Made by a program: the position numbers and the translations under genes
In this document: positions 1 through 64,000 of the stretch, piece after piece
Numbering within the stretch: the stretch's first letter is position 1
Layout: each line of letters begins with the position of its first letter
Source of the DNA: Clostridia bacterium
GTDB lineage: Bacteria > Bacillota > Clostridia > Acetivibrionales > DSM-27016
DNA length: 64,000 bases
Assembly: GCA_026414765.1 (NCBI GenBank)
Contig: JAOAIJ010000039.1
Location: 1-64,000, forward strand
Reading direction: 5' to 3'
Notes under the pieces: generated by a model
What the model was told of the DNA's origin: nothing
Databases searched by the model: none
What the model saw: only the letters and a program-made list of their open reading frames with translations

Positions 1-18
1 CCTGATATAATATCTCAT
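1..18 (-). CDS. 5' end of an unidentified gene, cut by the window edge
   Basis: On the minus strand an ATG at position 18 follows an AAAGGAG ribosome-binding site with a 6-nt spacer (positions 25-31). The reading frame begins MRYYIR and leaves the window after six codons. Product unknown; only the start signal supports the call. Confidence 0.35.
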
Positions 19-120
19 AGTTAGCTCCTTTACTAATTTTGGGATTGTATCGGTCGGGACACAAACCTAATCTTAGCCAAAGGAGTTTTATTTTTCTACC
101 GTAAATGTTTTCCTATAAAT

Positions 121-1215
121 TTAATGCAATGTTACTGAGTAAATATATTTTTTGGATTTATCCAAAAGACTGTCATAGGCATATATATTACCTTTTTCAT
201 AGTACCCAACCACCGCTGTGCGGTTTTGGTCTTTATCATACACGGTTTTAATCGGATATGCATGGCTGGCATCTATTGAATCGGTATATGCAACGAGTGT
301 GTACTCAAGATTCTTGGAAGAGTCGTCCACACTTTTTGTCCACTTGAGGATATATGTATACATTTCCTTTCCGTCATCAAGGAAGGCTTCTTCAGCTTGA
401 TTGACAGTATCAACGTATACATAGGCCGGAGAAGGAGGACTGTCTAAAACGGGACCTTTATAGCCTATCGCGTTCAGCCAATATTGTTTGGCTTTAGGTA
501 CATTGGATGCTACCTGTATTTCACTGTTTTCCTGTGGTGAGAAATTATAAATATCTGTGCTGATGACTGCTTTGGCGGAAGAATTCTGTGAAAAACCCGA
601 GATATCATGAAATACCCTGCTGGTTTTTCCTGTTGAAGAGCCGAAATAAGCCACATAGTCTTCTGCAGCTATTTCTGCAAGACTCCATTTATGTTCTCCG
701 TTGTTGATCTTTTTATGATTTAAAAGACCGCGGACCTTTTGGTATTCAGTATTTTTATAGCCCGGAAGTTTGTTTTCCTTTTGAAGCATGTAGTAAATGG
801 TAAAGTGGTGTCCATATTCATGGGAGAGGGTGCGTGCGATTTTGGGGATGGTATCCTCGGTGTTGCAATTATATAAGTTGATATAATTATTTGACTGGAG
901 AGTTATTTTTCTATTTTGCCCCTGGGTATAACTATACCTGTAATCCCCGGATGCAGAGCCGTGTTGGTCGGGGTAAAGATAGATTTCCTTTAATTTGTCC
1001 ATTTCATGACCGTGAAAGTTTTTATGAAGTTCGTCAACAACCGATTTTAGCTTTCCCACAGTATTCCATTTGGAGGAAAAGCTAATCACCTTTATTTTAC
1101 CGCTGTCATAGGAAGCTACTTTTTTGTACCCATAATAGTCCTGCTTTGCGTGTGCTGCAAGTGAAGTAAGTACAAGGCATGCGGCTATAGACATAAGAAA
1201 GAGTAGTTTTTTCAT
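121..1215 (-). CDS. Secreted metalloprotease-like protein (HExxH)
   Basis: The 364-residue product begins with a Sec signal peptide: a Lys-Lys start, a hydrophobic core and an Ala-His-Ala cut region near residue 23. A gluzincin-type zinc site HEYGH lies at residues 132-136, and acidic residues in AEIAAED (about 180-186) are placed to give the third zinc ligand. The C-terminal third (about 255-364) reads as a fibronectin-III-like beta domain. I infer a secreted zinc peptidase; the family is not one I recognise with certainty and the substrate is unknown. It stands alone, divergent from the small gene at 1413. The start is the ATG that opens the signal peptide. Confidence 0.6.
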   Translation of the reverse strand: MKKLLFLMSIAACLVLTSLAAHAKQDYYGYKKVASYDSGKIKVISFSSKWNTVGKLKSVVDELHKNFHGHEMDKLKEIYLYPDQHGSASGDYRYSYTQGQNRKITLQSNNYINLYNCNTEDTIPKIARTLSHEYGHHFTIYYMLQKENKLPGYKNTEYQKVRGLLNHKKINNGEHKWSLAEIAAEDYVAYFGSSTGKTSRVFHDISGFSQNSSAKAVISTDIYNFSPQENSEIQVASNVPKAKQYWLNAIGYKGPVLDSPPSPAYVYVDTVNQAEEAFLDDGKEMYTYILKWTKSVDDSSKNLEYTLVAYTDSIDASHAYPIKTVYDKDQNRTAVVGYYEKGNIYAYDSLLDKSKKYIYSVTLH

Positions 1216-1412
1216 AGTATTAAGCCCCCAATGCTAAGACATGTATCTTTATTTTAATATGATTTCATAGGATAGTAAATAATCGGATAAATTTGTCTTA
1301 TTCTAAAGTAGGTATTCTTTCATTGTAAATTTTTACGAAAAAGTATAGTTTTTAATGGAAATAGTTAAAAATATAAATATGGTTATGAAATATGGAAAAA
1401 GAGGGGGATATT

Positions 1413-1706
1413 ATGGCAAACAATAAAAAGTTTTATCAGCATAATGACTTTGAAAAGGTATTAAAAGAATACCTGAAATACGGGAGAGAAAGATTAGAGT
1501 GTGACTTGACAGGTACAAGAGAGGCGATAAAACTTATCGCCCGGGATAAAACAAGGGAATTTATTCAGACGATGGACAGGGGACTAAACAAAGAGGAGCG
1601 GATCTTTCTAAGTGCTTTGTTTATATCCTGTATGCATAAATCCTTTTGCTACGGGTATGGAATTGGAAGGATTGAAGGAAAGCGCTGCAATAATATTTAT
1701 TTATAG
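1413..1706 (+). CDS. Small hypothetical protein, 97 aa
   Basis: The product is soluble and charged (MANNKKFYQHNDF start), with no membrane segment and no family I recognise. The C-terminal half has Cys and Tyr/Gly residues (SCMHKSFCYGYGIGR). I chose the ATG at 1413 rather than the in-frame ATG at 1392 because GAGGGGG at 1401-1407 is correctly spaced only for the later one. It lies just upstream of, and is probably separate from, the T-box-controlled operon, which has its own promoter at 1757. Confidence 0.6.
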   Translation: MANNKKFYQHNDFEKVLKEYLKYGRERLECDLTGTREAIKLIARDKTREFIQTMDRGLNKEERIFLSALFISCMHKSFCYGYGIGRIEGKRCNNIYL

Positions 1707-1756
1707 TTAAAGGATTACGTATACTCAGAAAAATCTACACAATTCTAAAAATATTA

Positions 1757-1785
1757 TTGACATGGCAAAAAAATGCTGATACAAT
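1757..1785 (+). promoter_or_regulatory. Sigma-A promoter of the ilv-leu operon
   Basis: TTGACA at 1757-1762 and TACAAT at 1780-1785 are separated by exactly 17 nt. Transcription should begin near 1792, giving a leader of about 420 nt that contains the T-box. Confidence 0.8.
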
Positions 1786-1829
1786 TTAATACAATTATAT
1801 GTTTATGATCTATCTGCAATGAAGGAATC

Positions 1830-2090
1830 AAAGATATATTCGATTGCTAAAGAGAGTCGGTGGTTGGTGAAAACCGATGCATGAGGTATATGTATAACTC
1901 ATTCCGGAGCTCTACTGCCGAAAGTATAAAGTAAGTAGTAGCGGTAACTACGTTACAGTTTGAGTATTGAAGTTTAGTACTCTTAAAGTGCATATATTTG
2001 AATATATGCGAAATCAGGGTGGTACCACGAATGAGATACCCCTTCGTCCCTGCAAACAAATTTGCAGTGATGAAGGGGTTTTTAGTTTGT
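1830..2090 (+). promoter_or_regulatory. T-box leader riboswitch, probable Leu specifier
   Basis: The Stem I signature (AGAGAGTCGG, then a GGTTGGTGAAAACC hairpin) starts near 1850. The conserved T-box core AGGGTGGTACCACG is at 2016-2029, followed by an intrinsic terminator. T-boxes sense uncharged tRNA: unpaired NCCA binds the core and melts the terminator. The candidate specifier is CTC at 1898-1900, directly before ATTCCGGAGC, the place a specifier normally takes in such leaders; CUC is a leucine codon, which fits the downstream genes. The T-box identity is secure; the specifier is inference. Confidence 0.9.
2039..2085 (+). terminator. T-box-controlled attenuator
   Basis: CCCCTTCGTC (2039-2048) pairs with GATGAAGGGG (2069-2078), with an inner CTGCAAA/TTTGCAG stem, followed by a U-rich tract. 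It overlaps the region that the antiterminator would use. Confidence 0.85.
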
Positions 2091-2210
2091 TTTTTCCATA
2101 GATGTGCATAATATACCTATTGGATTTTTTAAGGGTTATTCCATAAGGACCTTGATTCAAATTTTGAATATGTGATTTAAAATTTCAATTATCCGGGAGG
2201 AGGAAAATCA

Positions 2211-3839
2211 ATGAAAATTTCAGGAGCACAGGCAATGATTAAGGCATTGGAACTTGAACAGGTTGAAGTAATATTCGGCTATCCCGGAGCGGCAATTTGT
2301 CCATTTTATGATGCCTTGTTAGAGTCAAAAATCACTCATATTCTTACAAGACAAGAGCAGGGAGCGGCACATGCTGCAAGTGGATATGCCAGAGTAACCG
2401 GAAAGGTAGGCGTTTGTGTTTCAACTTCCGGCCCGGGTGCTACCAATCTTATTACCGGAATAGCAACAGCATATATGGACTCCATACCTATGGTTGCCAT
2501 TACGGGGCAGGTAGCAACTGAACAGATTGGAAAAGATGTTTTTCAGGAAGCAGATATCACCGGGGCAACAGCTCCATTTTGCAAGCACAGCTATCTGGTG
2601 AAAAAAGCGAAGGATCTGCCCAGAATCATCAAGGAAGCTTTTCATATTGCTTCTACAGGCCGGCCAGGTCCGGTTGTAATTGATATACCCATCGACGTGC
2701 AAACAAAAGAAATAAAATTTGAGTATCCCGAAGAAGTTGATATAAAGGGCTATAAGCCTACGTATAAAGGACATCCTGTGCAGATCAAGCGGATTGCCGA
2801 TGTAATTCAAAAGGCCAAAGCTCCTGTTATCATTGCAGGAGGTGGCGTGGTCAATGCCAATGCATCCGAAGAACTTGTACGGTTATCGGAAAAATGCAGT
2901 ATACCTGTCGCAACTACCCTGATGGGGATCGGTGCAGTGCCTTCCGCTCACGAGATGCATATCGGAATGATAGGATCTCATGGGGTTTATACGGCAAATT
3001 ATGCACTTAACAATGCGGATTTGCTTATCATTATGGGTGCGCGTGTTGCGGACAGAGCCATGAGCACTGCAAATAAAATTGCGCAAAAGGCACACATTGT
3101 CCATATTGACATCGACCCTGCTGAAATCGGTAAAAATATTGAAGCAGCAACCCCTGTTGTGGGAGATGTCAAACTCATCTTAAAAGATTTGGTGGAGATT
3201 ATAGCAAAAGGGGATGTAGAACCTTGGGCAAACACCATTAAAAAAATTAAAGCAGAGAAAACCCAGAAAAACCTTGAGGAAGGCGGGGAAAGCTTTGTTA
3301 GGCCCCAATACCTGTTCTCAATACTTTCGGAGGTTGTTGGCGAGGACACCATTGTTGCTACCGAAGTGGGACAAAACCAAATATGGGCAGCTAACTACTA
3401 TAAGGTAAAGAACCCAAGGACATTTATTACCTCCGGCGGTATGGGGACCATGGGATATGGACTTCCCTCCGGAATCGGTTCAAAAATCGGAGCTCCGGAT
3501 AAAAAAGTAATTGTTGTGGCGGGGGATGGGAGTTTTCAGATGTCCATGCAGGAATTGGGAACCATGAAGCAAAGCAAAGTGGATGTAAAAATTATTGTTT
3601 TTAACAACTCAAGGCTGGGTATGGTAAGAGAGCTGCAAAAAAACAAGTACTGCGGCCGGTACTCCCAGGTCTATTTGGAAAGCAATCCTGACTTTGTAAA
3701 ATTAGTTGAGGCATACGGTTTTAAAGGAGAAACCATCCGAAGCAATCAGGAAGTCAAAGGCGCACTGGAAAGAATGCTGGCAGACGATGGGCCATACCTT
3801 TTGGAATGTATCGTAGATCCGGAAGAGCCTACGTTATAA
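2211..3839 (+). CDS. ilvB: Acetolactate synthase, catalytic large subunit
   Basis: This ThDP enzyme condenses two pyruvates (valine/leucine branch) or pyruvate with 2-oxobutyrate (isoleucine branch). The three expected domains are present: an N-terminal ThDP-binding part with GYPGAAI and the catalytic Glu in TRQEQGAAHAA; a central FAD/Rossmann-like part with IIAGGGVV; and a C-terminal ThDP/Mg part with GDGSF followed by NNSRLGMVRE, the GDG-to-NN motif. The length of 542 aa is typical of clostridial forms. GGAGGAGG precedes the ATG by 9 nt. It is the first gene of the operon, under T-box control, with its regulatory subunit ilvN 105 nt downstream. Confidence 0.96.
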   Translation: MKISGAQAMIKALELEQVEVIFGYPGAAICPFYDALLESKITHILTRQEQGAAHAASGYARVTGKVGVCVSTSGPGATNLITGIATAYMDSIPMVAITGQVATEQIGKDVFQEADITGATAPFCKHSYLVKKAKDLPRIIKEAFHIASTGRPGPVVIDIPIDVQTKEIKFEYPEEVDIKGYKPTYKGHPVQIKRIADVIQKAKAPVIIAGGGVVNANASEELVRLSEKCSIPVATTLMGIGAVPSAHEMHIGMIGSHGVYTANYALNNADLLIIMGARVADRAMSTANKIAQKAHIVHIDIDPAEIGKNIEAATPVVGDVKLILKDLVEIIAKGDVEPWANTIKKIKAEKTQKNLEEGGESFVRPQYLFSILSEVVGEDTIVATEVGQNQIWAANYYKVKNPRTFITSGGMGTMGYGLPSGIGSKIGAPDKKVIVVAGDGSFQMSMQELGTMKQSKVDVKIIVFNNSRLGMVRELQKNKYCGRYSQVYLESNPDFVKLVEAYGFKGETIRSNQEVKGALERMLADDGPYLLECIVDPEEPTL

Positions 3840-3944
3840 AGAATAAATTGTTGTAGATTTGAAGTTAAAGCGGCATGAGGAATTTTGAATCCATAATGCC
3901 TAAAACATAAGATTGCATCACCTTAATGAGGGGAGAGAAGAATT

Positions 3945-5461
<1,517 letters not shown>

Positions 5462-5525
5462 AGCCTTCGGCCCGGCAACAGGCTATGGCTATTACGATAA
5501 GTAGTAAAAGATAAATATAGACAAA

Positions 5526-5580
5526 ACCCTCATCTCCGGCCCTTCTCCCTATATAGGGGGAAGGGTGGAGGATAGAAGGG
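5526..5580. repeat. Imperfect C/G-rich inverted repeat between ilvC and leuA
   Basis: CCCTTCTCCCT (5540-5550) is inverted as AGGGGGAAGGG (5555-5565), with a wider imperfect arm (CCCTCATCTCC against GGAGGATAGAAGGG). It is much more C/G-rich than its surroundings and has no U-tract. It resembles the extragenic palindromes scattered through many bacterial genomes. No gene is visible in 5462-5760. Confidence 0.45.
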
Positions 5581-5760
5581 TATAAGCATGATAATAGCTT
5601 TGCAGGCCCGGCGTGATTTATCCGGTAGGTTAAGTTGATTCAACCCGGCCGCAGCGTAGATATTTATGAATATGAGATTGAAAACATAGAAAAGGACATA
5701 CCTGAAGATTAGATAATAGAAAGCGGGTACAAAATGTCCATTCATGGTTAGGAGGTTTTT

Positions 5761-7296
5761 ATGACCAGACAGATAAAAATATTTGATACAACTTTAAGAG
5801 ATGGGGAGCAAACTCCCGGAGTAAACCTGAATATACAGGAGAAGCTGGAGATAGCAAGGCATCTGGTACGATTGGGCGTAGATGTGATAGAAGCTGGTTT
5901 TGCTATTTCTTCCCCGGGTGATTTTGAGGCTGTAAAGGCAGTAGCAGAAAACATAAAAGGGGCTACGGTAGCAAGCCTTTGCAGAGCAGTTGAGAAGGAT
6001 ATCGACAGGGCGTGGGAGGCAGTTAAAGGTGCTGAAAGCCCCAGAATCCATACATTTATAGCTACATCGGACATTCATATGAAGTATAAGCTTAAAATGT
6101 CTGAAGAAGAAGTACTTGCTAGGGCAGTAGCTATGGTCAAATATGCTAAAAAATACTGTACTGATGTAGAATTTTCTGCTGAAGACGCAAGCAGGACAAG
6201 AGTAGAGTTTTTATACAGGGTTGTAGAGGAAGTAATAAAAGCCGGGGCTACAGTAGTTAATATCCCGGATACGGTGGGTTATGCCGCTCCTGTAGAGTTT
6301 GGCAAGCTCATAAAAGGTATTAGGGATAATGTCAGCAATATAGATAAGGCGGATATAAGTGTTCACTGCCATAATGACCTTGGCCTGGCAGTGGCAAATA
6401 CCCTTGCAGCTATGGAAAATGGTGCAACACAGCTTGAATGCACAGTTAACGGTCTTGGTGAAAGGGCGGGCAATGCGGCGATTGAAGAAATCGTAATGGG
6501 TATAAACACCAGAAAAGATTATTATGATATATTCCATAAAATCGATACCACCCAGATATATAGAACGAGTAAGCTTGTAAGCAGCCTCACAGGTGTAAAT
6601 GTTCAGCCGAACAAGGCAATAGTAGGAGCAAATGCTTTTGCTCACGAGTCCGGAATACATCAGCATGGTGTATTGTCAGAAAAGAGTACGTATGAGATAA
6701 TGACTCCCGAGTCAATAGGGCTGGCCCAAAACAGGATGGTACTTGGAAAGCTTTCCGGAAGGCATGCTTTTGAAGACCGTTTGAAGGAAATGGGTTATAC
6801 GACTCTTACTTCAGATGAAATACAAAAGGCTTTTGAAAAGTTCAAGAGTCTTGCTGATAAGAAAAAGGTTGTTTTGGACAGGGATATTGAGGCACTTGTA
6901 GAAGAAAAAGTATCTCAGGTACCCGAAATTTTTGAGCTTGACAGCTTTCAGATAAACAGTGGAAACAAACTGGTTTCTACATCAATGGTGAGTCTTATCA
7001 GAAACGGTAATGCAATTACAGAAGCTGCAACAGGCGATGGTCCTGTAGATGCTGCTTTTAACGCTATAGAAAGAGCTGTAGGAATCAGCCTGGAACTGGA
7101 AGACTACGGTCTGAGAGCTGTTACCGAAGGAAAGGACGCTCTTGGAGAGGTAACAGTCAGGGTCTTGAAAGATGGTAAGATTTTCGTTGGAAGAGGCGTA
7201 AGTACGGATATTATTGAAGCCAGTGTAAAGGCATATATAAATGCTATCAACAGAGCGATAAGTGAGCTTGGTGAAGGTATAATCAACAAAGATTGA
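5761..7296 (+). CDS. leuA: 2-isopropylmalate synthase
   Basis: It condenses acetyl-CoA with 2-oxoisovalerate, the first committed step to leucine. The DRE-TIM barrel begins [16 protein letters not shown]. The divalent-metal HxH ligands are in [15 protein letters not shown], and the Gly/Glu-rich [10 protein letters not shown] segment follows. A C-terminal LeuA regulatory domain (about 385-505) contains the [14 protein letters not shown] motif and would bind leucine. The length of 511 aa is the full two-domain form. AGGAGG precedes the ATG by 6 nt. It lies 300 nt after ilvC, with cimA 185 nt downstream. Confidence 0.95.
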
Positions 7297-7341
7297 CAGA
7301 AGGAAATAAATTATTAATTATTGTTAATAACTATCTGTTTA

Positions 7342-7377
7342 AAGCTTAGAGAAAACAAGTGTAGCTGCTCTAAGCTT
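7342..7377 (+). other. Hairpin between leuA and cimA
   Basis: AAGCTTAGAG (7342-7351) and CTCTAAGCTT (7368-7377) form a perfect 10-bp stem with a 16-nt loop. No long U-tract follows, so it is more likely an mRNA processing or stability element, or a weak attenuator, than a full terminator. Confidence 0.45.
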
Positions 7378-7481
7378 GCTTTGTAATGAGTAAGAAAGTA
7401 TGATTGTTCTTTACTTGTCAGGCTAACCAGGAAGGTAAATTAATTGTGATCAGCAGTTGAATTAATAGGGGAGGGGATAAA

Positions 7482-9053
7482 GTGAGTAAAAAGATATTCA
7501 TATATGATTCGACTCTTCGAGATGGAGCTCAGGCTCAAGGGATTTCATTTACGGTCGAGGATAAGCTGAAAATCGTGGAGAGGCTTGATAAGCTGGGTGT
7601 AAGCTATATAGAAGCTGGAAATCCGGGGTCTAACCCCAAGGATCTGGAATTCTTCGACAGAATTAAGAAAATAGAATTTAAGAATGCAAAGGTTATTGCT
7701 TTTGGCAGCACCAGAAGGGTAAACATAGCGGTAGGTGAGGATGCAAATGTAAAATCGCTTCTTAAAGCTGATACACCTGCCATAGCAATATTCGGGAAAA
7801 GTTGGGATTTCCATGTGTCCGAGGTTTTAAAGACTACTTTGGATGAAAACCTGAAAATGATTTATGATACTATTAATTTCTTTAAAAATAAGGGGAAAGA
7901 AGTGGTTTTTGATGCTGAGCTTTTCTTCGAAGGCTATAGGTCAAACCCTGAGTATGCTATTAAGACACTCAAAGCTGCCTACGATGCAGGCGTGGATAGT
8001 ATCTGCCTTTGTGAAACTACAGGAGGCTCCCTGCCGTCGGAGATTTATGATGTTACATTGAAAGTGGTAAAAGAATTTGATATCCCTATAGGAATTCATT
8101 GCCATAACGACAGCGGAATGGCAGTGGCAAATTCAATAATGGCTGTTCAGGCCGGTGCTACTCAGGTACAGGGAACAATTAACGGATATGGCGAGAGGTG
8201 CGGTAATGCAAATCTGTGTACACTGATACCTAATCTACAGCAGAAGATGGGGTTTGATTGCATACCGGAAAAAAATGTTGCATATATAACTTCAGTTGCC
8301 AGATATGTGAGTGAGATAGCAAATGTCATACTTGATGAGAGAGCTCCATATGTAGGAAGATGTGCCTTCGCACACAAGGCGGGCATGCATTCCGATGCAG
8401 TCAGTAAAAATCCAAAAACTTACGAGCATCTGGATCCTGAATCTGTGGGCAACGAAAGGACATTCCTGATGTCAGAGGTTGCCGGACGCAGTGCTGTGCT
8501 CAGCACGATAAATCAAGTAGATGAGAGTATTACGAAGGATTCTCCGGAGACCAGACTTATACTGGAAAAGCTAAAGGAAATGGAGTATCAAGGGTATCAA
8601 TATGAGGGGGCAGAAAGCTCTTTTGAACTCATAATCAGGAAAGTCCTGGGGCGGTATGAGCCTTTGTTTGAACTACGGGAATTCAAGGTTATTGTAGATG
8701 AGCCATCCCTCGAAGGGGTAAATTCATCGGCTATGATAAAAATCAAGGTTGACGGGCAGGATGAGATTACTGCGGCGGAAGGCGACGGTCCTGTAAATGC
8801 TCTTGACAGGGCAGTAAGAAAGGCGCTTGAAAGATTTTATCCTAAGATAAAAGAAATGAAATTAACAGATTACAAGGTTAGGGTTTTGGATTCGGATCAA
8901 GCTACTGCAGCAAGGGTTAGAGTTCTTATTGAATCTACGGACGGATGCGAAGTATGGACTACGATAGGTGTATCAACTGACATTATTGATGCCAGTTGGA
9001 AGGCACTTGTTGATTCTATTGAATACAAACTTTTAAAGGACAAGGGAATGTAA
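7482..9053 (+). CDS. cimA: (R)-citramalate synthase
   Basis: It condenses pyruvate and acetyl-CoA to citramalate, opening a threonine-independent route to 2-oxobutyrate and isoleucine. The barrel starts KIFIYDSTLRDGAQAQG, with AQAQG in place of the EQTPG of LeuA, typical of the Firmicutes CimA group. The metal-binding GIHCHNDSGMAVANS and the NGYGERCGNANLC segment are present. The C-terminal LeuA-like allosteric domain includes AAEGDGPVNALDRAV. The length is 523 aa. The start is GTG at 7482 with GGGAGGGG upstream. The pairing with leuA in one operon supports the call over homocitrate synthase. Confidence 0.92.
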   Translation: MSKKIFIYDSTLRDGAQAQGISFTVEDKLKIVERLDKLGVSYIEAGNPGSNPKDLEFFDRIKKIEFKNAKVIAFGSTRRVNIAVGEDANVKSLLKADTPAIAIFGKSWDFHVSEVLKTTLDENLKMIYDTINFFKNKGKEVVFDAELFFEGYRSNPEYAIKTLKAAYDAGVDSICLCETTGGSLPSEIYDVTLKVVKEFDIPIGIHCHNDSGMAVANSIMAVQAGATQVQGTINGYGERCGNANLCTLIPNLQQKMGFDCIPEKNVAYITSVARYVSEIANVILDERAPYVGRCAFAHKAGMHSDAVSKNPKTYEHLDPESVGNERTFLMSEVAGRSAVLSTINQVDESITKDSPETRLILEKLKEMEYQGYQYEGAESSFELIIRKVLGRYEPLFELREFKVIVDEPSLEGVNSSAMIKIKVDGQDEITAAEGDGPVNALDRAVRKALERFYPKIKEMKLTDYKVRVLDSDQATAARVRVLIESTDGCEVWTTIGVSTDIIDASWKALVDSIEYKLLKDKGM

Positions 9054-9086
9054 GTTAGATTTTAATAAAGGATAATACCTGCTATA

Positions 9087-9116
9087 CCTGGCAGTTTGTT
9101 ACTGTCAGGTTTTTTG
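9087..9116 (+). terminator. Terminator of the ilv-leu-cimA operon
   Basis: CCTGGCAG (9087-9094) pairs with CTGTCAGG (9102-9109) and is followed by TTTTTTTG. Confidence 0.85.
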
Positions 9117-9159
9117 TTTATATATGTGCTTATTGCTAATAATATTTATATAAACGAGG

Positions 9160-9188
9160 TTGTTTATATATGCTGTTAATACTATAAT
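9160..9188 (+). promoter_or_regulatory. Promoter of the 85-aa gene
   Basis: TTGTTT (9160-9165) and TATAAT (9183-9188) are 17 nt apart, about 45 nt upstream of the TTG start at 9233. Confidence 0.6.
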
Positions 9189-9232
9189 TAAAGAAAGATG
9201 TGGTAGCAAATCTTTTTTAAGGAGAAAAGCTT

Positions 9233-9490
9233 TTGAGGTTGACTGGGAGAATAGTAAAGGACAGGATAACATTAAAAGAAGCGGTTGTTGAGAGTAAGGA
9301 TGATAGTCTTAGCTATAGAGATGCATTGGAATATTGTCTGATACATCTTTGCAGGGAACTCGACATACAGGTTCCAATGTGGCTACGGAACAATACTGCA
9401 GAATTTGTAAATTACAGGAGAGCGATTTTTACAGAGGAGCACTTTGTTGAAAAAATCAACTTTGATAAATTTGAGATAAAAGTGATGTAA
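9233..9490 (+). CDS. Small hypothetical protein, 85 aa
   Basis: The product is soluble (MRLTGRIVKDRITLKEAVVE start), with no membrane segment and no recognised domain. The sequence around DALEYCLIHLCRELDIQVPMWL looks like an amphipathic helix followed by a beta-rich end. The start is TTG with AAGGAG at 9219-9224, 8 nt upstream, and its own promoter at 9160. The convergent small gene on the other strand overlaps its last 108 nt. Confidence 0.6.
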   Translation: MRLTGRIVKDRITLKEAVVESKDDSLSYRDALEYCLIHLCRELDIQVPMWLRNNTAEFVNYRRAIFTEEHFVEKINFDKFEIKVM

Positions 9491-9667
9491 AATAAAAAAT
9501 CCTGTCGGGCTTTCCTTTAAGTACTCCCTACAGGATTTCTTACATTTTTGTCTTTGTTTTTTCATATCTCTTTTGATATTGTTGTCATGAACCCTGGTTT
9601 TGGGATTTATTTCCCAGGTTTTTCTTGTTTCCAGCATGAGATAGATACTGCTTCTGAACTTTTTCAT
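9383..9667 (-). CDS. Small basic hypothetical protein, possibly running past its natural end
   Basis: The frame opens at 9667 (MKKFRSSIYLMLETRKTW) after GGGGG with an 8-nt spacer. AT-rich promoter-like sequence with TATAAT lies further upstream. The first 45 residues are Lys/Arg-rich and look like a real small protein (TWEINPKTRVHDNN). The remaining residues are encoded by the terminator hairpin at 9497-9538 and the antisense of the neighbouring gene, which is odd. The natural product is probably shorter, with a lost stop codon or frameshift. Function unknown. Confidence 0.45.
   Translation of the reverse strand: MKKFRSSIYLMLETRKTWEINPKTRVHDNNIKRDMKKQRQKCKKSCREYLKESPTGFFILHHFYLKFIKVDFFNKVLLCKNRSPVIYKFCSIVP
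9497..9538. terminator. Terminator between convergent small genes
   Basis: AAATCCTGT (9497-9505) is inverted as ACAGGATTT (9530-9538), a perfect 9-bp stem closing just after the 85-aa gene. It can serve either strand. Confidence 0.65.
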
Positions 9668-10023
9668 GGTAATACCCCCAATTTTATTAAATTTGTTATA
9701 TTATAATATTAACACATATTTCGATAGGCTAAAAGCTCTGACATATAAAACGCGCGGTTTTCCAATCTGGATTGCAAGAAAGGCTTTTATCCCATACAAA
9801 AACAAGCCGGATCAAATGCCAGGATTATCTTTTTGAAGTGGCTGGAATGGAACTTTAAGCTAACCCTTTTCAAGTCCGATATTCTGTGCTATACTTAACA
9901 AGGTTTTGTTCAATTACATCAATGTGCGCGTATGCATAGATTTTACTCTAAAGTTGGAGCTGGTTTTGACTTTAGAGTTTTTAATGTGTAAAAACCAATG
10001 AGTAAAGATGGGGGTATAAAGAT
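9668..10023. other. Gene-free region before the FAD dehydrogenase
   Basis: No coding frame is convincing here. It holds the promoter of the minus-strand small gene at its left end, a weak plus-strand promoter candidate with TATACT at 9890-9895, and the hairpin at 9945-9978. Confidence 0.6.
9945..9983 (+). terminator. Terminator-like hairpin in the leader of the FAD dehydrogenase gene
   Basis: ACTCTAAAGT (9945-9954) and ACTTTAGAGT (9969-9978) form a perfect 10-bp stem followed by TTTTAA. It sits 45 nt before the start codon and downstream of a possible promoter, so it could be an attenuator. Confidence 0.6.
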
Positions 10024-11397
10024 ATGTATGATGTAGTAATTGTAGGAGCAGGAGCAAGCGGTATCTTTACTGCTTATGAATTAACGAAGGTAAATCCCGG
10101 CTTAAAGGTATTAATGATAGAAAAAGGACATGCCCTTGAAAAAAGAAAGTGCCCCATTGATGGTAAGAAAATAAAAGCGTGCCTGGATTGTAAGTCCTGC
10201 AGTATAGTAAATGGCTATGGCGGAAGCGGAAGTATGTCCGACGGTAAATATAATATTACAAATAACTTTGGCGGAGAGCTATATAAATACGTGGGTAAGG
10301 AAGAAGCACTAAATCTCATGAATTATGTTGATGAGGTCAACTGCAGCATGGGAGGCGCTGGTGCAAAGCTTTACTCCACAGCTAATTCCAGGCTGAAGAC
10401 CGAAGCGCTTAAAAATGACCTACACTTGCTTGATGCACAGGTCAGACATTTCGGTACCGACAGAAACCTGGTCATACTGGAAAATATGTATAATCACCTG
10501 AAGGATAAAATTGAGATACTTTTTGATTCAGGAATAGAAGATATAGAAAAGACAGACAATGGATTTGCAGTATACACTAAAGATAAAAGTTTTAACTGCA
10601 GGGACTTGGTTTTGGCGACAGGCCGTTCAGGATCAAAATGGATTTCCAGCATCTGTGCTAAGCTGGGTATAAAAACCAGAAGCAACAGGGTTGATATAGG
10701 TGTACGTGTAGAATTGCCTGCTGCTGTGTTTGCACATATAACTGATGATGTTTATGAGAGCAAGATTGTATATAGAACCAAGAAGTATTCCGACCTGGTC
10801 AGAACTTTCTGCATGAATCCTTACGGGGAAGTGGTAACAGAGAATACCAATGGAATTGTTACGGTAAACGGGCATAGCTATTCAGACCCAAAGCTTCATA
10901 CTGAGAATACAAACTTTGCGCTGCTTGTATCAAACAATTTTACCGAGCCGTTCAAGGATAGTAATGAATATGGTGAATCCATAGCCAGGTTGAGTAATAT
11001 GTTGGGCGGAGGGGTACTGGTACAAAGATTTGGTGATCTCGTAAAAGGCCACAGGACAAATGAGCATAGGCTGATGCAGAGCTTTACTGTTCCTACACTT
11101 AGTGCAACACCGGGAGATCTGAGCCTTGTTATTCCGAAAAGGCAGCTTGACGATATCATAGAAATGATTTATGCATTGGACAAGATAGCACCCGGTACTG
11201 CAAATGAAAGTACTTTATTATACGGGGTTGAGGTTAAGTTCTATAATTCAAAGGTAGAGGTAGACAAAAACCTTGAAACGCAAGTAAGGGGTCTGTACAT
11301 TCTGGGAGACAGCTCAGGTGTTACGCATTCACTGTCACAGGCATCAGCAAGCGGGGTACATGCTGCAAGGGTCATAGGAGATAAATACAATAATTGA
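10024..11397 (+). CDS. FAD-dependent dehydrogenase, COG2509 type
   Basis: An N-terminal dinucleotide-binding fold (DVVIVGAGASGIFTAYEL) leads a 457-aa flavoprotein. A Cys-rich insert after it (CPIDGKKIKACLDCKSC, about residues 43-59) and the GYGGSGSMSDGKYN segment are typical of the uncharacterised NAD(P)/FAD-dependent dehydrogenase family COG2509. The C-terminal LYILGDSSGVTHSLSQASA closes the FAD site. The substrate is unknown; the four cysteines could bind a metal or Fe-S cluster, which is inference. The ribosome site is GGGGG, 10 nt before the ATG. The DUF3795 gene follows and may be cotranscribed. Confidence 0.85.
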   Translation: MYDVVIVGAGASGIFTAYELTKVNPGLKVLMIEKGHALEKRKCPIDGKKIKACLDCKSCSIVNGYGGSGSMSDGKYNITNNFGGELYKYVGKEEALNLMNYVDEVNCSMGGAGAKLYSTANSRLKTEALKNDLHLLDAQVRHFGTDRNLVILENMYNHLKDKIEILFDSGIEDIEKTDNGFAVYTKDKSFNCRDLVLATGRSGSKWISSICAKLGIKTRSNRVDIGVRVELPAAVFAHITDDVYESKIVYRTKKYSDLVRTFCMNPYGEVVTENTNGIVTVNGHSYSDPKLHTENTNFALLVSNNFTEPFKDSNEYGESIARLSNMLGGGVLVQRFGDLVKGHRTNEHRLMQSFTVPTLSATPGDLSLVIPKRQLDDIIEMIYALDKIAPGTANESTLLYGVEVKFYNSKVEVDKNLETQVRGLYILGDSSGVTHSLSQASASGVHAARVIGDKYNN

Positions 11398-11475
11398 TTT
11401 TGAACGGTATGCCGAACAGGAAAAAACGGTATACCGTTTTAAAGTATGATAAGTAAGAAAAGAGAGGCAAATAGT

Positions 11476-11889
11476 ATGAAAATGCCTGATAAAATCGGAA
11501 GTCAGATGTTTGCACCATGCGGAATAGATTGTATGGTCTGCTACGTACACCTCAGGGAAAAGAAACCCTGCAACGGATGTTTGGGCAGTGATGAAAACAA
11601 AACGGAGAGGTGCAGGCGTTGTGCAATCAAAGAATGTGCAAAAGAAAAGGGAATAACATACTGCATGAAATGTGGTGAATTCCCTTGCAGACAAATAAAG
11701 AATCTTGAAAAGAGCTATGTGAAAAGATATAAGACGAGCATTGTTGAAAACAGCATAATGGTGCGTGAAAACGGGTTTGATGCTTTTTTCTCAAGGGAAA
11801 GGCTGATTTGGACGTGCAAGGAGTGTGGCGGAGTATTATCCCTACATGATGCTGAATGCAGCGAATGTCATGACATGATAAGACGGTAA
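11476..11889 (+). CDS. DUF3795 cysteine-rich protein
   Basis: The product of 137 residues begins with the DUF3795 signature APCGIDCMVCYVHL and continues with CNGCLG, CRRCAIKECA, YCMKCGEFPC and a C-terminal CKECGG/CSECH pair. The many CxxC motifs imply zinc or Fe-S binding. The family's function is not known. I chose ATG 11476 because AGAGAGG lies 9 nt upstream; an in-frame ATG at 11446 has no such site. It is convergent with the histidine kinase gene. Confidence 0.82.
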   Translation: MKMPDKIGSQMFAPCGIDCMVCYVHLREKKPCNGCLGSDENKTERCRRCAIKECAKEKGITYCMKCGEFPCRQIKNLEKSYVKRYKTSIVENSIMVRENGFDAFFSRERLIWTCKECGGVLSLHDAECSECHDMIRR

Positions 11890-11899
11890 AATAAAATAC

Positions 11900-13771
11900 T
11901 TACTCGATGACAGGAATTGTCACAGTTACAACCGTTCCTACATCCAGTTTGCTCTTGTAATTAATGCCATACTCGTCGCCGTAACTCAGTTTTATTCTTT
12001 GATTGACGTTTCTCATGGCATATCCGTGACTACCTGCAGTACTTTCAATTAGGGGGTTGGTTACAAGCTTATTCAGGCGTTCCAGCTCTTCTTCAGTCAT
12101 TCCGGCACCGTTATCGGTGACTTCGTAGATAATAGTGGAATCGTCCTTTCTCTTTCCTAATATTTTAATAAAACCATGACCTTCTTTCCTGTTCAGACCA
12201 TGTAGTATGGCATTTTCAACAATCGGTTGAAGTATGAGTTTTGGTGTCTTGCAATTCTCCACTTCTGAATCTATGTCTATCAAGTAATCCATAGTATCGC
12301 CGCATCTTATTTTCTGAATTGAAAGGTACTGCTTTACATGCTCAAATTCATCTTTTACCGGAATTTCTTCCCTGCCTCCGCTTAGGCCTATCCTGAAAAA
12401 GGTTGACAGTGAAGCGATCAGCCTTGATGCTTTTTCGCCATCGCCGGAAATTATAAGCCATTTTATTGAGTCAAGTGTGTTATACAAAAAGTGAGGATTA
12501 ATCTGAGCTCTGAAAGCTTTCAGCTCTGATTTCCTTAGTGCATTCTGCTCGTCAACTATCCTGTTCAGCAATTCGTTTATCTTGTCCAGCATAAAGTTGA
12601 ACTCGGTACTTAGTTGATTTACTTCTAAGCAGCCTTTTACATCGACTCTCTGGTTAAGGTTGCCATTCCTGGTTTCTTTTATATACACAAGTATCTTTTT
12701 CAGCGGATTTGAAACGTTGTTAATAATAAGCGCACTGACAAATATAATCAGAAGGAAAGCTAGTAACCCTATAATAATTACGGAGAACAAAGAGTTTGAC
12801 AGAGAGTTGTCCAATTCTTTCACCGGAGCTGTTAAAATCAGTTTCCAGTTGTTAATGGAAATCGGAGAGCTGAAAATGAAATACTTCTCTCCGCCGATAA
12901 ATCCCTCAAAAGAAATTGAACTGTTAACCGCTAACTTACTGATTGAATTGTTGTCGAAGTTTATTGTTTTTAGTAGTTGTGTCCTGTCCTCACTGGCTAT
13001 AACAGTTCCTTTTTCATCAATAATATAAATATTACCTCTTTTCCCGAACTTTATATTGTCAATGAGCGTAGATAAGTTCTCAAGGTTGATACTTGCAGCT
13101 ATGTAGCCGACATCCTCAGAAGTTTGGGGGTTGACCATATATCTTATCAGCATGAACTGATTCAGACGAGAACTGAATTCTTCGAGATTATTTCTAAGCA
13201 TTTTTTCTGACGTACTGTTGTAGAAGTGGTCGGTCCATATTAATTTGCCTTTGTTTTCATAAGCTTTTTTAAACCAGGGATTGTCCAGCCCCTTGTTGAT
13301 ATTGTATGTGGTGAAATGTAATCTTCTTGCTACTACGGTGCTCCTGTCATTAATGTATATGAGATCGTCGACAAAGTTTTGAATATAGGCCAGGCCTTCC
13401 TGGTATATATCATACTTATTAAAGTCTATACAGTTATTCAAATACTTGTTTATTTCACGTTCACTTGTATCTTTCGATACAGAACTATAATTTATTATCC
13501 TTGAATCATTGGAGATCATAAGTATTGTATTTTCTACGATTTTCAGTCTGGAATTTACCTTATCGACAGTTTCCTGAAGAATCATATGACCGGATTCTGT
13601 GAAGTTGGCTTTTACCTGGCTTTGTGTCTTGGTATATGCAAATGCCATGACAGAAATCATAGCAGCAAGGATAATCAAGCCTATGACAATATTGATCTGT
13701 ACATTAAGTGGGGATGAAATATATCTTTGTTTTATATATCTTACTAAACCTATTTTGGCTGTAATCTTCAT
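11900..13771 (-). CDS. Sensor histidine kinase, YesM/LytS class
   Basis: A 623-aa membrane kinase with TM1 about 24-46, an extracellular Cache-like sensor (about 50-325), TM2 about 328-350, HAMP (about 350-400), and a His_kinase domain with AQINPHFLYNTLDSIKWL, where H427 is the likely phosphorylated residue. An HATPase domain carries NAILHGL and DNGAGMTEEEL. Its partner is probably the divergent AraC-type response regulator at 15401. The start ATG lies just after the stop of the upstream binding-protein gene, with AGGG spanning that junction, so the two are translationally coupled. It probably senses a sugar with that binding protein. Confidence 0.92.
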   Translation of the reverse strand: MKITAKIGLVRYIKQRYISSPLNVQINIVIGLIILAAMISVMAFAYTKTQSQVKANFTESGHMILQETVDKVNSRLKIVENTILMISNDSRIINYSSVSKDTSEREINKYLNNCIDFNKYDIYQEGLAYIQNFVDDLIYINDRSTVVARRLHFTTYNINKGLDNPWFKKAYENKGKLIWTDHFYNSTSEKMLRNNLEEFSSRLNQFMLIRYMVNPQTSEDVGYIAASINLENLSTLIDNIKFGKRGNIYIIDEKGTVIASEDRTQLLKTINFDNNSISKLAVNSSISFEGFIGGEKYFIFSSPISINNWKLILTAPVKELDNSLSNSLFSVIIIGLLAFLLIIFVSALIINNVSNPLKKILVYIKETRNGNLNQRVDVKGCLEVNQLSTEFNFMLDKINELLNRIVDEQNALRKSELKAFRAQINPHFLYNTLDSIKWLIISGDGEKASRLIASLSTFFRIGLSGGREEIPVKDEFEHVKQYLSIQKIRCGDTMDYLIDIDSEVENCKTPKLILQPIVENAILHGLNRKEGHGFIKILGKRKDDSTIIYEVTDNGAGMTEEELERLNKLVTNPLIESTAGSHGYAMRNVNQRIKLSYGDEYGINYKSKLDVGTVVTVTIPVIE

Positions 13772-13772
13772 G

Positions 13773-15104
13773 CTAATCCCTACTTTTTTTATTATAGATT
13801 CTTAAGAGATCTTTTTCTATGTTTTCTATAGCTGTTTTAGCATCAATCTTCTTTACCAGAGCACTGCTGAAATTCACCTGCATCGACTCGGAAATAGATG
13901 AGTAGCCTGGTGATACAGGTCTTAGCTTTGCAGTTCCGATAGAACTCTTGAATTGTGAAATCCAGGGATTTATTTTTAAAACTTCACTATTATTATAGGC
14001 AGATTGCCTCGTAGGGATATATCCTCCCATGACACTATCCACTATCTGCATCTCGTAAGAACTTGCCCATTTTATAAACTTCCATGCAAGTTCCTGGTTT
14101 TTTGTATGCCCGTTCATCATATAGTTCCAACCACCGAGTGCCATTATGCTTTTTTTGCCCTTTGGCCCCAGAGGCAGATTACAAACACCCACATTTCCTT
14201 TTACCTCTGAATTGTACATATTGTTTAGCTGCTTATATGCAAAAGCCCAATTCCTCATAAATATTGCAGTACCATCCTGAAATGCCAGCCGGGCATCTTC
14301 TTCTTCGAAAGTCAGGACATCGGGAGAAGTAATGTTTGAATTTGCAATATCTATAAATATCTGCAGACCTTCTATAGCTTCAGGAGAGTTAATGACTACC
14401 TTCCCGTCTTTGACTATTTCTCCGCCGTTATTCCAGATAAATTCTAACGCATTACACACAAGGCCTTCATATGACTTCCCCTGAAAAACGTATCCATACT
14501 TGATTCCTGGGGTGCTCATATATTTTTTTGACATATCTATAAGGTCTTTGTAAGTCTTTGGAGGGTTAAAAATAATATCACTTCTATAATATAAAAGACT
14601 TGCATCGGTACGATGAGGTACAGCATATATTTTATTATTATATGTGCATGACTCTATAGTGTTCGGCAAAAACATCCTGCGGTCCCCACTAATGAAAAAC
14701 GAATCAAGTGGTAATATCCAGTTAGCAGATGCAAACTCAGCAGTCCACACAAGGTCAGCGTTGAAAACATCAAAGCTGTCATCTCCCGAAGACAGGGCAA
14801 GCTTGTAGGCATTGCGCTGATAGTCGGTAGAGCTTGGAAGCTGTTGAAGCTTGACCTCTACATCGGGGTTTTCTTTCTGAAACAACCTGACAATTTCCTT
14901 AACTGAGCCGCCATGGTCTGTCCCGCCGTAAGAGTATACAATGGTCTTTTTTGTGTGCGAATTTGTGCTGGGTACGTGCGTTTTAAGAGGCTTATCCCTG
15001 AAGTACGAATCAATACCGGGATTTGATATATATAGTTTTATTACTGCAAAAACTGAAATAGCGGCAAAAACTATAAAAAAAACTATTAAGCTCCTTCTTG
15101 TCAA
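13773..15104 (-). CDS. Membrane-anchored family 1 solute-binding protein, sensor partner
   Basis: This is an extracellular sugar-binding protein fold (SBP_bac_1), with KKTIVYSYGGTDHGGSVKEI opening the mature domain. The N-terminus is a hydrophobic segment without a lipobox Cys, so it is probably an uncleaved membrane anchor. It sits immediately upstream of the histidine kinase in the same transcript, while the transporter has its own lipoprotein binding protein at 19366. I therefore infer a periplasm-facing ligand sensor for the kinase. The start is probably TTG at 15104, which has GGAGG 5 nt upstream; an in-frame ATG at 15152 has no visible ribosome site. Confidence 0.8.
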   Translation of the reverse strand: MTRRSLIVFFIVFAAISVFAVIKLYISNPGIDSYFRDKPLKTHVPSTNSHTKKTIVYSYGGTDHGGSVKEIVRLFQKENPDVEVKLQQLPSSTDYQRNAYKLALSSGDDSFDVFNADLVWTAEFASANWILPLDSFFISGDRRMFLPNTIESCTYNNKIYAVPHRTDASLLYYRSDIIFNPPKTYKDLIDMSKKYMSTPGIKYGYVFQGKSYEGLVCNALEFIWNNGGEIVKDGKVVINSPEAIEGLQIFIDIANSNITSPDVLTFEEEDARLAFQDGTAIFMRNWAFAYKQLNNMYNSEVKGNVGVCNLPLGPKGKKSIMALGGWNYMMNGHTKNQELAWKFIKWASSYEMQIVDSVMGGYIPTRQSAYNNSEVLKINPWISQFKSSIGTAKLRPVSPGYSSISESMQVNFSSALVKKIDAKTAIENIEKDLLRIYNKKSRD

Positions 15105-15400
15105 TTTTACCTCCAGTCCCCATTGTGCCAAGTGAATTATCACATTCGGCACACAAAAAACATCAAGATGTTTTTTATAGGCTTATATTTATTTTATAGC
15201 ATCTGCTATCCGGCAGATGTGAATCTTCTTTCAGTAAAATAAGACTTCAAGCAAGTTAGACCAAAAATTGGAAAAAACTTTTCTAAATTTGATAAGACTA
15301 CACTATTTAATTTTATATTAATACATGCTATAATTCAACTATATCAATTCAAATTGCACTCTCATACTATCTTTATTTCCGTGCTGGAGGTGTTTTCCTG

Positions 15401-17041
15401 GTGCACAGTATTATGATCGTCGATGATGAGAAGATCATTAGAGAAGGACTTATAAGATTCATAGATTGGGAAAAGTATGGTTTTAATATAGTAGCAGATG
15501 CTGAAAACGGTAAAAAAGCTATTGAGATCGCTCAGAAAGTCAAGCCGGAAATTATTCTTTCAGATATTTATATGCCCATAATGGACGGAATAGAGTTTGC
15601 CAAGGAAGTCAGGCAGTGTCTCCCCGAAACTGTTATAATTTTTTTAAGCGGATATAATGAATTCAACTATGCTCAAAGAGCTATTGAACTAGGTGTATTC
15701 AGGTATCTTGTCAAACCTATTCAGGAAAGCGAGCTGCTGGCGGTTCTCGGTGAAGCATGTGAAGAGCTTGAACACAGGGAGCTTGAGAAGACACAGGTAC
15801 AAAAGCTTAAGATGCTCATAAAAGACAGCCTGCCGCTTTTAAAAGAAAGGTTTTTTCTCAACCTGGTAAGAGGGAAGCTGAAAGAAAACGAGATAAACAA
15901 TAAGCTGGAGTATCTGAACATAAATCTTGACGCTGACAGGTTTTCCTGCCTGATAATCAGCCTGGATGATTATATAAGTCTCGCTGAAAAACAAAATGAG
16001 GATGAAATAAACTTGATAAAATTTGCTGTGCAGAATATATCCGGCGAGGTTTTTTCAGAAACAGAAGGGCTGTTTTTTATGTTTGAGGAAAAACCAAGTG
16101 AGCTTGGAGTTCTGGCTTGTCATAACAGCAGAAACCAAAAGAAATATATGTCCAATATTTATCCGTCTTTGCAAAAAATCAAGGATTGTGTCTGGAGATA
16201 TTTTAAAACTACTATATCTATCGGTTTAGGCAGGAGTTACAAAAGTTTAAGTGAAGTTAGCAAATCGTACCGGGAAGCTGAAAGCGCTTTAGAGTTCAGA
16301 ACTGCTTTTGGCAAGAATAATGTGCTGTTTATCGGAGACATCAATCCTGCTGACAGGTATTCGCCACTATCATGCAGCTTTGAAAAATTGAATGAACTGG
16401 TTAAAACTATAAAAGGGGGGGATCTTGAATTATCCTGCAAACACGTTGATGAAGTACTTGACACCCTTAAATCTGATCAGAACTTTAAAAAAGATCATAT
16501 GCAAATATTCGCAATCGAACTTTTGGTAAAGTTAGAGCAGATTGTACTTGAGTTTGATGGCGACGTGGTTGATATATACGGTGAAAAATTTTCTCCCTTA
16601 ATGCTTATGAATTATGACACACTGGAAGGTGTACGGCTTAAGCTCAAGGAACTGATAGAAAGCACCTTAGACTTTATAAACTCTAAAAGGAAGGCTGTCA
16701 ACAGGAATTTCATTGAAAAGGCGAAGGATTTTATAGACAGGAACTATGCCCTTGAGGATTTGAATTTAGGTATTATTGCAGATAACGTATATGTAAGTCC
16801 GGGGTATCTGAGCCAGTTGTTCAAGCAGGTAGTAGGAGAGTCATACATAGAGTATCTAACAAAAGTCAGGATTAACCATGCTAAAAGACTTTTGAAGGAG
16901 ACAAATCTAAAAGCTTATGAAATTGCTGAAAAGGTGGGTTATACAGACTCACAGTATTTCAGTACCTGCTTTAAAAAAGTTGTAGGAGTGTCGCCTACAG
17001 ATTATAGGGATATTATTTCTAAGGATATCAGCTTGTTTTAA
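15401..17041 (+). CDS. Response regulator with AraC-type DNA-binding domain (YesN class)
   Basis: The 546-aa product has an N-terminal receiver domain (SIMIVDDEKIIREG; phospho-acceptor Asp55 in ILSDIYMPIMDG; conserved Lys in RYLVKPI). A long middle region follows, then two C-terminal AraC helix-turn-helix units (about 440-540), including VYVSPGYLSQLFKQVVG and VGYTDSQYFSTCFKKVVG. The start is GTG at 15401 with GGAGG 10 nt upstream. It is divergent from the binding-protein/kinase operon and upstream of the ABC genes, so it is the likely activator of the sugar operon. Confidence 0.93.
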   Translation: MHSIMIVDDEKIIREGLIRFIDWEKYGFNIVADAENGKKAIEIAQKVKPEIILSDIYMPIMDGIEFAKEVRQCLPETVIIFLSGYNEFNYAQRAIELGVFRYLVKPIQESELLAVLGEACEELEHRELEKTQVQKLKMLIKDSLPLLKERFFLNLVRGKLKENEINNKLEYLNINLDADRFSCLIISLDDYISLAEKQNEDEINLIKFAVQNISGEVFSETEGLFFMFEEKPSELGVLACHNSRNQKKYMSNIYPSLQKIKDCVWRYFKTTISIGLGRSYKSLSEVSKSYREAESALEFRTAFGKNNVLFIGDINPADRYSPLSCSFEKLNELVKTIKGGDLELSCKHVDEVLDTLKSDQNFKKDHMQIFAIELLVKLEQIVLEFDGDVVDIYGEKFSPLMLMNYDTLEGVRLKLKELIESTLDFINSKRKAVNRNFIEKAKDFIDRNYALEDLNLGIIADNVYVSPGYLSQLFKQVVGESYIEYLTKVRINHAKRLLKETNLKAYEIAEKVGYTDSQYFSTCFKKVVGVSPTDYRDIISKDISLF

Positions 17042-17585
17042 ATATTACTAGTTTCAATAAGACTCAAAACACATTCAAAGCCACCTCTTCTCAGCTTATA
17101 TGAACTTCGTATGAAATTATTTTAAAAAGAATTCTTACAAGCACCGGATAATCTGTTCTTTCCGGATGAAAGAAGTTTCATCTGGATTATTATGTGGTGC
17201 AAATAAACAGTAAGATTGGAAGACGCCCCAAATGTCGGATACACTCAGTCATTCGAGGCGGATTTCATTGACACATTATTCCAAGAAAATTTAGTTCGGA
17301 AATTGTATATATTTTCATATATATATTATGTGAAAAATTTAAACAAAATCATTATATATTCTATTAAATTCAATATCAGAAAGCTATAAAATAAAATAGT
17401 GAAGTGTGAACGCAATGCAGGTTGATTAAAGTATTAATTGTAATATGCTAAGAGGTGGAATAAGACTGTATACAGCACATCTTATGTAAGCACAAGATTA
17501 TTACTATTACTGTATTGGCAGTAATGATGAAATGTTTTATAAAGAATTTTGCAGGTAATTTTTCTCGGGAAGAGAGGAGAAACAC
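17042..17585. other. Gene-free upstream region of the sugar ABC operon
   Basis: No coding frame is visible. TCCGGATGAAA (17161-17171) is inverted as TTTCATCTGGA (17176-17186), a hairpin that may end the regulator transcript. Very AT-rich sequence around 17300-17345 is the best place for the operon promoter and the AraC-type operator, but I cannot define either. Confidence 0.5.
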
Positions 17586-18470
17586 ATGTTGAAAAAAATG
17601 AAACCGCGTGAGTGGCTGCTACAAATTGCTTTTACAGGTCCAGCAATATTTTTCTTCCTGATAATAATGCTCATTCCATTTTTCATGGGCATGTATTATT
17701 CGTTGACAGACTGGAATGGAGTTTCTGACAGTAAGACATTTGTAGGGCTTAGCAACTTTGGGAAAATTATTCAAGACGAAAGCTTTTTAGCTTCATTCTG
17801 GTTTACTATCAGATTCAGTGTTGCAAGTGTATTGATTTCCAATGTTCTTGCATTTGTACTTGCTTTAATACTTACTTCAAACGTATTTTTCAGAAATATT
17901 CTGAGAACAATCTTTTTTGTTCCTAATGTAATTTCGGGTTTGTTGCTAGGTTTTATCTGGCAGTTTGTTTTTATTAAAGGTTTTGAAACAATAGGAAATG
18001 CTACGGGAATAGGATTATTCTTGTTGCCTTGGCTCGGCACTGAAGCTACAGGATTTTGGGGAACTGTCATAGTATTTGTTTGGCAATTTGCCGGATATCT
18101 GATGGTAATATATATTGCCGGAATAACAAATAACGTGCCGAAAGAATTGATGGAAGCGGCAGATATTGACGGAGCCAGTTATTGGCAGAGGTTAAGAAGT
18201 ATAATAGTACCTATGATAATGCCCTCTATAACCGTTTCCTTGTTTTTATCACTCTCACAAGCGTTTAAGATGTTTGATCTGAATTTCTCGCTTACAAACG
18301 GAGGACCCTTTAATTCGACTAAATCGGTTGCGTTAGACATATTCTTTGAGGCATTCCAGAGCAACAATTTTGGTCTTGGTTCTGCAAAAGCCTTTGTTTT
18401 CTTCATGGTTGTAGCAACAATAACTATTTTCCAGGTGTGGGCTACTAAGAGAAAGGAGATTCAGGTATAA
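17586..18470 (+). CDS. Sugar ABC transporter permease, MalF type
   Basis: Six predicted membrane helices in 294 residues. The binding-protein-dependent permease EAA loop reads MEAADIDGASYWQRL, the contact site for the ATPase. The N-terminal part GMYYSLTDWNGV is usual in carbohydrate uptake (CUT1) permeases. AGAGAGGAG precedes the ATG. The stop codon overlaps the start of the second permease. No ATPase gene is nearby, so a shared MsmX-like ATPase encoded elsewhere is likely. Confidence 0.93.
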   Translation: MLKKMKPREWLLQIAFTGPAIFFFLIIMLIPFFMGMYYSLTDWNGVSDSKTFVGLSNFGKIIQDESFLASFWFTIRFSVASVLISNVLAFVLALILTSNVFFRNILRTIFFVPNVISGLLLGFIWQFVFIKGFETIGNATGIGLFLLPWLGTEATGFWGTVIVFVWQFAGYLMVIYIAGITNNVPKELMEAADIDGASYWQRLRSIIVPMIMPSITVSLFLSLSQAFKMFDLNFSLTNGGPFNSTKSVALDIFFEAFQSNNFGLGSAKAFVFFMVVATITIFQVWATKRKEIQV

Positions 18471-19300
18471 TGACAGCGAAACGTACAAAGATTCTTATAA
18501 TTGCAGGAATATTGGCAATCACTTTAGCGTTGGTGTTTTTGATTCCGTTTTACTTCGTATTAGTGAACTCCTTTAAGACTTACAAGGAAATTTCCGTTAG
18601 TACGGCTTCACTCCCAAGTGCATTAAATTTACAAAACTATTATGAAGTATTCCGTATACTAAACTATCCCAAAGTATTTATGAACTCGCTGATAATAACG
18701 GTTACAAGTAATGTAGGTCTTGTAATCATAAGCTCTATGGCAGCATACTGGATGGCGCGCCATCCAAACAAGTTCAACTCACTTTTGTTTGGACTTTTTG
18801 TATCAAGTTCGCTTATTCCCTTCCAATCCATTATGTTACCAATGGTAAGGGTTGCAAAAACTGTAGGTTGGCAGAATAACTATTATGGGATACTGTTTTG
18901 CTATCTGGGATTTGGTGTAGCATTTACATTGTTCCTCTATCATGGATTCATCAAATCAATTTCAGTTGAAATTGAGGAATCTGCAAGTATTGACGGGTGT
19001 ACAAGATTTGGCGTGTTTTGGAAGATTGTCTTTCCTCTGTTAAAGCCGATTACGGGAACTGTGGTAATATTGAACAGCTTATGGATATGGAATGACTTCC
19101 TGCTTCCTTACCTTATACTGTCGGCACCAAAGTTAAGAACAGTGCCCCTTGCAGTAAATTCTTTCTTCGGACAATATACAAAGCAGTGGGATTTGGCTAT
19201 GGCAGCACTGGTAATGAGCATAATTCCAATAATAATACTATTCTTAGCACTTCAAAGATACATAATTGCAGGGATTACCCAAGGGTCTGTAAAGGGTTGA
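18470..19300 (+). CDS. Sugar ABC transporter permease, MalG type
   Basis: The 276-aa second CUT1 permease has six membrane helices and the EAA loop IEESASIDGCTRFGVFWKIV. The N-terminal FLIPFYFVLVNSFKTYKEI is typical of MalG-like subunits. Its start overlaps the last base of the first permease gene, so the two are coupled and should form a heterodimer. A binding-protein gene follows after 65 nt. Confidence 0.93.
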   Translation: MTAKRTKILIIAGILAITLALVFLIPFYFVLVNSFKTYKEISVSTASLPSALNLQNYYEVFRILNYPKVFMNSLIITVTSNVGLVIISSMAAYWMARHPNKFNSLLFGLFVSSSLIPFQSIMLPMVRVAKTVGWQNNYYGILFCYLGFGVAFTLFLYHGFIKSISVEIEESASIDGCTRFGVFWKIVFPLLKPITGTVVILNSLWIWNDFLLPYLILSAPKLRTVPLAVNSFFGQYTKQWDLAMAALVMSIIPIIILFLALQRYIIAGITQGSVKG

Positions 19301-19365
19301 TATGTGTGATCCATGCCAGTTAATATGGCATGTGAACATAAAAAAAAAATGGGAGGAAACACAAA

Positions 19366-20670
19366 ATGAAAAAAATTCTGTCTTTTGCCTTAATAGCTGC
19401 TATGCTATTAACTCTAAGCGTAGGTTGCGGTAAAACAACCGATACCACAAGTACTGATGCAGGAACTAAAACTACTGCAGAAAACACAACAAAGCAAGAA
19501 CCAGCTAAAAAAGATGTTACAATTAAGATGTACCAGCTTAAAGTAGAAATCAAAGATCAGCTTGATAAGATGGCTAAGGATTACGAAAAAGAAACCGGTG
19601 TTAAGTTCGAAATTGAAACTGCAGGTGGTGGAGTAAACTATCAGGCAATGTTACAAACAAGGTTTGCTTCAGGCGAAGAGCCGGATATTTTCAACTGTAA
19701 TGGTTATGCCGATCTTGACAAATTGATTGACAAATGTGAAGATCTTACTAACGAAGCATGGGCAAAAGATTTAGTAGCAGGTGTTGCAGAGCCCATGATG
19801 AAGGACGGAAAACTCTACGGTCAACCACAGTGTATAGAAGGCTATGGATTTGCTTACAATAAAGACTTGTTTGCAAAAGCTGGAGTTACTGGTGTACCAA
19901 AGACTCTTGCACAGCTTGAAGATGCTTGTAAAAAGCTCCAGGCTGCAGGCATAACTCCTTTCTCAAACGGATACAAGGAATTCTGGGTATTAGGAAAGCA
20001 TAACATAAATGCTGCTCTTGCAAATCAGGCAGAACCACGTAAATTTGTTGAAGGTCTGAATGCAGGAACAGAGAAATTGAAAGGAAATGCTATTGCTGAA
20101 GGTTGGGTAAAATTATTTGACTTAACTAAGAAGTATGGGCAGAAAAACATGATCACTGCAGACTATAACACTTCAGTAAATGATTTTGCTACTGGAAAAG
20201 CTGCAATGATTCAGCAGGGTAACTGGATCTGGGGTAACATTGAAAAAGTTAACAACAAGCTTAATGTAGGATTCTTACCAATGCCTGTTTCAGATCAGGA
20301 AGTTGAAAAAGTATTTGTTGGTATGCCACAGGCTTGGAGCATAAACAAAAACTCCAAGGTTAAAGATGAAGCAAAAGCATGGTTAAACTGGCTTGTAACT
20401 TCAGATACTGGTAAGAAATACATAACTGATGAATTCCAGTTCATACCTGCTTTCACTACAATCCAGTCAACTAAATTAAACCCACTTAGTGCATCACTTA
20501 GTGAATATGCTAAAGACAGTAAAACATTAGGATGGTTCTTCGATTTACTCCCATCAGGAACTGACGTTGATATAGCTGCTGCTATGCAGGCATACCTGGC
20601 TGACAAAGCAAACGGCGAACAGATGTTGGAGCAGATCGAGAAAGCAATAACAGCAAAAGCTAAAAAATAA
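19366..20670 (+). CDS. Sugar ABC transporter substrate-binding lipoprotein
   Basis: The signal peptide ends in the lipobox LSVGC with Cys21 as lipidation site, followed by a Thr/Lys-rich linker and a family 1 extracellular binding fold of 434 aa. The sequence around QPQCIEGYGFAYNKDLFAKA is the usual hinge/ligand region. It delivers sugar to the two permeases encoded just upstream. Given the phosphorylase downstream, an alpha-linked disaccharide is the likely ligand (inference). GGGAGG lies 9 nt before the ATG. A long palindrome follows the stop. Confidence 0.93.
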   Translation: MKKILSFALIAAMLLTLSVGCGKTTDTTSTDAGTKTTAENTTKQEPAKKDVTIKMYQLKVEIKDQLDKMAKDYEKETGVKFEIETAGGGVNYQAMLQTRFASGEEPDIFNCNGYADLDKLIDKCEDLTNEAWAKDLVAGVAEPMMKDGKLYGQPQCIEGYGFAYNKDLFAKAGVTGVPKTLAQLEDACKKLQAAGITPFSNGYKEFWVLGKHNINAALANQAEPRKFVEGLNAGTEKLKGNAIAEGWVKLFDLTKKYGQKNMITADYNTSVNDFATGKAAMIQQGNWIWGNIEKVNNKLNVGFLPMPVSDQEVEKVFVGMPQAWSINKNSKVKDEAKAWLNWLVTSDTGKKYITDEFQFIPAFTTIQSTKLNPLSASLSEYAKDSKTLGWFFDLLPSGTDVDIAAAMQAYLADKANGEQMLEQIEKAITAKAKK

Positions 20671-20700
20671 GTAATACAAAAAATATCTTAATAGATAGAT

Positions 20701-20736
20701 AATTTTGGGGCTGTTGTCGACAACAGCCCCAAAATT
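20701..20736. terminator. Perfect 36-bp palindrome after the binding-protein gene
   Basis: Arms AATTTTGGGGCTGTTG (20701-20716) and their exact inverse (20721-20736) meet over TCGA. There is no U-tract beyond the stem, so it may be a partial terminator or an mRNA-protecting hairpin. It would raise binding-protein mRNA above that of the downstream phosphorylase. Confidence 0.7.
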
Positions 20737-20815
20737 TATAAAGAAGCTATTCAGAGAATTGTTTTTATGTTATATAATAAGTTTTAGTTCAATTTAATTA
20801 GGGGGAAGTTGAGAA

Positions 20816-23113
20816 ATGATAGAATATTTAAAAGCTAAAGAATGGAGCATAGTTGAGGAAGGGTTCGATCCAAAGTTGAACCGCTTTTCCGAAAGCATAC
20901 TTAGTCTAGGTAATGAGCATATGGGGTTAAGAGGATTCTTTGAGGAGGGGTACTCAGGGGACAGCTTGCAGGGGACTTATGTGGCTGGGGTGTATTATCC
21001 TGATAAAACAAGGGTAGGATGGTGGAAAAACGGCTACCCTGATTTCTTTGCAAAGGTTATTAATTCAACAAACTGGATAGGCATAGAAATTTACATAGAT
21101 GGAGATAAGCTTGACCTTGCGGGATGTAGAGTAGAAAACTTTACAAGAGAACTGGATATGCGTAATGGTACTCTTACACGGAGATTTACAGCAGTAATGG
21201 ACAATGGGAAAAAAACCGGATTCTGCTTCACCAGATTTCTGAGCATGGCGGACAATGAAATTGCATGTATTTCTGTTGGAGTAGAACCGTTAAACTATAG
21301 TGGAAAACTGACTTTTATACCTTTTCTTGATGGGGATGTGTCAAACGAAGATTCAAACTATGGTGAAAAGTTCTGGATAGAGGTAAATAAAAAGGCGGAT
21401 GAAAGCATTGCATTACTTACTATGCAGACAAAAAAGACCGGCTTTGTGTTAGCAACAGCTGCGAAAACAAAGATATTTAAAAGCAACCAGGAACTGAGTA
21501 TTGCGGTGAAGCCTCTGCTAAAGGAAAAATATGCCGGACAGCAAATTGAAGTGGAAGCTGAGCAGGGAAGTGTTGTAGAAGTTCAGAAATTTGTATCGGT
21601 ATGCACCTCAAGAGATCATAAGGAAACTGAACTGGAAGCTGTTACTTTAGAAAAATTGGATTTTTCTTACTCAAAAGGCTATGATATCTTATTCACAGAG
21701 CACTGCGCAGAAATGGCCAGAAAATGGGAAGACAGTGATGTGGTAATAGAGGGGGATGTAAAGGCTCAGCAGGGTATCAGGTATAACATTTTTCAGCTTA
21801 ACCAGACATATACCGGAAAGGACCCGCGGTTGAACATCGGACCTAAGGGCTTTACCGGTGAAAAGTATGGAGGAAGTACATACTGGGATACTGAGGCGTA
21901 CTGTTTTCCTTTCTATCTCTACACTAACCAGGAAGTAGCAAGAAATCTGCTGTATTACAGATATCTGCACCTTGAGAGGGCTAAGGAGAATGCAGCTAAA
22001 CTCGGATTTAAAGGTGCTCTTTACCCTATGGTAACTATGGATGGGCAGGAATGTCACAACGAGTGGGAGATAACCTTTGAAGAGATTCATAGGAATGGAG
22101 CTATAGCTTATGCTATATATAACTATACAAGCTATACAGGAGACACATCATACCTTAAAGAGTATGGAATAGAAGTCCTTGTGGAAATAAGCCGCTTCTG
22201 GGCTGACAGGGTGAATTACAACCCGCGTAAAGACAAATATATGATTCTGGGGGTTACAGGCCCGAATGAATATGAAAACAATGTAAATAACAATTGGTAT
22301 ACTAATACTATGGCTTCATGGACGCTCGAATATACAATCGAATCGCTGGAACTGATAAAAGGGGATAGCGCGGAAAGCTACCGGAAGGCTGTTGGAGCGT
22401 TCAAAATTTCAGAAGAAGAGCTAAATAAATGGAAGGATATTATTAGCAAGATGTATTACCCGGTTGTAGATGAATTGGGGATATTTGAGCAAAATGACCT
22501 GTACATGGACAAGGAGCAAGTACTTGTAAAGGATCTGCCTTCTGATGTACTGCCATTAAACAAACACTGGTCATGGGACAGAATTCTGAGATCGTGCTTT
22601 ATCAAGCAGGCGGATGTGCTTCAGGGTATTTACTTCTTTCCTGACAGGTATGACACGGAATGCATGAGAAGAAATTTTGACTTCTATGAACCTAGGACAG
22701 TGCATGAATCATCACTTTCACCGAGTATTTATTCCATAGTTGCAAGCTGGATAGGATACAAGGAAAAGGCTTATGAGCTTTACTTAAGAACAGCCCGTCT
22801 GGACCTTGACAACTATAATGATGACACTGACGACGGTGTGCACCTTACAAGTATGTCTGGAAGCTGGCTGGCTATCATCCAGGGTTTTGCAGGTATAAAA
22901 GTAAAGGGTAGCACCCTTTACCTAAAACCATACCTTCCAGAGCAATGGAAGGGCTATTCTTTCAAGATTACTTTCAGGGGAAGCAAGCTTAAAGTACTTG
23001 TAAATCCCGGAAAAGTAACTATTGAAAACATATCGGGAGAGCCAATAAGCATAAACCTGTTTGAAAGAGGCTATCAGCCTTGCGCAGGCAGCAAAATTGA
23101 AGCAGAGATGTGA
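20816..23113 (+). CDS. GH65 disaccharide phosphorylase (maltose/kojibiose/trehalose type)
   Basis: The GH65 layout in 765 aa is an N-terminal beta-sandwich (1-270), an (alpha/alpha)6 barrel and a small C-terminal beta domain. The barrel has GGSTYWDTEAYCFPF, GQECHNEWEITFEEIH and the general-acid Glu485 in VTGPNEYENNVNN. It splits an alpha-glucosyl disaccharide with phosphate, with inversion, to beta-glucose 1-phosphate plus glucose. The next gene, beta-phosphoglucomutase, uses that product, which supports the call. The HNEWEITFEEIHRN segment resembles maltose phosphorylases as I remember them, but specificity (maltose, kojibiose, nigerose, trehalose) cannot be settled by eye. GGGGGAAG lies 9 nt upstream of the start. 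Confidence 0.9.
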   Translation: MIEYLKAKEWSIVEEGFDPKLNRFSESILSLGNEHMGLRGFFEEGYSGDSLQGTYVAGVYYPDKTRVGWWKNGYPDFFAKVINSTNWIGIEIYIDGDKLDLAGCRVENFTRELDMRNGTLTRRFTAVMDNGKKTGFCFTRFLSMADNEIACISVGVEPLNYSGKLTFIPFLDGDVSNEDSNYGEKFWIEVNKKADESIALLTMQTKKTGFVLATAAKTKIFKSNQELSIAVKPLLKEKYAGQQIEVEAEQGSVVEVQKFVSVCTSRDHKETELEAVTLEKLDFSYSKGYDILFTEHCAEMARKWEDSDVVIEGDVKAQQGIRYNIFQLNQTYTGKDPRLNIGPKGFTGEKYGGSTYWDTEAYCFPFYLYTNQEVARNLLYYRYLHLERAKENAAKLGFKGALYPMVTMDGQECHNEWEITFEEIHRNGAIAYAIYNYTSYTGDTSYLKEYGIEVLVEISRFWADRVNYNPRKDKYMILGVTGPNEYENNVNNNWYTNTMASWTLEYTIESLELIKGDSAESYRKAVGAFKISEEELNKWKDIISKMYYPVVDELGIFEQNDLYMDKEQVLVKDLPSDVLPLNKHWSWDRILRSCFIKQADVLQGIYFFPDRYDTECMRRNFDFYEPRTVHESSLSPSIYSIVASWIGYKEKAYELYLRTARLDLDNYNDDTDDGVHLTSMSGSWLAIIQGFAGIKVKGSTLYLKPYLPEQWKGYSFKITFRGSKLKVLVNPGKVTIENISGEPISINLFERGYQPCAGSKIEAEM

Positions 23114-23126
23114 GGGGGTTAATATT

Positions 23127-23786
23127 TTGGGGAAAAAAGCTGTTATTTTTGATTTGGACGGGGTAATAACGGATACAGCAGAATTTCATTACAAGGCTTG
23201 GAAAAAACTTGCCGATGAACTGGGGATATATTTTGATGAAAAGATAAATGAACAGCTTAAAGGTGTAGACAGATTAAGCTCGCTTGAGATAATACTAAAG
23301 AGGTCTCAAAAGCTATATACCAGGGATGAAAAGGATGCAATGGCCTACAGGAAGAATGAGTACTATAAAGAGCTGGTAGAGGGGATGACTCCGGAAAACA
23401 TACTTCCAGGGGTTGAACACGTATTGAAAGAGCTAAAAAGCAGAGGAATTAAGACAGGGCTTGCATCAGCCAGCAAAAATGCTTTTACGGTACTTGACAA
23501 GCTTGGCATAAGAGCATATTTTGACTATGTTGTAGATGCTTCAAAAATAGCCAAAGGGAAACCTGACCCGGAAATATTTCTGACAGCTGCATGCAACCTT
23601 GATGTTTCACCTTCTGACTGTATCGGCGTAGAAGATGCGGAGGCTGGTGTCAAAGCAATCAAAGGTGCAAAAATGTATGCTGTGGGTATAGGGGACAAAG
23701 ATATATTAGCTGAGGCGGATGAAGTAATTTCAGGACTGGATAAATTTGAAATTGATAGATTCTTTATGTCATCTAATGAGAATTAA
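23127..23786 (+). CDS. pgmB: Beta-phosphoglucomutase
   Basis: A HAD-superfamily enzyme converting beta-glucose 1-phosphate to glucose 6-phosphate. Motif I is IFDLDGVITDTAEFHYKAW, with nucleophile Asp9 and acid/base Asp11. The cap-domain GVDRLSS, motif II ASASKNA, the motif III Lys (GKPDPEIF) and motif IV GVEDAEAG are all present. With the TTG start at 23127 the protein is 219 aa, the family's usual size, and GAGGGGG sits 8 nt upstream. It begins 13 nt after the GH65 stop, in the same operon. Confidence 0.93.
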   Translation: MGKKAVIFDLDGVITDTAEFHYKAWKKLADELGIYFDEKINEQLKGVDRLSSLEIILKRSQKLYTRDEKDAMAYRKNEYYKELVEGMTPENILPGVEHVLKELKSRGIKTGLASASKNAFTVLDKLGIRAYFDYVVDASKIAKGKPDPEIFLTAACNLDVSPSDCIGVEDAEAGVKAIKGAKMYAVGIGDKDILAEADEVISGLDKFEIDRFFMSSNEN

Positions 23787-23891
23787 TCTGTAGGAGAAGT
23801 GTTCTTCAGGACTTTAATATACAGATATTTCTTCAAAAAGATGAGTCGGTGGGGGAATGTAATATATTGGCATGGTTTTGTCATACTTTAT

Positions 23892-23924
23892 ACCCTAAAA
23901 AAATAAGCTAAAAATCCGAATAAT
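23892..23924 (+). promoter_or_regulatory. Candidate SigI-type promoter of sigI-rsgI
   Basis: ACCCTAAAAAAA (23892-23903) is followed after 13 nt by CGAATA (23917-23922). The -35 CCC/A-tract and -10 CGAA pattern is what I recall for SigI-dependent promoters. The same layout occurs upstream of the gene at 26512. Predicted transcription would start right at the hairpin 23927-23953. Inference from two matching sites. Confidence 0.5.
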
Positions 23925-23926
23925 AT

Positions 23927-23962
23927 AACAGGCTGTACTTTTCACAGCCTGTTTTGTTTTTA
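23927..23962 (+). terminator. Terminator of the sugar operon
   Basis: AACAGGCTGT (23927-23936) and ACAGCCTGTT (23944-23953) form a perfect stem followed by TTGTTTTT. It would also form the extreme 5' hairpin of a sigI transcript made from the promoter just upstream. Confidence 0.85.
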
Positions 23963-24084
23963 CTATGTCATCAAAGTGAATATGCTTGAGGGTTTTATGG
24001 TATAATTATGGAGCGTATATTCATTCATCACAGTTCAACCTTAACTTGCGTATTCCATACGCTTCAAGCCTGGGAGGCTCAAAA

Positions 24085-24783
24085 ATGCAACCTGTTTCTA
24101 TAAATGAAAGGGTAGAAAAAATCAAAAACAACGAAGATGAAATAAACAAGCTTGTAGAGGATTATAAGCCCTTTATTGCTTCATGTGTGGAAAAGGTTAC
24201 AGGCCGGTACGTGCGATATGGTGAGGATGATGAATTGAGTATTGCACTCATGGCTTTTGTTGAGGCCGTAAAATCTCATGACAGTGCAAAAGGCAATTTT
24301 CTAACCTTTTCTCAGAATGTGATTAAGCGACGTTTAATAGATTATTACAGGAAAGAAAAAAGACACACTAATGTTATATCCCTCACAGAATATTACAATG
24401 ACGAAGATGATTCAGTAGTAGACCTTAGTGCCGGAGAAGCAATAGAGAATTTTACCAGAGAAGAAATTAGCGAATACAGAAGACTGGAGCTTCAGCAGTT
24501 GAAAGACGAACTGCTGGCGTGGGATATAAGCTTTGTACAATTGGCCGAAGCTTCACCAAAGCATGATAAAACAAGAAAAATGTATAAGGATATAGTAAGA
24601 TTTCTACTGACAGAGCCTGAACTTATAAAGCTTATAAAGCAAAAGAAGTATATACCAATAGCGGAAATAGAAAAAAGCTTGGATATACCCCGAAAAAAAA
24701 TCGAAAGAGCACGAAAGTATATAATAGCAGTAATAATCATATCGACTGGAGATTACCAGTACATAAGAGATTACCTGGAGTAG
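24085..24783 (+). CDS. sigI: RNA polymerase sigma factor SigI
   Basis: The 232-aa sigma-70-related factor has a region 2 (DELSIALMAFVEAVKSHD, FLTFSQNVIKRRLIDYYRKEKRH) that matches the SigI group. A C-terminal helix-turn-helix-like part (IPIAEIEKSLDIPRKKIERARKYI) replaces a normal region 4. SigI factors of cellulolytic clostridia switch on polysaccharide-degrading genes when their membrane anti-sigma factor senses substrate. ATG 24085 is preferred over an upstream in-frame start because GGGAGG is at 24072-24077. rsgI follows after 20 nt, the usual pair. Confidence 0.93.
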   Translation: MQPVSINERVEKIKNNEDEINKLVEDYKPFIASCVEKVTGRYVRYGEDDELSIALMAFVEAVKSHDSAKGNFLTFSQNVIKRRLIDYYRKEKRHTNVISLTEYYNDEDDSVVDLSAGEAIENFTREEISEYRRLELQQLKDELLAWDISFVQLAEASPKHDKTRKMYKDIVRFLLTEPELIKLIKQKKYIPIAEIEKSLDIPRKKIERARKYIIAVIIISTGDYQYIRDYLE

Positions 24784-24803
24784 TAATCAGGGGGGTGACA
24801 GGG

Positions 24804-26147
24804 ATGAAAGCAGTTGTAGTAGATGTTCAGGGGAAATACGCGGTAGTTTTGAACAAAAACGGGGATTTTATAAAAATCAAAAATGGGAAGCAGTACAGGG
24901 TAGGCTATGAAATAGATGTTCCGGCTAAAAATCCTGTTAATATATACTCATTTACCAGGATGGTGTCTATTGCGGCTGTTATTGTTCTGTTTTTAGGCAT
25001 AGGACTTGGAACATATGCTTATTTTACCCCGTATTCATATATAAATATAGATATTAACCCAAGCATCGAAATCACTACCAATATATTCGACAGGATATTA
25101 AGCGCTAAAGCATTAAATAAAGACGGGGACAAAATTATTTCCCGGGATAAATATAGAAACCTGAAGATAGAAGATGGAATTGAAAATATTTTGGAAAGTG
25201 CTGTGGAAAATGGTTATCTTAAAAATGTACCGGGTGAAGACGGCATCAGCGTAAAGGATTTGACAAACGCAGTTATGTTTACAGTATCAAGTAAGAATGA
25301 GAAGAAGATTGCTGCAATTAAAGAAAACCTTCAGAAGGCTGCGGTTAAAGAACTGGAAAAAGAGAGGATCCAATCGGAAGTAATATTTGAAAATGTTAGT
25401 ATCGACAAGCATGATAAGGCTGCCGACCTGGGGATATCTCCAGGCAAGATACTCTTGATAGAGAGGCTCCAGAAAGTAGCACCGGAAGTGAAAGCAGAAG
25501 AATATAAAGATGCTCCTGTCAGAGATATTATGAATGCGATAAAGACAGGAAAACAGAAAAAAGATAAAAAAGATGATTCCGGTAAAGCAAAAAGCAGCCC
25601 GGGAAATAAACCCGGAAATATACAGGATCCCACTGTGGAAACAAGTAATCCGGATGATTCAGCAGTAATGGAAAAAGGCAAAACTAAAAATGTGAAACCA
25701 GAAAAGGGTAATAAAGGCAACGAATCTTCAAACATGGAAAATAAGCTGGATAGAAACAATAAAACAGATAAAACCGGTAATGGTAATGATAAACCTAAGG
25801 CAGACAAAGCGGGGGAAGCTTTCCCTGAAAAAAAAGATAAAAAGATAGGAAAACAAAGCAGCGGCATAAACAACAAAAGTGAGTCCAATCCGTTAAATCC
25901 CGGTAAGGGTAAGGAAAGTTCAGGAAAGTCTGATAAAGATAAAAATTATAAGGAGCAGGGTAAAGCTCCAAATTCACCTGGGGAGAAGGATACAACTGAT
26001 AGTATTTCTGATCCTCAGGATGAATTGAATAATGATGGAAAAGGAGAGGCTGAAAATTCCTCGGGGAATGAAAACAGTAACAAAAATGCGGATAAGGGAA
26101 ATGACGGAAATAATAGCGACTCAGGGCATAAAAGTAAAAAGAACTGA
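24804..26147 (+). CDS. rsgI: RsgI-type membrane anti-sigma-I factor with a disordered extracellular tail
   Basis: The N-terminal RsgI_N domain (about 1-50, MKAVVVDVQGKYAVVL) would hold SigI in the cytoplasm. One membrane helix is at about 54-74. The extracellular juxtamembrane domain contains DINPSIEITTN; the Asn85-Pro86 bond matches the self-cleavage site described for RsgI proteins. After about residue 245 the chain becomes a Lys/Asn/Asp/Gly/Ser-rich, apparently disordered tail of some 200 residues. In C. thermocellum relatives this position often carries a carbohydrate-binding or PA14 module; none is visible here. ATG 24804 is chosen, with GGGGGG upstream. Confidence 0.9.
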   Translation: MKAVVVDVQGKYAVVLNKNGDFIKIKNGKQYRVGYEIDVPAKNPVNIYSFTRMVSIAAVIVLFLGIGLGTYAYFTPYSYINIDINPSIEITTNIFDRILSAKALNKDGDKIISRDKYRNLKIEDGIENILESAVENGYLKNVPGEDGISVKDLTNAVMFTVSSKNEKKIAAIKENLQKAAVKELEKERIQSEVIFENVSIDKHDKAADLGISPGKILLIERLQKVAPEVKAEEYKDAPVRDIMNAIKTGKQKKDKKDDSGKAKSSPGNKPGNIQDPTVETSNPDDSAVMEKGKTKNVKPEKGNKGNESSNMENKLDRNNKTDKTGNGNDKPKADKAGEAFPEKKDKKIGKQSSGINNKSESNPLNPGKGKESSGKSDKDKNYKEQGKAPNSPGEKDTTDSISDPQDELNNDGKGEAENSSGNENSNKNADKGNDGNNSDSGHKSKKN

Positions 26148-26277
26148 TATAAAGATGCGGGAGAAAATGATCTTCTGTTTTTTGCGTTAGTTAATGTATA
26201 CAGCAACTTTACCCAAAGCTTTAGTATTTACTCAATTTAGAAATAGAATTAATTTTTATGGGATGATATACCAGTGG

Positions 26278-26304
26278 AGCTGCCGTTTGAACGGTAGCTT
26301 TTTT
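26278..26304 (+). terminator. Terminator of sigI-rsgI
   Basis: AGCTGCCGTT (26278-26287) pairs with AACGGTAGCT (26290-26299), followed by a T run. Confidence 0.85.
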
Positions 26305-26370
26305 CATTATAATTACATATATGTTACATTGTTACAGCAAGTTTACACTTAAATTACAAATGAAAGTTAT

Positions 26371-26398
26371 ACCAAAAAAGTATTATATAATACGAATA
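26371..26398 (+). promoter_or_regulatory. Candidate SigI-type promoter of the PA14/discoidin gene
   Basis: ACCAAAAAA (26371-26379) is followed after 13 nt by CGAATA (26393-26398), the same A-tract-to-CGAA spacing as in front of sigI. A TATAAT overlaps the spacer (26386-26391), so a sigma-A promoter is an alternative reading. Confidence 0.5.
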
Positions 26399-26511
26399 TA
26401 CTATACAGAACATGGAAGTTAAGCTGAACAATTCTGTATAATAAGTTGAAATTTTAGTCCAACTTGGAATTTTTCAGAAACACCACTATAAATTTATGAG
26501 GGGGTTAAGTA

Positions 26512-29500
26512 ATGAAAAAGGTAATTTGTATTATTATTGCCCTGGTTTTTTTAATGTCTACAAATATGGCATTTGCAAAAAACTATAAGGGCAATAACGG
26601 AAGAGGAAAGAGCAATTCAAAGCACAGTTCAAATTCAAACTATGTTAAGGAGATAAAAAAGCTTAAAGACTTGCTTAAAAAGTATGTTGAGTATGAAAAG
26701 GATGACGAAGACGAGGATGAAGACATTGATGAAAAGATAGATGAAATCATAGATGAAATACTTGACTTAAAAGATGAGTATAATGATGAATCAGATATTG
26801 TTTTCATAAACGGCGTAGAGTACTCCTGCAGCCAGGAGCCTATAATAAGACATGGAAACATACAATTACCGACAAAACCGGTTACAGAAGGATTGGGAGC
26901 AAAAGTTGACTGGAACTCAAAGACCAAGACAGTGACAATAACAAAAGGCAATATTACCCTGGCTATGAAGCTTGATAAGAAGACAATAACTATTAATGGT
27001 ATAGAAGTGAAAAGTGATGTATTAAAGAGTTCTAAGAATGGCAATACAATACTATTGATTGAATTCATCGCACAGGTGCTTGGATATAATGCGGAAGTAG
27101 ACGAAGATTCCAGTGTTGTTATCATAGACGATGAAGACAGTACAAGTATTAACGATAACATTACAGGAAAAGGACTGAATCAGTTTGATTACAGGGGTAA
27201 ATGGGTTTATGCATTAAAGAGCGGGGCATTCCTGGATGATGTTCACTATTCAACCAATAAAAATGCATACTTTAATGTCAGATTCAGCGGCTCAAAGATA
27301 AAATTATATGGTTCAACTGCTTCAAACTATGGTATAGCTGCAGTTTCCATTGATGGCGGGTCTGAAGTGAAGGTAGATTTTTATTCAAAAAGAAGTGCAA
27401 ATGACGTTCTACTTTATACAAGTCCAACACTATCCAGTGGTCAGCATACCTTGAAGATCCGTGTAACTGGTACAAGAAATAAAAAATCCGGAAATACGGC
27501 GGTAGTAGTGGATAGAGTGGTAGTACCCGAAGATGGGAATATGCCCCAGGCATCAAATCTGGCTTTGAACAAGAATGTACTCTGTGATAGTGTACAGACA
27601 GAAAATACTGCCGCTAAAGGAAATGATGGCAATACAGCAACACGCTGGTGTGCAGCCGATGATTCAGTCAATCACTGGTGGACCGTTGATCTGGGCAATA
27701 ATTATAATATCTCTGGAACCGAGGTTATATGGGAAAAAAGTAATAAGATATATAAATATAAAGTTGAAGTATCTTCTGATAATTACAATTGGACGCTAAA
27801 GGTTGATAAAACTAATAATTCAAGTATACAGCAAACACAGACTGACAGCTTCAATGCAAATAGTGCTCGTTTTGTAAGAATTACTGTTACTGGGCTGGAG
27901 CCAGGCTGCTGGGCAAGCTTTTATGAATTTAGGGTTTTTGGTACAGGGATAGATACCCAGGCTCCGACTACTCCTGCCACTCTGACGGCAACTGCACATG
28001 CTTCCAGTGAAGTTGACTTGAACTGGAGTGCGTCTACAGATAATGTAGGAGTAACCGGCTATAAAATATACAGAAACGGTACACATATTGCTACAGTTAC
28101 CAGCGGCACTTCATACAGGGATAGAGGGTTGAGTGCAGGTACAGTTTATGTTTATTCTGTTTGCGCATATGACGTAGTAGGCAACAATTCAAGCCAGAGT
28201 TCGGCTGTAGCGGTTACTACTCCGTTAAGTAACGGTAGTGGAACAGGACTTTTAGGGGATTATTTTAATAATAAGGACTTATCGGATCTGAAAGCTTCAA
28301 GGGTAGACAATACAATAAATTTTGACTGGAACAATAACAGCCCGTACACAAATATGGGATCCGACACGTTCTCGGTGAGGTGGACGGGGCAGATACAGCC
28401 GCTATTTACTGAAGACTATACTTTCTATACAAAATCCGATGATGGTGTCAGACTATGGGTTAATGGGCAAAAGCTTATAGATAACTGGACAGAACACGGT
28501 TCAACAGAAAACAGCGGTAGGATTGCACTCACAGCAGGACAGAAATATGATGTGAAGTTGGAATACTATGATAATACAGGAGAAGCTGAAATAAAACTGT
28601 CATGGTCAAGTAAAAGCCAGCAAAAGCAGATAGTGCCGCAAACCCAGCTTTACCCTGCAGCATTGGATACGCGGGCTCCTACTGCGCCTGCAGCGCTTAC
28701 AGCTTCTTTAATTACCACAGATAAAGCATATTTGTACTGGACAGCTTCAACTGATAATACTGGGGTCGCCGGATACAAAATTTACAGAAACGGTAACTAT
28801 CTGGCATCTGTATCTAATGGTACAACTTATACGGACGCAGGGCTCATGGCAGGAACAGCATATGTATATGCAATATCGGCCTATGATGCTGCAGGAAATA
28901 TTTCAAATCAAAGTACTCCTGCTATAGTTACTACAGCCTCAAATAATGGAAATGGTACAGGTCTGAAGGGCGAGTATTACAATAATATAGACTTTACTGA
29001 GCTTAAAGTTGCACAGGTAGACAGTAGTGTTAACTTTGATTGGGGTAATAATGCTCCACATTCTGCTATGAATTCAGATACTTTTTCTGTAAGATGGACG
29101 GGGCAGATACAACCGCTATATACAGAAAACTATACTTTCCATACCAATTCTGATGACGGTATCAGATTGTGGATTAATGGCCAAAAGGTAATTGACAACT
29201 GGACAGATCACAGCTTAACTGAAAATACCGGTACAATTTCTCTCACTGCTGGACAGAAATACGAAATAAAGACCGAATACTATGATAAGGGTGGAGATGC
29301 TGTAATCAAGCTGCATTGGTCTAGTCCGAGCCAGACAAAACAGATTGTGCCGAAAAGCCAGCTTTATCCGTCTGAAATAGACACTCAGGCGCCATCTGTT
29401 CCTTCAGGCTTGACTGCTTCAGCAGTATCTTCAACACAGATTAACCTGAGATGGAATTCTTCTACAGATAATGCCGGCATAGCCGGGTATAAAATTTATA

Positions 29501-30066
29501 GAAACGGTACTCATATAGGCACTGTTACGAGCGGAACGTCATATTCAGATGGCGGACTTACTGCAAATACTACTTATGTATACACAATACTTGCATTTGA
29601 TGCTTCAGGAAACAGCTCTGCACAATCTGCACCCATAGTTGCAGCTACGCAACAATCCTCCGTAATAAATGTTGCTCTAAACAAGGCAGCCAGTGCAGAT
29701 AGTCAGGAAGCAGCAAATCCTGCATATAAAGGAAATGACGGAAGTACATCTACACGCTGGTGTGCGGCAGATGGGAGCTTTAATCACTGGTGGAAAGCAG
29801 ATCTTGGTGAGTTGTATAATATTACAGGCTCTGAAATTACATGGGAACTGAGTGGAAAGGTGTATAAGTATAAGATAGAAGTATCGCAGGATGATAGAAA
29901 CTGGACACTGGTATTGGATAGAACAAATAACACAAGTACACTCCAAACTCAGGCAGAAGGTTTTACAGCAAACTCTGCAAGATATGTACGCATAACTGTA
30001 ACCGGGTTTGATTCCGGCTGCTGGGCGAGTTTTTCGGAATTTAAGATTTTTGGGAGTGTTGCGTAA
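26512..30066 (+). CDS. Large secreted multidomain protein: Cu-amine-oxidase-N-like, two F5/8C, three fn3, two PA14
   Basis: The 1184-aa product starts with a signal peptide (cut near AFA-KN, residue 23), then a Ser/Asn/Lys linker and an acidic Asp/Glu run (about 65-95). Next come a copper-amine-oxidase-N-like domain (about 98-205), a beta-sandwich domain (about 215-345), F5/8 type C discoidin (350-478), fn3 (483-573), PA14 (about 578-720), fn3 (725-815), PA14 (822-960), fn3 (965-1055) and a second F5/8C (1058-1184). The PA14 units share SDTFSVRWTGQIQPL, and the F5/8C units share STRWCAAD and FNHWW-like motifs. There is no dockerin, SLH domain or catalytic domain, so I infer a glycan-binding surface protein, probably SigI-controlled. 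AGGGGG precedes the ATG. Confidence 0.85.
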   Translation: MKKVICIIIALVFLMSTNMAFAKNYKGNNGRGKSNSKHSSNSNYVKEIKKLKDLLKKYVEYEKDDEDEDEDIDEKIDEIIDEILDLKDEYNDESDIVFINGVEYSCSQEPIIRHGNIQLPTKPVTEGLGAKVDWNSKTKTVTITKGNITLAMKLDKKTITINGIEVKSDVLKSSKNGNTILLIEFIAQVLGYNAEVDEDSSVVIIDDEDSTSINDNITGKGLNQFDYRGKWVYALKSGAFLDDVHYSTNKNAYFNVRFSGSKIKLYGSTASNYGIAAVSIDGGSEVKVDFYSKRSANDVLLYTSPTLSSGQHTLKIRVTGTRNKKSGNTAVVVDRVVVPEDGNMPQASNLALNKNVLCDSVQTENTAAKGNDGNTATRWCAADDSVNHWWTVDLGNNYNISGTEVIWEKSNKIYKYKVEVSSDNYNWTLKVDKTNNSSIQQTQTDSFNANSARFVRITVTGLEPGCWASFYEFRVFGTGIDTQAPTTPATLTATAHASSEVDLNWSASTDNVGVTGYKIYRNGTHIATVTSGTSYRDRGLSAGTVYVYSVCAYDVVGNNSSQSSAVAVTTPLSNGSGTGLLGDYFNNKDLSDLKASRVDNTINFDWNNNSPYTNMGSDTFSVRWTGQIQPLFTEDYTFYTKSDDGVRLWVNGQKLIDNWTEHGSTENSGRIALTAGQKYDVKLEYYDNTGEAEIKLSWSSKSQQKQIVPQTQLYPAALDTRAPTAPAALTASLITTDKAYLYWTASTDNTGVAGYKIYRNGNYLASVSNGTTYTDAGLMAGTAYVYAISAYDAAGNISNQSTPAIVTTASNNGNGTGLKGEYYNNIDFTELKVAQVDSSVNFDWGNNAPHSAMNSDTFSVRWTGQIQPLYTENYTFHTNSDDGIRLWINGQKVIDNWTDHSLTENTGTISLTAGQKYEIKTEYYDKGGDAVIKLHWSSPSQTKQIVPKSQLYPSEIDTQAPSVPSGLTASAVSSTQINLRWNSSTDNAGIAGYKIYRNGTHIGTVTSGTSYSDGGLTANTTYVYTILAFDASGNSSAQSAPIVAATQQSSVINVALNKAASADSQEAANPAYKGNDGSTSTRWCAADGSFNHWWKADLGELYNITGSEITWELSGKVYKYKIEVSQDDRNWTLVLDRTNNTSTLQTQAEGFTANSARYVRITVTGFDSGCWASFSEFKIFGSVA

Positions 30067-30561
30067 CCCTGGTTAATGATAACACTACAGAACAGGGAAC
30101 AGTCAGTCCAACTAACTATAATGTAACCGCAGACAGAGCAGAAATAATCGGTTAATAAATAAAAAAGTCGCCTGTGCCTTAAGCATAGGCGCTTTTTTTG
30201 TTTAGTACAAAATATTTGTGACTAAAAATTACATATTAATTTCCGGCATAGGTGATTTCAACTTAACCCATGCTCAAAATGGTGTTTGGGTAAATTACTT
30301 GAATGTAATCCCAGGTAATGTTTTGGAGATAAGTGTCAGAATAAAATTACCTGCTGCAAACCTAAAGCGACAAATAATTTTATTGGTAATAATTATAATC
30401 AGTGATGCGGATAAAATAAGCCGGAACAACATTATATACGGGCTTATATAAAATACTCCGGCTAATTTTGCAGGTTGAGTCAGTTGACACAACGAGGTGG
30501 TCTATGTGAAAAAAATTAGCTCTGGAGCGGATTCACTAAATTTTTTAGGGGGTTACAAAAG
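30067..30561. other. Region between the PA14 gene and spoIIE, with coding-like remnants
   Basis: After the stop, a shifted frame (30072-30155) stays open with protein-like composition (VNDNTTEQGTVSPTNYNV). A terminator follows at 30170-30197, and a second coding-like frame starts at 30218 (KNYILISGIGDFNLTHAQNG) without a ribosome site. AGCCGGA/TCCGGCT (30419-30425 and 30457-30463) forms a weak hairpin before spoIIE. No intact gene is seen. Confidence 0.45.
30170..30197 (+). terminator. Terminator after the PA14/discoidin gene
   Basis: GCCTGTGC (30170-30177) and GCATAGGC (30183-30190), followed by GCTTTTTTTG. Confidence 0.85.
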
Positions 30562-32970
30562 ATGAAAACTGATATTCTACCATACCAAAGATTAGTTGGC
30601 TTAGGGGCAGCTTATGGAAAAGAAAAAGGAAAGAGTCTGTTAAATCTTGTTTTGACTAAAGGGAATGTAATAGTTATTTCTCTAGCCTTCCTTCTTGGAA
30701 GAGCGTCTATAGCAGGGAGCATAATGCCCTTTGGTACAGCTCTATATGCATCAACCATGGGTACTAATGTTAACAGGATAATAACTGCTGTTTCTGTAGT
30801 ATTCGGTATGCTGACTGCCGGTGCAAGGGAGCAAATATACGTGACTATTGCAGGAATGCTCTTATTTAATGCATTTAACATACCTTTTAAAAATCATAAC
30901 AGGTCCAGAATAAATTTCAGGTACGCAGTTATCGGTTTTGTAAGTACTCTGCTGCCCGAAATGGTTATGGTATACCTTCAGGGCTTTCTTTTATTTGATT
31001 TGCTAAAAGCTTTATTTCACGGCTTTATAGTATTTTCCCTAATGTTCATTTTTAGAAATGCTCTTCCATTTATAACCGATACAAAAAGAAATGGAGTGCT
31101 GTCAAATGAAGAACTGATAAGCCTGTCGATAATTACGGCACTTGCACTGTCGGGGTTGTCTGATTTCCAGCTTTTCGGTTTCAGTATGAAAAATGTATTA
31201 TGCGTCCTGCTTATTCTGTCTTTCAGCTACAAATGCGGTTCAGGGGTAGGTTCTGCCATCGGTGTGACAATGGGTTTGATAGTCAGCATGTCTTCTACTG
31301 CTACACCCCTTATCATAGGATCATATGCATTATGCGGCCTCCTGGCGGGCGTTTTCAGGCATCTTGGGAAGATAGGCTCGTGCCTGGGCTTTGTTATGGG
31401 GAACACAGTACTGACCCTCTATATGAATGGATCAGTAGACGTAATCATTTTTTTGAAGGAAATTGTTTTGTCTATATTTGTTTTTATGCTAATACCAAAT
31501 AAGCTATTGGAAAAGGTTATGGATTTATTTAGCACCGAGTTGGTTAATAGTCCGGACAAAATAAGCTATAGTGAAAGAATGAAGGAATTGACTGTAGAGA
31601 AGCTCAATAAATTCTCAAGATCCTTTAAGGAGCTTTCGAAAACCTTCAGTGAAATATCGGAGACGAAAGTTGTTACGGAAAAACAAGATATTTCATCTCT
31701 GATAGACAGAGTTGCGGACAAGGTATGTAAGGATTGCAGCCTCTGTTTACACTGTTGGGACAGAAATTTTTACAATACTTACCAGGTTATGTTTAAGGTC
31801 ATAGAGAAGCTGGACAACAAAGGTAGAGTTGATGAAAGCGATATACCTGAATACTTTATTAATAAGTGTGAGAGGGTTGTAGACTTCGTAAAGGCAATAA
31901 ATAACGCTTATGAGATATTCAAGGTCGATATGGTATGGAAGAGCAAAATAGGTGAGAGCAGAGAACTCGTATCCCAGCAGTTGGAAGGCTTATCAAACGT
32001 TGTTTCAAACCTGGCGGCGGAAATCAATATGAATGTGCGTTTCAGGGCGGATTTGGAAGACATTATACTATCCGAACTTAAGAAGGCAGGTATCAAAGCA
32101 TCTGATGCAGTCGTTATAGAAAACAAATGGGGTAAATATGAAATAAGCATCTTCCATAAAGGCTGCGGTGGTAAGCGTGATTGCATAAGCAATATAGAAA
32201 AAATAGTTTCCAATATAGCCGGTAGAAAGATGGTTAAGGAAGAACCCGAATGTCATCAGAGGCTGAAAAACAATCTATGCACATTGAAGCTTGTTGAACG
32301 TGAGTCGTACAGAGTGACTACGGGAGTCGCAAAAGTTTCAAAATATGACGGGACAGTATCCGGAGACAGCTATACTTTTATGAACACCGGCGAAGGGAAA
32401 TACATAGTAGCTATAAGCGACGGGATGGGAACAGGACAGAAGGCTGCCACACAGAGCCGGGCCACTATAAATCTCCTGGAGCAGTTTATGGAATCGGGAT
32501 TTGATAAAGAGACGACAATCAAGATGATTAACTCCATACTTGTATTGAAGTCCAGTGATGATTCTTTTACAACCATAGACTTATCAATAATAGATCTGCA
32601 CGAAGGTGAGATAGAGTTTGTAAAAATAGGTGCAGTTCCGACTTACATAAAAAAAGCTGAGAAAGTGGAGGCAATAAAATCATTTACTCTGCCTGTAGGG
32701 ATTCTCGAGAATGTTGAAATGGAATTGGTCCATAAAAAGATCGAAAGCGGAGATTTTATAATAATGATGAGCGACGGCGTTGTAGATTCCTTTAACCGTA
32801 AGGAAGATGCAGACACTAATCTCCCAAGCTTTATCGAGGAAATAAAAAGTATAAATTCCCAGGAAATAGCTGATTCTATTCTTGATAAGGCGTATGAAAA
32901 CTGTGATGGAAGGCCTATAGACGATATGATGGTAGTAGTAGCAAAGGTTTGGAAATCGGGCAATGTATAA
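30562..32970 (+). CDS. spoIIE: Stage II sporulation protein E (PP2C phosphatase)
   Basis: An 802-aa protein with about ten membrane helices in the first 310 residues, a central regulatory region with CKDCSLCLHCW cysteines, and a C-terminal PP2C domain (about 590-800) with SDGMGTGQKAATQS, SFTTIDLSIIDL and MMSDGVVDSFN, the metal-binding aspartates. At the asymmetric septum it dephosphorylates the anti-anti-sigma factor SpoIIAA to release sigma-F in the forespore. The size and architecture match the family. TTAGGGGG lies 10 nt before the ATG. It marks the host as an endospore former. Confidence 0.96.
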   Translation: MKTDILPYQRLVGLGAAYGKEKGKSLLNLVLTKGNVIVISLAFLLGRASIAGSIMPFGTALYASTMGTNVNRIITAVSVVFGMLTAGAREQIYVTIAGMLLFNAFNIPFKNHNRSRINFRYAVIGFVSTLLPEMVMVYLQGFLLFDLLKALFHGFIVFSLMFIFRNALPFITDTKRNGVLSNEELISLSIITALALSGLSDFQLFGFSMKNVLCVLLILSFSYKCGSGVGSAIGVTMGLIVSMSSTATPLIIGSYALCGLLAGVFRHLGKIGSCLGFVMGNTVLTLYMNGSVDVIIFLKEIVLSIFVFMLIPNKLLEKVMDLFSTELVNSPDKISYSERMKELTVEKLNKFSRSFKELSKTFSEISETKVVTEKQDISSLIDRVADKVCKDCSLCLHCWDRNFYNTYQVMFKVIEKLDNKGRVDESDIPEYFINKCERVVDFVKAINNAYEIFKVDMVWKSKIGESRELVSQQLEGLSNVVSNLAAEINMNVRFRADLEDIILSELKKAGIKASDAVVIENKWGKYEISIFHKGCGGKRDCISNIEKIVSNIAGRKMVKEEPECHQRLKNNLCTLKLVERESYRVTTGVAKVSKYDGTVSGDSYTFMNTGEGKYIVAISDGMGTGQKAATQSRATINLLEQFMESGFDKETTIKMINSILVLKSSDDSFTTIDLSIIDLHEGEIEFVKIGAVPTYIKKAEKVEAIKSFTLPVGILENVEMELVHKKIESGDFIIMMSDGVVDSFNRKEDADTNLPSFIEEIKSINSQEIADSILDKAYENCDGRPIDDMMVVVAKVWKSGNV

Positions 32971-33070
32971 ATTCTGAAATTTTATCATAAACTACCTCCA
33001 ATAGGATTAGTAGAATATTTTGGACTGGCTTGGTCAGTCAACCAGCACTAAATTTCTGTTGGAGGGGTTT

Positions 33071-33415
33071 ATGTTTAGCGGTAGTTCAAAAAGGGTCGTG
33101 GTTATAAAAGACATACATTCAAACCTGATAGAAGAAGCCATACTTATACTGAAAAGTGATCCCGAGTCAGGGAATAGCAGGAGAAAACATGATGCTCACA
33201 GGAATGTAAAAAAGAATAATGACTTCTTGCTAAAGGAAGCAGAACTGATAATAAATAACTATATACGGGATAACAAGCTTGATATGATTAACGGGAGAGA
33301 TATGAAAAAAAAGCTGCCCCCCCAAAAAAATAAAAGGACAACCGGTATGATGATCAACGCTGTACTGGTTGGCAGTATTGCATTACTATTGTTTTTGGTG
33401 TCAAGAATGTTTTGA
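33071..33415 (+). CDS. Small hypothetical protein with C-terminal membrane anchor
   Basis: A 114-aa, Lys/Arg/Asn-rich soluble part is followed by one membrane helix at the very C-terminus (MMINAVLVGSIALLLFLV), suggesting a tail-anchored topology. No family is recognised. I chose ATG 33071, served by TTGGAGGGG, over the in-frame ATG at 33020 without a site. It follows spoIIE by 100 nt on the same strand and may share its transcript. Confidence 0.65.
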   Translation: MFSGSSKRVVVIKDIHSNLIEEAILILKSDPESGNSRRKHDAHRNVKKNNDFLLKEAELIINNYIRDNKLDMINGRDMKKKLPPQKNKRTTGMMINAVLVGSIALLLFLVSRMF

Positions 33416-33562
33416 AACACATATGGATATAGAATTGTAGAATGCGTCTCAGGCGTAGGGTATCTCAACAGACCGGAAATTTGTTGATAATTTGTAGTAC
33501 GCCCAGGGCGCTTTTTCAATGTTAGGGCAGTAATGAACTTATATAAACGGAATTACATAATC

Positions 33563-33591
33563 TTGATTTTATTTGCACCAGAGTATATTAT
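33563..33591 (+). promoter_or_regulatory. Promoter of the Yip1-like gene
   Basis: TTGATT (33563-33568) and TATTAT (33586-33591) are 17 nt apart, 20 nt before the ribosome site AGGAG. Confidence 0.6.
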
Positions 33592-33611
33592 ACATGTAAG
33601 GAGAAATAACA

Positions 33612-34223
33612 ATGAATATTCTGGATGTTTTGCTATTACCTAAAAAAGTATACGAGAAGCTTACAGGAAAGCGTCATACTCTGGTATTGGGGATTGTGTT
33701 ATTAGGCGTTGCGGATTTATTGTTTGATTTATTTGAGAGTCGTCAGAGAATACTGGTAGGAAAAGTGCCGTCTGTATTATATTTCAACATTACATTGACC
33801 ATTGTAGTGACTATATTGGTAGGGCTTATTGATGTCCTGTTTTTTTCACTGCCGTTATTTGATTTGTTCAAGTATTTTAAAAAGGAAAAGAGTATCAGCA
33901 ACACTGGGGAACACCTGGTCAAGCTGATGAAAATATACATATGTGCAAATATGCTTGTTATACCAATCAACACTGTATTTCACCTTATATTCTCAAGGGA
34001 GGGGTTTGAACAGAATCCCATGGCTTCAGTACTGCTTAGCATATATATACTGATAATCCCTCTTTGGATAAGCGCAGTCGTATCAAGAGGGGCAAATGCC
34101 ATTTACGGGTTTGTGCCGCAGCTCAGGAAAATGGTATTTCTGGCAGTTTTCATCTGGAGCTCGATACTATGGCATGTTTTAGGCTATATTGTAGATACTT
34201 GGCTGATTGTATTAATTAAATAA
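33612..34223 (+). CDS. Polytopic membrane protein, Yip1-like
   Basis: The 203-aa product has about five hydrophobic helices (VLGIVLLGVADLLFDLF; LTIVVTILVGLIDVLFF; MLVIPINTVFHLIF; LLSIYILIIPLWI; MVFLAVFIWSSILWHVLGYI). The pattern resembles small bacterial Yip1-family membrane proteins, whose function is poorly known. AGGAG precedes the ATG and a promoter lies just upstream. It is convergent with the gene at 34232. Confidence 0.55.
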   Translation: MNILDVLLLPKKVYEKLTGKRHTLVLGIVLLGVADLLFDLFESRQRILVGKVPSVLYFNITLTIVVTILVGLIDVLFFSLPLFDLFKYFKKEKSISNTGEHLVKLMKIYICANMLVIPINTVFHLIFSREGFEQNPMASVLLSIYILIIPLWISAVVSRGANAIYGFVPQLRKMVFLAVFIWSSILWHVLGYIVDTWLIVLIK

Positions 34224-34231
34224 ATCACATA

Positions 34232-34717
34232 TTAAAGAATACCGGACAGTACTTTTTGTCTTCTCAGGATTGCCTGAATTTCTGTTTTAGTATAAAATTC
34301 ACGGTGGGGCAAATTGATTATTTCAATATCGGATATTACCAGTCCAACTGAATCGGGACTATGATCCAGCAGTATGACTGTTTGCGGCTTAAGGCTTAAT
34401 TTGTCGCACACCACAAAATCAGCAGTCATATTATTGAAGGATTTCAGCAGCTTTAGATCTGGATTTGCATGTGAGGTGGAAAAAATATTTTTAAATGGGA
34501 CTGCATAAAAGAGACAATGCTTATCAGTGTCTAATACTGATTTCAAGGTAATATAAAGATCATGCTCACGTCTTCCCATTATACATTTCTTTGCGTTCAG
34601 CAACAAATTGCCATGCTCTTTGCTGCGTTGAGGTTTCAGCATATATACAACAGATAGTATTATTGCAATAATCGCAGTCAGAGAAGCTGCTATCATCAGA
34701 ATAAGTTTCAAATTCAA
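34232..34717 (-). CDS. Membrane-anchored DUF2726-like protein
   Basis: An N-terminal membrane helix (about 4-26) leads a 130-residue cytosolic domain with features of DUF2726: a LYITLKSVL start, a FKNIFSTS strand, then NMTADFVVCDKLSLKPQTVILLDHS, like the DFV-CD and ELD-S-H core of that family. The C-terminus is RQKVLSGIL. DUF2726 is sometimes linked to nuclease-like folds, but here the final His/Asp pattern is weak. The start is TTG at 34717 with GGGGTG upstream. Function unknown. Confidence 0.55.
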   Translation of the reverse strand: MNLKLILMIAASLTAIIAIILSVVYMLKPQRSKEHGNLLLNAKKCIMGRREHDLYITLKSVLDTDKHCLFYAVPFKNIFSTSHANPDLKLLKSFNNMTADFVVCDKLSLKPQTVILLDHSPDSVGLVISDIEIINLPHREFYTKTEIQAILRRQKVLSGIL

Positions 34718-34969
34718 AACATATCACCCCACAAAAGCTTCTTTTCTGATTATATTAAATTATGAAAAAATTTACAAGCAATAATATAGCATGTATTATT
34801 TATTTTATTAAGAGATGGCTAAGGATAATCATTACACTTGAAAATAACCGCCTTCCGGCAGCTTGAATAGAATAAGTCAGGATAGTTTAAGGGAGTAACT
34901 CCATATGAATTACATCCCGTTACCTATTCAGATCACTATACGGAAAATTGCCAGGCCGGATTCCAACAT

Positions 34970-36763
34970 TTACTGCCCTTTCGTTACAGGATTCAAATGG
35001 ATATACTCCTTTGCAGTTTTCATGCGCGCAGACAGGTTTTTTCCTGCCAGACATACAAAACTGCAACTGCCACAGCCCATACACTTTTCAGCGTGAAGTG
35101 ATTTTGCTTCCTTAAAACGTCCGGCATCAACCAGATGGGCGATTTCATTAACCTTTAGGCCGGCGGGGCATCTTTCGACACAAAATCCGCATTTTGAGCA
35201 TAAGACGGATTCCTTATAGTTTGGGAAGTTGCCTACTGCTATAAAATTGACGGATTTATCAACTATATCTTCATCACAAACACTTTTTGACTGCATCAGG
35301 CCTCCACCACAGAAGGCATGTCCGCTACCGGGGTATACAGAAGCGGCTACATCGCGGATTTTTGTTCCAAGTCTTACTTTCACTATCTGCCGGGACATAT
35401 TCCTGATATCTGCAAGAGTAAGAAAGCGTGAATCCGCTTTCTTGTTTTTGCATACCGCTTCATAAATGTAAAACAAGGTTTGTACATTGAGAACAAGAAT
35501 ACCTGATTTGGCAGGAATTTCATTATGGGGTATGGTTTTATCCAATACTGTTTTTATTAAAAGTCCTTCTGCTCCCACAGGATAGTAACCGGGTACCCTA
35601 TGTATCTTCAGATCCTCAGGCATAAGCAAGCCCTTTGCATCTTTTACGGCAAGCGTAACAGATGCAAAGCTTTCACATTTACAGACAAGTTCTATACCCT
35701 TACATATTTCTTCCGGATACTGTCTTAACAGCCATTTATCATGTATTAATCCAGGGTCACATTCAACGCCATTTATAATAAGGTGCTTTTCAGGAGCATC
35801 TGAGTCCATGACAGTCCTGATTTTCTTGTATACAGGGAAGGCTGCCCCCCCAAAACCAAAGACTTCATTAGCTTCGATGCGCTTAAGAATAGTGTCCTTC
35901 GAATCGGAGACGACATTATCCTGGCAAGGATCTTCCTCCCGGACCAAATCCTGAATATGTCCTTTATTTTCAGAGAAGGATATGTATTTGTTTATATTAA
36001 AAGGTATATATAAAGAATCATTAGAGGTTTTATCAAACTTATCCAGGGCATATGACACAATATTTACCCCGAGAATACCTGCAGCTAATGCAGTAGTAGT
36101 ACCAAAAAAGTATACAGGCAGGAATCCTGCTGCGAGACCCGATATAGCTCCTAGTAAAGGACGCATTGTAGTAGTAACCGGATCTGTTATTACCACACAG
36201 CCCCAAAAGAATATACCATAGGAGATAATTGCAGATATGCTTAACTCCTGATTAAAAAGCAAAGCTGTAGCCATGCCTGCCATAAAGCTTATTGCGGCAA
36301 ATGGTCTGAACCTTACAAAGGGCAATGAAAGCAGTATTGCAGGTATTAGAATATATGAGGGCTTAAAGGAAGCAATACCTATATCAAATAGAAGGCTCAT
36401 TAGTAATAAGCCTGTTATTGCGGGATTTATAGGGTTTCTACCGGTTCCGCCCCAAATATGCTTTCCTATCAGGAGAGCAGCGGCCGCACCGAAAAGTTGC
36501 CCCAAAAGGGGAACTTCCGGTGCCAGAATCTGCAGAACGGCTGCTGAAACAGCAGCCGAAACTGCACATGTTGGTTTTTTATAGCGTACAATATTAATAA
36601 CCGCATCCAGTACCAAGCTAAACAGTAAGACTGCCAGGAAGCTTAGAATATTCTTTGGTGAATCAATCCATAATGGTGACAAATATAAGATCAAAACCAC
36701 AAAAAGAGCGGCCATAACATGCTCGTTCGACCATTTTGCTCTTACAAGCGGAAATGTTTTCAT
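34970..36763 (-). CDS. RnfD-RnfC fusion: membrane flavoprotein-like domain joined to NADH/Fe-S subunit
   Basis: Residues 1-245 are a polytopic NqrB/RnfD-like domain with GGTGRNPINPAITG (105-118) and ITDPVTTTMRPLLGA (192-206). Residues 270-597 are RnfC-like: FGFGGAAFPVYKK (302-314), NGVECDPGLIHD (331-342), an SLBB-like part, and two ferredoxin clusters CxxCxxCxxxC (C522/525/528/532 and C561/564/567/571). I see no SGAT motif for covalent FMN in the RnfD part, which is also shorter than usual, and no RnfC_N barrel. No rnfA, B, E or G is nearby. I infer a membrane NAD(P)H- or ferredoxin-linked electron-transfer protein. Its ATG overlaps the stop of the CoA-binding gene (TAATG). Confidence 0.85.
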   Translation of the reverse strand: MKTFPLVRAKWSNEHVMAALFVVLILYLSPLWIDSPKNILSFLAVLLFSLVLDAVINIVRYKKPTCAVSAAVSAAVLQILAPEVPLLGQLFGAAAALLIGKHIWGGTGRNPINPAITGLLLMSLLFDIGIASFKPSYILIPAILLSLPFVRFRPFAAISFMAGMATALLFNQELSISAIISYGIFFWGCVVITDPVTTTMRPLLGAISGLAAGFLPVYFFGTTTALAAGILGVNIVSYALDKFDKTSNDSLYIPFNINKYISFSENKGHIQDLVREEDPCQDNVVSDSKDTILKRIEANEVFGFGGAAFPVYKKIRTVMDSDAPEKHLIINGVECDPGLIHDKWLLRQYPEEICKGIELVCKCESFASVTLAVKDAKGLLMPEDLKIHRVPGYYPVGAEGLLIKTVLDKTIPHNEIPAKSGILVLNVQTLFYIYEAVCKNKKADSRFLTLADIRNMSRQIVKVRLGTKIRDVAASVYPGSGHAFCGGGLMQSKSVCDEDIVDKSVNFIAVGNFPNYKESVLCSKCGFCVERCPAGLKVNEIAHLVDAGRFKEAKSLHAEKCMGCGSCSFVCLAGKNLSARMKTAKEYIHLNPVTKGQ

Positions 36764-37188
36764 TAGCGCACACCTGCAAAGAAACCGTGAATTTTATGTA
36801 AGCCTGAACCAAAAATCATCAGAGGACAGGCAACAGCAGTTTTTATACCCATTTTATCGCATTCTGCGAGTGTATCTGCATCAGCGATTTTCTTATTATG
36901 GAACAGTATTTTCTTAACGCCGTTTTCAGCCAGTGCCTTAACTGCCTTTTTTGTATTTTCCGGGCTCAGTAGTATATATGCGGTTTCCGGTATTTTTGGA
37001 AGCTCGCTGAAATTCTTATACACTTTTACGTCATAGCTGCCGCCTGCCTTGGTATTTAGGGGATATACCTGGATACCGTTATTCGTATATGCCTGATAAA
37101 TAGTCATGCAATACTTGCTGTTTTTCTCCGAAAATCCTACAAATAGAACTTCATTGTTAGAAAAGAATTCTTTGTTTAGCTTTGTCAT
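36763..37188 (-). CDS. CoA-binding domain protein (CoA_binding_2)
   Basis: The 141-aa product is a stand-alone Rossmann-like CoA-binding domain, with VLFVGFSEKNSKYCMTIYQA, YPLNTKAGG, ETAYILLSPENTKKAVKAL and GVKKILFHN as its strands and loops. Such domains occur in acyl-CoA synthetases (NDP-forming) and as single YccU-like proteins. AGGAGGA lies 6 nt before the ATG. The stop overlaps the RnfD-RnfC start, so the two are made together. An inverted repeat TTACTAAT/ATTAGTAA (37216-37223, 37237-37244) just upstream could be an operator. Confidence 0.82.
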   Translation of the reverse strand: MTKLNKEFFSNNEVLFVGFSEKNSKYCMTIYQAYTNNGIQVYPLNTKAGGSYDVKVYKNFSELPKIPETAYILLSPENTKKAVKALAENGVKKILFHNKKIADADTLAECDKMGIKTAVACPLMIFGSGLHKIHGFFAGVR

Positions 37189-37380
37189 AAAAAATCCTCC
37201 TGTTTGGTATATATTTTACTAATGCTATATTAATATATTAGTAACAAGTCTACAACGATAATCTTGATGATTATCAGACTTCCGACTGAAGATAATGGAG
37301 TAATAGTGAACAATATATTCACATTTAGGGTATAATATGCAAGTTTCTTTGTCAATGAAAAATTTTCCTTAACGAAGAGG

Positions 37381-37408
37381 TTGTAAATACGTTTATTTTT
37401 GCTATAAT
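37381..37408 (+). promoter_or_regulatory. Promoter of tRNA-Arg
   Basis: TTGTAA (37381-37386) and TATAAT (37403-37408), 16-nt spacer, 19 nt before the mature tRNA 5' end. Confidence 0.7.
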
Positions 37409-37426
37409 ATATTGGTAGAAGTTTTT

Positions 37427-37501
37427 GTCCCGGTGGCCTAATGGATAAGGTAATGGATTCCGGTTCCATTGATGCGGGTTCGATTCCTGTCCGGGACGCC
37501 A
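37427..37501 (+). tRNA. tRNA-Arg (anticodon CCG)
   Basis: A full cloverleaf folds: acceptor GTCCCGG/CCGGGAC, D-arm GCCT/AGGT with GG in the loop, anticodon stem ATGGA/TCCAT around TTCCGGT (anticodon CCG at 37460-37462), T-arm GCGGG/CCTGT with TTCGATT loop, discriminator G and encoded CCA. It reads CGG codons. A single gene, with its own promoter and a following hairpin. Confidence 0.95.
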
Positions 37502-37505
37502 GAAT

Positions 37506-37545
37506 AGAGAAGGGTTTCAAGTTTTACGGCTTGAAGCCCTTCTCT
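37506..37545. terminator. Strong hairpin after tRNA-Arg
   Basis: AGAGAAGGGTTTCAAG (37506-37521) pairs over 16 bp, with one G-U, to CTTGAAGCCCTTCTCT (37530-37545). There is little U-tract after it. Confidence 0.7.
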
Positions 37546-37631
37546 ACTAATACCAGTTAGCAAGCCTTAAGATTCAAGCTAACCGCTTTTCCCCATATAG
37601 CCCTTGCTGTACCCTATTAATTCTGCATGAG

Positions 37632-38375
37632 CTATTCCTTGTTATTGGCTAACTCTGCAATACGCTTGTTGGCATTATCTTTAAATATGCCTCCGTGATA
37701 ACAGATAACTGTTTCTATATCAAACTGTGTGAGCTTTTCCAATGATTTTAGAGCCATATCATTATCTGAATTGGTGAATACGGGAGCGGGGGTGAGTGTT
37801 CCGCCTTCAGCAAACATACTGTCACCTGCAATAAGTATTTTAAACTGCTTAAGATAAAGGGAGATATGGCCGGGAGTATGCCCGGGAGTATGAATGATAT
37901 TGATTCCGCCGCAGACGGGTAACTCCTCATTATCTTCAATTGTTTTGTCTACGTGTGAACTATATTTCTGGTATGCAGATTTCATATTCTTGCAGAGTAC
38001 TTTAGCTTCAGGGGGAAGGGATTCAAATCGCGCTTCCATTTGAGCTATCTTGATAGGGCATTGCTCACCCTGTATATACGGCTTTTCTTCTTTATGTGCC
38101 AGTATTTCAGCTTTTATGCCGAGTTCGTTCTGAATCCCCAAAATACTTCCTATATGATCCATATCATGGTGAGTAATGATGATCTTGGTCAGATTATTCA
38201 GAGGTATACCGGCTTTAGACATCGCATCCTTGATGTGAAGCGATTGTCCAGGATATCCGGCATCTATGAGTAGTACATTGTCACAATCCCAAACTAATAC
38301 CGGATAAATAAAATTTGTTTTGCCCATGACATCCATGGAAAGTTCAAGCATCTCAACTCCATTAACTATTCTCAT
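37632..38375 (-). CDS. Metallo-beta-lactamase-fold hydrolase
   Basis: A 247-aa single-domain protein with the dinuclear metal site HHDMDH (in ITHHDMDHIGSI, about residue 68), the downstream His in HTPGHTPGHISLY, the Asp in LIAGDSMFAEGG and the last His in CYHGGIF. This is the general MBL-fold hydrolase pattern (glyoxalase II or lactonase-like); substrate unknown. The ribosome site is AAAGGGG. No close neighbour shares its strand as an operon. Confidence 0.88.
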   Translation of the reverse strand: MRIVNGVEMLELSMDVMGKTNFIYPVLVWDCDNVLLIDAGYPGQSLHIKDAMSKAGIPLNNLTKIIITHHDMDHIGSILGIQNELGIKAEILAHKEEKPYIQGEQCPIKIAQMEARFESLPPEAKVLCKNMKSAYQKYSSHVDKTIEDNEELPVCGGINIIHTPGHTPGHISLYLKQFKILIAGDSMFAEGGTLTPAPVFTNSDNDMALKSLEKLTQFDIETVICYHGGIFKDNANKRIAELANNKE

Positions 38376-38414
38376 CTTCTTTCCCCTTTCATTAATAAAA
38401 AAATCTTTTGCGTA

Positions 38415-38443
38415 TTGACAATAGAATCATTTTGTGATATAGT
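38415..38443 (+). promoter_or_regulatory. Consensus sigma-A promoter
   Basis: TTGACA (38415-38420), 17-nt spacer, TATAGT (38438-38443). It would start a transcript near 38450 that holds only the small hydrophobic reading frame at 38517. Confidence 0.7.
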
Positions 38444-38516
38444 AAGATTGGGTATTACTGTGGTACGAAGGAATTCTTATATCTGTCTAGTATATTCCAA
38501 TCATAGGAAGTATACA

Positions 38517-38681
38517 ATGTTGAAGCTTTCCTTTCTGGAAGTGTCTGGCCGGATTATCTTGGTTTTTCTTAAGAAATTAAGGTTAATCTACCTATTACTT
38601 CATAAAATTTTCTGTTTTTTGCTATTATTATTTGACTTATTTATTTTGGCGAATAAAAAACACCTATTACCAAATCGTTAA
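38517..38681 (+). CDS. Possible small hydrophobic membrane peptide, 54 aa
   Basis: The frame starts MLKLSFLEVSGRI after an AGGAAG site and encodes a very hydrophobic, Leu/Ile/Phe-rich helix with basic ends (LVFLKKLRLIYLLLHKIF, then CFLLLLFDLFIL). It has a consensus promoter 75 nt upstream. No family is recognised; size and character are like small regulatory or toxin-type membrane peptides. Its last codons overlap a terminator that serves the opposite strand. It could be chance coding in AT-rich DNA. Confidence 0.3.
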   Translation: MLKLSFLEVSGRIILVFLKKLRLIYLLLHKIFCFLLLLFDLFILANKKHLLPNR

Positions 38682-38699
38682 GAGATAAGATAATAGGTG
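38655..38699 (-). terminator. Terminator of the 81-aa gene
   Basis: CACCTATTA (38661-38669) inverted as TAATAGGTG (38691-38699). On the minus strand the stem is followed by a run of six U (38655-38660). Confidence 0.75.
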
Positions 38700-38779
38700 C
38701 TTAGCATATATCATTTTTCACCAAATCGTCCGAGAGAGGGAAATACGCCGGAAAGGCTAAAAGGGAGAAAGCTCTGATG

Positions 38780-39025
38780 TTATGATTCAGTGCTTTTATA
38801 CTCTTCTTCATACTTTATTACCGAAGGTTCTGAATACCTGTCTATATCAGGTCTGCCGCGCAAATCGTCATATATTCTTCCTATTGCCACATACTGATCT
38901 ATAAAGCGCCTGTTACTGTCATCCAGAAGGAAGCTTTCTATATCCCTTATACTTGAGATTGTCTCGGGATAATCCGTATCTGCCAGCATACCGTTGATTT
39001 TATCAAATGCTTGTTTTTCATCCAT
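38780..39025 (-). CDS. Small acidic hypothetical protein, 81 aa
   Basis: The product is soluble and acidic (MDEKQAFDKINGMLADTDYP start) with many Asp/Glu/Arg; no family recognised. AGGAGG lies 8 nt before the ATG. The ribosome site and start codon sit in a perfect 22-bp inverted repeat (39013-39063) that could fold in the mRNA. Its terminator is at 38655-38699. It is divergent from the LysM gene. Confidence 0.65.
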   Translation of the reverse strand: MDEKQAFDKINGMLADTDYPETISSIRDIESFLLDDSNRRFIDQYVAIGRIYDDLRGRPDIDRYSEPSVIKYEEEYKSTES

Positions 39026-39063
39026 AATATTACCTCCTGTCGGTAATATTATGGATGAAAAAC
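39013..39063. repeat. Perfect 22-bp inverted repeat over the start of the 81-aa gene
   Basis: The left arm 39013-39034 (from GTTTTTCATCC to ATATTACC) is the exact reverse complement of the right arm 39042-39063, with a 7-nt loop TCCTGTC. The minus-strand start codon and first codons (MDEK) lie in one arm, and the same ATGGATGAAAAAC appears on the plus strand in the other arm. The ribosome site AGGAGG spans the loop edge. Confidence 0.85.
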
Positions 39064-39220
39064 TTAATTTTATGCGTAGTCCGTCTTACTTTCCATTAAA
39101 CCGGGGAATATGCAAGGTACAATGTGAAATATTATCAGGGAGTCAACATAAAAGGTTAGCACAAATAGGGGAAAAGAACAGTATAATGAACAAGGATAGT
39201 TTATAGTCAGGAAAAAATAT

Positions 39221-39580
39221 ATGAACTGGGAAACTAATAACCAAGCCAGACTTGTACCGAAGCTGGGATCATTTAATTATACTGTACAACCTGGAGATAA
39301 TCTTTTCAGGATTGCCAGGAATTTCAATACAACTATCGAAATCCTAAGAAAATTCAATTATATTCCTACACCACAACTGATTTTTCCCGGGAGACAGCTG
39401 ATAATTCCATATTCTCCTGCGGAAGCAATCATATATACAGTGCAGCCGGGAGATACCCTATCTGATATAGCAAGGAAGTTTGGAACCTATGTTCAGAATC
39501 TTGTAGATTTCAACTATCTCGATGATCCTGATCTGATTCTTGTAGGACAAAACCTGGTTGTAACAGCGTCTTTAAGGTAA
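39221..39580 (+). CDS. Two-LysM-domain protein
   Basis: The 119-aa product consists of a short N-terminal tail and two LysM repeats (about 19-64 and 70-117). Each has the YTVQPGDNLFRIA / YTVQPGDTLSDIA opening, the middle NFNTT / KFGTY turn and the closing PGRQLIIP / VGQNLVV. LysM binds N-acetylglucosamine chains in peptidoglycan or chitin. There is no signal peptide or catalytic domain, so it may act in spores or leave by a non-Sec route. The ribosome site is a weak AGGAAA. Confidence 0.88.
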   Translation: MNWETNNQARLVPKLGSFNYTVQPGDNLFRIARNFNTTIEILRKFNYIPTPQLIFPGRQLIIPYSPAEAIIYTVQPGDTLSDIARKFGTYVQNLVDFNYLDDPDLILVGQNLVVTASLR

Positions 39581-39653
39581 TGGCAAGATAAAAGGAGAAG
39601 AAAGTATTTCTCCTTGGTACATATACCCGGTTGGATGATTGGCGGTATGTAAA

Positions 39654-40793
39654 CTAACTGCTTTTTCCAAAAAAGCTCTTAAATTTATTTACAAAACCTG
39701 TGACAGTACTTGCAGGTGTATCCCTCAATGAGCTTCCTATTTCGGAATTTACGATTGTTTCAAGACTACGTGCTATATCGCAAGTAGGATATGAAATACA
39801 TAAAGGAACCTGCTCCTTTATTGATCTGCTAACATATTTGCTTTCAGGAATATAACCACATGGGACTATATTATAGTTGAGAAAATTGCGCACTACACTT
39901 GTTATTCTGCTTAAAACGGCCTCACCTTCCTGTGAGGTTTCACATTTGTTTATTATCAGCTTTAAATGTATGTCCCTGCTTTTATCGAGAATGACCTTGA
40001 TTATGGAATATGCATCTGTAATTGCATGGGGCTCCGGTGTTGTGAGTATTACTGTTTCGTCAGCCGCATATATGAAGTTTGTGACGTTTTTTGAAAGGCC
40101 TGCCCCTGTATCAATAAGAACATAATCAAAATTTTGCTCGAGAAAGCTAAAGCCTGCAGTGATTCTATAAAATTGCGGCGGCGTTAAGTTTGCAAGATCC
40201 TGAATACCACTGCCGCCGGGAACCAGCTTTATTCCTCCGGGCGCTTCTATGATTACTTCCTGGATGCTTTTAGAGCCGTCTATGACATCAATTATATTGT
40301 ACCTGGAGTTCACCTTCATAAGTACATCTACATTAGCCATTCCAAGATCGGCATCCAGGACAACTACTTTTTTTCCTTTCCTGGCCAGTGTTATGGCATA
40401 ATTTATTATAAAGCTTGTTTTCCCGACACCGCCTTTGCCGCTGGTGATAGTAATGAACCTGCAAAAGTTTTCCCCCGATATTCTCCTGTTTTCTATACTA
40501 TCTGTACGTTCGCTATTGAAAGCAGAAGGCAGCTTTACCACAAGCGAATGTCTGCCTATGTTACGGTCAATAACCTCTGTAGTAAACTCACATATTCCTT
40601 GATATGTACTGATTTTCAGGTTGAGAATAAAACCTACATTCAGGGGGACGTGGAGACCCTTGTAATATGGGGTGCTGATTTCCAGAGTATTATTGCTTGC
40701 GGATAATAGGGTGCTTTCATATACATTCTTATAAAACATGGAATTGGTTGTAAGCTGAATAGACTGACCGGCTTCAAATTTATATGCTATCAT
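39654..40793 (-). CDS. FlhG/MinD-type ATPase with N-terminal PilZN (YcgR-N-like) domain
   Basis: Residues 1-90 form a beta-rich flagellar-brake-like domain (GQSIQLTT, STPYYKGLHVPLNVG, GICEFTTEVIDR). Residues 112-350 are a deviant Walker A ATPase (SGKGGVGKTS at 118-127; DADLGMANVDV; DYVLIDTGAG), closest to FlhG/YlxH, which limits flagellar number and position. The C-terminal FVNKFKSFFGKSS looks like an amphipathic membrane-targeting helix. Here it lies outside any flagellar operon but near a PilZ gene. The ribosome site is GAGG. The domain fusion suggests coupling to c-di-GMP-related control (inference). Confidence 0.82.
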   Translation of the reverse strand: MIAYKFEAGQSIQLTTNSMFYKNVYESTLLSASNNTLEISTPYYKGLHVPLNVGFILNLKISTYQGICEFTTEVIDRNIGRHSLVVKLPSAFNSERTDSIENRRISGENFCRFITITSGKGGVGKTSFIINYAITLARKGKKVVVLDADLGMANVDVLMKVNSRYNIIDVIDGSKSIQEVIIEAPGGIKLVPGGSGIQDLANLTPPQFYRITAGFSFLEQNFDYVLIDTGAGLSKNVTNFIYAADETVILTTPEPHAITDAYSIIKVILDKSRDIHLKLIINKCETSQEGEAVLSRITSVVRNFLNYNIVPCGYIPESKYVSRSIKEQVPLCISYPTCDIARSLETIVNSEIGSSLRDTPASTVTGFVNKFKSFFGKSS

Positions 40794-41621
40794 AGGGAAC
40801 CTCGTCTTTTGTTATATATGGGTAAATCTGAAAACTAAGAGTTTATATATTCAGTACGTGCTTTTCATTCATATCTGAGTTTGTCTGCTGAGGAAGTTTG
40901 ACTCTGTGAGTAATTAGGATCTGTCATGAAGGAGAACTGCAACTGAAGCTGTATTTCTCCATTTCTTTCGCTGTAGAGGGTTAATTTCGGATTATGCGTA
41001 ATGAAAACTGATCTACAATATATTTTATATTATCACATTTTTTGTGTCAATCAGACATTAAGGAGTGGGTCTTGAAACCCGCTTTATAAGGCACTTTGTT
41101 AAAAATATAACCCTCGACTTCCGAAGGGTGTTATGGTATAATAAAATTACAATTTATACAAGTAGTACTAAATAATAACATTACAGTTATACAAACCAAT
41201 TTGTTGCATCAATTCATTAAGTTTATAGACAGACATATGAAGTGAGCATTTGTTCCAAGAGAATCCTGAAGATACAATGTTTTTAACTCGAAAACATATT
41301 GATGCATAAGAATATCATAAACTGAGCTTTAGATTATGATATCTTGTCTGACTGCAAAACATCTTCAACACGTCAAAATAATATCAGCCTAAAATACTAA
41401 AGAATTTTGTTAGTAGACTCTAAGACTTTCCAAAATGTTTCTACCGGGAAAAGTAAATACGAAAACAAATATACGGGCATATGCAAAATACGTATAAGCA
41501 TGATAGAACAGCATGTTTTGTAATTGTAACCACAACCCAGACGGAAATATGATCTTATTTGCCAAAAGCAGCTGTTTTGTTGCTGTTTGGAACACTAATA
41601 AAAAGATTGGAGTGTGATGTT
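40794..41621. other. Gene-free 828-bp region and leader of the PilZ gene
   Basis: No supported gene. Visible elements are small hairpins at 41066-41083 (GGGT/ACCC) and 41112-41133 (around CCCTCGACTTCCGAAGGG), a TATAAT at 41137-41142, and a perfect inverted repeat ATATCATAA (41312-41320) / TTATGATAT (41334-41342). If transcription begins near 41149, the PilZ mRNA has a leader of about 470 nt. I do not see a c-di-GMP riboswitch core. Confidence 0.55.
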
Positions 41622-42068
41622 ATGACTTACTTTTCCGAGAGGAGAAAGTATCAGAGGTGCAGCGGCGCTGTTTGCAAAGCGATGGTTATGACTGATAAAA
41701 TGAGATGGAGGGATATAGAATTATGTGACATCTCGGCAGGTGGATTGAAATTCGCTGCAAGCAGCCCTTATGATGCTGTAGCACCGATTAACCTGCATCT
41801 TACTGTACATAATATGCTGTCTGAGTTTGAAATGAAGCTTGAAGGACATATAGTAAGGATGGAGGAGAGGAAAGGCGGATATACGTATTCTGTAAAGTTT
41901 GACCGGATCAATAAATACAATCAGGTTCAATTGGATGAAGTAATCAAATCTAAAATATCGGTTTATACCAACAGACAGCCTGTGGCGGAGGACGGAATAT
42001 ATACATTTCTATTTCTTCCCCGTATCAGACCCTCATCCTTCCGTGGCAAATTGAAATTTTTCAAATAG
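41622..42068 (+). CDS. PilZ-domain c-di-GMP-binding protein
   Basis: The 148-aa product has both PilZ ligand motifs: RxxxR as ERRKYQR (R8-R12) and D-x-S-x-x-G as DISAGG (36-41). This is the full c-di-GMP-binding signature. A single PilZ domain fills about residues 5-115. The start is ATG 41622 with GGAG 9 nt upstream; an in-frame codon at 41559 has no site. It lies 0.8 kb from the PilZN-ATPase gene on the opposite strand, so a role in motility or surface control is likely. Confidence 0.88.
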   Translation: MTYFSERRKYQRCSGAVCKAMVMTDKMRWRDIELCDISAGGLKFAASSPYDAVAPINLHLTVHNMLSEFEMKLEGHIVRMEERKGGYTYSVKFDRINKYNQVQLDEVIKSKISVYTNRQPVAEDGIYTFLFLPRIRPSSFRGKLKFFK

Positions 42069-42228
42069 AATCCCCTGTAATACAGGGGATTTGCTTTATA
42101 TGTAGGGAATTAAGGTTTCGGAATTCCCAATAACAATTTTATGGATTTAATCCTGTTACCTGTGGTAAAATAACTGGCGAAGCAGATGTAAAAATATTTT
42201 GCATTTAGTGGGTTTACGGAGGAATAGG

Positions 42229-43194
42229 ATGAAAATCGGAAATGTAGAGCTGGACAATAATGTATTTCTTGCACCTATGGCAGGCGTCACAGATATGCCA
42301 TACAGAATCCTGTGTAAAGAGCAGGGCTGTGGACTGGTATACACCGAGATGGTAAGTGCAAAAGGCATGCACTATAATGACGAGAGAAGCTTCAGGCTTA
42401 CAGAAATTGATGATGCTGAGAAGCCGGCAGGCATACAGATATTCGGTTCAGACCCGGCTATTATGGCGGGTATAGCAGAAAGACTGAATTTCTCGGACGC
42501 TGCTATTATTGATATAAATATGGGATGTCCCACACCTAAGATTACGAAGAACGGTGAAGGAAGCGCACTTATGCTTAAGCCTCGTCTTATATCTGAAATT
42601 GTAAGATCTGTGGTAAAAGCATCTGACAAACCTGTTACCGTTAAGATCAGGAAGGGTTGGGATGATGAAAATGTCAATGCAGTAGAGATTGCAGGGATTG
42701 CAGAAGAGAGTGGTGCAAAGGCAATTGCTGTTCATGGCAGGACCAGAGAGCAGTTTTACATCGGAAAGGCTGACTGGGATATAATCAGACAGGTGAAAAG
42801 CAGTGTAACTATTCCTGTAATAGGGAACGGAGATATTGGTTCTCCCGAAGATGCCAAAAGAATGTTAGAGTATACAGGGTGCGATGCCATCATGGTAGGT
42901 CGGGGTGCACAGGGTAACCCATGGCTGTTTAAAAGGATTTTGTACTATTTGAATTCCGGAGAGCATTTACCTGAGCCTACAGCTGACGAAAAAATCAATA
43001 CTATAATAAGACATATGCGTATGCTTGTTGATTTGAAGGGTGAGCATACGGGGGTATGTGAAATGAGAAAGCATATTGCATGGTATATTAAGGGAATGAG
43101 AAATTCAACCTATGTTAAAGAAAAAGTATTTCGTATAAATTCAAAGGATGAGATTATTGAATTGCTATATGAATATCTTCATAAAGGGATGTAG
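42229..43194 (+). CDS. dus: tRNA-dihydrouridine synthase
   Basis: An FMN TIM-barrel enzyme reducing uridines in tRNA with NADPH. It has LAPMAGVTDMPYR (FMN site), INMGCPTPKITKNGEG with the catalytic Cys, HGRTREQFYIGKADW and the phosphate-binding IGNGDI and VGRGAQGNPW. The length of 321 aa fits the DusB group. ATG 42229 follows GGAGG with 7-nt spacing. It probably is a single-gene unit, convergent with the amidase gene. Confidence 0.94.
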   Translation: MKIGNVELDNNVFLAPMAGVTDMPYRILCKEQGCGLVYTEMVSAKGMHYNDERSFRLTEIDDAEKPAGIQIFGSDPAIMAGIAERLNFSDAAIIDINMGCPTPKITKNGEGSALMLKPRLISEIVRSVVKASDKPVTVKIRKGWDDENVNAVEIAGIAEESGAKAIAVHGRTREQFYIGKADWDIIRQVKSSVTIPVIGNGDIGSPEDAKRMLEYTGCDAIMVGRGAQGNPWLFKRILYYLNSGEHLPEPTADEKINTIIRHMRMLVDLKGEHTGVCEMRKHIAWYIKGMRNSTYVKEKVFRINSKDEIIELLYEYLHKGM

Positions 43195-43203
43195 ATTCAT
43201 CCT

Positions 43204-44019
43204 TTATTCTTTTTTACCCTTGTATACTGTCATTTTGATCAGTGATTTTCTTATACCTTCTGCAATACCTTCAGCAGCCTTTTGCTTGAAATCCCCGGAA
43301 GCAAGAAGCTTTGCTTCCTTGTAATTGGATAAAAACCCTAGCTCTACAAGTGCAGTAGGCATATTTGCATGTCTCAGTACAGCAAGATCGGTTCTGTCCT
43401 CTATACCAAGATCCTTAGTACCAAGGGATTTGGCCAGCTCGGACTGAAGGAGTTTTGCGTAATCTAATTCGCAAAGAAATCCTGCCCTAAGGTTTTCAGA
43501 TGGGAAATACAAAGTCATTACACCGTTTAGGTGTTCGTATTTGAACCAGTTACAGTGTATACTTACAAATAATGCCGCGTTTCTTTCGTTAGCTGCTTTA
43601 ATCCTATCGTAAAGCTCTATAAACCGGTCATCATTTCTTGTAATATACGTTGGTATGTTGTATGACTTCAGTAGCGTTTCCAGCCTTAATGCCACATCCA
43701 GATTAATATCTTTCTCCAGGATTTTTCCGGAATTTGCTCCTGGATCATCCCCGCCATGTCCGGGATCAATAACAACAAGCTTTGATCCTTTCCAGGGATT
43801 TAAGACAGCACCACCATTTTTGACAGTGCGGGAAGGGAATTTGAAATCTGAAGCTTTATTGAGCTTATCTGAAATGGTATTCTTTTTTTCTACTGAGGCT
43901 GCTTCCAGAGGGTATCTGCTGCTAACAATGTCTGCAGCATGCATCTCTGAGGATTCTGAAAAAAGCGAAAAAACAACCATTACAAAAATACAGGACAGTG
44001 TTATTAATAAATTTCTCAT
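43204..44019 (-). CDS. N-acetylmuramoyl-L-alanine amidase (Amidase_3, CwlD-like)
   Basis: The 271-aa product has an N-terminal signal or anchor segment (LLITLSCIFVMVVFSLF) and a C-terminal Amidase_3 domain (about 80-265). The zinc and catalytic residues are His in VVIDPGHGGDDPG, Glu in EKDINLDVALRL, His in FVSIHCNWF and Glu in VELGFLSN. It cleaves the lactyl-amide bond of peptidoglycan. Size and simple layout are close to CwlD, which makes spore-cortex muramic lactam, but CwlD identity is inference. The start is ATG 44019, with AGGGGG rather far upstream. Confidence 0.88.
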   Translation of the reverse strand: MRNLLITLSCIFVMVVFSLFSESSEMHAADIVSSRYPLEAASVEKKNTISDKLNKASDFKFPSRTVKNGGAVLNPWKGSKLVVIDPGHGGDDPGANSGKILEKDINLDVALRLETLLKSYNIPTYITRNDDRFIELYDRIKAANERNAALFVSIHCNWFKYEHLNGVMTLYFPSENLRAGFLCELDYAKLLQSELAKSLGTKDLGIEDRTDLAVLRHANMPTALVELGFLSNYKEAKLLASGDFKQKAAEGIAEGIRKSLIKMTVYKGKKE

Positions 44020-44288
44020 AAGTATTTATAATGCCCCCTAATAGCATTATTATCTTTTCTTTAGTAAGTTGTTATAGACATTATACAACAAAATCCATCT
44101 GTATACATAAATATTTATGATATAAAGTGCATTAATTTTGAAAACATCCTGCAGCCTATATTGACTATTGTGCAGAAAACAATCTACTAATCTTCATAAA
44201 AAACTGTATTAAGCTGATTACTTTACTTTTATATCCTGTTATTATAAAATGAATACAGAATATACGTTCGGTAGATGGAGATAAAGGT

Positions 44289-46562
44289 ATGAATCTTGAT
44301 CAAATGCTGCAATATTTTAAAGCATCCGAAAGGATGATGAAAAACATCACCAACTGGGTTGAAGTTCCTGAAAGGGAGGCATGTTATAATGAGTTTCCCG
44401 GATATATGGATGTTAGAATTATAGATGCCTTAAAAAGAAGAGGAGTATATAAGCTGTATTCACATCAGGCTTCTGCTGTTGAAGCTGTCAATTCTGGAAA
44501 GGACATTGTGGTTGTTACACCTACGGCATCAGGTAAAACCATGTGCTATAATATTCCTGTCCTAAATGCAATTCTTAGAGATGATGAATCAAGGGCGATA
44601 TTTCTTTTTCCTACAAAAGCCCTTTCGCAGGATCAGACGACGGAACTGCACGAGCTTATTACAGAGGCAGGCGTTGATGTCAAAACATATACTTATGACG
44701 GGGATACGCCACAATCGGCAAGGAAAGCAATAAGGCAGGCAGGCCATATAGTGGTCACCAACCCTGATATGCTGCACAGCGGTATACTCCCCCATCATAC
44801 CAAATGGACTAAACTGTTTGAAAATCTCAAATTCATAGTTATAGATGAGGTACATCATTACAGGGGTGTATTCGGCAGTCATCTGGCAAATGTAATCAGA
44901 AGGCTTCAGCGGATATGCAACTTCTATGGTTCCAATCCCCAGTTCATATGCTGTTCTGCAACGATAGCCAACCCCGCAGAGTTAGCAGGTAGAATCACCG
45001 GCAGAGAGATGGTATTGGTAGATAACAATGGTGCGCCCTCCGGCAGGAAGCACATAGTTTTTTACAACCCGCCCCTGGTAAACAAGGAACTTGGTATAAG
45101 GAGGAGCAGTACACTGGAGGCCAAACAGCTGGCTGAGACTCTGATAAAAAACGATATCCAGACAATAATATTCACCCGGAGCAGGCTCAATGTTGAAGTA
45201 TTGGTTACATACCTCAAGGACATATTCCATGGCAAAATGGGAAATGAAGGTAAGGTGCGCGGGTACCGGGGAGGATATTTGCCAAACCTCAGGCGGGACA
45301 TAGAAAGAGGATTGAGGGATGGAAGCATCACTGGTGTAGTAAGCACCAATGCGCTGGAACTGGGAATCGATATAGGAAATCTTGAGGCTTGTATAATTTG
45401 CGGCTATCCCGGAAATATTGCCAGCACGTGGCAGCAGGCCGGACGCGCCGGAAGAAGAAACAGTGTGTCGGCTGCATTCCTAATTGCAAACAGCAGTCCG
45501 CTTGATCAGTACATTGTCAATAATCCTGATTACTTTTTCGGTAAAAGCCCTGAGAATGGCCTGGTAAACCCTGATAACCTTGCAATATTATTTAGCCATA
45601 TGAAATGTGCTGCTTTTGAGCTTCCTTTTGAGGATACTGAAATTTTTGGAGTAGCTACAACCCAGGAAATACTGGGCTTCATGGAAGAGGCAAAGCTGGT
45701 CAGACATGTAGGCAGCAGGTGGTACTGGGCATCAGATGTTTTCCCGTCTGATGAGATAAGCCTAAGAAGCGCGGCCAACGAAAATTTCATTATCATAGAT
45801 ATTTCTGAACCTCACCACAGGGTCATTGGTGAGACTGACAGGTTCAGTGCGCCTATGCTGCTGCATGAGGAAGCTATTTATATACATGAGGGACAGCAGT
45901 ATCAGGTGGAAGAACTGGATTTTGAAGAAAAAAAAGCATATATTCGCAAGGTGAATGTTGACTACTATACAGATGCCAATCTGGCTGTGGACCTGAAAGT
46001 CATAGATGTATTCAGGGAGCAAGATTACGGGGATATTTCAAAATGCAGTGGAGAAGTAATGGTTTCAGCTCTTGTAACCATGTTTAAGAAAATCAAGTTG
46101 TATACACATGAAAATATAGGGTCCGGTCCTGTTAATCTGCCTGAAATGGAGATGCATACAACTTCCTACTGGACCAGTCTTCCGGAAAGAATGCCAGGAG
46201 TAGAGTCTCAAGGGGAAATGCAGAATGGGCTGCTGGGACTGTCAAATATTCTGGCACATGCAGCACCTGTGTATCTAATGTGCGATCCGGGAGATATAAG
46301 AGTGGTACACCAGGTAAAATCAACCTTTACTCAAAGGCCGACCCTATATATATATGACAGCTATCCGGGAGGAGTAGGTTTCAGTGATAAGCTGTACGAA
46401 CTGCATGATGAACTGTTTGTTACATCAAAGAGAATGATAGAGCAATGTACCTGTGATGAGGGCTGCCCTTCGTGTGTAGGACCATTGACTGAGTTTCAGG
46501 GGAGTGGAAATCCGAAGGAAGTGACTTTGAAGCTAATTGAATTCATTTTGAACAAAAGGTAA
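44289..46562 (+). CDS. mrfA: MrfA-type DEAD/DEAH helicase with DUF1998
   Basis: A 757-aa superfamily 2 helicase: Walker A TPTASGKT (77-84), DEVH box (186-189), SAT motif CSATIANP, helicase C domain with GRAGRRN, and a C-terminal DUF1998 zinc site CTCDEGCPSC (C720, C722, C726, C729). In Bacillus subtilis MrfA (YprA) with MrfB repairs mitomycin-type DNA adducts independently of nucleotide excision repair. The mrfB homologue lies 190 nt downstream, strengthening the call. GGAG is 8 nt before the ATG. Confidence 0.92.
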   Translation: MNLDQMLQYFKASERMMKNITNWVEVPEREACYNEFPGYMDVRIIDALKRRGVYKLYSHQASAVEAVNSGKDIVVVTPTASGKTMCYNIPVLNAILRDDESRAIFLFPTKALSQDQTTELHELITEAGVDVKTYTYDGDTPQSARKAIRQAGHIVVTNPDMLHSGILPHHTKWTKLFENLKFIVIDEVHHYRGVFGSHLANVIRRLQRICNFYGSNPQFICCSATIANPAELAGRITGREMVLVDNNGAPSGRKHIVFYNPPLVNKELGIRRSSTLEAKQLAETLIKNDIQTIIFTRSRLNVEVLVTYLKDIFHGKMGNEGKVRGYRGGYLPNLRRDIERGLRDGSITGVVSTNALELGIDIGNLEACIICGYPGNIASTWQQAGRAGRRNSVSAAFLIANSSPLDQYIVNNPDYFFGKSPENGLVNPDNLAILFSHMKCAAFELPFEDTEIFGVATTQEILGFMEEAKLVRHVGSRWYWASDVFPSDEISLRSAANENFIIIDISEPHHRVIGETDRFSAPMLLHEEAIYIHEGQQYQVEELDFEEKKAYIRKVNVDYYTDANLAVDLKVIDVFREQDYGDISKCSGEVMVSALVTMFKKIKLYTHENIGSGPVNLPEMEMHTTSYWTSLPERMPGVESQGEMQNGLLGLSNILAHAAPVYLMCDPGDIRVVHQVKSTFTQRPTLYIYDSYPGGVGFSDKLYELHDELFVTSKRMIEQCTCDEGCPSCVGPLTEFQGSGNPKEVTLKLIEFILNKR

Positions 46563-46566
46563 AATA

Positions 46567-46592
46567 AAGGCAGGCTATAAAGCCTGTCTTTG
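46567..46592 (+). terminator. Hairpin between mrfA and mrfB
   Basis: AAAGGCAGGCT pairs with AGCCTGTCTTT over an ATAA loop. The U-tract is short, so termination may be partial. Confidence 0.6.
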
Positions 46593-46750
46593 TTCATTTA
46601 TAAAGCCTTTTGAGAGCCTGTATTCCCTTATTCCAAAAGAATTTATTTTGCGTTTAGAGAGCGTTGAATATGAGAAATATTAAAATCACAAAAAAAATAT
46701 GGTATACTGTAAAAACAGGATACGGCACTGTGCACGCCATGGGAGGGTTT

Positions 46751-47968
46751 ATGGATCTTAGGAGCAAACTTGAAATGTATAAAAGCAGTCAGGTGAATAA
46801 GATAGAAAAACCTATCAGCAGCAGACTTGATATACATGAGGTTTTACAGGTAACCCCATGCGAAAATGAAGCTGGAAAGTACTATGTTATAGAGAAAAGG
46901 TATCCCCTCTTTCACAATCATGGGGGATATGGCCTTGGACAGCTTTTTGATATAAATCTTAAGTCCATGACATGCATTTTTAGCGGCCTTGACGAGGAAA
47001 TACCTATAAAAGAGTTAGTTTTTCTGGATACCGAAACCACTGGGTTATCAGGCGGTGTAGGTACGGTAGCCTTCCTTATTGGGACAGGCTTTTTTGAAAA
47101 TGATTGTTTTGTAATGAGACAGTTTTTCATGAGAGATTATGATGAAGAGCTTGCCGTACTGCAAGGACTAAATAGCATGCTGTCACAGTTTAAAGGCCTT
47201 ATCACTTTTAACGGCAAAGCTTTTGACTGGAACCTTTTAAATACCAGATTTACGTACAACCGTATAAGGATTGACATGAAAGATCCTGTACATTTAGATC
47301 TCTTGTTTCCCTCAAGAAGGATCTGGAAGATGAAGCTGGAAAGCTGCCGTCTGACTAGCTTGGAGGAAAATATACTGGGTGAATACAGACAAGACGATAT
47401 TCCGGGGGCGTTAATACCTTCTATATATTTCAAATACCTGGAGGACAGGGATGCTACTGAAATAAAGCAGGTAATCAAGCATAATGAACTGGACATACTT
47501 TCTATGGTTGCGTTAATGATAAAGATAAACAGTATGCTTGAAAACCCTCTGTCTGAAACCGATGGTGATAAGGAATTATTAAGTATCGGCAGGATTTTAG
47601 AGGGTAACGAACAGTATGAAGCTATGGCTGATTGCTATAAAAACTGTATAAAATCAGAAAACAGTTTTGTAAAAGAGGCGGCAGCCCGGAGGTTGGCCAC
47701 AGTATTCAAGAGGAATAAAGATTACGAAAGCGCAGTAAGGCAGTGGGAGCAAATGCTTGCCGACACAGAAACACTAAGCGCCTACCCTCTGATAGAATTG
47801 GCTAAATACTATGAGCATAAGGCAAAAGATATGGGAAAAGCATTGGAAATGGCAGAAAAGGCGGCGCAGCTAATATCTAAGATCGGATTGAATAATAGGA
47901 TGCATTATGCTGACATAAAGAAAAGATGTGATCGGCTAAAAAGAAAGGCAGGCAAAATTGATGCATGA
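46751..47968 (+). CDS. mrfB: MrfB-type RNase H-fold exonuclease with TPR-like tail
   Basis: The 405-aa product has a DEDD-type exonuclease domain (about 85-260): FLDTETTGLSGG with D93/E95, GLITFNGKAFDWNLL for the second metal site, and HNELDILSMV for the third. The C-terminal helical part (about 275-400) resembles TPR repeats. It matches YprB/MrfB, partner of MrfA in mitomycin-adduct repair. ATG 46751 follows GGGAGGG; an earlier in-frame ATG at 46664 lacks a site. It overlaps the thioesterase gene by a few bases. Confidence 0.88.
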   Translation: MDLRSKLEMYKSSQVNKIEKPISSRLDIHEVLQVTPCENEAGKYYVIEKRYPLFHNHGGYGLGQLFDINLKSMTCIFSGLDEEIPIKELVFLDTETTGLSGGVGTVAFLIGTGFFENDCFVMRQFFMRDYDEELAVLQGLNSMLSQFKGLITFNGKAFDWNLLNTRFTYNRIRIDMKDPVHLDLLFPSRRIWKMKLESCRLTSLEENILGEYRQDDIPGALIPSIYFKYLEDRDATEIKQVIKHNELDILSMVALMIKINSMLENPLSETDGDKELLSIGRILEGNEQYEAMADCYKNCIKSENSFVKEAAARRLATVFKRNKDYESAVRQWEQMLADTETLSAYPLIELAKYYEHKAKDMGKALEMAEKAAQLISKIGLNNRMHYADIKKRCDRLKRKAGKIDA

Positions 47969-48467
47969 TATTTCAAAGGACCATATTAACAGCTTTACAC
48001 CTAAAACCCCAAGCATGTCAGTGGTAGAGATGACCGAGCTGGTTTTACCGAATGATACTAATCTTTTGGGAAACCTTCTTGGAGGGAGATTGATGCATTG
48101 GATTGATATTGCAGGAGCTATGGCGGCATCCAGGCATTCAAACAAAGTTGTTGCCACTGCTGCAATGGATAGTCTGGATTTCAGGCATCCGGCGCGCATG
48201 GGTGAAATGGTAATACTAAGGGCTAAGCTGACTTGGGTCGGACGCACATCTATGGAAGTAACAGTAAAGGTTTATGCAGAAAACATGAGAACGGGAAATG
48301 TAATAATGACAAACAAGGCGTACCTGACATTTGTTGCACTTGATAGTGATGGAAAGCCCACACCGGTATCCCCTCTTACACCTGAGACTGACGATGAAAA
48401 GAAGGATTATTTAGAAGCTGAGAAGAGAAGAAATTCACGCCTCAGCCGCAGAAATTCAGGAATTTAG
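47961..48467 (+). CDS. Acyl-CoA thioesterase, hotdog fold (YkhA/BACH type)
   Basis: The 168-aa hotdog domain has LPNDTNLLGNLLGGRLMHWI (catalytic-loop Asn/Gly region), MDSLDFRHPARMGEMV and the VWVGRTSMEV-like strand TWVGRTSMEVTVKV. Proteins of this group hydrolyse medium- and long-chain acyl-CoA. The tail is Lys/Arg/Ser-rich. The start overlaps the mrfB 3' end by 8 nt, implying cotranslation. No specific substrate can be named. Confidence 0.88.
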   Translation: MHDISKDHINSFTPKTPSMSVVEMTELVLPNDTNLLGNLLGGRLMHWIDIAGAMAASRHSNKVVATAAMDSLDFRHPARMGEMVILRAKLTWVGRTSMEVTVKVYAENMRTGNVIMTNKAYLTFVALDSDGKPTPVSPLTPETDDEKKDYLEAEKRRNSRLSRRNSGI

Positions 48468-48554
48468 ACTTAATTAAGGTATATAACCAGTCAGGTGCAG
48501 GAAATAAATATCTATTGAGATGAGAATGACGTTTAAGGAACTCTGGAGGTATCG

Positions 48555-50408
48555 ATGAAGTTTTTACGTACTAAGGCTGTAGTAATATTTATTACAGTGA
48601 TATCTATCCTGTGCATTATTGCAGCCGGTATTGCTATTGAGGTGTCAATAGTAATGATAAAGAAGAAGGATCAGGCACTGAAGCCTTTGGCAGCTCAGCC
48701 CACAAAAAGTATTGAGGCATCGGTTAAGCCGGTGAAGGCCAATAAGCTGGAAGAACAAGCCTTTTATTTCAACGGAGAAGTTATAGAAGGGCTGAAAGCT
48801 TACTCAGATGAGAAAGAAAGCTTTTTCATTCCTATGGATTTGCTGCTTCAAAAGCTGGGTATCGGGTTCAGGTTCTTTTCGTCTGATGATATATTTGAGT
48901 TCAGCATACACAATGAGAAGGTCAAAATGATTTTGAACAAATCCGAAGTAGAAATAGATGGTAGAAAGGTAAAGCTGGATTCTGCTGTTTTGACAGCTAA
49001 AAACCATATTCTCGTTTCTACGGAAATATTTGATTTTCTTAAAGGTTTTAGCGTGGACAAATATTTGAGTAAGAATACTGTTTTCATAAATTATTTCCCG
49101 GATTTGAAAAATGGTATAAATGGAATAAGATTGTTAAGGACAGAAAATGAGACAGTAGAAATATCTGATTTGCTTAATGAAAAACAATTCTGGAAGAGTG
49201 AGGGAAAAAATAGCGATAATGTTAGGATAGAGACTTCCAAAGAGAATACAGGCTATACCATTAAAAGGGATAACAAGGTATATGTTTTTTGTCCGGACGG
49301 GATGAAAAATCCGCGTCTGACTGATATAAGCCAATCAGCAGCATGGTCGGCAGACGGAAAGTATCTTTACTGGATAGATCCGGTAAAAGGGATTTCATAT
49401 TTATATGATGTCAGGGAAGGTATCATGAGGAAGCTGGGTGATTATTTTCTCAGAATGCGCGATGCAAAGCCTAAGGACAGAAATTACAAGCTGTTTAGCA
49501 ATGGCGGGATACTATATGAATACAAGCAGGGAAAAAGATATAAACGTATTACCTTCACCGACCCGGAATACCCTGTAAACTATACTTTCATTGAGAGAAG
49601 GGGAAAAACAGTAATAGAAGGTAGGGTGTCCTTTTCTCCGGATGCTGACAGGGTGCTTTACTATAAAGCAGGAGAAGGATATTATACAGCGGTTGTCGAT
49701 GGTACCAGGCAGGCATTTATAGGCGCAGGCAGCGGGGCTGTATGGATTAGCAGCAATAAGATTTTGCTCTATACTGCAGAGGATAAATTCCTGGTAACTT
49801 CAGATGGCATGTACAGGGAAAAAACTGCAGGCATATGGAAAGTGTTGGGGCAGTCAACCGATGGGGCTGTTTTTTATACAGATGGAAGAACACTTTATTG
49901 CGAAGCAGAAAAAGGCGAAGTACAAGTATTTAAGCTGAATATTTCCCTGGACTATGTATTTGCACTGGACAGACAAGGGCCATATCTGGGTGTTTCAAAA
50001 GCTGATGATAAAACATATATAATCAGCAAGGGCAAGACAAAAGAGATTGGTAACAGCAGCTTGTTAAGAAGTTTTGGCGGGAAGGGAATAAATGAATACG
50101 GGTATAGCATATCCGGTTCTCCCGGAGGGAAATACACTGCGGCTGTCAGAAGTCTGGAGGGATTTTTAGGTATTGACTTGTTAGATAATAAAAAGGCAGA
50201 GGTACGGAGATTTACCCTGAATTATAATGTTGAAAACTTATCTCATTTGGATAAGTGTAATATGACATGGGTGAGTGACGACACACTCATACTGAGTACG
50301 GCAAACAGGGGCTGGTTGATAGATTTAAAGGACAAACCCGGTATTTATGACTGGGTTGAGGGTAGTGGAAGTAGAATTTATGGTATATATGTTAATAAAA
50401 AAGGCTAG
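48555..50408 (+). CDS. Membrane-anchored protein: Cu-amine-oxidase-N-like domain plus beta-propeller-like region
   Basis: The 617-aa product has one N-terminal membrane helix (about 8-34) and an extracellular copper-amine-oxidase-N-like domain (about 75-180; FIPMDLLLQKLGI, VEIDGRKVKLD, ILVSTEIFDFLKG). A C-terminal region follows with repeated beta-propeller-style segments (AAWSADGKYLYWID, VSFSPDADRVLYYKAGEG, SGSPGGKYTAAVRS). The repeats resemble TolB/WD40-like blades. The function is unknown; a cell-surface scaffolding role is possible. CTGGAGGT lies 6 nt before the ATG. Confidence 0.65.
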   Translation: MKFLRTKAVVIFITVISILCIIAAGIAIEVSIVMIKKKDQALKPLAAQPTKSIEASVKPVKANKLEEQAFYFNGEVIEGLKAYSDEKESFFIPMDLLLQKLGIGFRFFSSDDIFEFSIHNEKVKMILNKSEVEIDGRKVKLDSAVLTAKNHILVSTEIFDFLKGFSVDKYLSKNTVFINYFPDLKNGINGIRLLRTENETVEISDLLNEKQFWKSEGKNSDNVRIETSKENTGYTIKRDNKVYVFCPDGMKNPRLTDISQSAAWSADGKYLYWIDPVKGISYLYDVREGIMRKLGDYFLRMRDAKPKDRNYKLFSNGGILYEYKQGKRYKRITFTDPEYPVNYTFIERRGKTVIEGRVSFSPDADRVLYYKAGEGYYTAVVDGTRQAFIGAGSGAVWISSNKILLYTAEDKFLVTSDGMYREKTAGIWKVLGQSTDGAVFYTDGRTLYCEAEKGEVQVFKLNISLDYVFALDRQGPYLGVSKADDKTYIISKGKTKEIGNSSLLRSFGGKGINEYGYSISGSPGGKYTAAVRSLEGFLGIDLLDNKKAEVRRFTLNYNVENLSHLDKCNMTWVSDDTLILSTANRGWLIDLKDKPGIYDWVEGSGSRIYGIYVNKKG

Positions 50409-50456
50409 ATATATACGCATGCCGGCTTTTCCCCAATACTGCGGAAAGGCACAGGA

Positions 50457-50492
50457 GCAGGACAAAAGTGGTGTTAGCCACTTTTGTCCTGC
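50457..50492. terminator. Bidirectional terminator between convergent genes
   Basis: A perfect 15-bp stem GCAGGACAAAAGTGG/CCACTTTTGTCCTGC with a 6-nt loop. The stop codon of the permease gene on the minus strand falls within it. Confidence 0.75.
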
Positions 50493-51874
50493 TGCAGTTT
50501 GCTATGGTTTTTAGAGTATATGAAGTATACTATTACTCCTATTATCAGCCAGACAAAAAATCTCAACCATGTGAGAGGGTCAAGGCTGATTATGAGATAC
50601 GTGCACAATGCCACTGATAACAGCGGGATCAAAGGTACTCCCGGGCATCTGAAAGGTCTGGGCTCCTCTGGTTTCTTGACTCTCAGGACAATTACTCCGA
50701 TCGATACTATGATGAAGGCTGCAAGTGTGCCTATATTAGTGAGTTCTGCTACTACATTGATAGGTAGAAATGCAGCAGTCACGCCTGTCAGCATTAATGT
50801 CAGCAGAGTACTTTTGACAGGTGTCTTGGTTTTTGTGGATACTTCACCAAAAACCCTGGGAAGTAAGCCGTCTCTTGACATGGCAAAGAAAATTCTTGTT
50901 TGCCCAAGCATCATTACGAGAAGAACACTGGTAATACCGGCAATAGCACCTAGTGAGAGTAATCCGGCAGCCCAGTTTTGGCCGATCCTGGTTAGTGCAT
51001 ATGCAACAGGAGCACTTTGGTTTGAAAGCTCTGTGTACTTCACCACACCAGTTAGGACAGCAGCAACTGCTATATACAACACTGTTGCTACAAGCAGTGA
51101 TACCGTAATTCCAATAGGGAGATCCCTTTGGGGTCTTTTCACTTCTTCTGCTGCTGTTGAAACGGCGTCAAAGCCTATATATGCAAAAAATACTATGGCT
51201 GCCCCTGCTACTACACCTTTGAAACCGAATGGCATGAAAGGCTGCCAGTTTGCGGCGTTTACACTGGGAAATGCCAATAATATGAACAGTATTATGACAG
51301 CAAGTTTAACTACCACAATTACGTTATTTACCCATATACTTTCCTTGATTCCTTTTATAAGAAGATAAGAAATTATTGCTATTACTATAACCGCAGGAAG
51401 ATCTATAAAGCCGCCTTCTTTTGCAAGAAAAGAAGTTGTGAGAGCTGTCGGTAGATTTATACCTACTACTTTCAGCAGATTTGTCATATAGCCTGACCAT
51501 CCTATTGCAATAGCGCTAATAGCTACAGAATACTCCAGTATAAGATCCCATCCGATTATCCATGCAAAAATTTCACCAAGTGCAGCATATGAATAAGTGT
51601 ATGCACTTCCTGCTACCGGAATCATTGAAGCAAACTCTGCGTAGGCCAATGCCGCCAGAGCACAGGTTACAGCTGACAGAATAAATGAAACTATAATTGC
51701 CGGGCCTGCGTACTGCGAAGCGGCGACTCCTGTTATTACAAATATTCCCGTACCAATGATTGCACCTATCCCCAGCGAAATCAGATCCCTTGCGCCGAGA
51801 ACCTTCTTAAGCTGGTTTTCGCCTTGAGTTTCTGCTATCAGATCACGGATTGACTTTGTTCTAAATATTCCCAT
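50474..51874 (-). CDS. APC-family amino-acid permease
   Basis: The 466-aa transporter has twelve predicted membrane helices. The APC signature GIGAIIGTGIFVITGVAA is in helix 1, and AYAEFASMIPVAGSAYTYSY in helix 3. It most resembles the cationic amino-acid transporter/YfnA branch. The substrate cannot be set by eye. Start ATG 51874 is preferred (AAGGAG, 5-nt spacing) over an in-frame ATG at 51994 without a site. The C-terminus ends in the shared terminator hairpin. Confidence 0.9.
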   Translation of the reverse strand: MGIFRTKSIRDLIAETQGENQLKKVLGARDLISLGIGAIIGTGIFVITGVAASQYAGPAIIVSFILSAVTCALAALAYAEFASMIPVAGSAYTYSYAALGEIFAWIIGWDLILEYSVAISAIAIGWSGYMTNLLKVVGINLPTALTTSFLAKEGGFIDLPAVIVIAIISYLLIKGIKESIWVNNVIVVVKLAVIILFILLAFPSVNAANWQPFMPFGFKGVVAGAAIVFFAYIGFDAVSTAAEEVKRPQRDLPIGITVSLLVATVLYIAVAAVLTGVVKYTELSNQSAPVAYALTRIGQNWAAGLLSLGAIAGITSVLLVMMLGQTRIFFAMSRDGLLPRVFGEVSTKTKTPVKSTLLTLMLTGVTAAFLPINVVAELTNIGTLAAFIIVSIGVIVLRVKKPEEPRPFRCPGVPLIPLLSVALCTYLIISLDPLTWLRFFVWLIIGVIVYFIYSKNHSKLQQDKSG

Positions 51875-52089
51875 AAAAACTCCTTGTATTGCACAGTAAT
51901 TTTCGTATTTTATTTTATTTCGTATCAGTGCGAATAATACATGTGTAATATTGTCATTATGAAATTTTGCAGAAGCTTGACCATAGTATGTCATTAAAGC
52001 TATTTATTTCACCTCATCTTTCTTATACCGTCATAAGCTTGAGTTTTTCAAAATATTAATAATAGAGATTTTTTCTTTAGGGAGTCTAA

Positions 52090-53658
52090 ATGTCTAAAAA
52101 GTCTTTTATAGGCGGGGCAATTATACTTATGCTGGCCGGGTTTGTTGTAAGGATATTGGGATTTGTTTATAGAATATATTTATCAAACCTGATAGGGGCA
52201 GAAGGAATGGGACTATTTCAGCTTATTTCTCCTGTCTATACTTTGGTTATCCTCACTTTGACATCAGGTATATCTATTGCGGTTTCAAAAACCGTAGCAG
52301 AGGAATTGGCCAAAAATCATATTGTAAACTTGAGAAGAATTACCTCCTGTGCTCTTATGCTTGTAATTGGAGCCGGTACTATCGTTTCTGTGTTCATGTT
52401 TTTAAATGTGAGATTTATTGCAGATGTCTTGCTGAGGGACAGCAGAACCTATTATTCACTTCTGCTCTTAATACCTTGTATTCCGGTAATAGCCGCAGCA
52501 GCTGCGATCAAGGGGTACTTCTACGGTATTCAGGATGTGACACCTACAGCTGTTTCTCAGATAGTAGAGCAGATTGTAAGGATAGGCCTTGTAATGGCTA
52601 TGGCATCTTACTTTTTGAATATAGGGTTGGAGTTTGCCTGTGCTTTGGCAACTATCGGTATGGCTTTCGGAGAGATTTCCAATCTGGCTGTTGTATATAT
52701 AGCTTACAGGATCAAGCGTAAGAAAGATATTCAGAACAAAGGAAAAACAGGTGCTTTGAAGAAAAAGTCGATCATAAGGAGCTTGTTGAACATTTCTATA
52801 CCCATATCATTAAATAGATTCATCATATCGATAATGACTACGGTAGAAATGATTCTCATACCAAGAAGGCTTCTGACCGGGGGGCTGGATTATCAGCTCA
52901 GTATGCAGGAATACGGGCGGCTTGCCGGTATGGCTATGCCGCTTATTTTCTTTCCGTCGCTTGTAACTTACTCACTTGCTACAACTCTTGTTCCTGCTAT
53001 CTCGGAAGCAATGTCCCTGAAGAATTACAAGTCTGTAAATTACAGAATATCAAAATCAATTCAGATCACATTTATCCTGGGATTCATATTTACAGCTGTA
53101 TTTCTGGCTTATCCGGATGAAATCGGGAATTTGATATATAAGAAGGAAAATATAGGCGGAATGTTGTACCTGCTTGCCTTTTGCTGCATATTCATTTACT
53201 TGCAGCAAACTTTACTGGGAATACTTAACGGCTTGGGTAAGCAAGGGGTTTCGCTCAGGAATTTTGTAATAGGAAATTTTATCAGAATTGCTTTCGTATA
53301 TTTTATCATCCCTATATACGGCATTCCCGGATATGTAGTAGGAATAATTATTAGTTCAGCACTTGTATGTATTCTGAATCTGTATTCGGTCATAAAAACA
53401 ACAGGTATGGCGCTTGACATAAGGAATTGGTTAGTAAAACCGGGTTTGGTAGGTATAGTGATGCTTTTTATAGCCAGGTATATTTACAGTTTTTGCAGAA
53501 TATTCGATATGGGGCATAATTGGAGTGTAGTTTTGACTATAGTAATAAATGTGATTGTTGCAATATCCTTAATGGTTGTTGTGGGGGCTTTACAGAAGGA
53601 TGAGATACTGAGGCTCTTCGGAAGGGTACCTAAAAAAATAACAGCTAAAAAACGCTGA
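52090..53658 (+). CDS. spoVB: Stage V sporulation protein B-like flippase
   Basis: The 522-aa MATE/MurJ-like membrane protein has about fourteen helices. The N-terminus SFIGGAIILMLAGFVVRILG, the following YRIYLSNLIGAEGMGLFQL and the TSGISIAVSKTVAEE segment are typical of SpoVB/YtgP. In spore formers SpoVB is needed for cortex synthesis, probably moving lipid-linked peptidoglycan precursors. AGGGAG lies 6 nt before the ATG. Several paralogues usually exist, so SpoVB itself rather than a relative is likely but not certain. Confidence 0.88.
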   Translation: MSKKSFIGGAIILMLAGFVVRILGFVYRIYLSNLIGAEGMGLFQLISPVYTLVILTLTSGISIAVSKTVAEELAKNHIVNLRRITSCALMLVIGAGTIVSVFMFLNVRFIADVLLRDSRTYYSLLLLIPCIPVIAAAAAIKGYFYGIQDVTPTAVSQIVEQIVRIGLVMAMASYFLNIGLEFACALATIGMAFGEISNLAVVYIAYRIKRKKDIQNKGKTGALKKKSIIRSLLNISIPISLNRFIISIMTTVEMILIPRRLLTGGLDYQLSMQEYGRLAGMAMPLIFFPSLVTYSLATTLVPAISEAMSLKNYKSVNYRISKSIQITFILGFIFTAVFLAYPDEIGNLIYKKENIGGMLYLLAFCCIFIYLQQTLLGILNGLGKQGVSLRNFVIGNFIRIAFVYFIIPIYGIPGYVVGIIISSALVCILNLYSVIKTTGMALDIRNWLVKPGLVGIVMLFIARYIYSFCRIFDMGHNWSVVLTIVINVIVAISLMVVVGALQKDEILRLFGRVPKKITAKKR

Positions 53659-53722
53659 AATATGATGTAAATTTAAGAATGATGAGTATAAATTGCGTAA
53701 ATATGATTTGGTACAGACAGAA

Positions 53723-53739
53723 GGTCAAAGATAGTCAAA
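53723..53739 (+). promoter_or_regulatory. CtsR operator 1 (upstream of hsp20 promoter)
   Basis: GGTCAAA-GAT-AGTCAAA is a direct heptad repeat with a 3-nt gap, matching the CtsR box. It lies 8 nt upstream of the -35 hexamer. Confidence 0.85.
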
Positions 53740-53747
53740 AACAAATT

Positions 53748-53777
53748 TTGATATCCGTTAATAATATATGGTATAAC
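53748..53777 (+). promoter_or_regulatory. Promoter of hsp20
   Basis: TTGATA (53748-53753) and TATAAC (53772-53777), 18-nt spacer, flanked on both sides by CtsR boxes. Confidence 0.75.
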
Positions 53778-53787
53778 ATTAGTATAA

Positions 53788-53804
53788 AGTCAAAGATAGT
53801 CAAA
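53788..53804 (+). promoter_or_regulatory. CtsR operator 2 (at the transcription start)
   Basis: AGTCAAA-GAT-AGTCAAA, a second perfect CtsR-type heptad repeat, starts 10 nt downstream of the -10 hexamer, in a position to block RNA polymerase. Confidence 0.85.
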
Positions 53805-53868
53805 GTAAGGGGATGCTTAAATCCGAAGATCCCCAGTAAACATTATTTAAATAATAGGAGGTATTTAT

Positions 53869-54321
53869 ATGTTTGGAATGACACCTTATAACAGAAAAAA
53901 TCACGGAATTGCCAGAAGCAATAGTGTCTGGGATTTACGGAGCGTTTTTGACAATTTCTTTAATGACCCGTTTTTTTCACAGTTTTCCGGTAGCGGACAC
54001 CCTATAAGAGCAGATATAAGTGAGAATGAGAAAGAGTATATAGTAGATGCAGAAATCCCTGGAGTTCAAAAAGAGGACATAAAGCTTGATCTTAGAGATG
54101 ATGTGCTTACTATTTCAGTAGAACACAATGAACAAGTGAATGAAGAAAGGGACAACTTCATCAGACGCGAGAGGAGAACCGGTTCCTTCAGCAGGAGCTT
54201 CTATGTGGAAAACGTCAGAAATGAGGCTGTAACAGCGAAATATAACAATGGTATTCTTACAATTACTTTACCAAAACAGGAAGGAAAAAAAGAAAGCAGG
54301 CACAATATTGAGATTCAATAA
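53869..54321 (+). CDS. hsp20: Small heat-shock protein, Hsp20 family
   Basis: The 150-aa product is an alpha-crystallin-type chaperone. A short N-terminal arm (VWDLRSVFDNFFNDPFF) precedes the crystallin domain (about 45-135), with IRADISENEKEYIVDAEIPG at its start and the conserved GILTITLPK near the end. It holds unfolding proteins during heat stress. AGGAGG lies 8 nt before the ATG. Two CtsR operators flank its promoter, so heat-induced derepression is expected. Confidence 0.95.
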   Translation: MFGMTPYNRKNHGIARSNSVWDLRSVFDNFFNDPFFSQFSGSGHPIRADISENEKEYIVDAEIPGVQKEDIKLDLRDDVLTISVEHNEQVNEERDNFIRRERRTGSFSRSFYVENVRNEAVTAKYNNGILTITLPKQEGKKESRHNIEIQ

Positions 54322-54428
54322 CAGAGTTTTTTGTAATAATTTTTTAATACTTAGTTTAAAACTTTTTAATAATTGTATCGTATAATTCTATGTAAGGAAG
54401 AACGATATGATTATAAAAGGGGTTTTCT

Positions 54429-54626
54429 ATGACAGATAATTACAAAGAACTTGAAAAGCAGATAGTAGAAAAGAACACAGTATTGAATTCCCTTAGAGGT
54501 AATAGAAATGAGGACAGGGAAAAGGCAAGCCACATAAAAAATGAGTTGGATAAGTTGTTGTTTGCTTATTATAAATCACTTAAGTGCAGATATACTGGAG
54601 CACTGTTCCTTAGACCACTACTATAG
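54429..54626 (+). CDS. Spo0E-like aspartyl-phosphate phosphatase family protein
   Basis: The 65-aa helical product has the Spo0E pattern: a first helix LEKQIVEKNTVLNSL, a loop, and a second helix with KNELDKLLFAYYK, which matches the SQELDxLI core except for K-N in place of S-Q. Spo0E proteins dephosphorylate Spo0A-P and delay sporulation. The C-terminal CRYTGALFLRPLL is extra. AAAAGGGG precedes the ATG. The altered motif lowers confidence. Confidence 0.6.
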   Translation: MTDNYKELEKQIVEKNTVLNSLRGNRNEDREKASHIKNELDKLLFAYYKSLKCRYTGALFLRPLL

Positions 54627-54639
54627 TGTTTATATAGAA

Positions 54640-54667
54640 GCCTTGGAGGTTATATTACCCCCAAGGC
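54640..54667. terminator. Terminator between the Spo0E-like and MocR genes
   Basis: GCCTTGGAGGT pairs with ACCCCCAAGGC (54640-54650, 54657-54667), followed by CTCTTTGTG. Confidence 0.65.
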
Positions 54668-54697
54668 CTCTTTGTGTGTATGGGAAAGCGTGAAACG

Positions 54698-56197
54698 CTA
54701 TAATATCGGTATATTGAGGTTGGAATCCTGTTTTTGATTTAATGCCGATATAATTTTGCATAAGCTTCTGATTCCGGATTTGATTTGTTTTTCAGGAACT
54801 GCTGCAAAGCTAATCCTTATATTGTTTAACTTTTGACAGGAACTGTTGCTGTAGAATATTTTTCCGGGAGCGAAAACTATATCACTTGAGGCAGTCCGCT
54901 TCAGGAGGTTGTTTATAGGAAAGCCGAAGGGCATATCCAACCATATGTTTAGTCCTCCACCCGGTCTGAAAAAACTGATATTGTCCGGGAGATTTTCCTC
55001 CAATGCTTCCAGTGTCTCAAAATATCTCTTTTTATATATATCGTACATGAATTTAAAATGCTTATCCCAGTAGCCTTTCCGGATATACAGGTCAAACGCT
55101 CTCTGTATCAGTCCCGAAGTGGATATGTCAGTTGTATGCTTTGCCTGCAGAATGGTGTTTTGCATACTTGGCGGCGATATCATAAATCCAAGCCTTAGAC
55201 CGGGCATAAATATCTTTGAAAAGCTTTTTATGAAAATAACCCTGTTATTTTTATCAAGTGCTTTAATAGGGGGATATTTCTTCTCTTCAAAATCCAGATC
55301 ACTGACATAGTCATCTTCAATTACATAAGTATCATATCTTTCAGCCAGTTTTAAGAGCTCCAACCGTTTTTTATGTGAGTAGGAGTACCCTGTGGGGTTT
55401 TGAAAGGAAGGTATTGTATAAATGAGCTTCGGCTTGTATTTTTTAAGGTTATATTCGAGAAGGTTTAAATCCATACCGTCCTTATCTATTTCTATATCAA
55501 TTATCTCAGCACCTCTCGACTTGAAAACAGCAATAGCACCTGTGTATGTGGGGCTTTCAGTTATTACGTAATCACCTTGCCTCAAAAAAGCCTTGGATAT
55601 GATATCTATACCTTGCTGGGCACCGGAGATTATCTGAATACTTCCAGGAGAACTCTCAATATTATTCAGCGACAGAAGACCGCATATGCATTCCCTCAAA
55701 GGTAAAAAACCCTGGCTTTCCTGATAGCTGAAGGCATTTCCTTTATCTCTGTCCAGTGTTTCATTCAGTGCAATTTTGAAGTTGTCAACAGGGAAAAGAT
55801 CCGGGGTAGGTGTTGCACTGGCGAAATTAATCGTATTTTCGCTTATATTCACCTGTCCGCTGCTTATCAGGGATACATCATCCTGATTGTACAGCTCATC
55901 GTTAATTACGCTTTCATCCGCATTACTGCCGATTTTTATGGGAAGCATACTTGCCACATATGTTCCGCTTCCGGTTTTGGTATATACATAACCTTCACTT
56001 TCAAGTTGCCTGAAAGCAGATACTACTGTTATCTGATTGATGTTAAGCGTTTTCGACATCTGCCTTACGGAAGGCAGCCTGTAATCAGAAAGAAGAGAAC
56101 CGCTGACAATAAATTCTTTAAGTTCCATATAAAGCTGGAGATACAAGGGCTCTTTCAATTTTTTATCAAGCTTTATGCTACTGAATAATTCCAGCAT
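54698..56197 (-). CDS. MocR-type GntR regulator with aminotransferase domain
   Basis: The 499-aa product joins an N-terminal GntR winged helix (about 10-80, LPSVRQMSKTLNINQITVVSAFRQLESEGYVY split across helices 2-3) to a class I aminotransferase fold (about 120-490). The PLP-lysine segment is IKSFSKIFMPGLRLGF, with the earlier IISGAQQGIDIIS and IEDDYVSDLDF. MocR regulators bind PLP and control genes of PLP, amino-acid or GABA metabolism; its target here is unknown. GGAGG lies 6 nt before the ATG. It is divergent from the methyltransferase gene, a possible target region. Confidence 0.92.
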   Translation of the reverse strand: MLELFSSIKLDKKLKEPLYLQLYMELKEFIVSGSLLSDYRLPSVRQMSKTLNINQITVVSAFRQLESEGYVYTKTGSGTYVASMLPIKIGSNADESVINDELYNQDDVSLISSGQVNISENTINFASATPTPDLFPVDNFKIALNETLDRDKGNAFSYQESQGFLPLRECICGLLSLNNIESSPGSIQIISGAQQGIDIISKAFLRQGDYVITESPTYTGAIAVFKSRGAEIIDIEIDKDGMDLNLLEYNLKKYKPKLIYTIPSFQNPTGYSYSHKKRLELLKLAERYDTYVIEDDYVSDLDFEEKKYPPIKALDKNNRVIFIKSFSKIFMPGLRLGFMISPPSMQNTILQAKHTTDISTSGLIQRAFDLYIRKGYWDKHFKFMYDIYKKRYFETLEALEENLPDNISFFRPGGGLNIWLDMPFGFPINNLLKRTASSDIVFAPGKIFYSNSSCQKLNNIRISFAAVPEKQIKSGIRSLCKIISALNQKQDSNLNIPIL

Positions 56198-56517
56198 TTT
56201 TTACCTCCGTCAATCTATATATAATAACTTAACGCATTGTGCTGACTTGATAAGTTTTATGGATAAAATATATGAGTAGAGTATATAGAGATTGTTAATC
56301 CGATAGTTCTAGGAATAAAATTTATCAAGTATAGTGAAATTTTTATTTGCAGTTTTATTAATTTTATCAAAGTAAAGAGGCTTTGTCACACAATTTCACA
56401 TTCTTGTATATGAGTATCTACTATGCTATAATTTCCTCAGTAGATATTAGGCTTAGACAACCTTATTCAATTGATTATTTTACAATAATAGATAACCGGG
56501 ATGAAAAGGGTGGAAAT

Positions 56518-57405
56518 ATGAGATGTAATCTATGTGGGTCGGAGACTCACAAAAATATTGTCAGGTTTGAAGATATAGCTGTGGTAAAATGCCGCGAATG
56601 CGGTTTGGTTCAGATGGACCCCATTAAAATAGGTGAATGCAAAGACGATTATATAGAATTGGAAGTTGATGAGTTTATTGACTATATCGAGTCAGTACGG
56701 TTACCCCAGTTTGAAGCTGAAATGAAGGATATTGTAAAGGTGGTAAAAACGGGCAGAGTGCTGGATATAGGATGCTCCACAGGCTTATTCCTGAGTTTGG
56801 CAAGAAAACACGGGTTTGAAGCTTATGGAGTAGAGCCTTCTGAAAGCATGTGCAAAGTAGCAGGATGCAGGCATGAAGGGCTCAATCTGCATAATACGGA
56901 GTTTACCAAAGAATTATTCAGGGGTATTGAGTTTGATTTGGTTACCGTATGGTCAGTACTGGAACATATACCTGATCCGAAGAGATTTCTCAGTGAATGC
57001 AGGGCAGTGCTGAAGAAGGACGGTGTTTTGGCTGTGAGAGTTCCAAATTACAGCGGACTGATTCCAAAGCTTATCATATGGGCATATAAGCTGAGCTTCG
57101 GTTTGATATCAGCGCCTGCAAAGTCATTATATGAATACCATTTTGTGTACAAGCACTTTTATCACTATACTGAAAAGACACTTTCAAGGATGATGGAGAA
57201 TACAGGATTTAAGGTTTTTCAGGTTAAACGTGAGAACAGTATAAATATGGGAAATTTCAAAAAGCGGATAGAATCATCAAAAAGGAAGAATGATCTGGGC
57301 TGGGCCAGAAATCCTTTACTTAGAGCAATGATATCTGTTGTTCTGAAGATTTCAGACATACTTAAGCTGCAGGATGAAATAGTTGTTTTCTGTAAAAAGA
57401 TATAG
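56518..57405 (+). CDS. Zinc-ribbon SAM-dependent methyltransferase
   Basis: The 295-aa product opens with a zinc ribbon (CNLCGS, then VKCRECGLV), followed by a class I methyltransferase: motif I VLDIGCSTGLFLSLA, motif II FDLVTVWSVLEHIPDP, motif III LKKDGVLAVRVPN. Such enzymes occur in surface-sugar clusters. ATG 56518 is chosen with AAGGGTGG upstream; an in-frame ATG at 56383 lacks a site. It heads the glycan cluster genes on this strand. Confidence 0.85.
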   Translation: MRCNLCGSETHKNIVRFEDIAVVKCRECGLVQMDPIKIGECKDDYIELEVDEFIDYIESVRLPQFEAEMKDIVKVVKTGRVLDIGCSTGLFLSLARKHGFEAYGVEPSESMCKVAGCRHEGLNLHNTEFTKELFRGIEFDLVTVWSVLEHIPDPKRFLSECRAVLKKDGVLAVRVPNYSGLIPKLIIWAYKLSFGLISAPAKSLYEYHFVYKHFYHYTEKTLSRMMENTGFKVFQVKRENSINMGNFKKRIESSKRKNDLGWARNPLLRAMISVVLKISDILKLQDEIVVFCKKI

Positions 57406-57443
57406 GAAAAAAGTGCTGATATAAATATGAAAGGGAATTTTGT

Positions 57444-58697
57444 ATGATAAATAAACTTAAAGGAAAGAGTGTATTTTTGATTCTTTTAGCAATAATCATA
57501 CTTGGACTGGCATTTCGTGCCGTGGTTTTTTATAAATTCTTACCGAATTTCAAACTGGCCGGTGATGCAAAGCACTATTGGCTGATGTCTCATCAACTGG
57601 TAGATAATGGTATATACGGCTACTGGAATGAAGGTATGGATGTCGGACCACAGAAGGGAGAACCCAATGCGTTTGTGACACCTGTATATCCTCTGTTTCT
57701 GAGTGGGATATATGCTGTTTTTCATGACCCTTATCTTCAGATAACTATAGCCCGTATGATCCAGGTAGGCGTAAGCGGCCTTATAACTCCGCTTCTGGCG
57801 TTTTTACTGGTCCGCCGTCTTTTTAGACGCAATGATATAGCTCTCCTTACCAGCTTGCTTACTGCAATCTATCCTACTTATGCAATGTCCTCCGTAGACA
57901 TTTTAACAGAGGTGTTTTCCCTGGCTACCATGCTGCTTTACTTCTATCTTACAACAGTTGGACTGCAAACCAGAAAAGCAGCTATGAATGTATTAGCGGG
58001 AATAGCCTTTGCATTTCATATTCTCGTACGACCTCCGCTGCTTCCGCTTTTTATACTGCCGTTTATTTATATTTATTTTGCATGGGGTAAAAAAGAGAGA
58101 AAGGCAGTATTCAGAGTGTTTTTTCAAACCTGTGGGGGTTTTGTGCTATTAATGCTTCCCTGGTGGATACGGAACATAGTTTCGCTGCACACTTTTATCA
58201 TAACATCAACTAGTGTAGGGAACCCTTTACTGGCCGGAACATATCCATATATGGAAAATCTTATGTGGGATGTTACGGAGCAAATAAGGGGAAATTCTGA
58301 GCGGCAGGCGAAATTGGCCAGAGAGAGAATAATTAATGGCTTTTTGACACAACCTTTACTATATATTAAATGGTATACTCTGGGCAAAATCCAGATTATG
58401 TTCGGAACTCCCTGGCAATATTATAAACTTCCGGGTACACAGATTATCCATAATATAATTCATAATACAATAGTTTTTGTAGGTGCTGCCGGTTTGATAG
58501 CCAATTCGGTTATCAACAGAGTAAACCGTTTTATTAATATATACGGGCTTTTGTTTTTGGGATTGTATTTGATTTTTATTCCTTTGAGCAGATACGCATA
58601 CCAGCATATGTTCTTTTTAATGCTGTCTGCTGCATACCTCGTTTGTCAGGTATCAGATGTTGTAAAACATAGATTTGTTCACAAAATAAATAATTAA
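57444..58697 (+). CDS. Membrane glycosyltransferase, GT39/PMT-like
   Basis: The 417-aa product has about ten membrane helices and a first extracellular loop with the acidic FKLAGDAKHYWLMSHQLVDN, like the Asp-containing loop of the ArnT/PMT (GT-C) superfamily that uses polyprenyl-phosphate sugars. The next gene is a polyprenol-phosphate glycosyltransferase-like GT2 that could make that donor. AAAGGG precedes the ATG. Acceptor unknown. Confidence 0.78.
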   Translation: MINKLKGKSVFLILLAIIILGLAFRAVVFYKFLPNFKLAGDAKHYWLMSHQLVDNGIYGYWNEGMDVGPQKGEPNAFVTPVYPLFLSGIYAVFHDPYLQITIARMIQVGVSGLITPLLAFLLVRRLFRRNDIALLTSLLTAIYPTYAMSSVDILTEVFSLATMLLYFYLTTVGLQTRKAAMNVLAGIAFAFHILVRPPLLPLFILPFIYIYFAWGKKERKAVFRVFFQTCGGFVLLMLPWWIRNIVSLHTFIITSTSVGNPLLAGTYPYMENLMWDVTEQIRGNSERQAKLARERIINGFLTQPLLYIKWYTLGKIQIMFGTPWQYYKLPGTQIIHNIIHNTIVFVGAAGLIANSVINRVNRFINIYGLLFLGLYLIFIPLSRYAYQHMFFLMLSAAYLVCQVSDVVKHRFVHKINN

Positions 58698-58715
58698 GTA
58701 GGCTGAAGGGGTTTT

Positions 58716-59408
58716 ATGAAGGTTTTGATTATTATTCCTGCATTTAATGAAGAGAAGAGCCTGACTAATCTGTTTAATGAACTGAATAGCAAATGTCCCC
58801 GGTATGATGTAGTGGTGGTCAATGATTGCTCTTTGGACAAAACCCGTAAGATTTGCAGGGATAATAATGTTGCGGTTATAGATTTACCGGTTAATCTCGG
58901 GATAGGCGGCGCAGTACAGGCCGGCTATAAATACGCCCTGTATAATGATTATGATGTCGCCATACAGGTTGACGGGGACGGGCAGCACAATCCGCAATAT
59001 ATAGATACTCTGGTTGGAGAGATAGGAAAGGGATTTAATTTATGTATAGGTTCGCGTTTTATAGAGAAGGAAGGATTTCAGTCCACATTTACAAGACGTG
59101 TGGGGATAAAGTATTTTTCAAAACTCATAAAACTGCTCACAGGCAAGCTGATTACTGATCCTACTTCAGGCTTCAGAGCTTGTGACAGGAAGGTGATAGA
59201 GTGCTTTGCCAGAGAATACCCCAGGGATTATCCCGAACCTGAAACCATTGTATTGGCTACGAGAAGAAATTTTAAAATATCGGAAGCACCGGTAATAATG
59301 AATGAAAGGGATGGGGGCAGGTCTTCCATTACCAGTATTAAGTCGATATACTATATGATAAAGGTAAGCCTGGCAATAATAGCTGCATCCTTTTCAAAAA
59401 GCAGGTAA
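58716..59408 (+). CDS. GT2 glycosyltransferase, dolichyl-phosphate-mannose-synthase-like
   Basis: The 230-aa GT-A fold has IIIPAFNEEKSLTNL, VVVNDCSLDKT, and the metal-binding QVDGDGQHNPQYI (DxD). The DPTSGFRACDRKVIE segment is typical of polyprenol-phosphate sugar synthases. It has no C-terminal membrane helices. It likely makes an undecaprenyl-phosphate sugar for the GT-C enzyme encoded just upstream. GAAGGGG precedes the ATG. DUF2304 follows, a frequent partner. Confidence 0.9.
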   Translation: MKVLIIIPAFNEEKSLTNLFNELNSKCPRYDVVVVNDCSLDKTRKICRDNNVAVIDLPVNLGIGGAVQAGYKYALYNDYDVAIQVDGDGQHNPQYIDTLVGEIGKGFNLCIGSRFIEKEGFQSTFTRRVGIKYFSKLIKLLTGKLITDPTSGFRACDRKVIECFAREYPRDYPEPETIVLATRRNFKISEAPVIMNERDGGRSSITSIKSIYYMIKVSLAIIAASFSKSR

Positions 59409-59426
59409 AGGTACGGAGGGATTGTA

Positions 59427-59786
59427 ATGAATAAGGTTTTACAGGTAATTCTGATTATTTCCTCTACTTTGTTCTTTGTTTTCATTTTTAACATGGTAAG
59501 AAATAAGAGACTGGAACTAAAATATGCTTTGACATGGATGCTTACAAGCTTCAGCTTTATTATATTATCCGTATTTCCGGAAGTGCTGTACTTTGTTTCG
59601 GCGGTACTCCATATCGAACTGCCGGTAAATACCCTGTTTTTGTCGGTTATATTCTTTCTTCTTGTAATAGTGTTTACATTAACAATTGCATTATCCAGAA
59701 ATGCTAACAGGGTAAAGACCCTTACACAGGAAATAGGGATTTTGAAACTGAAGATAGAAAAGCTGTCTGAAGTGAATAAAGAGTGA
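59427..59786 (+). CDS. DUF2304 membrane protein
   Basis: The 119-aa product has three membrane helices and a C-terminal coiled coil (NANRVKTLTQEIGILKLKIEKL). The LELKYALTWMLTS motif between helices 1 and 2 is the DUF2304 signature. The gene commonly sits after DPM1-like glycosyltransferases, as here, and may help anchor or regulate them (inference). CGGAGGG lies 7 nt before the ATG. Confidence 0.85.
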   Translation: MNKVLQVILIISSTLFFVFIFNMVRNKRLELKYALTWMLTSFSFIILSVFPEVLYFVSAVLHIELPVNTLFLSVIFFLLVIVFTLTIALSRNANRVKTLTQEIGILKLKIEKLSEVNKE

Positions 59787-59804
59787 TGCTAAACAGCATC
59801 ACTC
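59781..59804. terminator. Bidirectional terminator
   Basis: GAGTGATGCT/AGCATCACTC with loop AAAC, followed by TCTTTT on the plus strand. It separates the DUF2304 and O-antigen ligase genes and overlaps both 3' ends. Confidence 0.8.
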
Positions 59805-61168
59805 TCTTTTAATGTACCTTTATTATTCATGTAAGCCAGAAACATTACAATACCTGCCATTACCCAGAAGTAAACCGCCATCATCGGAACCTCAAACACA
59901 TTCTCCGCGGCACTGTGGACTAGAACTCCACACATACCTGCAAATGCGCCGTGGGCAATATTTACATACCGTGTATTCTTAAGATTTCTTATAGCTCTGA
60001 TATTCCAGATAACTAAATTATATATAAGAACCAGAAATGCCGATAGTCCCACTATACCTGTTTCAACTGCTGTCTTAACGTAATAATTGTCCATATAGAA
60101 AGCACCCGGGATCTTGTTATTTACTGCTACTGCTCCGCCGAAACGTCCAAGGCCCATACCGAATAACGGATTTTGTTTCAGCATATACAAGCCTTCTATC
60201 CATCGCTTGACACGGCCGCCCTTTGAGCTGCTGACCATGTACTCCGGACTAATAAGGTATGCAATCCTGTCGGCTACTGAAGGAACAAGGAAGCTTATTA
60301 TGACACCTCCTACAGCCATACCTGCCAGTGCCGGTATCAGCATACGCCTGTTTTTTACGAAAACATATACTATAAGTGCAAATATGAAGCCGATCCAGGC
60401 TGCTCTTGTAAAGGTAAAGACCAGACAAGCCAGCATTATAAGGGCTATAGCACCAAATAAAACCTTTTTCCCCAGTTTCTTTTCAAAAAACACGAGCGAT
60501 ATGCTTAAGGGTGTCAGAAGCACCATCAGGCTGGCTAGGGCGTTAGGATTACCCGCTATTGAAAACACCCTCGTGCGTACTGCCACTTCAGCCTTATCAA
60601 CCCAATTTCCCGGCATTTCTACCCCTACTATATATTGATGTACACCATCAAGTCCAAGCAAGCCGCCTACGAATACCAACATGTATACGAGACGTTTAGC
60701 ACCTGTAGGTGTCCTTAAAAGCTGTACAGTGACAAAAAACCATAGGAGATACTCAAAAACAGCTCTGAAGCCTTCCAAGCCTATTCTCATATCCGGAGAA
60801 TTTACAAGCAGGAGTAGAATCCCAACCCCTATAAAGAAAATCAGTGGAAATTCCAGAGGTGTCCAGAAATAAGCTTTTTGCTTGCGGTATACCAGCCATT
60901 TATAAAACCACAGCATCACACATACAACAAATAGCAGTTCGTCCCAGTTGCCTCCCAGAAACGGAACCTGCATTACATACCTGAGGATAAAGTCAATAAT
61001 AATATAGAAAGCAAGGAGGTAGGTGACTCTCTGATAATCAAGCAGGATCAGAACCCCCATGGAAACTGCAGCAATAATGCCTACAGGGAGAAGTACATGA
61101 GTAAATGCGCCTATTATTCCCAGCAATATTCCTGCTAAACCTATTAATATATAAAGTAACTTTTTCAC
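59789..61168 (-). CDS. O-antigen ligase/polymerase family membrane protein
   Basis: The 459-aa product has about eleven helices and a large extracytoplasmic loop with MYMLKQNPLFGMGLGRFGG-type sequence (ML-QNPLFG-GLG-F), the Wzy_C/WaaL signature. FSIAGNPNALASLMVLL is the usual mid-protein motif. It likely polymerises or ligates the cell-surface glycan made by this cluster. The start is GTG at 61168 with only a weak ribosome site, so the true start could differ slightly. Confidence 0.88.
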   Translation of the reverse strand: MKKLLYILIGLAGILLGIIGAFTHVLLPVGIIAAVSMGVLILLDYQRVTYLLAFYIIIDFILRYVMQVPFLGGNWDELLFVVCVMLWFYKWLVYRKQKAYFWTPLEFPLIFFIGVGILLLLVNSPDMRIGLEGFRAVFEYLLWFFVTVQLLRTPTGAKRLVYMLVFVGGLLGLDGVHQYIVGVEMPGNWVDKAEVAVRTRVFSIAGNPNALASLMVLLTPLSISLVFFEKKLGKKVLFGAIALIMLACLVFTFTRAAWIGFIFALIVYVFVKNRRMLIPALAGMAVGGVIISFLVPSVADRIAYLISPEYMVSSSKGGRVKRWIEGLYMLKQNPLFGMGLGRFGGAVAVNNKIPGAFYMDNYYVKTAVETGIVGLSAFLVLIYNLVIWNIRAIRNLKNTRYVNIAHGAFAGMCGVLVHSAAENVFEVPMMAVYFWVMAGIVMFLAYMNNKGTLKESDAV

Positions 61169-61181
61169 AAGATATCACATC

Positions 61182-61709
61182 TCATTCCCAAATATAATGA
61201 AGTACTTTGTAAATTCTACTGCTCAGCACCCAGCCCTTTAAAGTCTTAACAGGAATAATCAATAACAGGCATATAATGCCTAAAACAGAAATATATAAAA
61301 GTCTTGCTGTATTCCAGGTGCCAAGAATTGAGGTTACCAAAGCATATACGCTAAGAAATGTAACCAGAGCTGTTAATAACAACGCATTCGGATTACTACC
61401 CGACTCTGTTTTTAGGGTATCAATCAAAGTTTTGACCTTGCTGGAATTTATTGCTGAAGCCAGCTTTGTATGGATTTTTCCGGCATGAATATCCAGCTTT
61501 TTACCCATAAAACTTAAGATTCTATAGAATACAGAGTTTTCTGCAAAAGACTTTCTGTTAAAATATCTGATTATTCCTTTATATATTGTACTGTTTTCAG
61601 TCCATCTACCCAAGGTTTCCATAAACCTGTTGAGACAACTTGACCGATAAACAAGAATAGACCATGAAATAAACCTGTATGCCAGGCTGTTTTCAATATA
61701 GGATCTCAC
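61182..61709 (-). CDS. Hypothetical membrane protein, 175 aa
   Basis: A charged N-terminal part (about 110 residues) with repeated amphipathic stretches is followed by two membrane helices (NALLLTALVTFLSVYALVT and LLYISVLGIICLLLIIPV). No family is recognised. The start is GTG 61709 with AGGAGG 8 nt upstream. It lies 13 nt before the O-antigen ligase gene and 11 nt after DUF4330, in one operon. Confidence 0.65.
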   Translation of the reverse strand: MRSYIENSLAYRFISWSILVYRSSCLNRFMETLGRWTENSTIYKGIIRYFNRKSFAENSVFYRILSFMGKKLDIHAGKIHTKLASAINSSKVKTLIDTLKTESGSNPNALLLTALVTFLSVYALVTSILGTWNTARLLYISVLGIICLLLIIPVKTLKGWVLSSRIYKVLHYIWE

Positions 61710-61720
61710 AGGACACCCTC

Positions 61721-62212
61721 CTATTTCTCGACAACATCTCTGATAATTCCCGGTACATCTGCATTTTTTGTTTTTACAACAAATTGCTTAGCTATAGCTA
61801 TATCCTGACTGCCCAGTTTTGTTATGGCAGAACCTGCATCCACAGTCATTTTGATTGTTATAAGGATATCCTTCGATATTGGTTTGGTTGCTATGATATA
61901 TGATCCGTCCTCTTTTTTTACTTCTTCTATTGCAGGTTTATAGGATACGGATTCGATATACGCATTAACAGTATTTGTAAGTGACAGGAGCTGATCACCC
62001 TTTTTGAAGGCTTTAGCTACAGCTTCAGGTCTGGACAGGCACTCAACTGTAACAATAAGTTCTTTTGTTCCTGCATTGGGGGCGATATTAAGTTTGCTGC
62101 CCACCGTCTTATAACCAAGTACTCCAATAACCAGTAATAATAATGCTACTACTGCAAGGTCAATTATATTAATAACTCCAAACAGACGACCCTTTTCATC
62201 AAGAATTTTCAT
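61721..62212 (-). CDS. DUF4330 membrane-anchored protein
   Basis: The 163-aa product has an N-terminal MKILDEKGRLFGVINIIDLA and one membrane helix (about 18-38), then an extracytoplasmic beta-rich domain; this is the DUF4330 layout. Genes of this family occur in clostridial and cyanobacterial polysaccharide loci; function unknown. AGGAGG is 8 nt before the ATG. Confidence 0.8.
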   Translation of the reverse strand: MKILDEKGRLFGVINIIDLAVVALLLLVIGVLGYKTVGSKLNIAPNAGTKELIVTVECLSRPEAVAKAFKKGDQLLSLTNTVNAYIESVSYKPAIEEVKKEDGSYIIATKPISKDILITIKMTVDAGSAITKLGSQDIAIAKQFVVKTKNADVPGIIRDVVEK

Positions 62213-62308
62213 GTTATTTTCCTCCTGTAAGTATCAATGGTATTAAGAATTTAGTAATTCTATTTTCTTTTACATTTTACAATTCACTCTTTGTTTTGTC
62301 CATATCAA

Positions 62309-63511
62309 TCATTTTGTTTTTTCTACGCACTGCATGATTCTTTCTGCCGAGCGGTTGTCCGTATACTGGTTAACCAGGCCGTTTACAAGCTTGCGCTCAG
62401 CTTTGTAATATTCTTTGTCCTGTAAACATTTCCTGAGACACTGTACATACTCATCAAAGGTTTTTGTTTTTGGTCCCGGCGTCCAGAAGTCATAATCTTC
62501 AAATATTAAGCCTCTGCCGCTTTTGTATGTATTCAGGTCACTGGTGACAAAAACTATCGGGCGGTCAAGGAGCAGATAATCGAAATATATTGAAGAATAA
62601 TCGGTAACCAGCACATCAAATAATCCAAGAATATCGTACATGCTCACGGTGTTGGTATTAAAGGCATCTGATTTTACCAGCACTGAATTTTGCGGCAGAT
62701 CCAGTTCAGAACCGCTGTACTGTTTTTCCTCAAACGGATGGAGCTTAATAACAAGCAGTGCATTATGTGATTTGAGCAGCTCATCCAGTTCATTCCTTTG
62801 ATAATCAGGAAAGTTGAACACATTTTTGTCAAGCTTTTTTCCCTCTACCCTTCCCATACCGGCTCTGAAGGTAGGGCAATACAGTATAAGCTTATCATAT
62901 GCATCCAGATTTTTACCGCAAACCCTGGAAAGTACAGCTCTGTCTTCAGGTGAGAAAAGCTTGTCATTTCGGGGCTGGCCTGTGATAACAACTTTTCTTG
63001 CATCTATATTGAAGCAGCTTGCCAGTGCATATCTCATTATTGGTGAAGTGGATATGAATATATCAGATTTTTTACTTACTGTTTTGAAGCCTTTTATATC
63101 TTTTTTTGTACAAAGATTGTCAATATAGCCCATAGATTTCAGAGGCATGCCGTGCCATAGGGTTATTAAAAACTGATTTGAAGACTTGATGGCGATATGC
63201 TGACTGTGTGTACAAGCAATATATCTGGAAGTTAAGAGGGCTTTTATCCCCTTCCATGACCAGGAATATTCACAGGTTATGTTTTCTCTGCTCAGCTTCT
63301 CAACAAGGCTCTTATCGCTAAAAAGCCATACAGGTTCATATTTTTCGGAGCCGGCAAGGTATTCCCAAAGGCCCTTCGCATTATCTGAGAAGTCGGGAAG
63401 GCTGCTGAGGACTATTTTATTATCTTGTTTTGGAACAAACTCATTCAATGTCCTCAAAAGTAAAATCCTGCTTTTATATATAATCCTGTTTAGTAATGTA
63501 CTAATGCTCAT
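62309..63511 (-). CDS. CDP-glycerol glycerophosphotransferase, TagB/TagF-like
   Basis: The 400-aa GT-B-like enzyme has LITLWHGMPLKSMGYID, ITGQPRNDKLFSPED, LVIKLHPFEEKQ and VTDYSSIYFDYLLLDRPIVF, the family hallmarks including the catalytic His/Asp regions. It adds glycerol phosphate or a similar polyol phosphate to a wall glycan. GGAG precedes the ATG. It lies between the DUF4330 and flippase genes. Confidence 0.9.
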   Translation of the reverse strand: MSISTLLNRIIYKSRILLLRTLNEFVPKQDNKIVLSSLPDFSDNAKGLWEYLAGSEKYEPVWLFSDKSLVEKLSRENITCEYSWSWKGIKALLTSRYIACTHSQHIAIKSSNQFLITLWHGMPLKSMGYIDNLCTKKDIKGFKTVSKKSDIFISTSPIMRYALASCFNIDARKVVITGQPRNDKLFSPEDRAVLSRVCGKNLDAYDKLILYCPTFRAGMGRVEGKKLDKNVFNFPDYQRNELDELLKSHNALLVIKLHPFEEKQYSGSELDLPQNSVLVKSDAFNTNTVSMYDILGLFDVLVTDYSSIYFDYLLLDRPIVFVTSDLNTYKSGRGLIFEDYDFWTPGPKTKTFDEYVQCLRKCLQDKEYYKAERKLVNGLVNQYTDNRSAERIMQCVEKTK

Positions 63512-63539
63512 AGTCTCTACTCCATATTACTATTTTACT

Positions 63540-64000
63540 TTATTTCCTTACAATTAACTGCTTTAGTTTCACTATATCACTTTTTGACAATCCGGCAATT
63601 AATACTATAGCATAGCTTGCTAAAACTGCCAGGCCTGCTTCGGCGATAAGGTAAAATCCGTCCAAATCAATAACCTGGTTTAAAGCAAGCGTAAGTACTA
63701 CACTGAATACGGTTCCAGCTAGTACCTTGATTATGCCGGTATCAAAGGGCAATATGCCAAATTTGATTTTAACATATATTACTTTTACGATGTTGTATAT
63801 AGCGAGACTTGAGGAAGAGGCAACAGCAGCGCCTGCCATACCATAGGCCGGTATCAGAGCTGCATTTAGCGTGATGCTCAGTACTGCAAGTATTATCTGT
63901 GTATACAAATCCATTTTATAGTGCTTGGAGAAACTTATTATGCCGCCGCACATTCCAGTTCCCACATTTATCAGCTGCCCTATTACTACTATGGAAAGAA
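63540..64000 (-). CDS. Polysaccharide flippase (Wzx/MATE-like), partial
   Basis: The C-terminal 153 codons of a membrane flippase are in the window; the frame stays open to the right edge (LSIVVIGQLINVGTGMCGGI), so the start lies outside. Segments MDLYTQIILAVLSITLNAAL, IPAYGMAGAAVASSSSLAIY and the last two helices fit the polysaccharide biosynthesis C-terminal domain. It would move lipid-linked glycan units for this cluster. Confidence 0.85.
   Translation of the reverse strand, partial: LSIVVIGQLINVGTGMCGGIISFSKHYKMDLYTQIILAVLSITLNAALIPAYGMAGAAVASSSSLAIYNIVKVIYVKIKFGILPFDTGIIKVLAGTVFSVVLTLALNQVIDLDGFYLIAEAGLAVLASYAIVLIAGLSKSDIVKLKQLIVRK

Follow-up and report, generated by a model that had tools for sequence, protein, structure and literature searches.

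A single-chain RnfD-RnfC fusion paired with a CoA-binding-fold protein in Clostridia, a possible NAD(H) oxidoreductase apart from the Rnf complex

The stretch of clostridial DNA analysed here, which comprises 64,000 nucleotides and will be referred to as the window (contig C39 of its genome), carries a two-gene module in which an RnfD-like membrane half and an RnfC-like half are joined in one chain, with the gene of a CoA-binding-fold protein directly upstream (Table 1). The two halves are fused, their cofactor motifs are conserved, the outer FMN site of RnfD is stripped, and the two genes are tightly paired. At the level of sequence, there is good support for a membrane electron-transfer module. 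More specifically, we propose, giving it about an even chance, that the module is a single-chain membrane-bound NAD(H) oxidoreductase separate from Rnf, with the CoA-fold protein as its partner. The 597-residue chain and the overlap of its start with the stop of the CoA-binding gene had been noted in a preliminary description of this DNA, and coordinates and length proved correct; the partner's stop codon and the ATG of the fusion have one base in common (TAATG). Likewise, two 4Fe-4S motifs and the sequences GGTGRNPINPA and ITDPVTTT named there were all found in the fusion.

Table 1. Features of the two-gene module in the window.
Feature	Position	Strand	Remarks
RnfD-RnfC fusion gene	34970..36763	-	597 aa; intact orthologues in 7 other genomes
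CoA-binding-fold partner	36763..37188	-	141 aa; Pfam CoA_binding_2; upstream of fusion
RnfD-like membrane half, fusion residues 1-245	36029..36763	-	Pfam, model, alignments
GGTGRNPINPA motif	36419..36451	-	N113 aligns with Asn124 of C. tetanomorphum RnfD
RnfC-like half, residues 289-590	34994..35899	-	Nuo51-type FMN/NADH domain and ferredoxin domain
First 4Fe-4S motif, CxxCGxCxxxCP, residues 522-533	35165..35200	-	four Cys invariant in 8/8 fusions
Second 4Fe-4S motif, CxxCGxCSxxC, residues 561-571	35051..35083	-	four Cys invariant in 8/8 fusions

A search of other genomes for the fusion and its partner identified intact fusions, 39-57% identical to one another, in eight genomes (G000, which is that of the window, G006, G021, G024, G034, G040, G207 and Mobilitalea sibirica, G719). 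In a ninth carrier, G056, the fusion copy is broken into two overlapping frames (locus L058, 9031-10817); the partner gene upstream of it is intact, and decay or an assembly error might explain the break. The partner lies beside the fusion in all nine. The G056 copy could be taken to indicate that the fusion is an artefact, that is a frameshift, a chimera or a decaying remnant. However, with eight intact fusions of the above divergence and cofactor motifs in all of them, this is refuted for the fusion as such, and its probability is close to nil; the sequencing error that the preliminary description had reckoned with was not borne out. Within the order of the window, matches were obtained in seven of 58 genomes, counting G056. 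From the class, 391 genomes were drawn and yielded four matches, only G207 lying outside the window's order, and among 299 genomes drawn from the phylum the window's own genome was the only match; as three or four candidates were scored per listed genome in these draws, some fusions may have escaped detection. One of 22 genomes matches in the order of G207. Exact short peptides of the window's fusion were sought in about 85,000 species genomes, which yielded 11 related loci, two of which are fusions (L005 being the same contig as G024:C96); the distant matches L010 and L011 turned out to be canonical rnf operons with separate genes. The module appears to be rare.

The membrane half matches NQR2_RnfD_RnfE (PF03116) at fusion residues 4-126 (Pfam, 4.5e-13; 49.7 bits against a cut-off of 27.7), and a one-to-one profile alignment of the eight membrane halves with canonical RnfD gave an E value of 7.8e-11. 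An AlphaFold2 model of the fusion (mean pLDDT 83.5, pTM 0.69; pLDDT below 50 at residues 1-9, 247-252, 258-262 and 595-597) was based on an alignment of the eight fusions and 23 trimmed canonical rows and therefore leans on Rnf. Between residues 13 and 243 it predicts ten helices of at least eight residues as well as a short one. The membrane half had been described as shortened. It is indeed shorter, but since the model retains the ten longer helices, the trimming seems to affect the loops and not the helices. RnfD structures were absent among the 50 fold matches listed, which says nothing either way on this half.

To compare individual residues, the eight fusions and 11 canonical RnfD rows were mapped onto RnfD of C. 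tetanomorphum. In the accessible part of PMC9588780, Thr153 of this protein is the carrier of the covalent FMN, Asn124 is a residue of the inner riboflavin site, and Asn90 is named in the Na+ path. In agreement with the reported absence of the covalent-FMN motif, [ST]x[AT]T was found in the first 250 residues of none of the eight intact fusions, compared to all 11 canonical RnfD rows. The stretch holding Thr153 and Glu185 is missing from all eight, Arg130 is exchanged for a hydrophobic or aromatic residue in all eight, and Ser284 for another residue in seven; all four are retained in every canonical row. The outer linker, which is associated with RnfG in Rnf as far as the accessible part of PMC9588780 goes, is missing from the fusions as well. 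The alignments clearly argue that the outer FMN site of RnfD is stripped in the fusions. Furthermore, Asn90 is without counterpart and Ala35 of the channel is a Tyr in all eight, which would make an unchanged Na+ path doubtful while leaving room for some coupling. At the inner riboflavin site, Asn124 is retained in all eight fusions. Opposite Asp248 of the same site, two alignments placed a hydrophobic residue and no Asp, so that the inner flavin of the fusion is uncertain. The invariant D194 of the fusions aligns with Ser252, and a shift of four residues would be needed for it to meet Asp248. D194 lies three residues past the end of the matching model helix, and Asp248 two residues past it in Rnf; the two may plausibly be equivalent.

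The RnfC-like half contains an RnfC-type FMN/NADH domain and two 4Fe-4S motifs, as found in Rnf. Pfam detected Complex1_51K (PF01512) at residues 297-434 (2.1e-28) and Fer4_10 at residues 517-571. The best NCBIfam match is RnfC (TIGR01945) with 177.9 bits over model positions 105-431 of 435, which is below the cut-off of 245.95 bits; the first ~100 residues of RnfC have no match in the fusion. A fold search with the model aligned 341 residues of this half with RnfC of Acetobacterium woodii (9eri_C; Z 31.1, rmsd 3.9), and according to the model this half folds as RnfC. GxGGA, ECDPG, YPxGxE and the eight cluster cysteines are retained in all eight intact fusions. The PrdC model also matches this half (2.1e-27, below its cut-off), and PduS is presumably related to it; to our knowledge, neither PrdC nor PduS is fused to an RnfD-like membrane domain.

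When trees of the two halves were built, the eight fusions clustered together and were separated from the canonical rows (20 of RnfC and 11 of RnfD) with 100/100 support in each case and long branches. With nearby and a few other lineages sampled, these trees would fit a single old fusion. Among the carriers, the partner tree grouped G006 with G034 (86/86) and G021 with G024 and G040 (88/96), and the same two groups were obtained with the membrane half (95/82 and 92/93), support being moderate in both trees; most relations among the fusions were not resolved in the tree of the RnfC half.

As both halves are homologous to Rnf subunits and RnfA/E is present in six of the nine module genomes, the fusion might serve the canonical Rnf complex as an accessory subunit or as a substitute for one of its own. 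However, the trees set both halves apart from the canonical subunits with full support, and G021, G034 and G040, two of them rated 100% complete, possess the module with no match to RnfA/E, making such a subunit very improbable. In the window's genome, a search for a complete rnf operon elsewhere was successful, rnfCDGEAB being located on contig C19. Consistent with the earlier statement that no other rnf gene is near, it is on that contig that RnfC, RnfA/E and the top FMN_bind match are located, and contig C39 contains no match to PF02508 (RnfA/E) or PF04205 (FMN_bind). We propose that the module is separate from the Rnf complex, from which it differs in several respects: the six Rnf subunits are encoded together, whereas here RnfD- and RnfC-homologous parts form one chain, D before C, with a CoA-fold partner and no other Rnf part nearby, and the chain is without the outer covalent FMN site and the first ~100 RnfC residues.

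Among published kinds, the NQR/RNF-like system comes closest. In it, according to the accessible parts of PMC8238504 (2021) and PMC11334425 (2024), an NqrB/RnfD membrane domain that lacks the flavinylation Thr is fused to PF00175 and accompanied by an FMN-binding protein. Like this system, the module consists of a two-gene set with one chain carrying a PF03116 membrane domain and a C-terminal cytosolic NAD domain. Unlike it, as far as those parts describe it, the fusion has PF01512 and two 4Fe-4S motifs, PF00175 not being among the 14 families listed for it by Pfam up to an E value of 0.1, and the partner is CoA_binding_2 and not an NqrC/RnfG-like FMN-binding protein. Because NADH domain and partner are different, the fusion falls outside the NQR/RNF-like definition. 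The preliminary description had suggested that the module is undescribed. No description of it was found in the open-licence full-text literature, but the related NQR/RNF-like layout is in print, so that the idea of joining an RnfD-type membrane domain to an NAD(P)H domain has a precedent. In the accessible part of a 2014 paper on Nqr evolution (PMC4014512), fused or chimeric sequences were discarded from the Nqr subunit sets. A more far-reaching proposal is that the module represents a third RNF/NQR layout, in which a single chain suffices as an NAD(H) enzyme, lacks covalent flavins as well as the transmembrane iron site, and is possibly coupled to ions or to the CoA/NAD state via the partner; this we put forward tentatively, its chances being rather low.

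The same published pairs raise the possibility of an export system in which the membrane half would deliver electrons to an extracytosolic FMN-binding protein, since NQR/RNF-like proteins likewise lack the flavinylation Thr in the membrane domain and one-way outward transfer is proposed for them in the accessible parts of PMC11334425 and PMC8238504. In G207, two FMN_bind genes are located 0.8 to 3 kb upstream of the module on the same strand, and eight of the nine module genomes contain at least one FMN_bind match somewhere. Nevertheless, an export system is unlikely, as no FMN_bind gene lies beside the module in the other eight genomes (the contigs are short in G034 and end at the module in G006), no match was obtained anywhere in G034 (93% complete), and the linker associated with RnfG in Rnf is missing. 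Away from the fusion, a small FMN_bind protein adjoins an EFR1 gene in two genomes (G000:C9:124011-125682 and G207:C8:606159-607134), perhaps as a separate electron-transfer pair.

The partner was assigned to CoA_binding_2 (PF13380) with 47.9 bits (2.2e-12; gathering score 22.8), and its fold matches include 1y81, 2d5a and 1iul. The CoA_binding_2 proteins PH1109 (2d59) and 1y81 are of the same family and fold; in contrast to them, module-type partners have a conserved tail of their own, CPxMxxxxGxHxxHxFxAGV (with one residue inserted in G056), and within the order they occur only in fusion genomes. When the 58 genomes of the order were scanned with a partner profile, 209-244 bits were obtained in exactly the seven fusion genomes and no more than 73 bits in the remaining 51. 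The tight linkage claimed for the partner is clearly supported, the same subfamily occurring beside the fusion in all nine genomes. In eight of them the whole gene immediately precedes the fusion on one contig; in G024, the contig with the fusion stops inside the partner gene (a 46-residue contig-end piece, 79 bits) and a second contig starts with it, the two overlapping by 141 identical bases. G024 also contains a second copy of the subfamily (209.6 bits; L076, G024:C11, 2042-2485) with no fusion beside it, followed by what by eye appear to be an RND-type adaptor and a pump gene. The proposed link to CoA metabolism, by comparison, is not supported: the neighbours compared include no recurrent CoA enzyme, and the NADH-binding Rex is also in the fold list of the partner, though lower down (1xcb at rank 39). 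Most likely the partner binds a nucleotide cofactor, either CoA or NAD(H).

Neighbouring ORFs were compared by BLAST, which covered positions 24000 to 48000 of the window and in G034 picked a longer opposite frame instead of the partner. No acceptor gene common to all loci was detected among these ORFs. An EFR1 gene was present on the same strand within ~4 kb of the module in four of the nine genomes (G021, G024, G040 and G207), and in G040 it is the only EFR1 listed above cut-off in the genome. By chance, 0.08 genomes would be expected (P(>=4) 1.5e-6, P(>=2) 0.0026, from hand-counted totals), though the test was chosen after the neighbours had been seen. This proximity might point to an NADH:flavodoxin/ferredoxin (EFR1-type) oxidoreductase that may use or build up an ion gradient by means of its RnfD-like half. 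However, the partner tree places G021, G024 and G040 in one group, so that the cases are not independent, and no EFR1 above cut-off was listed near the five other modules (window, G006, G034, G056 and Mobilitalea), the contigs of G006 and G034 showing little. We thus regard an EFR1-type enzyme as improbable, more so than electron export.

Among the remaining neighbours there are scattered, weaker matches to ABC, TetR, helicase and kinase-like proteins, partly named by eye. TetR regulators near the module in G024 (L077, 1971-2615) and G056 (L058, 7544-8212) are 43% identical to each other, and regulation of the module by this regulator is possible. G006 and G034 have a neighbour in common (80% identity) that by eye resembles a glycosyl carrier transferase. 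Close to the Mobilitalea module, an apparent cooS and the end of an apparent metF were again recognised by eye; they did not recur at the other loci, and a Wood-Ljungdahl link was dropped for this reason. Scanning with the Rex operator consensus gave nine matches with three mismatches in the window against 10.5 expected and none in 37189-37632. Promoter-like (12 against 9.2 expected) and terminator-like signals (4 against 2.7) were near chance. With respect to a riboswitch, Rfam found only T-box and tRNA in the window; the T-box leader (1810-2054) precedes a gene (2211-3839) resembling a thiamine-diphosphate enzyme, with a weak match to the menD profile. A quinone was considered as acceptor, but menD, representing the classical route to menaquinone, was detected above cut-off in none of the nine module genomes compared to seven of 14 control genomes; UbiA matches in all nine are uninformative in this respect. 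At 26512-30066 the window encodes a 1184-residue secreted-looking protein with repeated domains that by eye appear PA14-, fibronectin- and discoidin-like.

In Rnf, as described in the accessible part of PMC9588780, RnfD and RnfC form one arm leading from the outer FMN via the inner riboflavin, the RnfC clusters and FMN to NAD+. The fusion is this arm as one chain with its outer end removed, and the simplest reading would be a membrane-bound NADH dehydrogenase or NAD+ reductase. We infer the cofactors, the direction of electron flow, the acceptor and the role of the partner as follows. NADH would reduce a non-covalent FMN in the RnfC-like half, and the electrons would then cross the two 4Fe-4S clusters to a flavin on the inner side of the RnfD-like half, from where an acceptor at the cytosolic face of the membrane or close to it may receive them. 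The fusion is without the covalent outer FMN by which electrons would reach the outside, and the CoA-fold protein, as a dedicated partner, might gate or localise the enzyme.

Through the module, one member of the CoA-binding family acquires a defined partner, several solved members of this family still being annotated as hypothetical or uncharacterized. Moreover, nature provides in the module a minimal form of one arm of the Rnf ion pump. The ion path in Rnf is unsettled, since a further mechanism via RnfA-E has been proposed (PMC12174285) beside the path through RnfD (PMC9588780), as far as the accessible parts of both papers go. A single chain without the outer flavin and the RnfA/E iron site would offer a compact test of the RnfD and RnfC parts alone.
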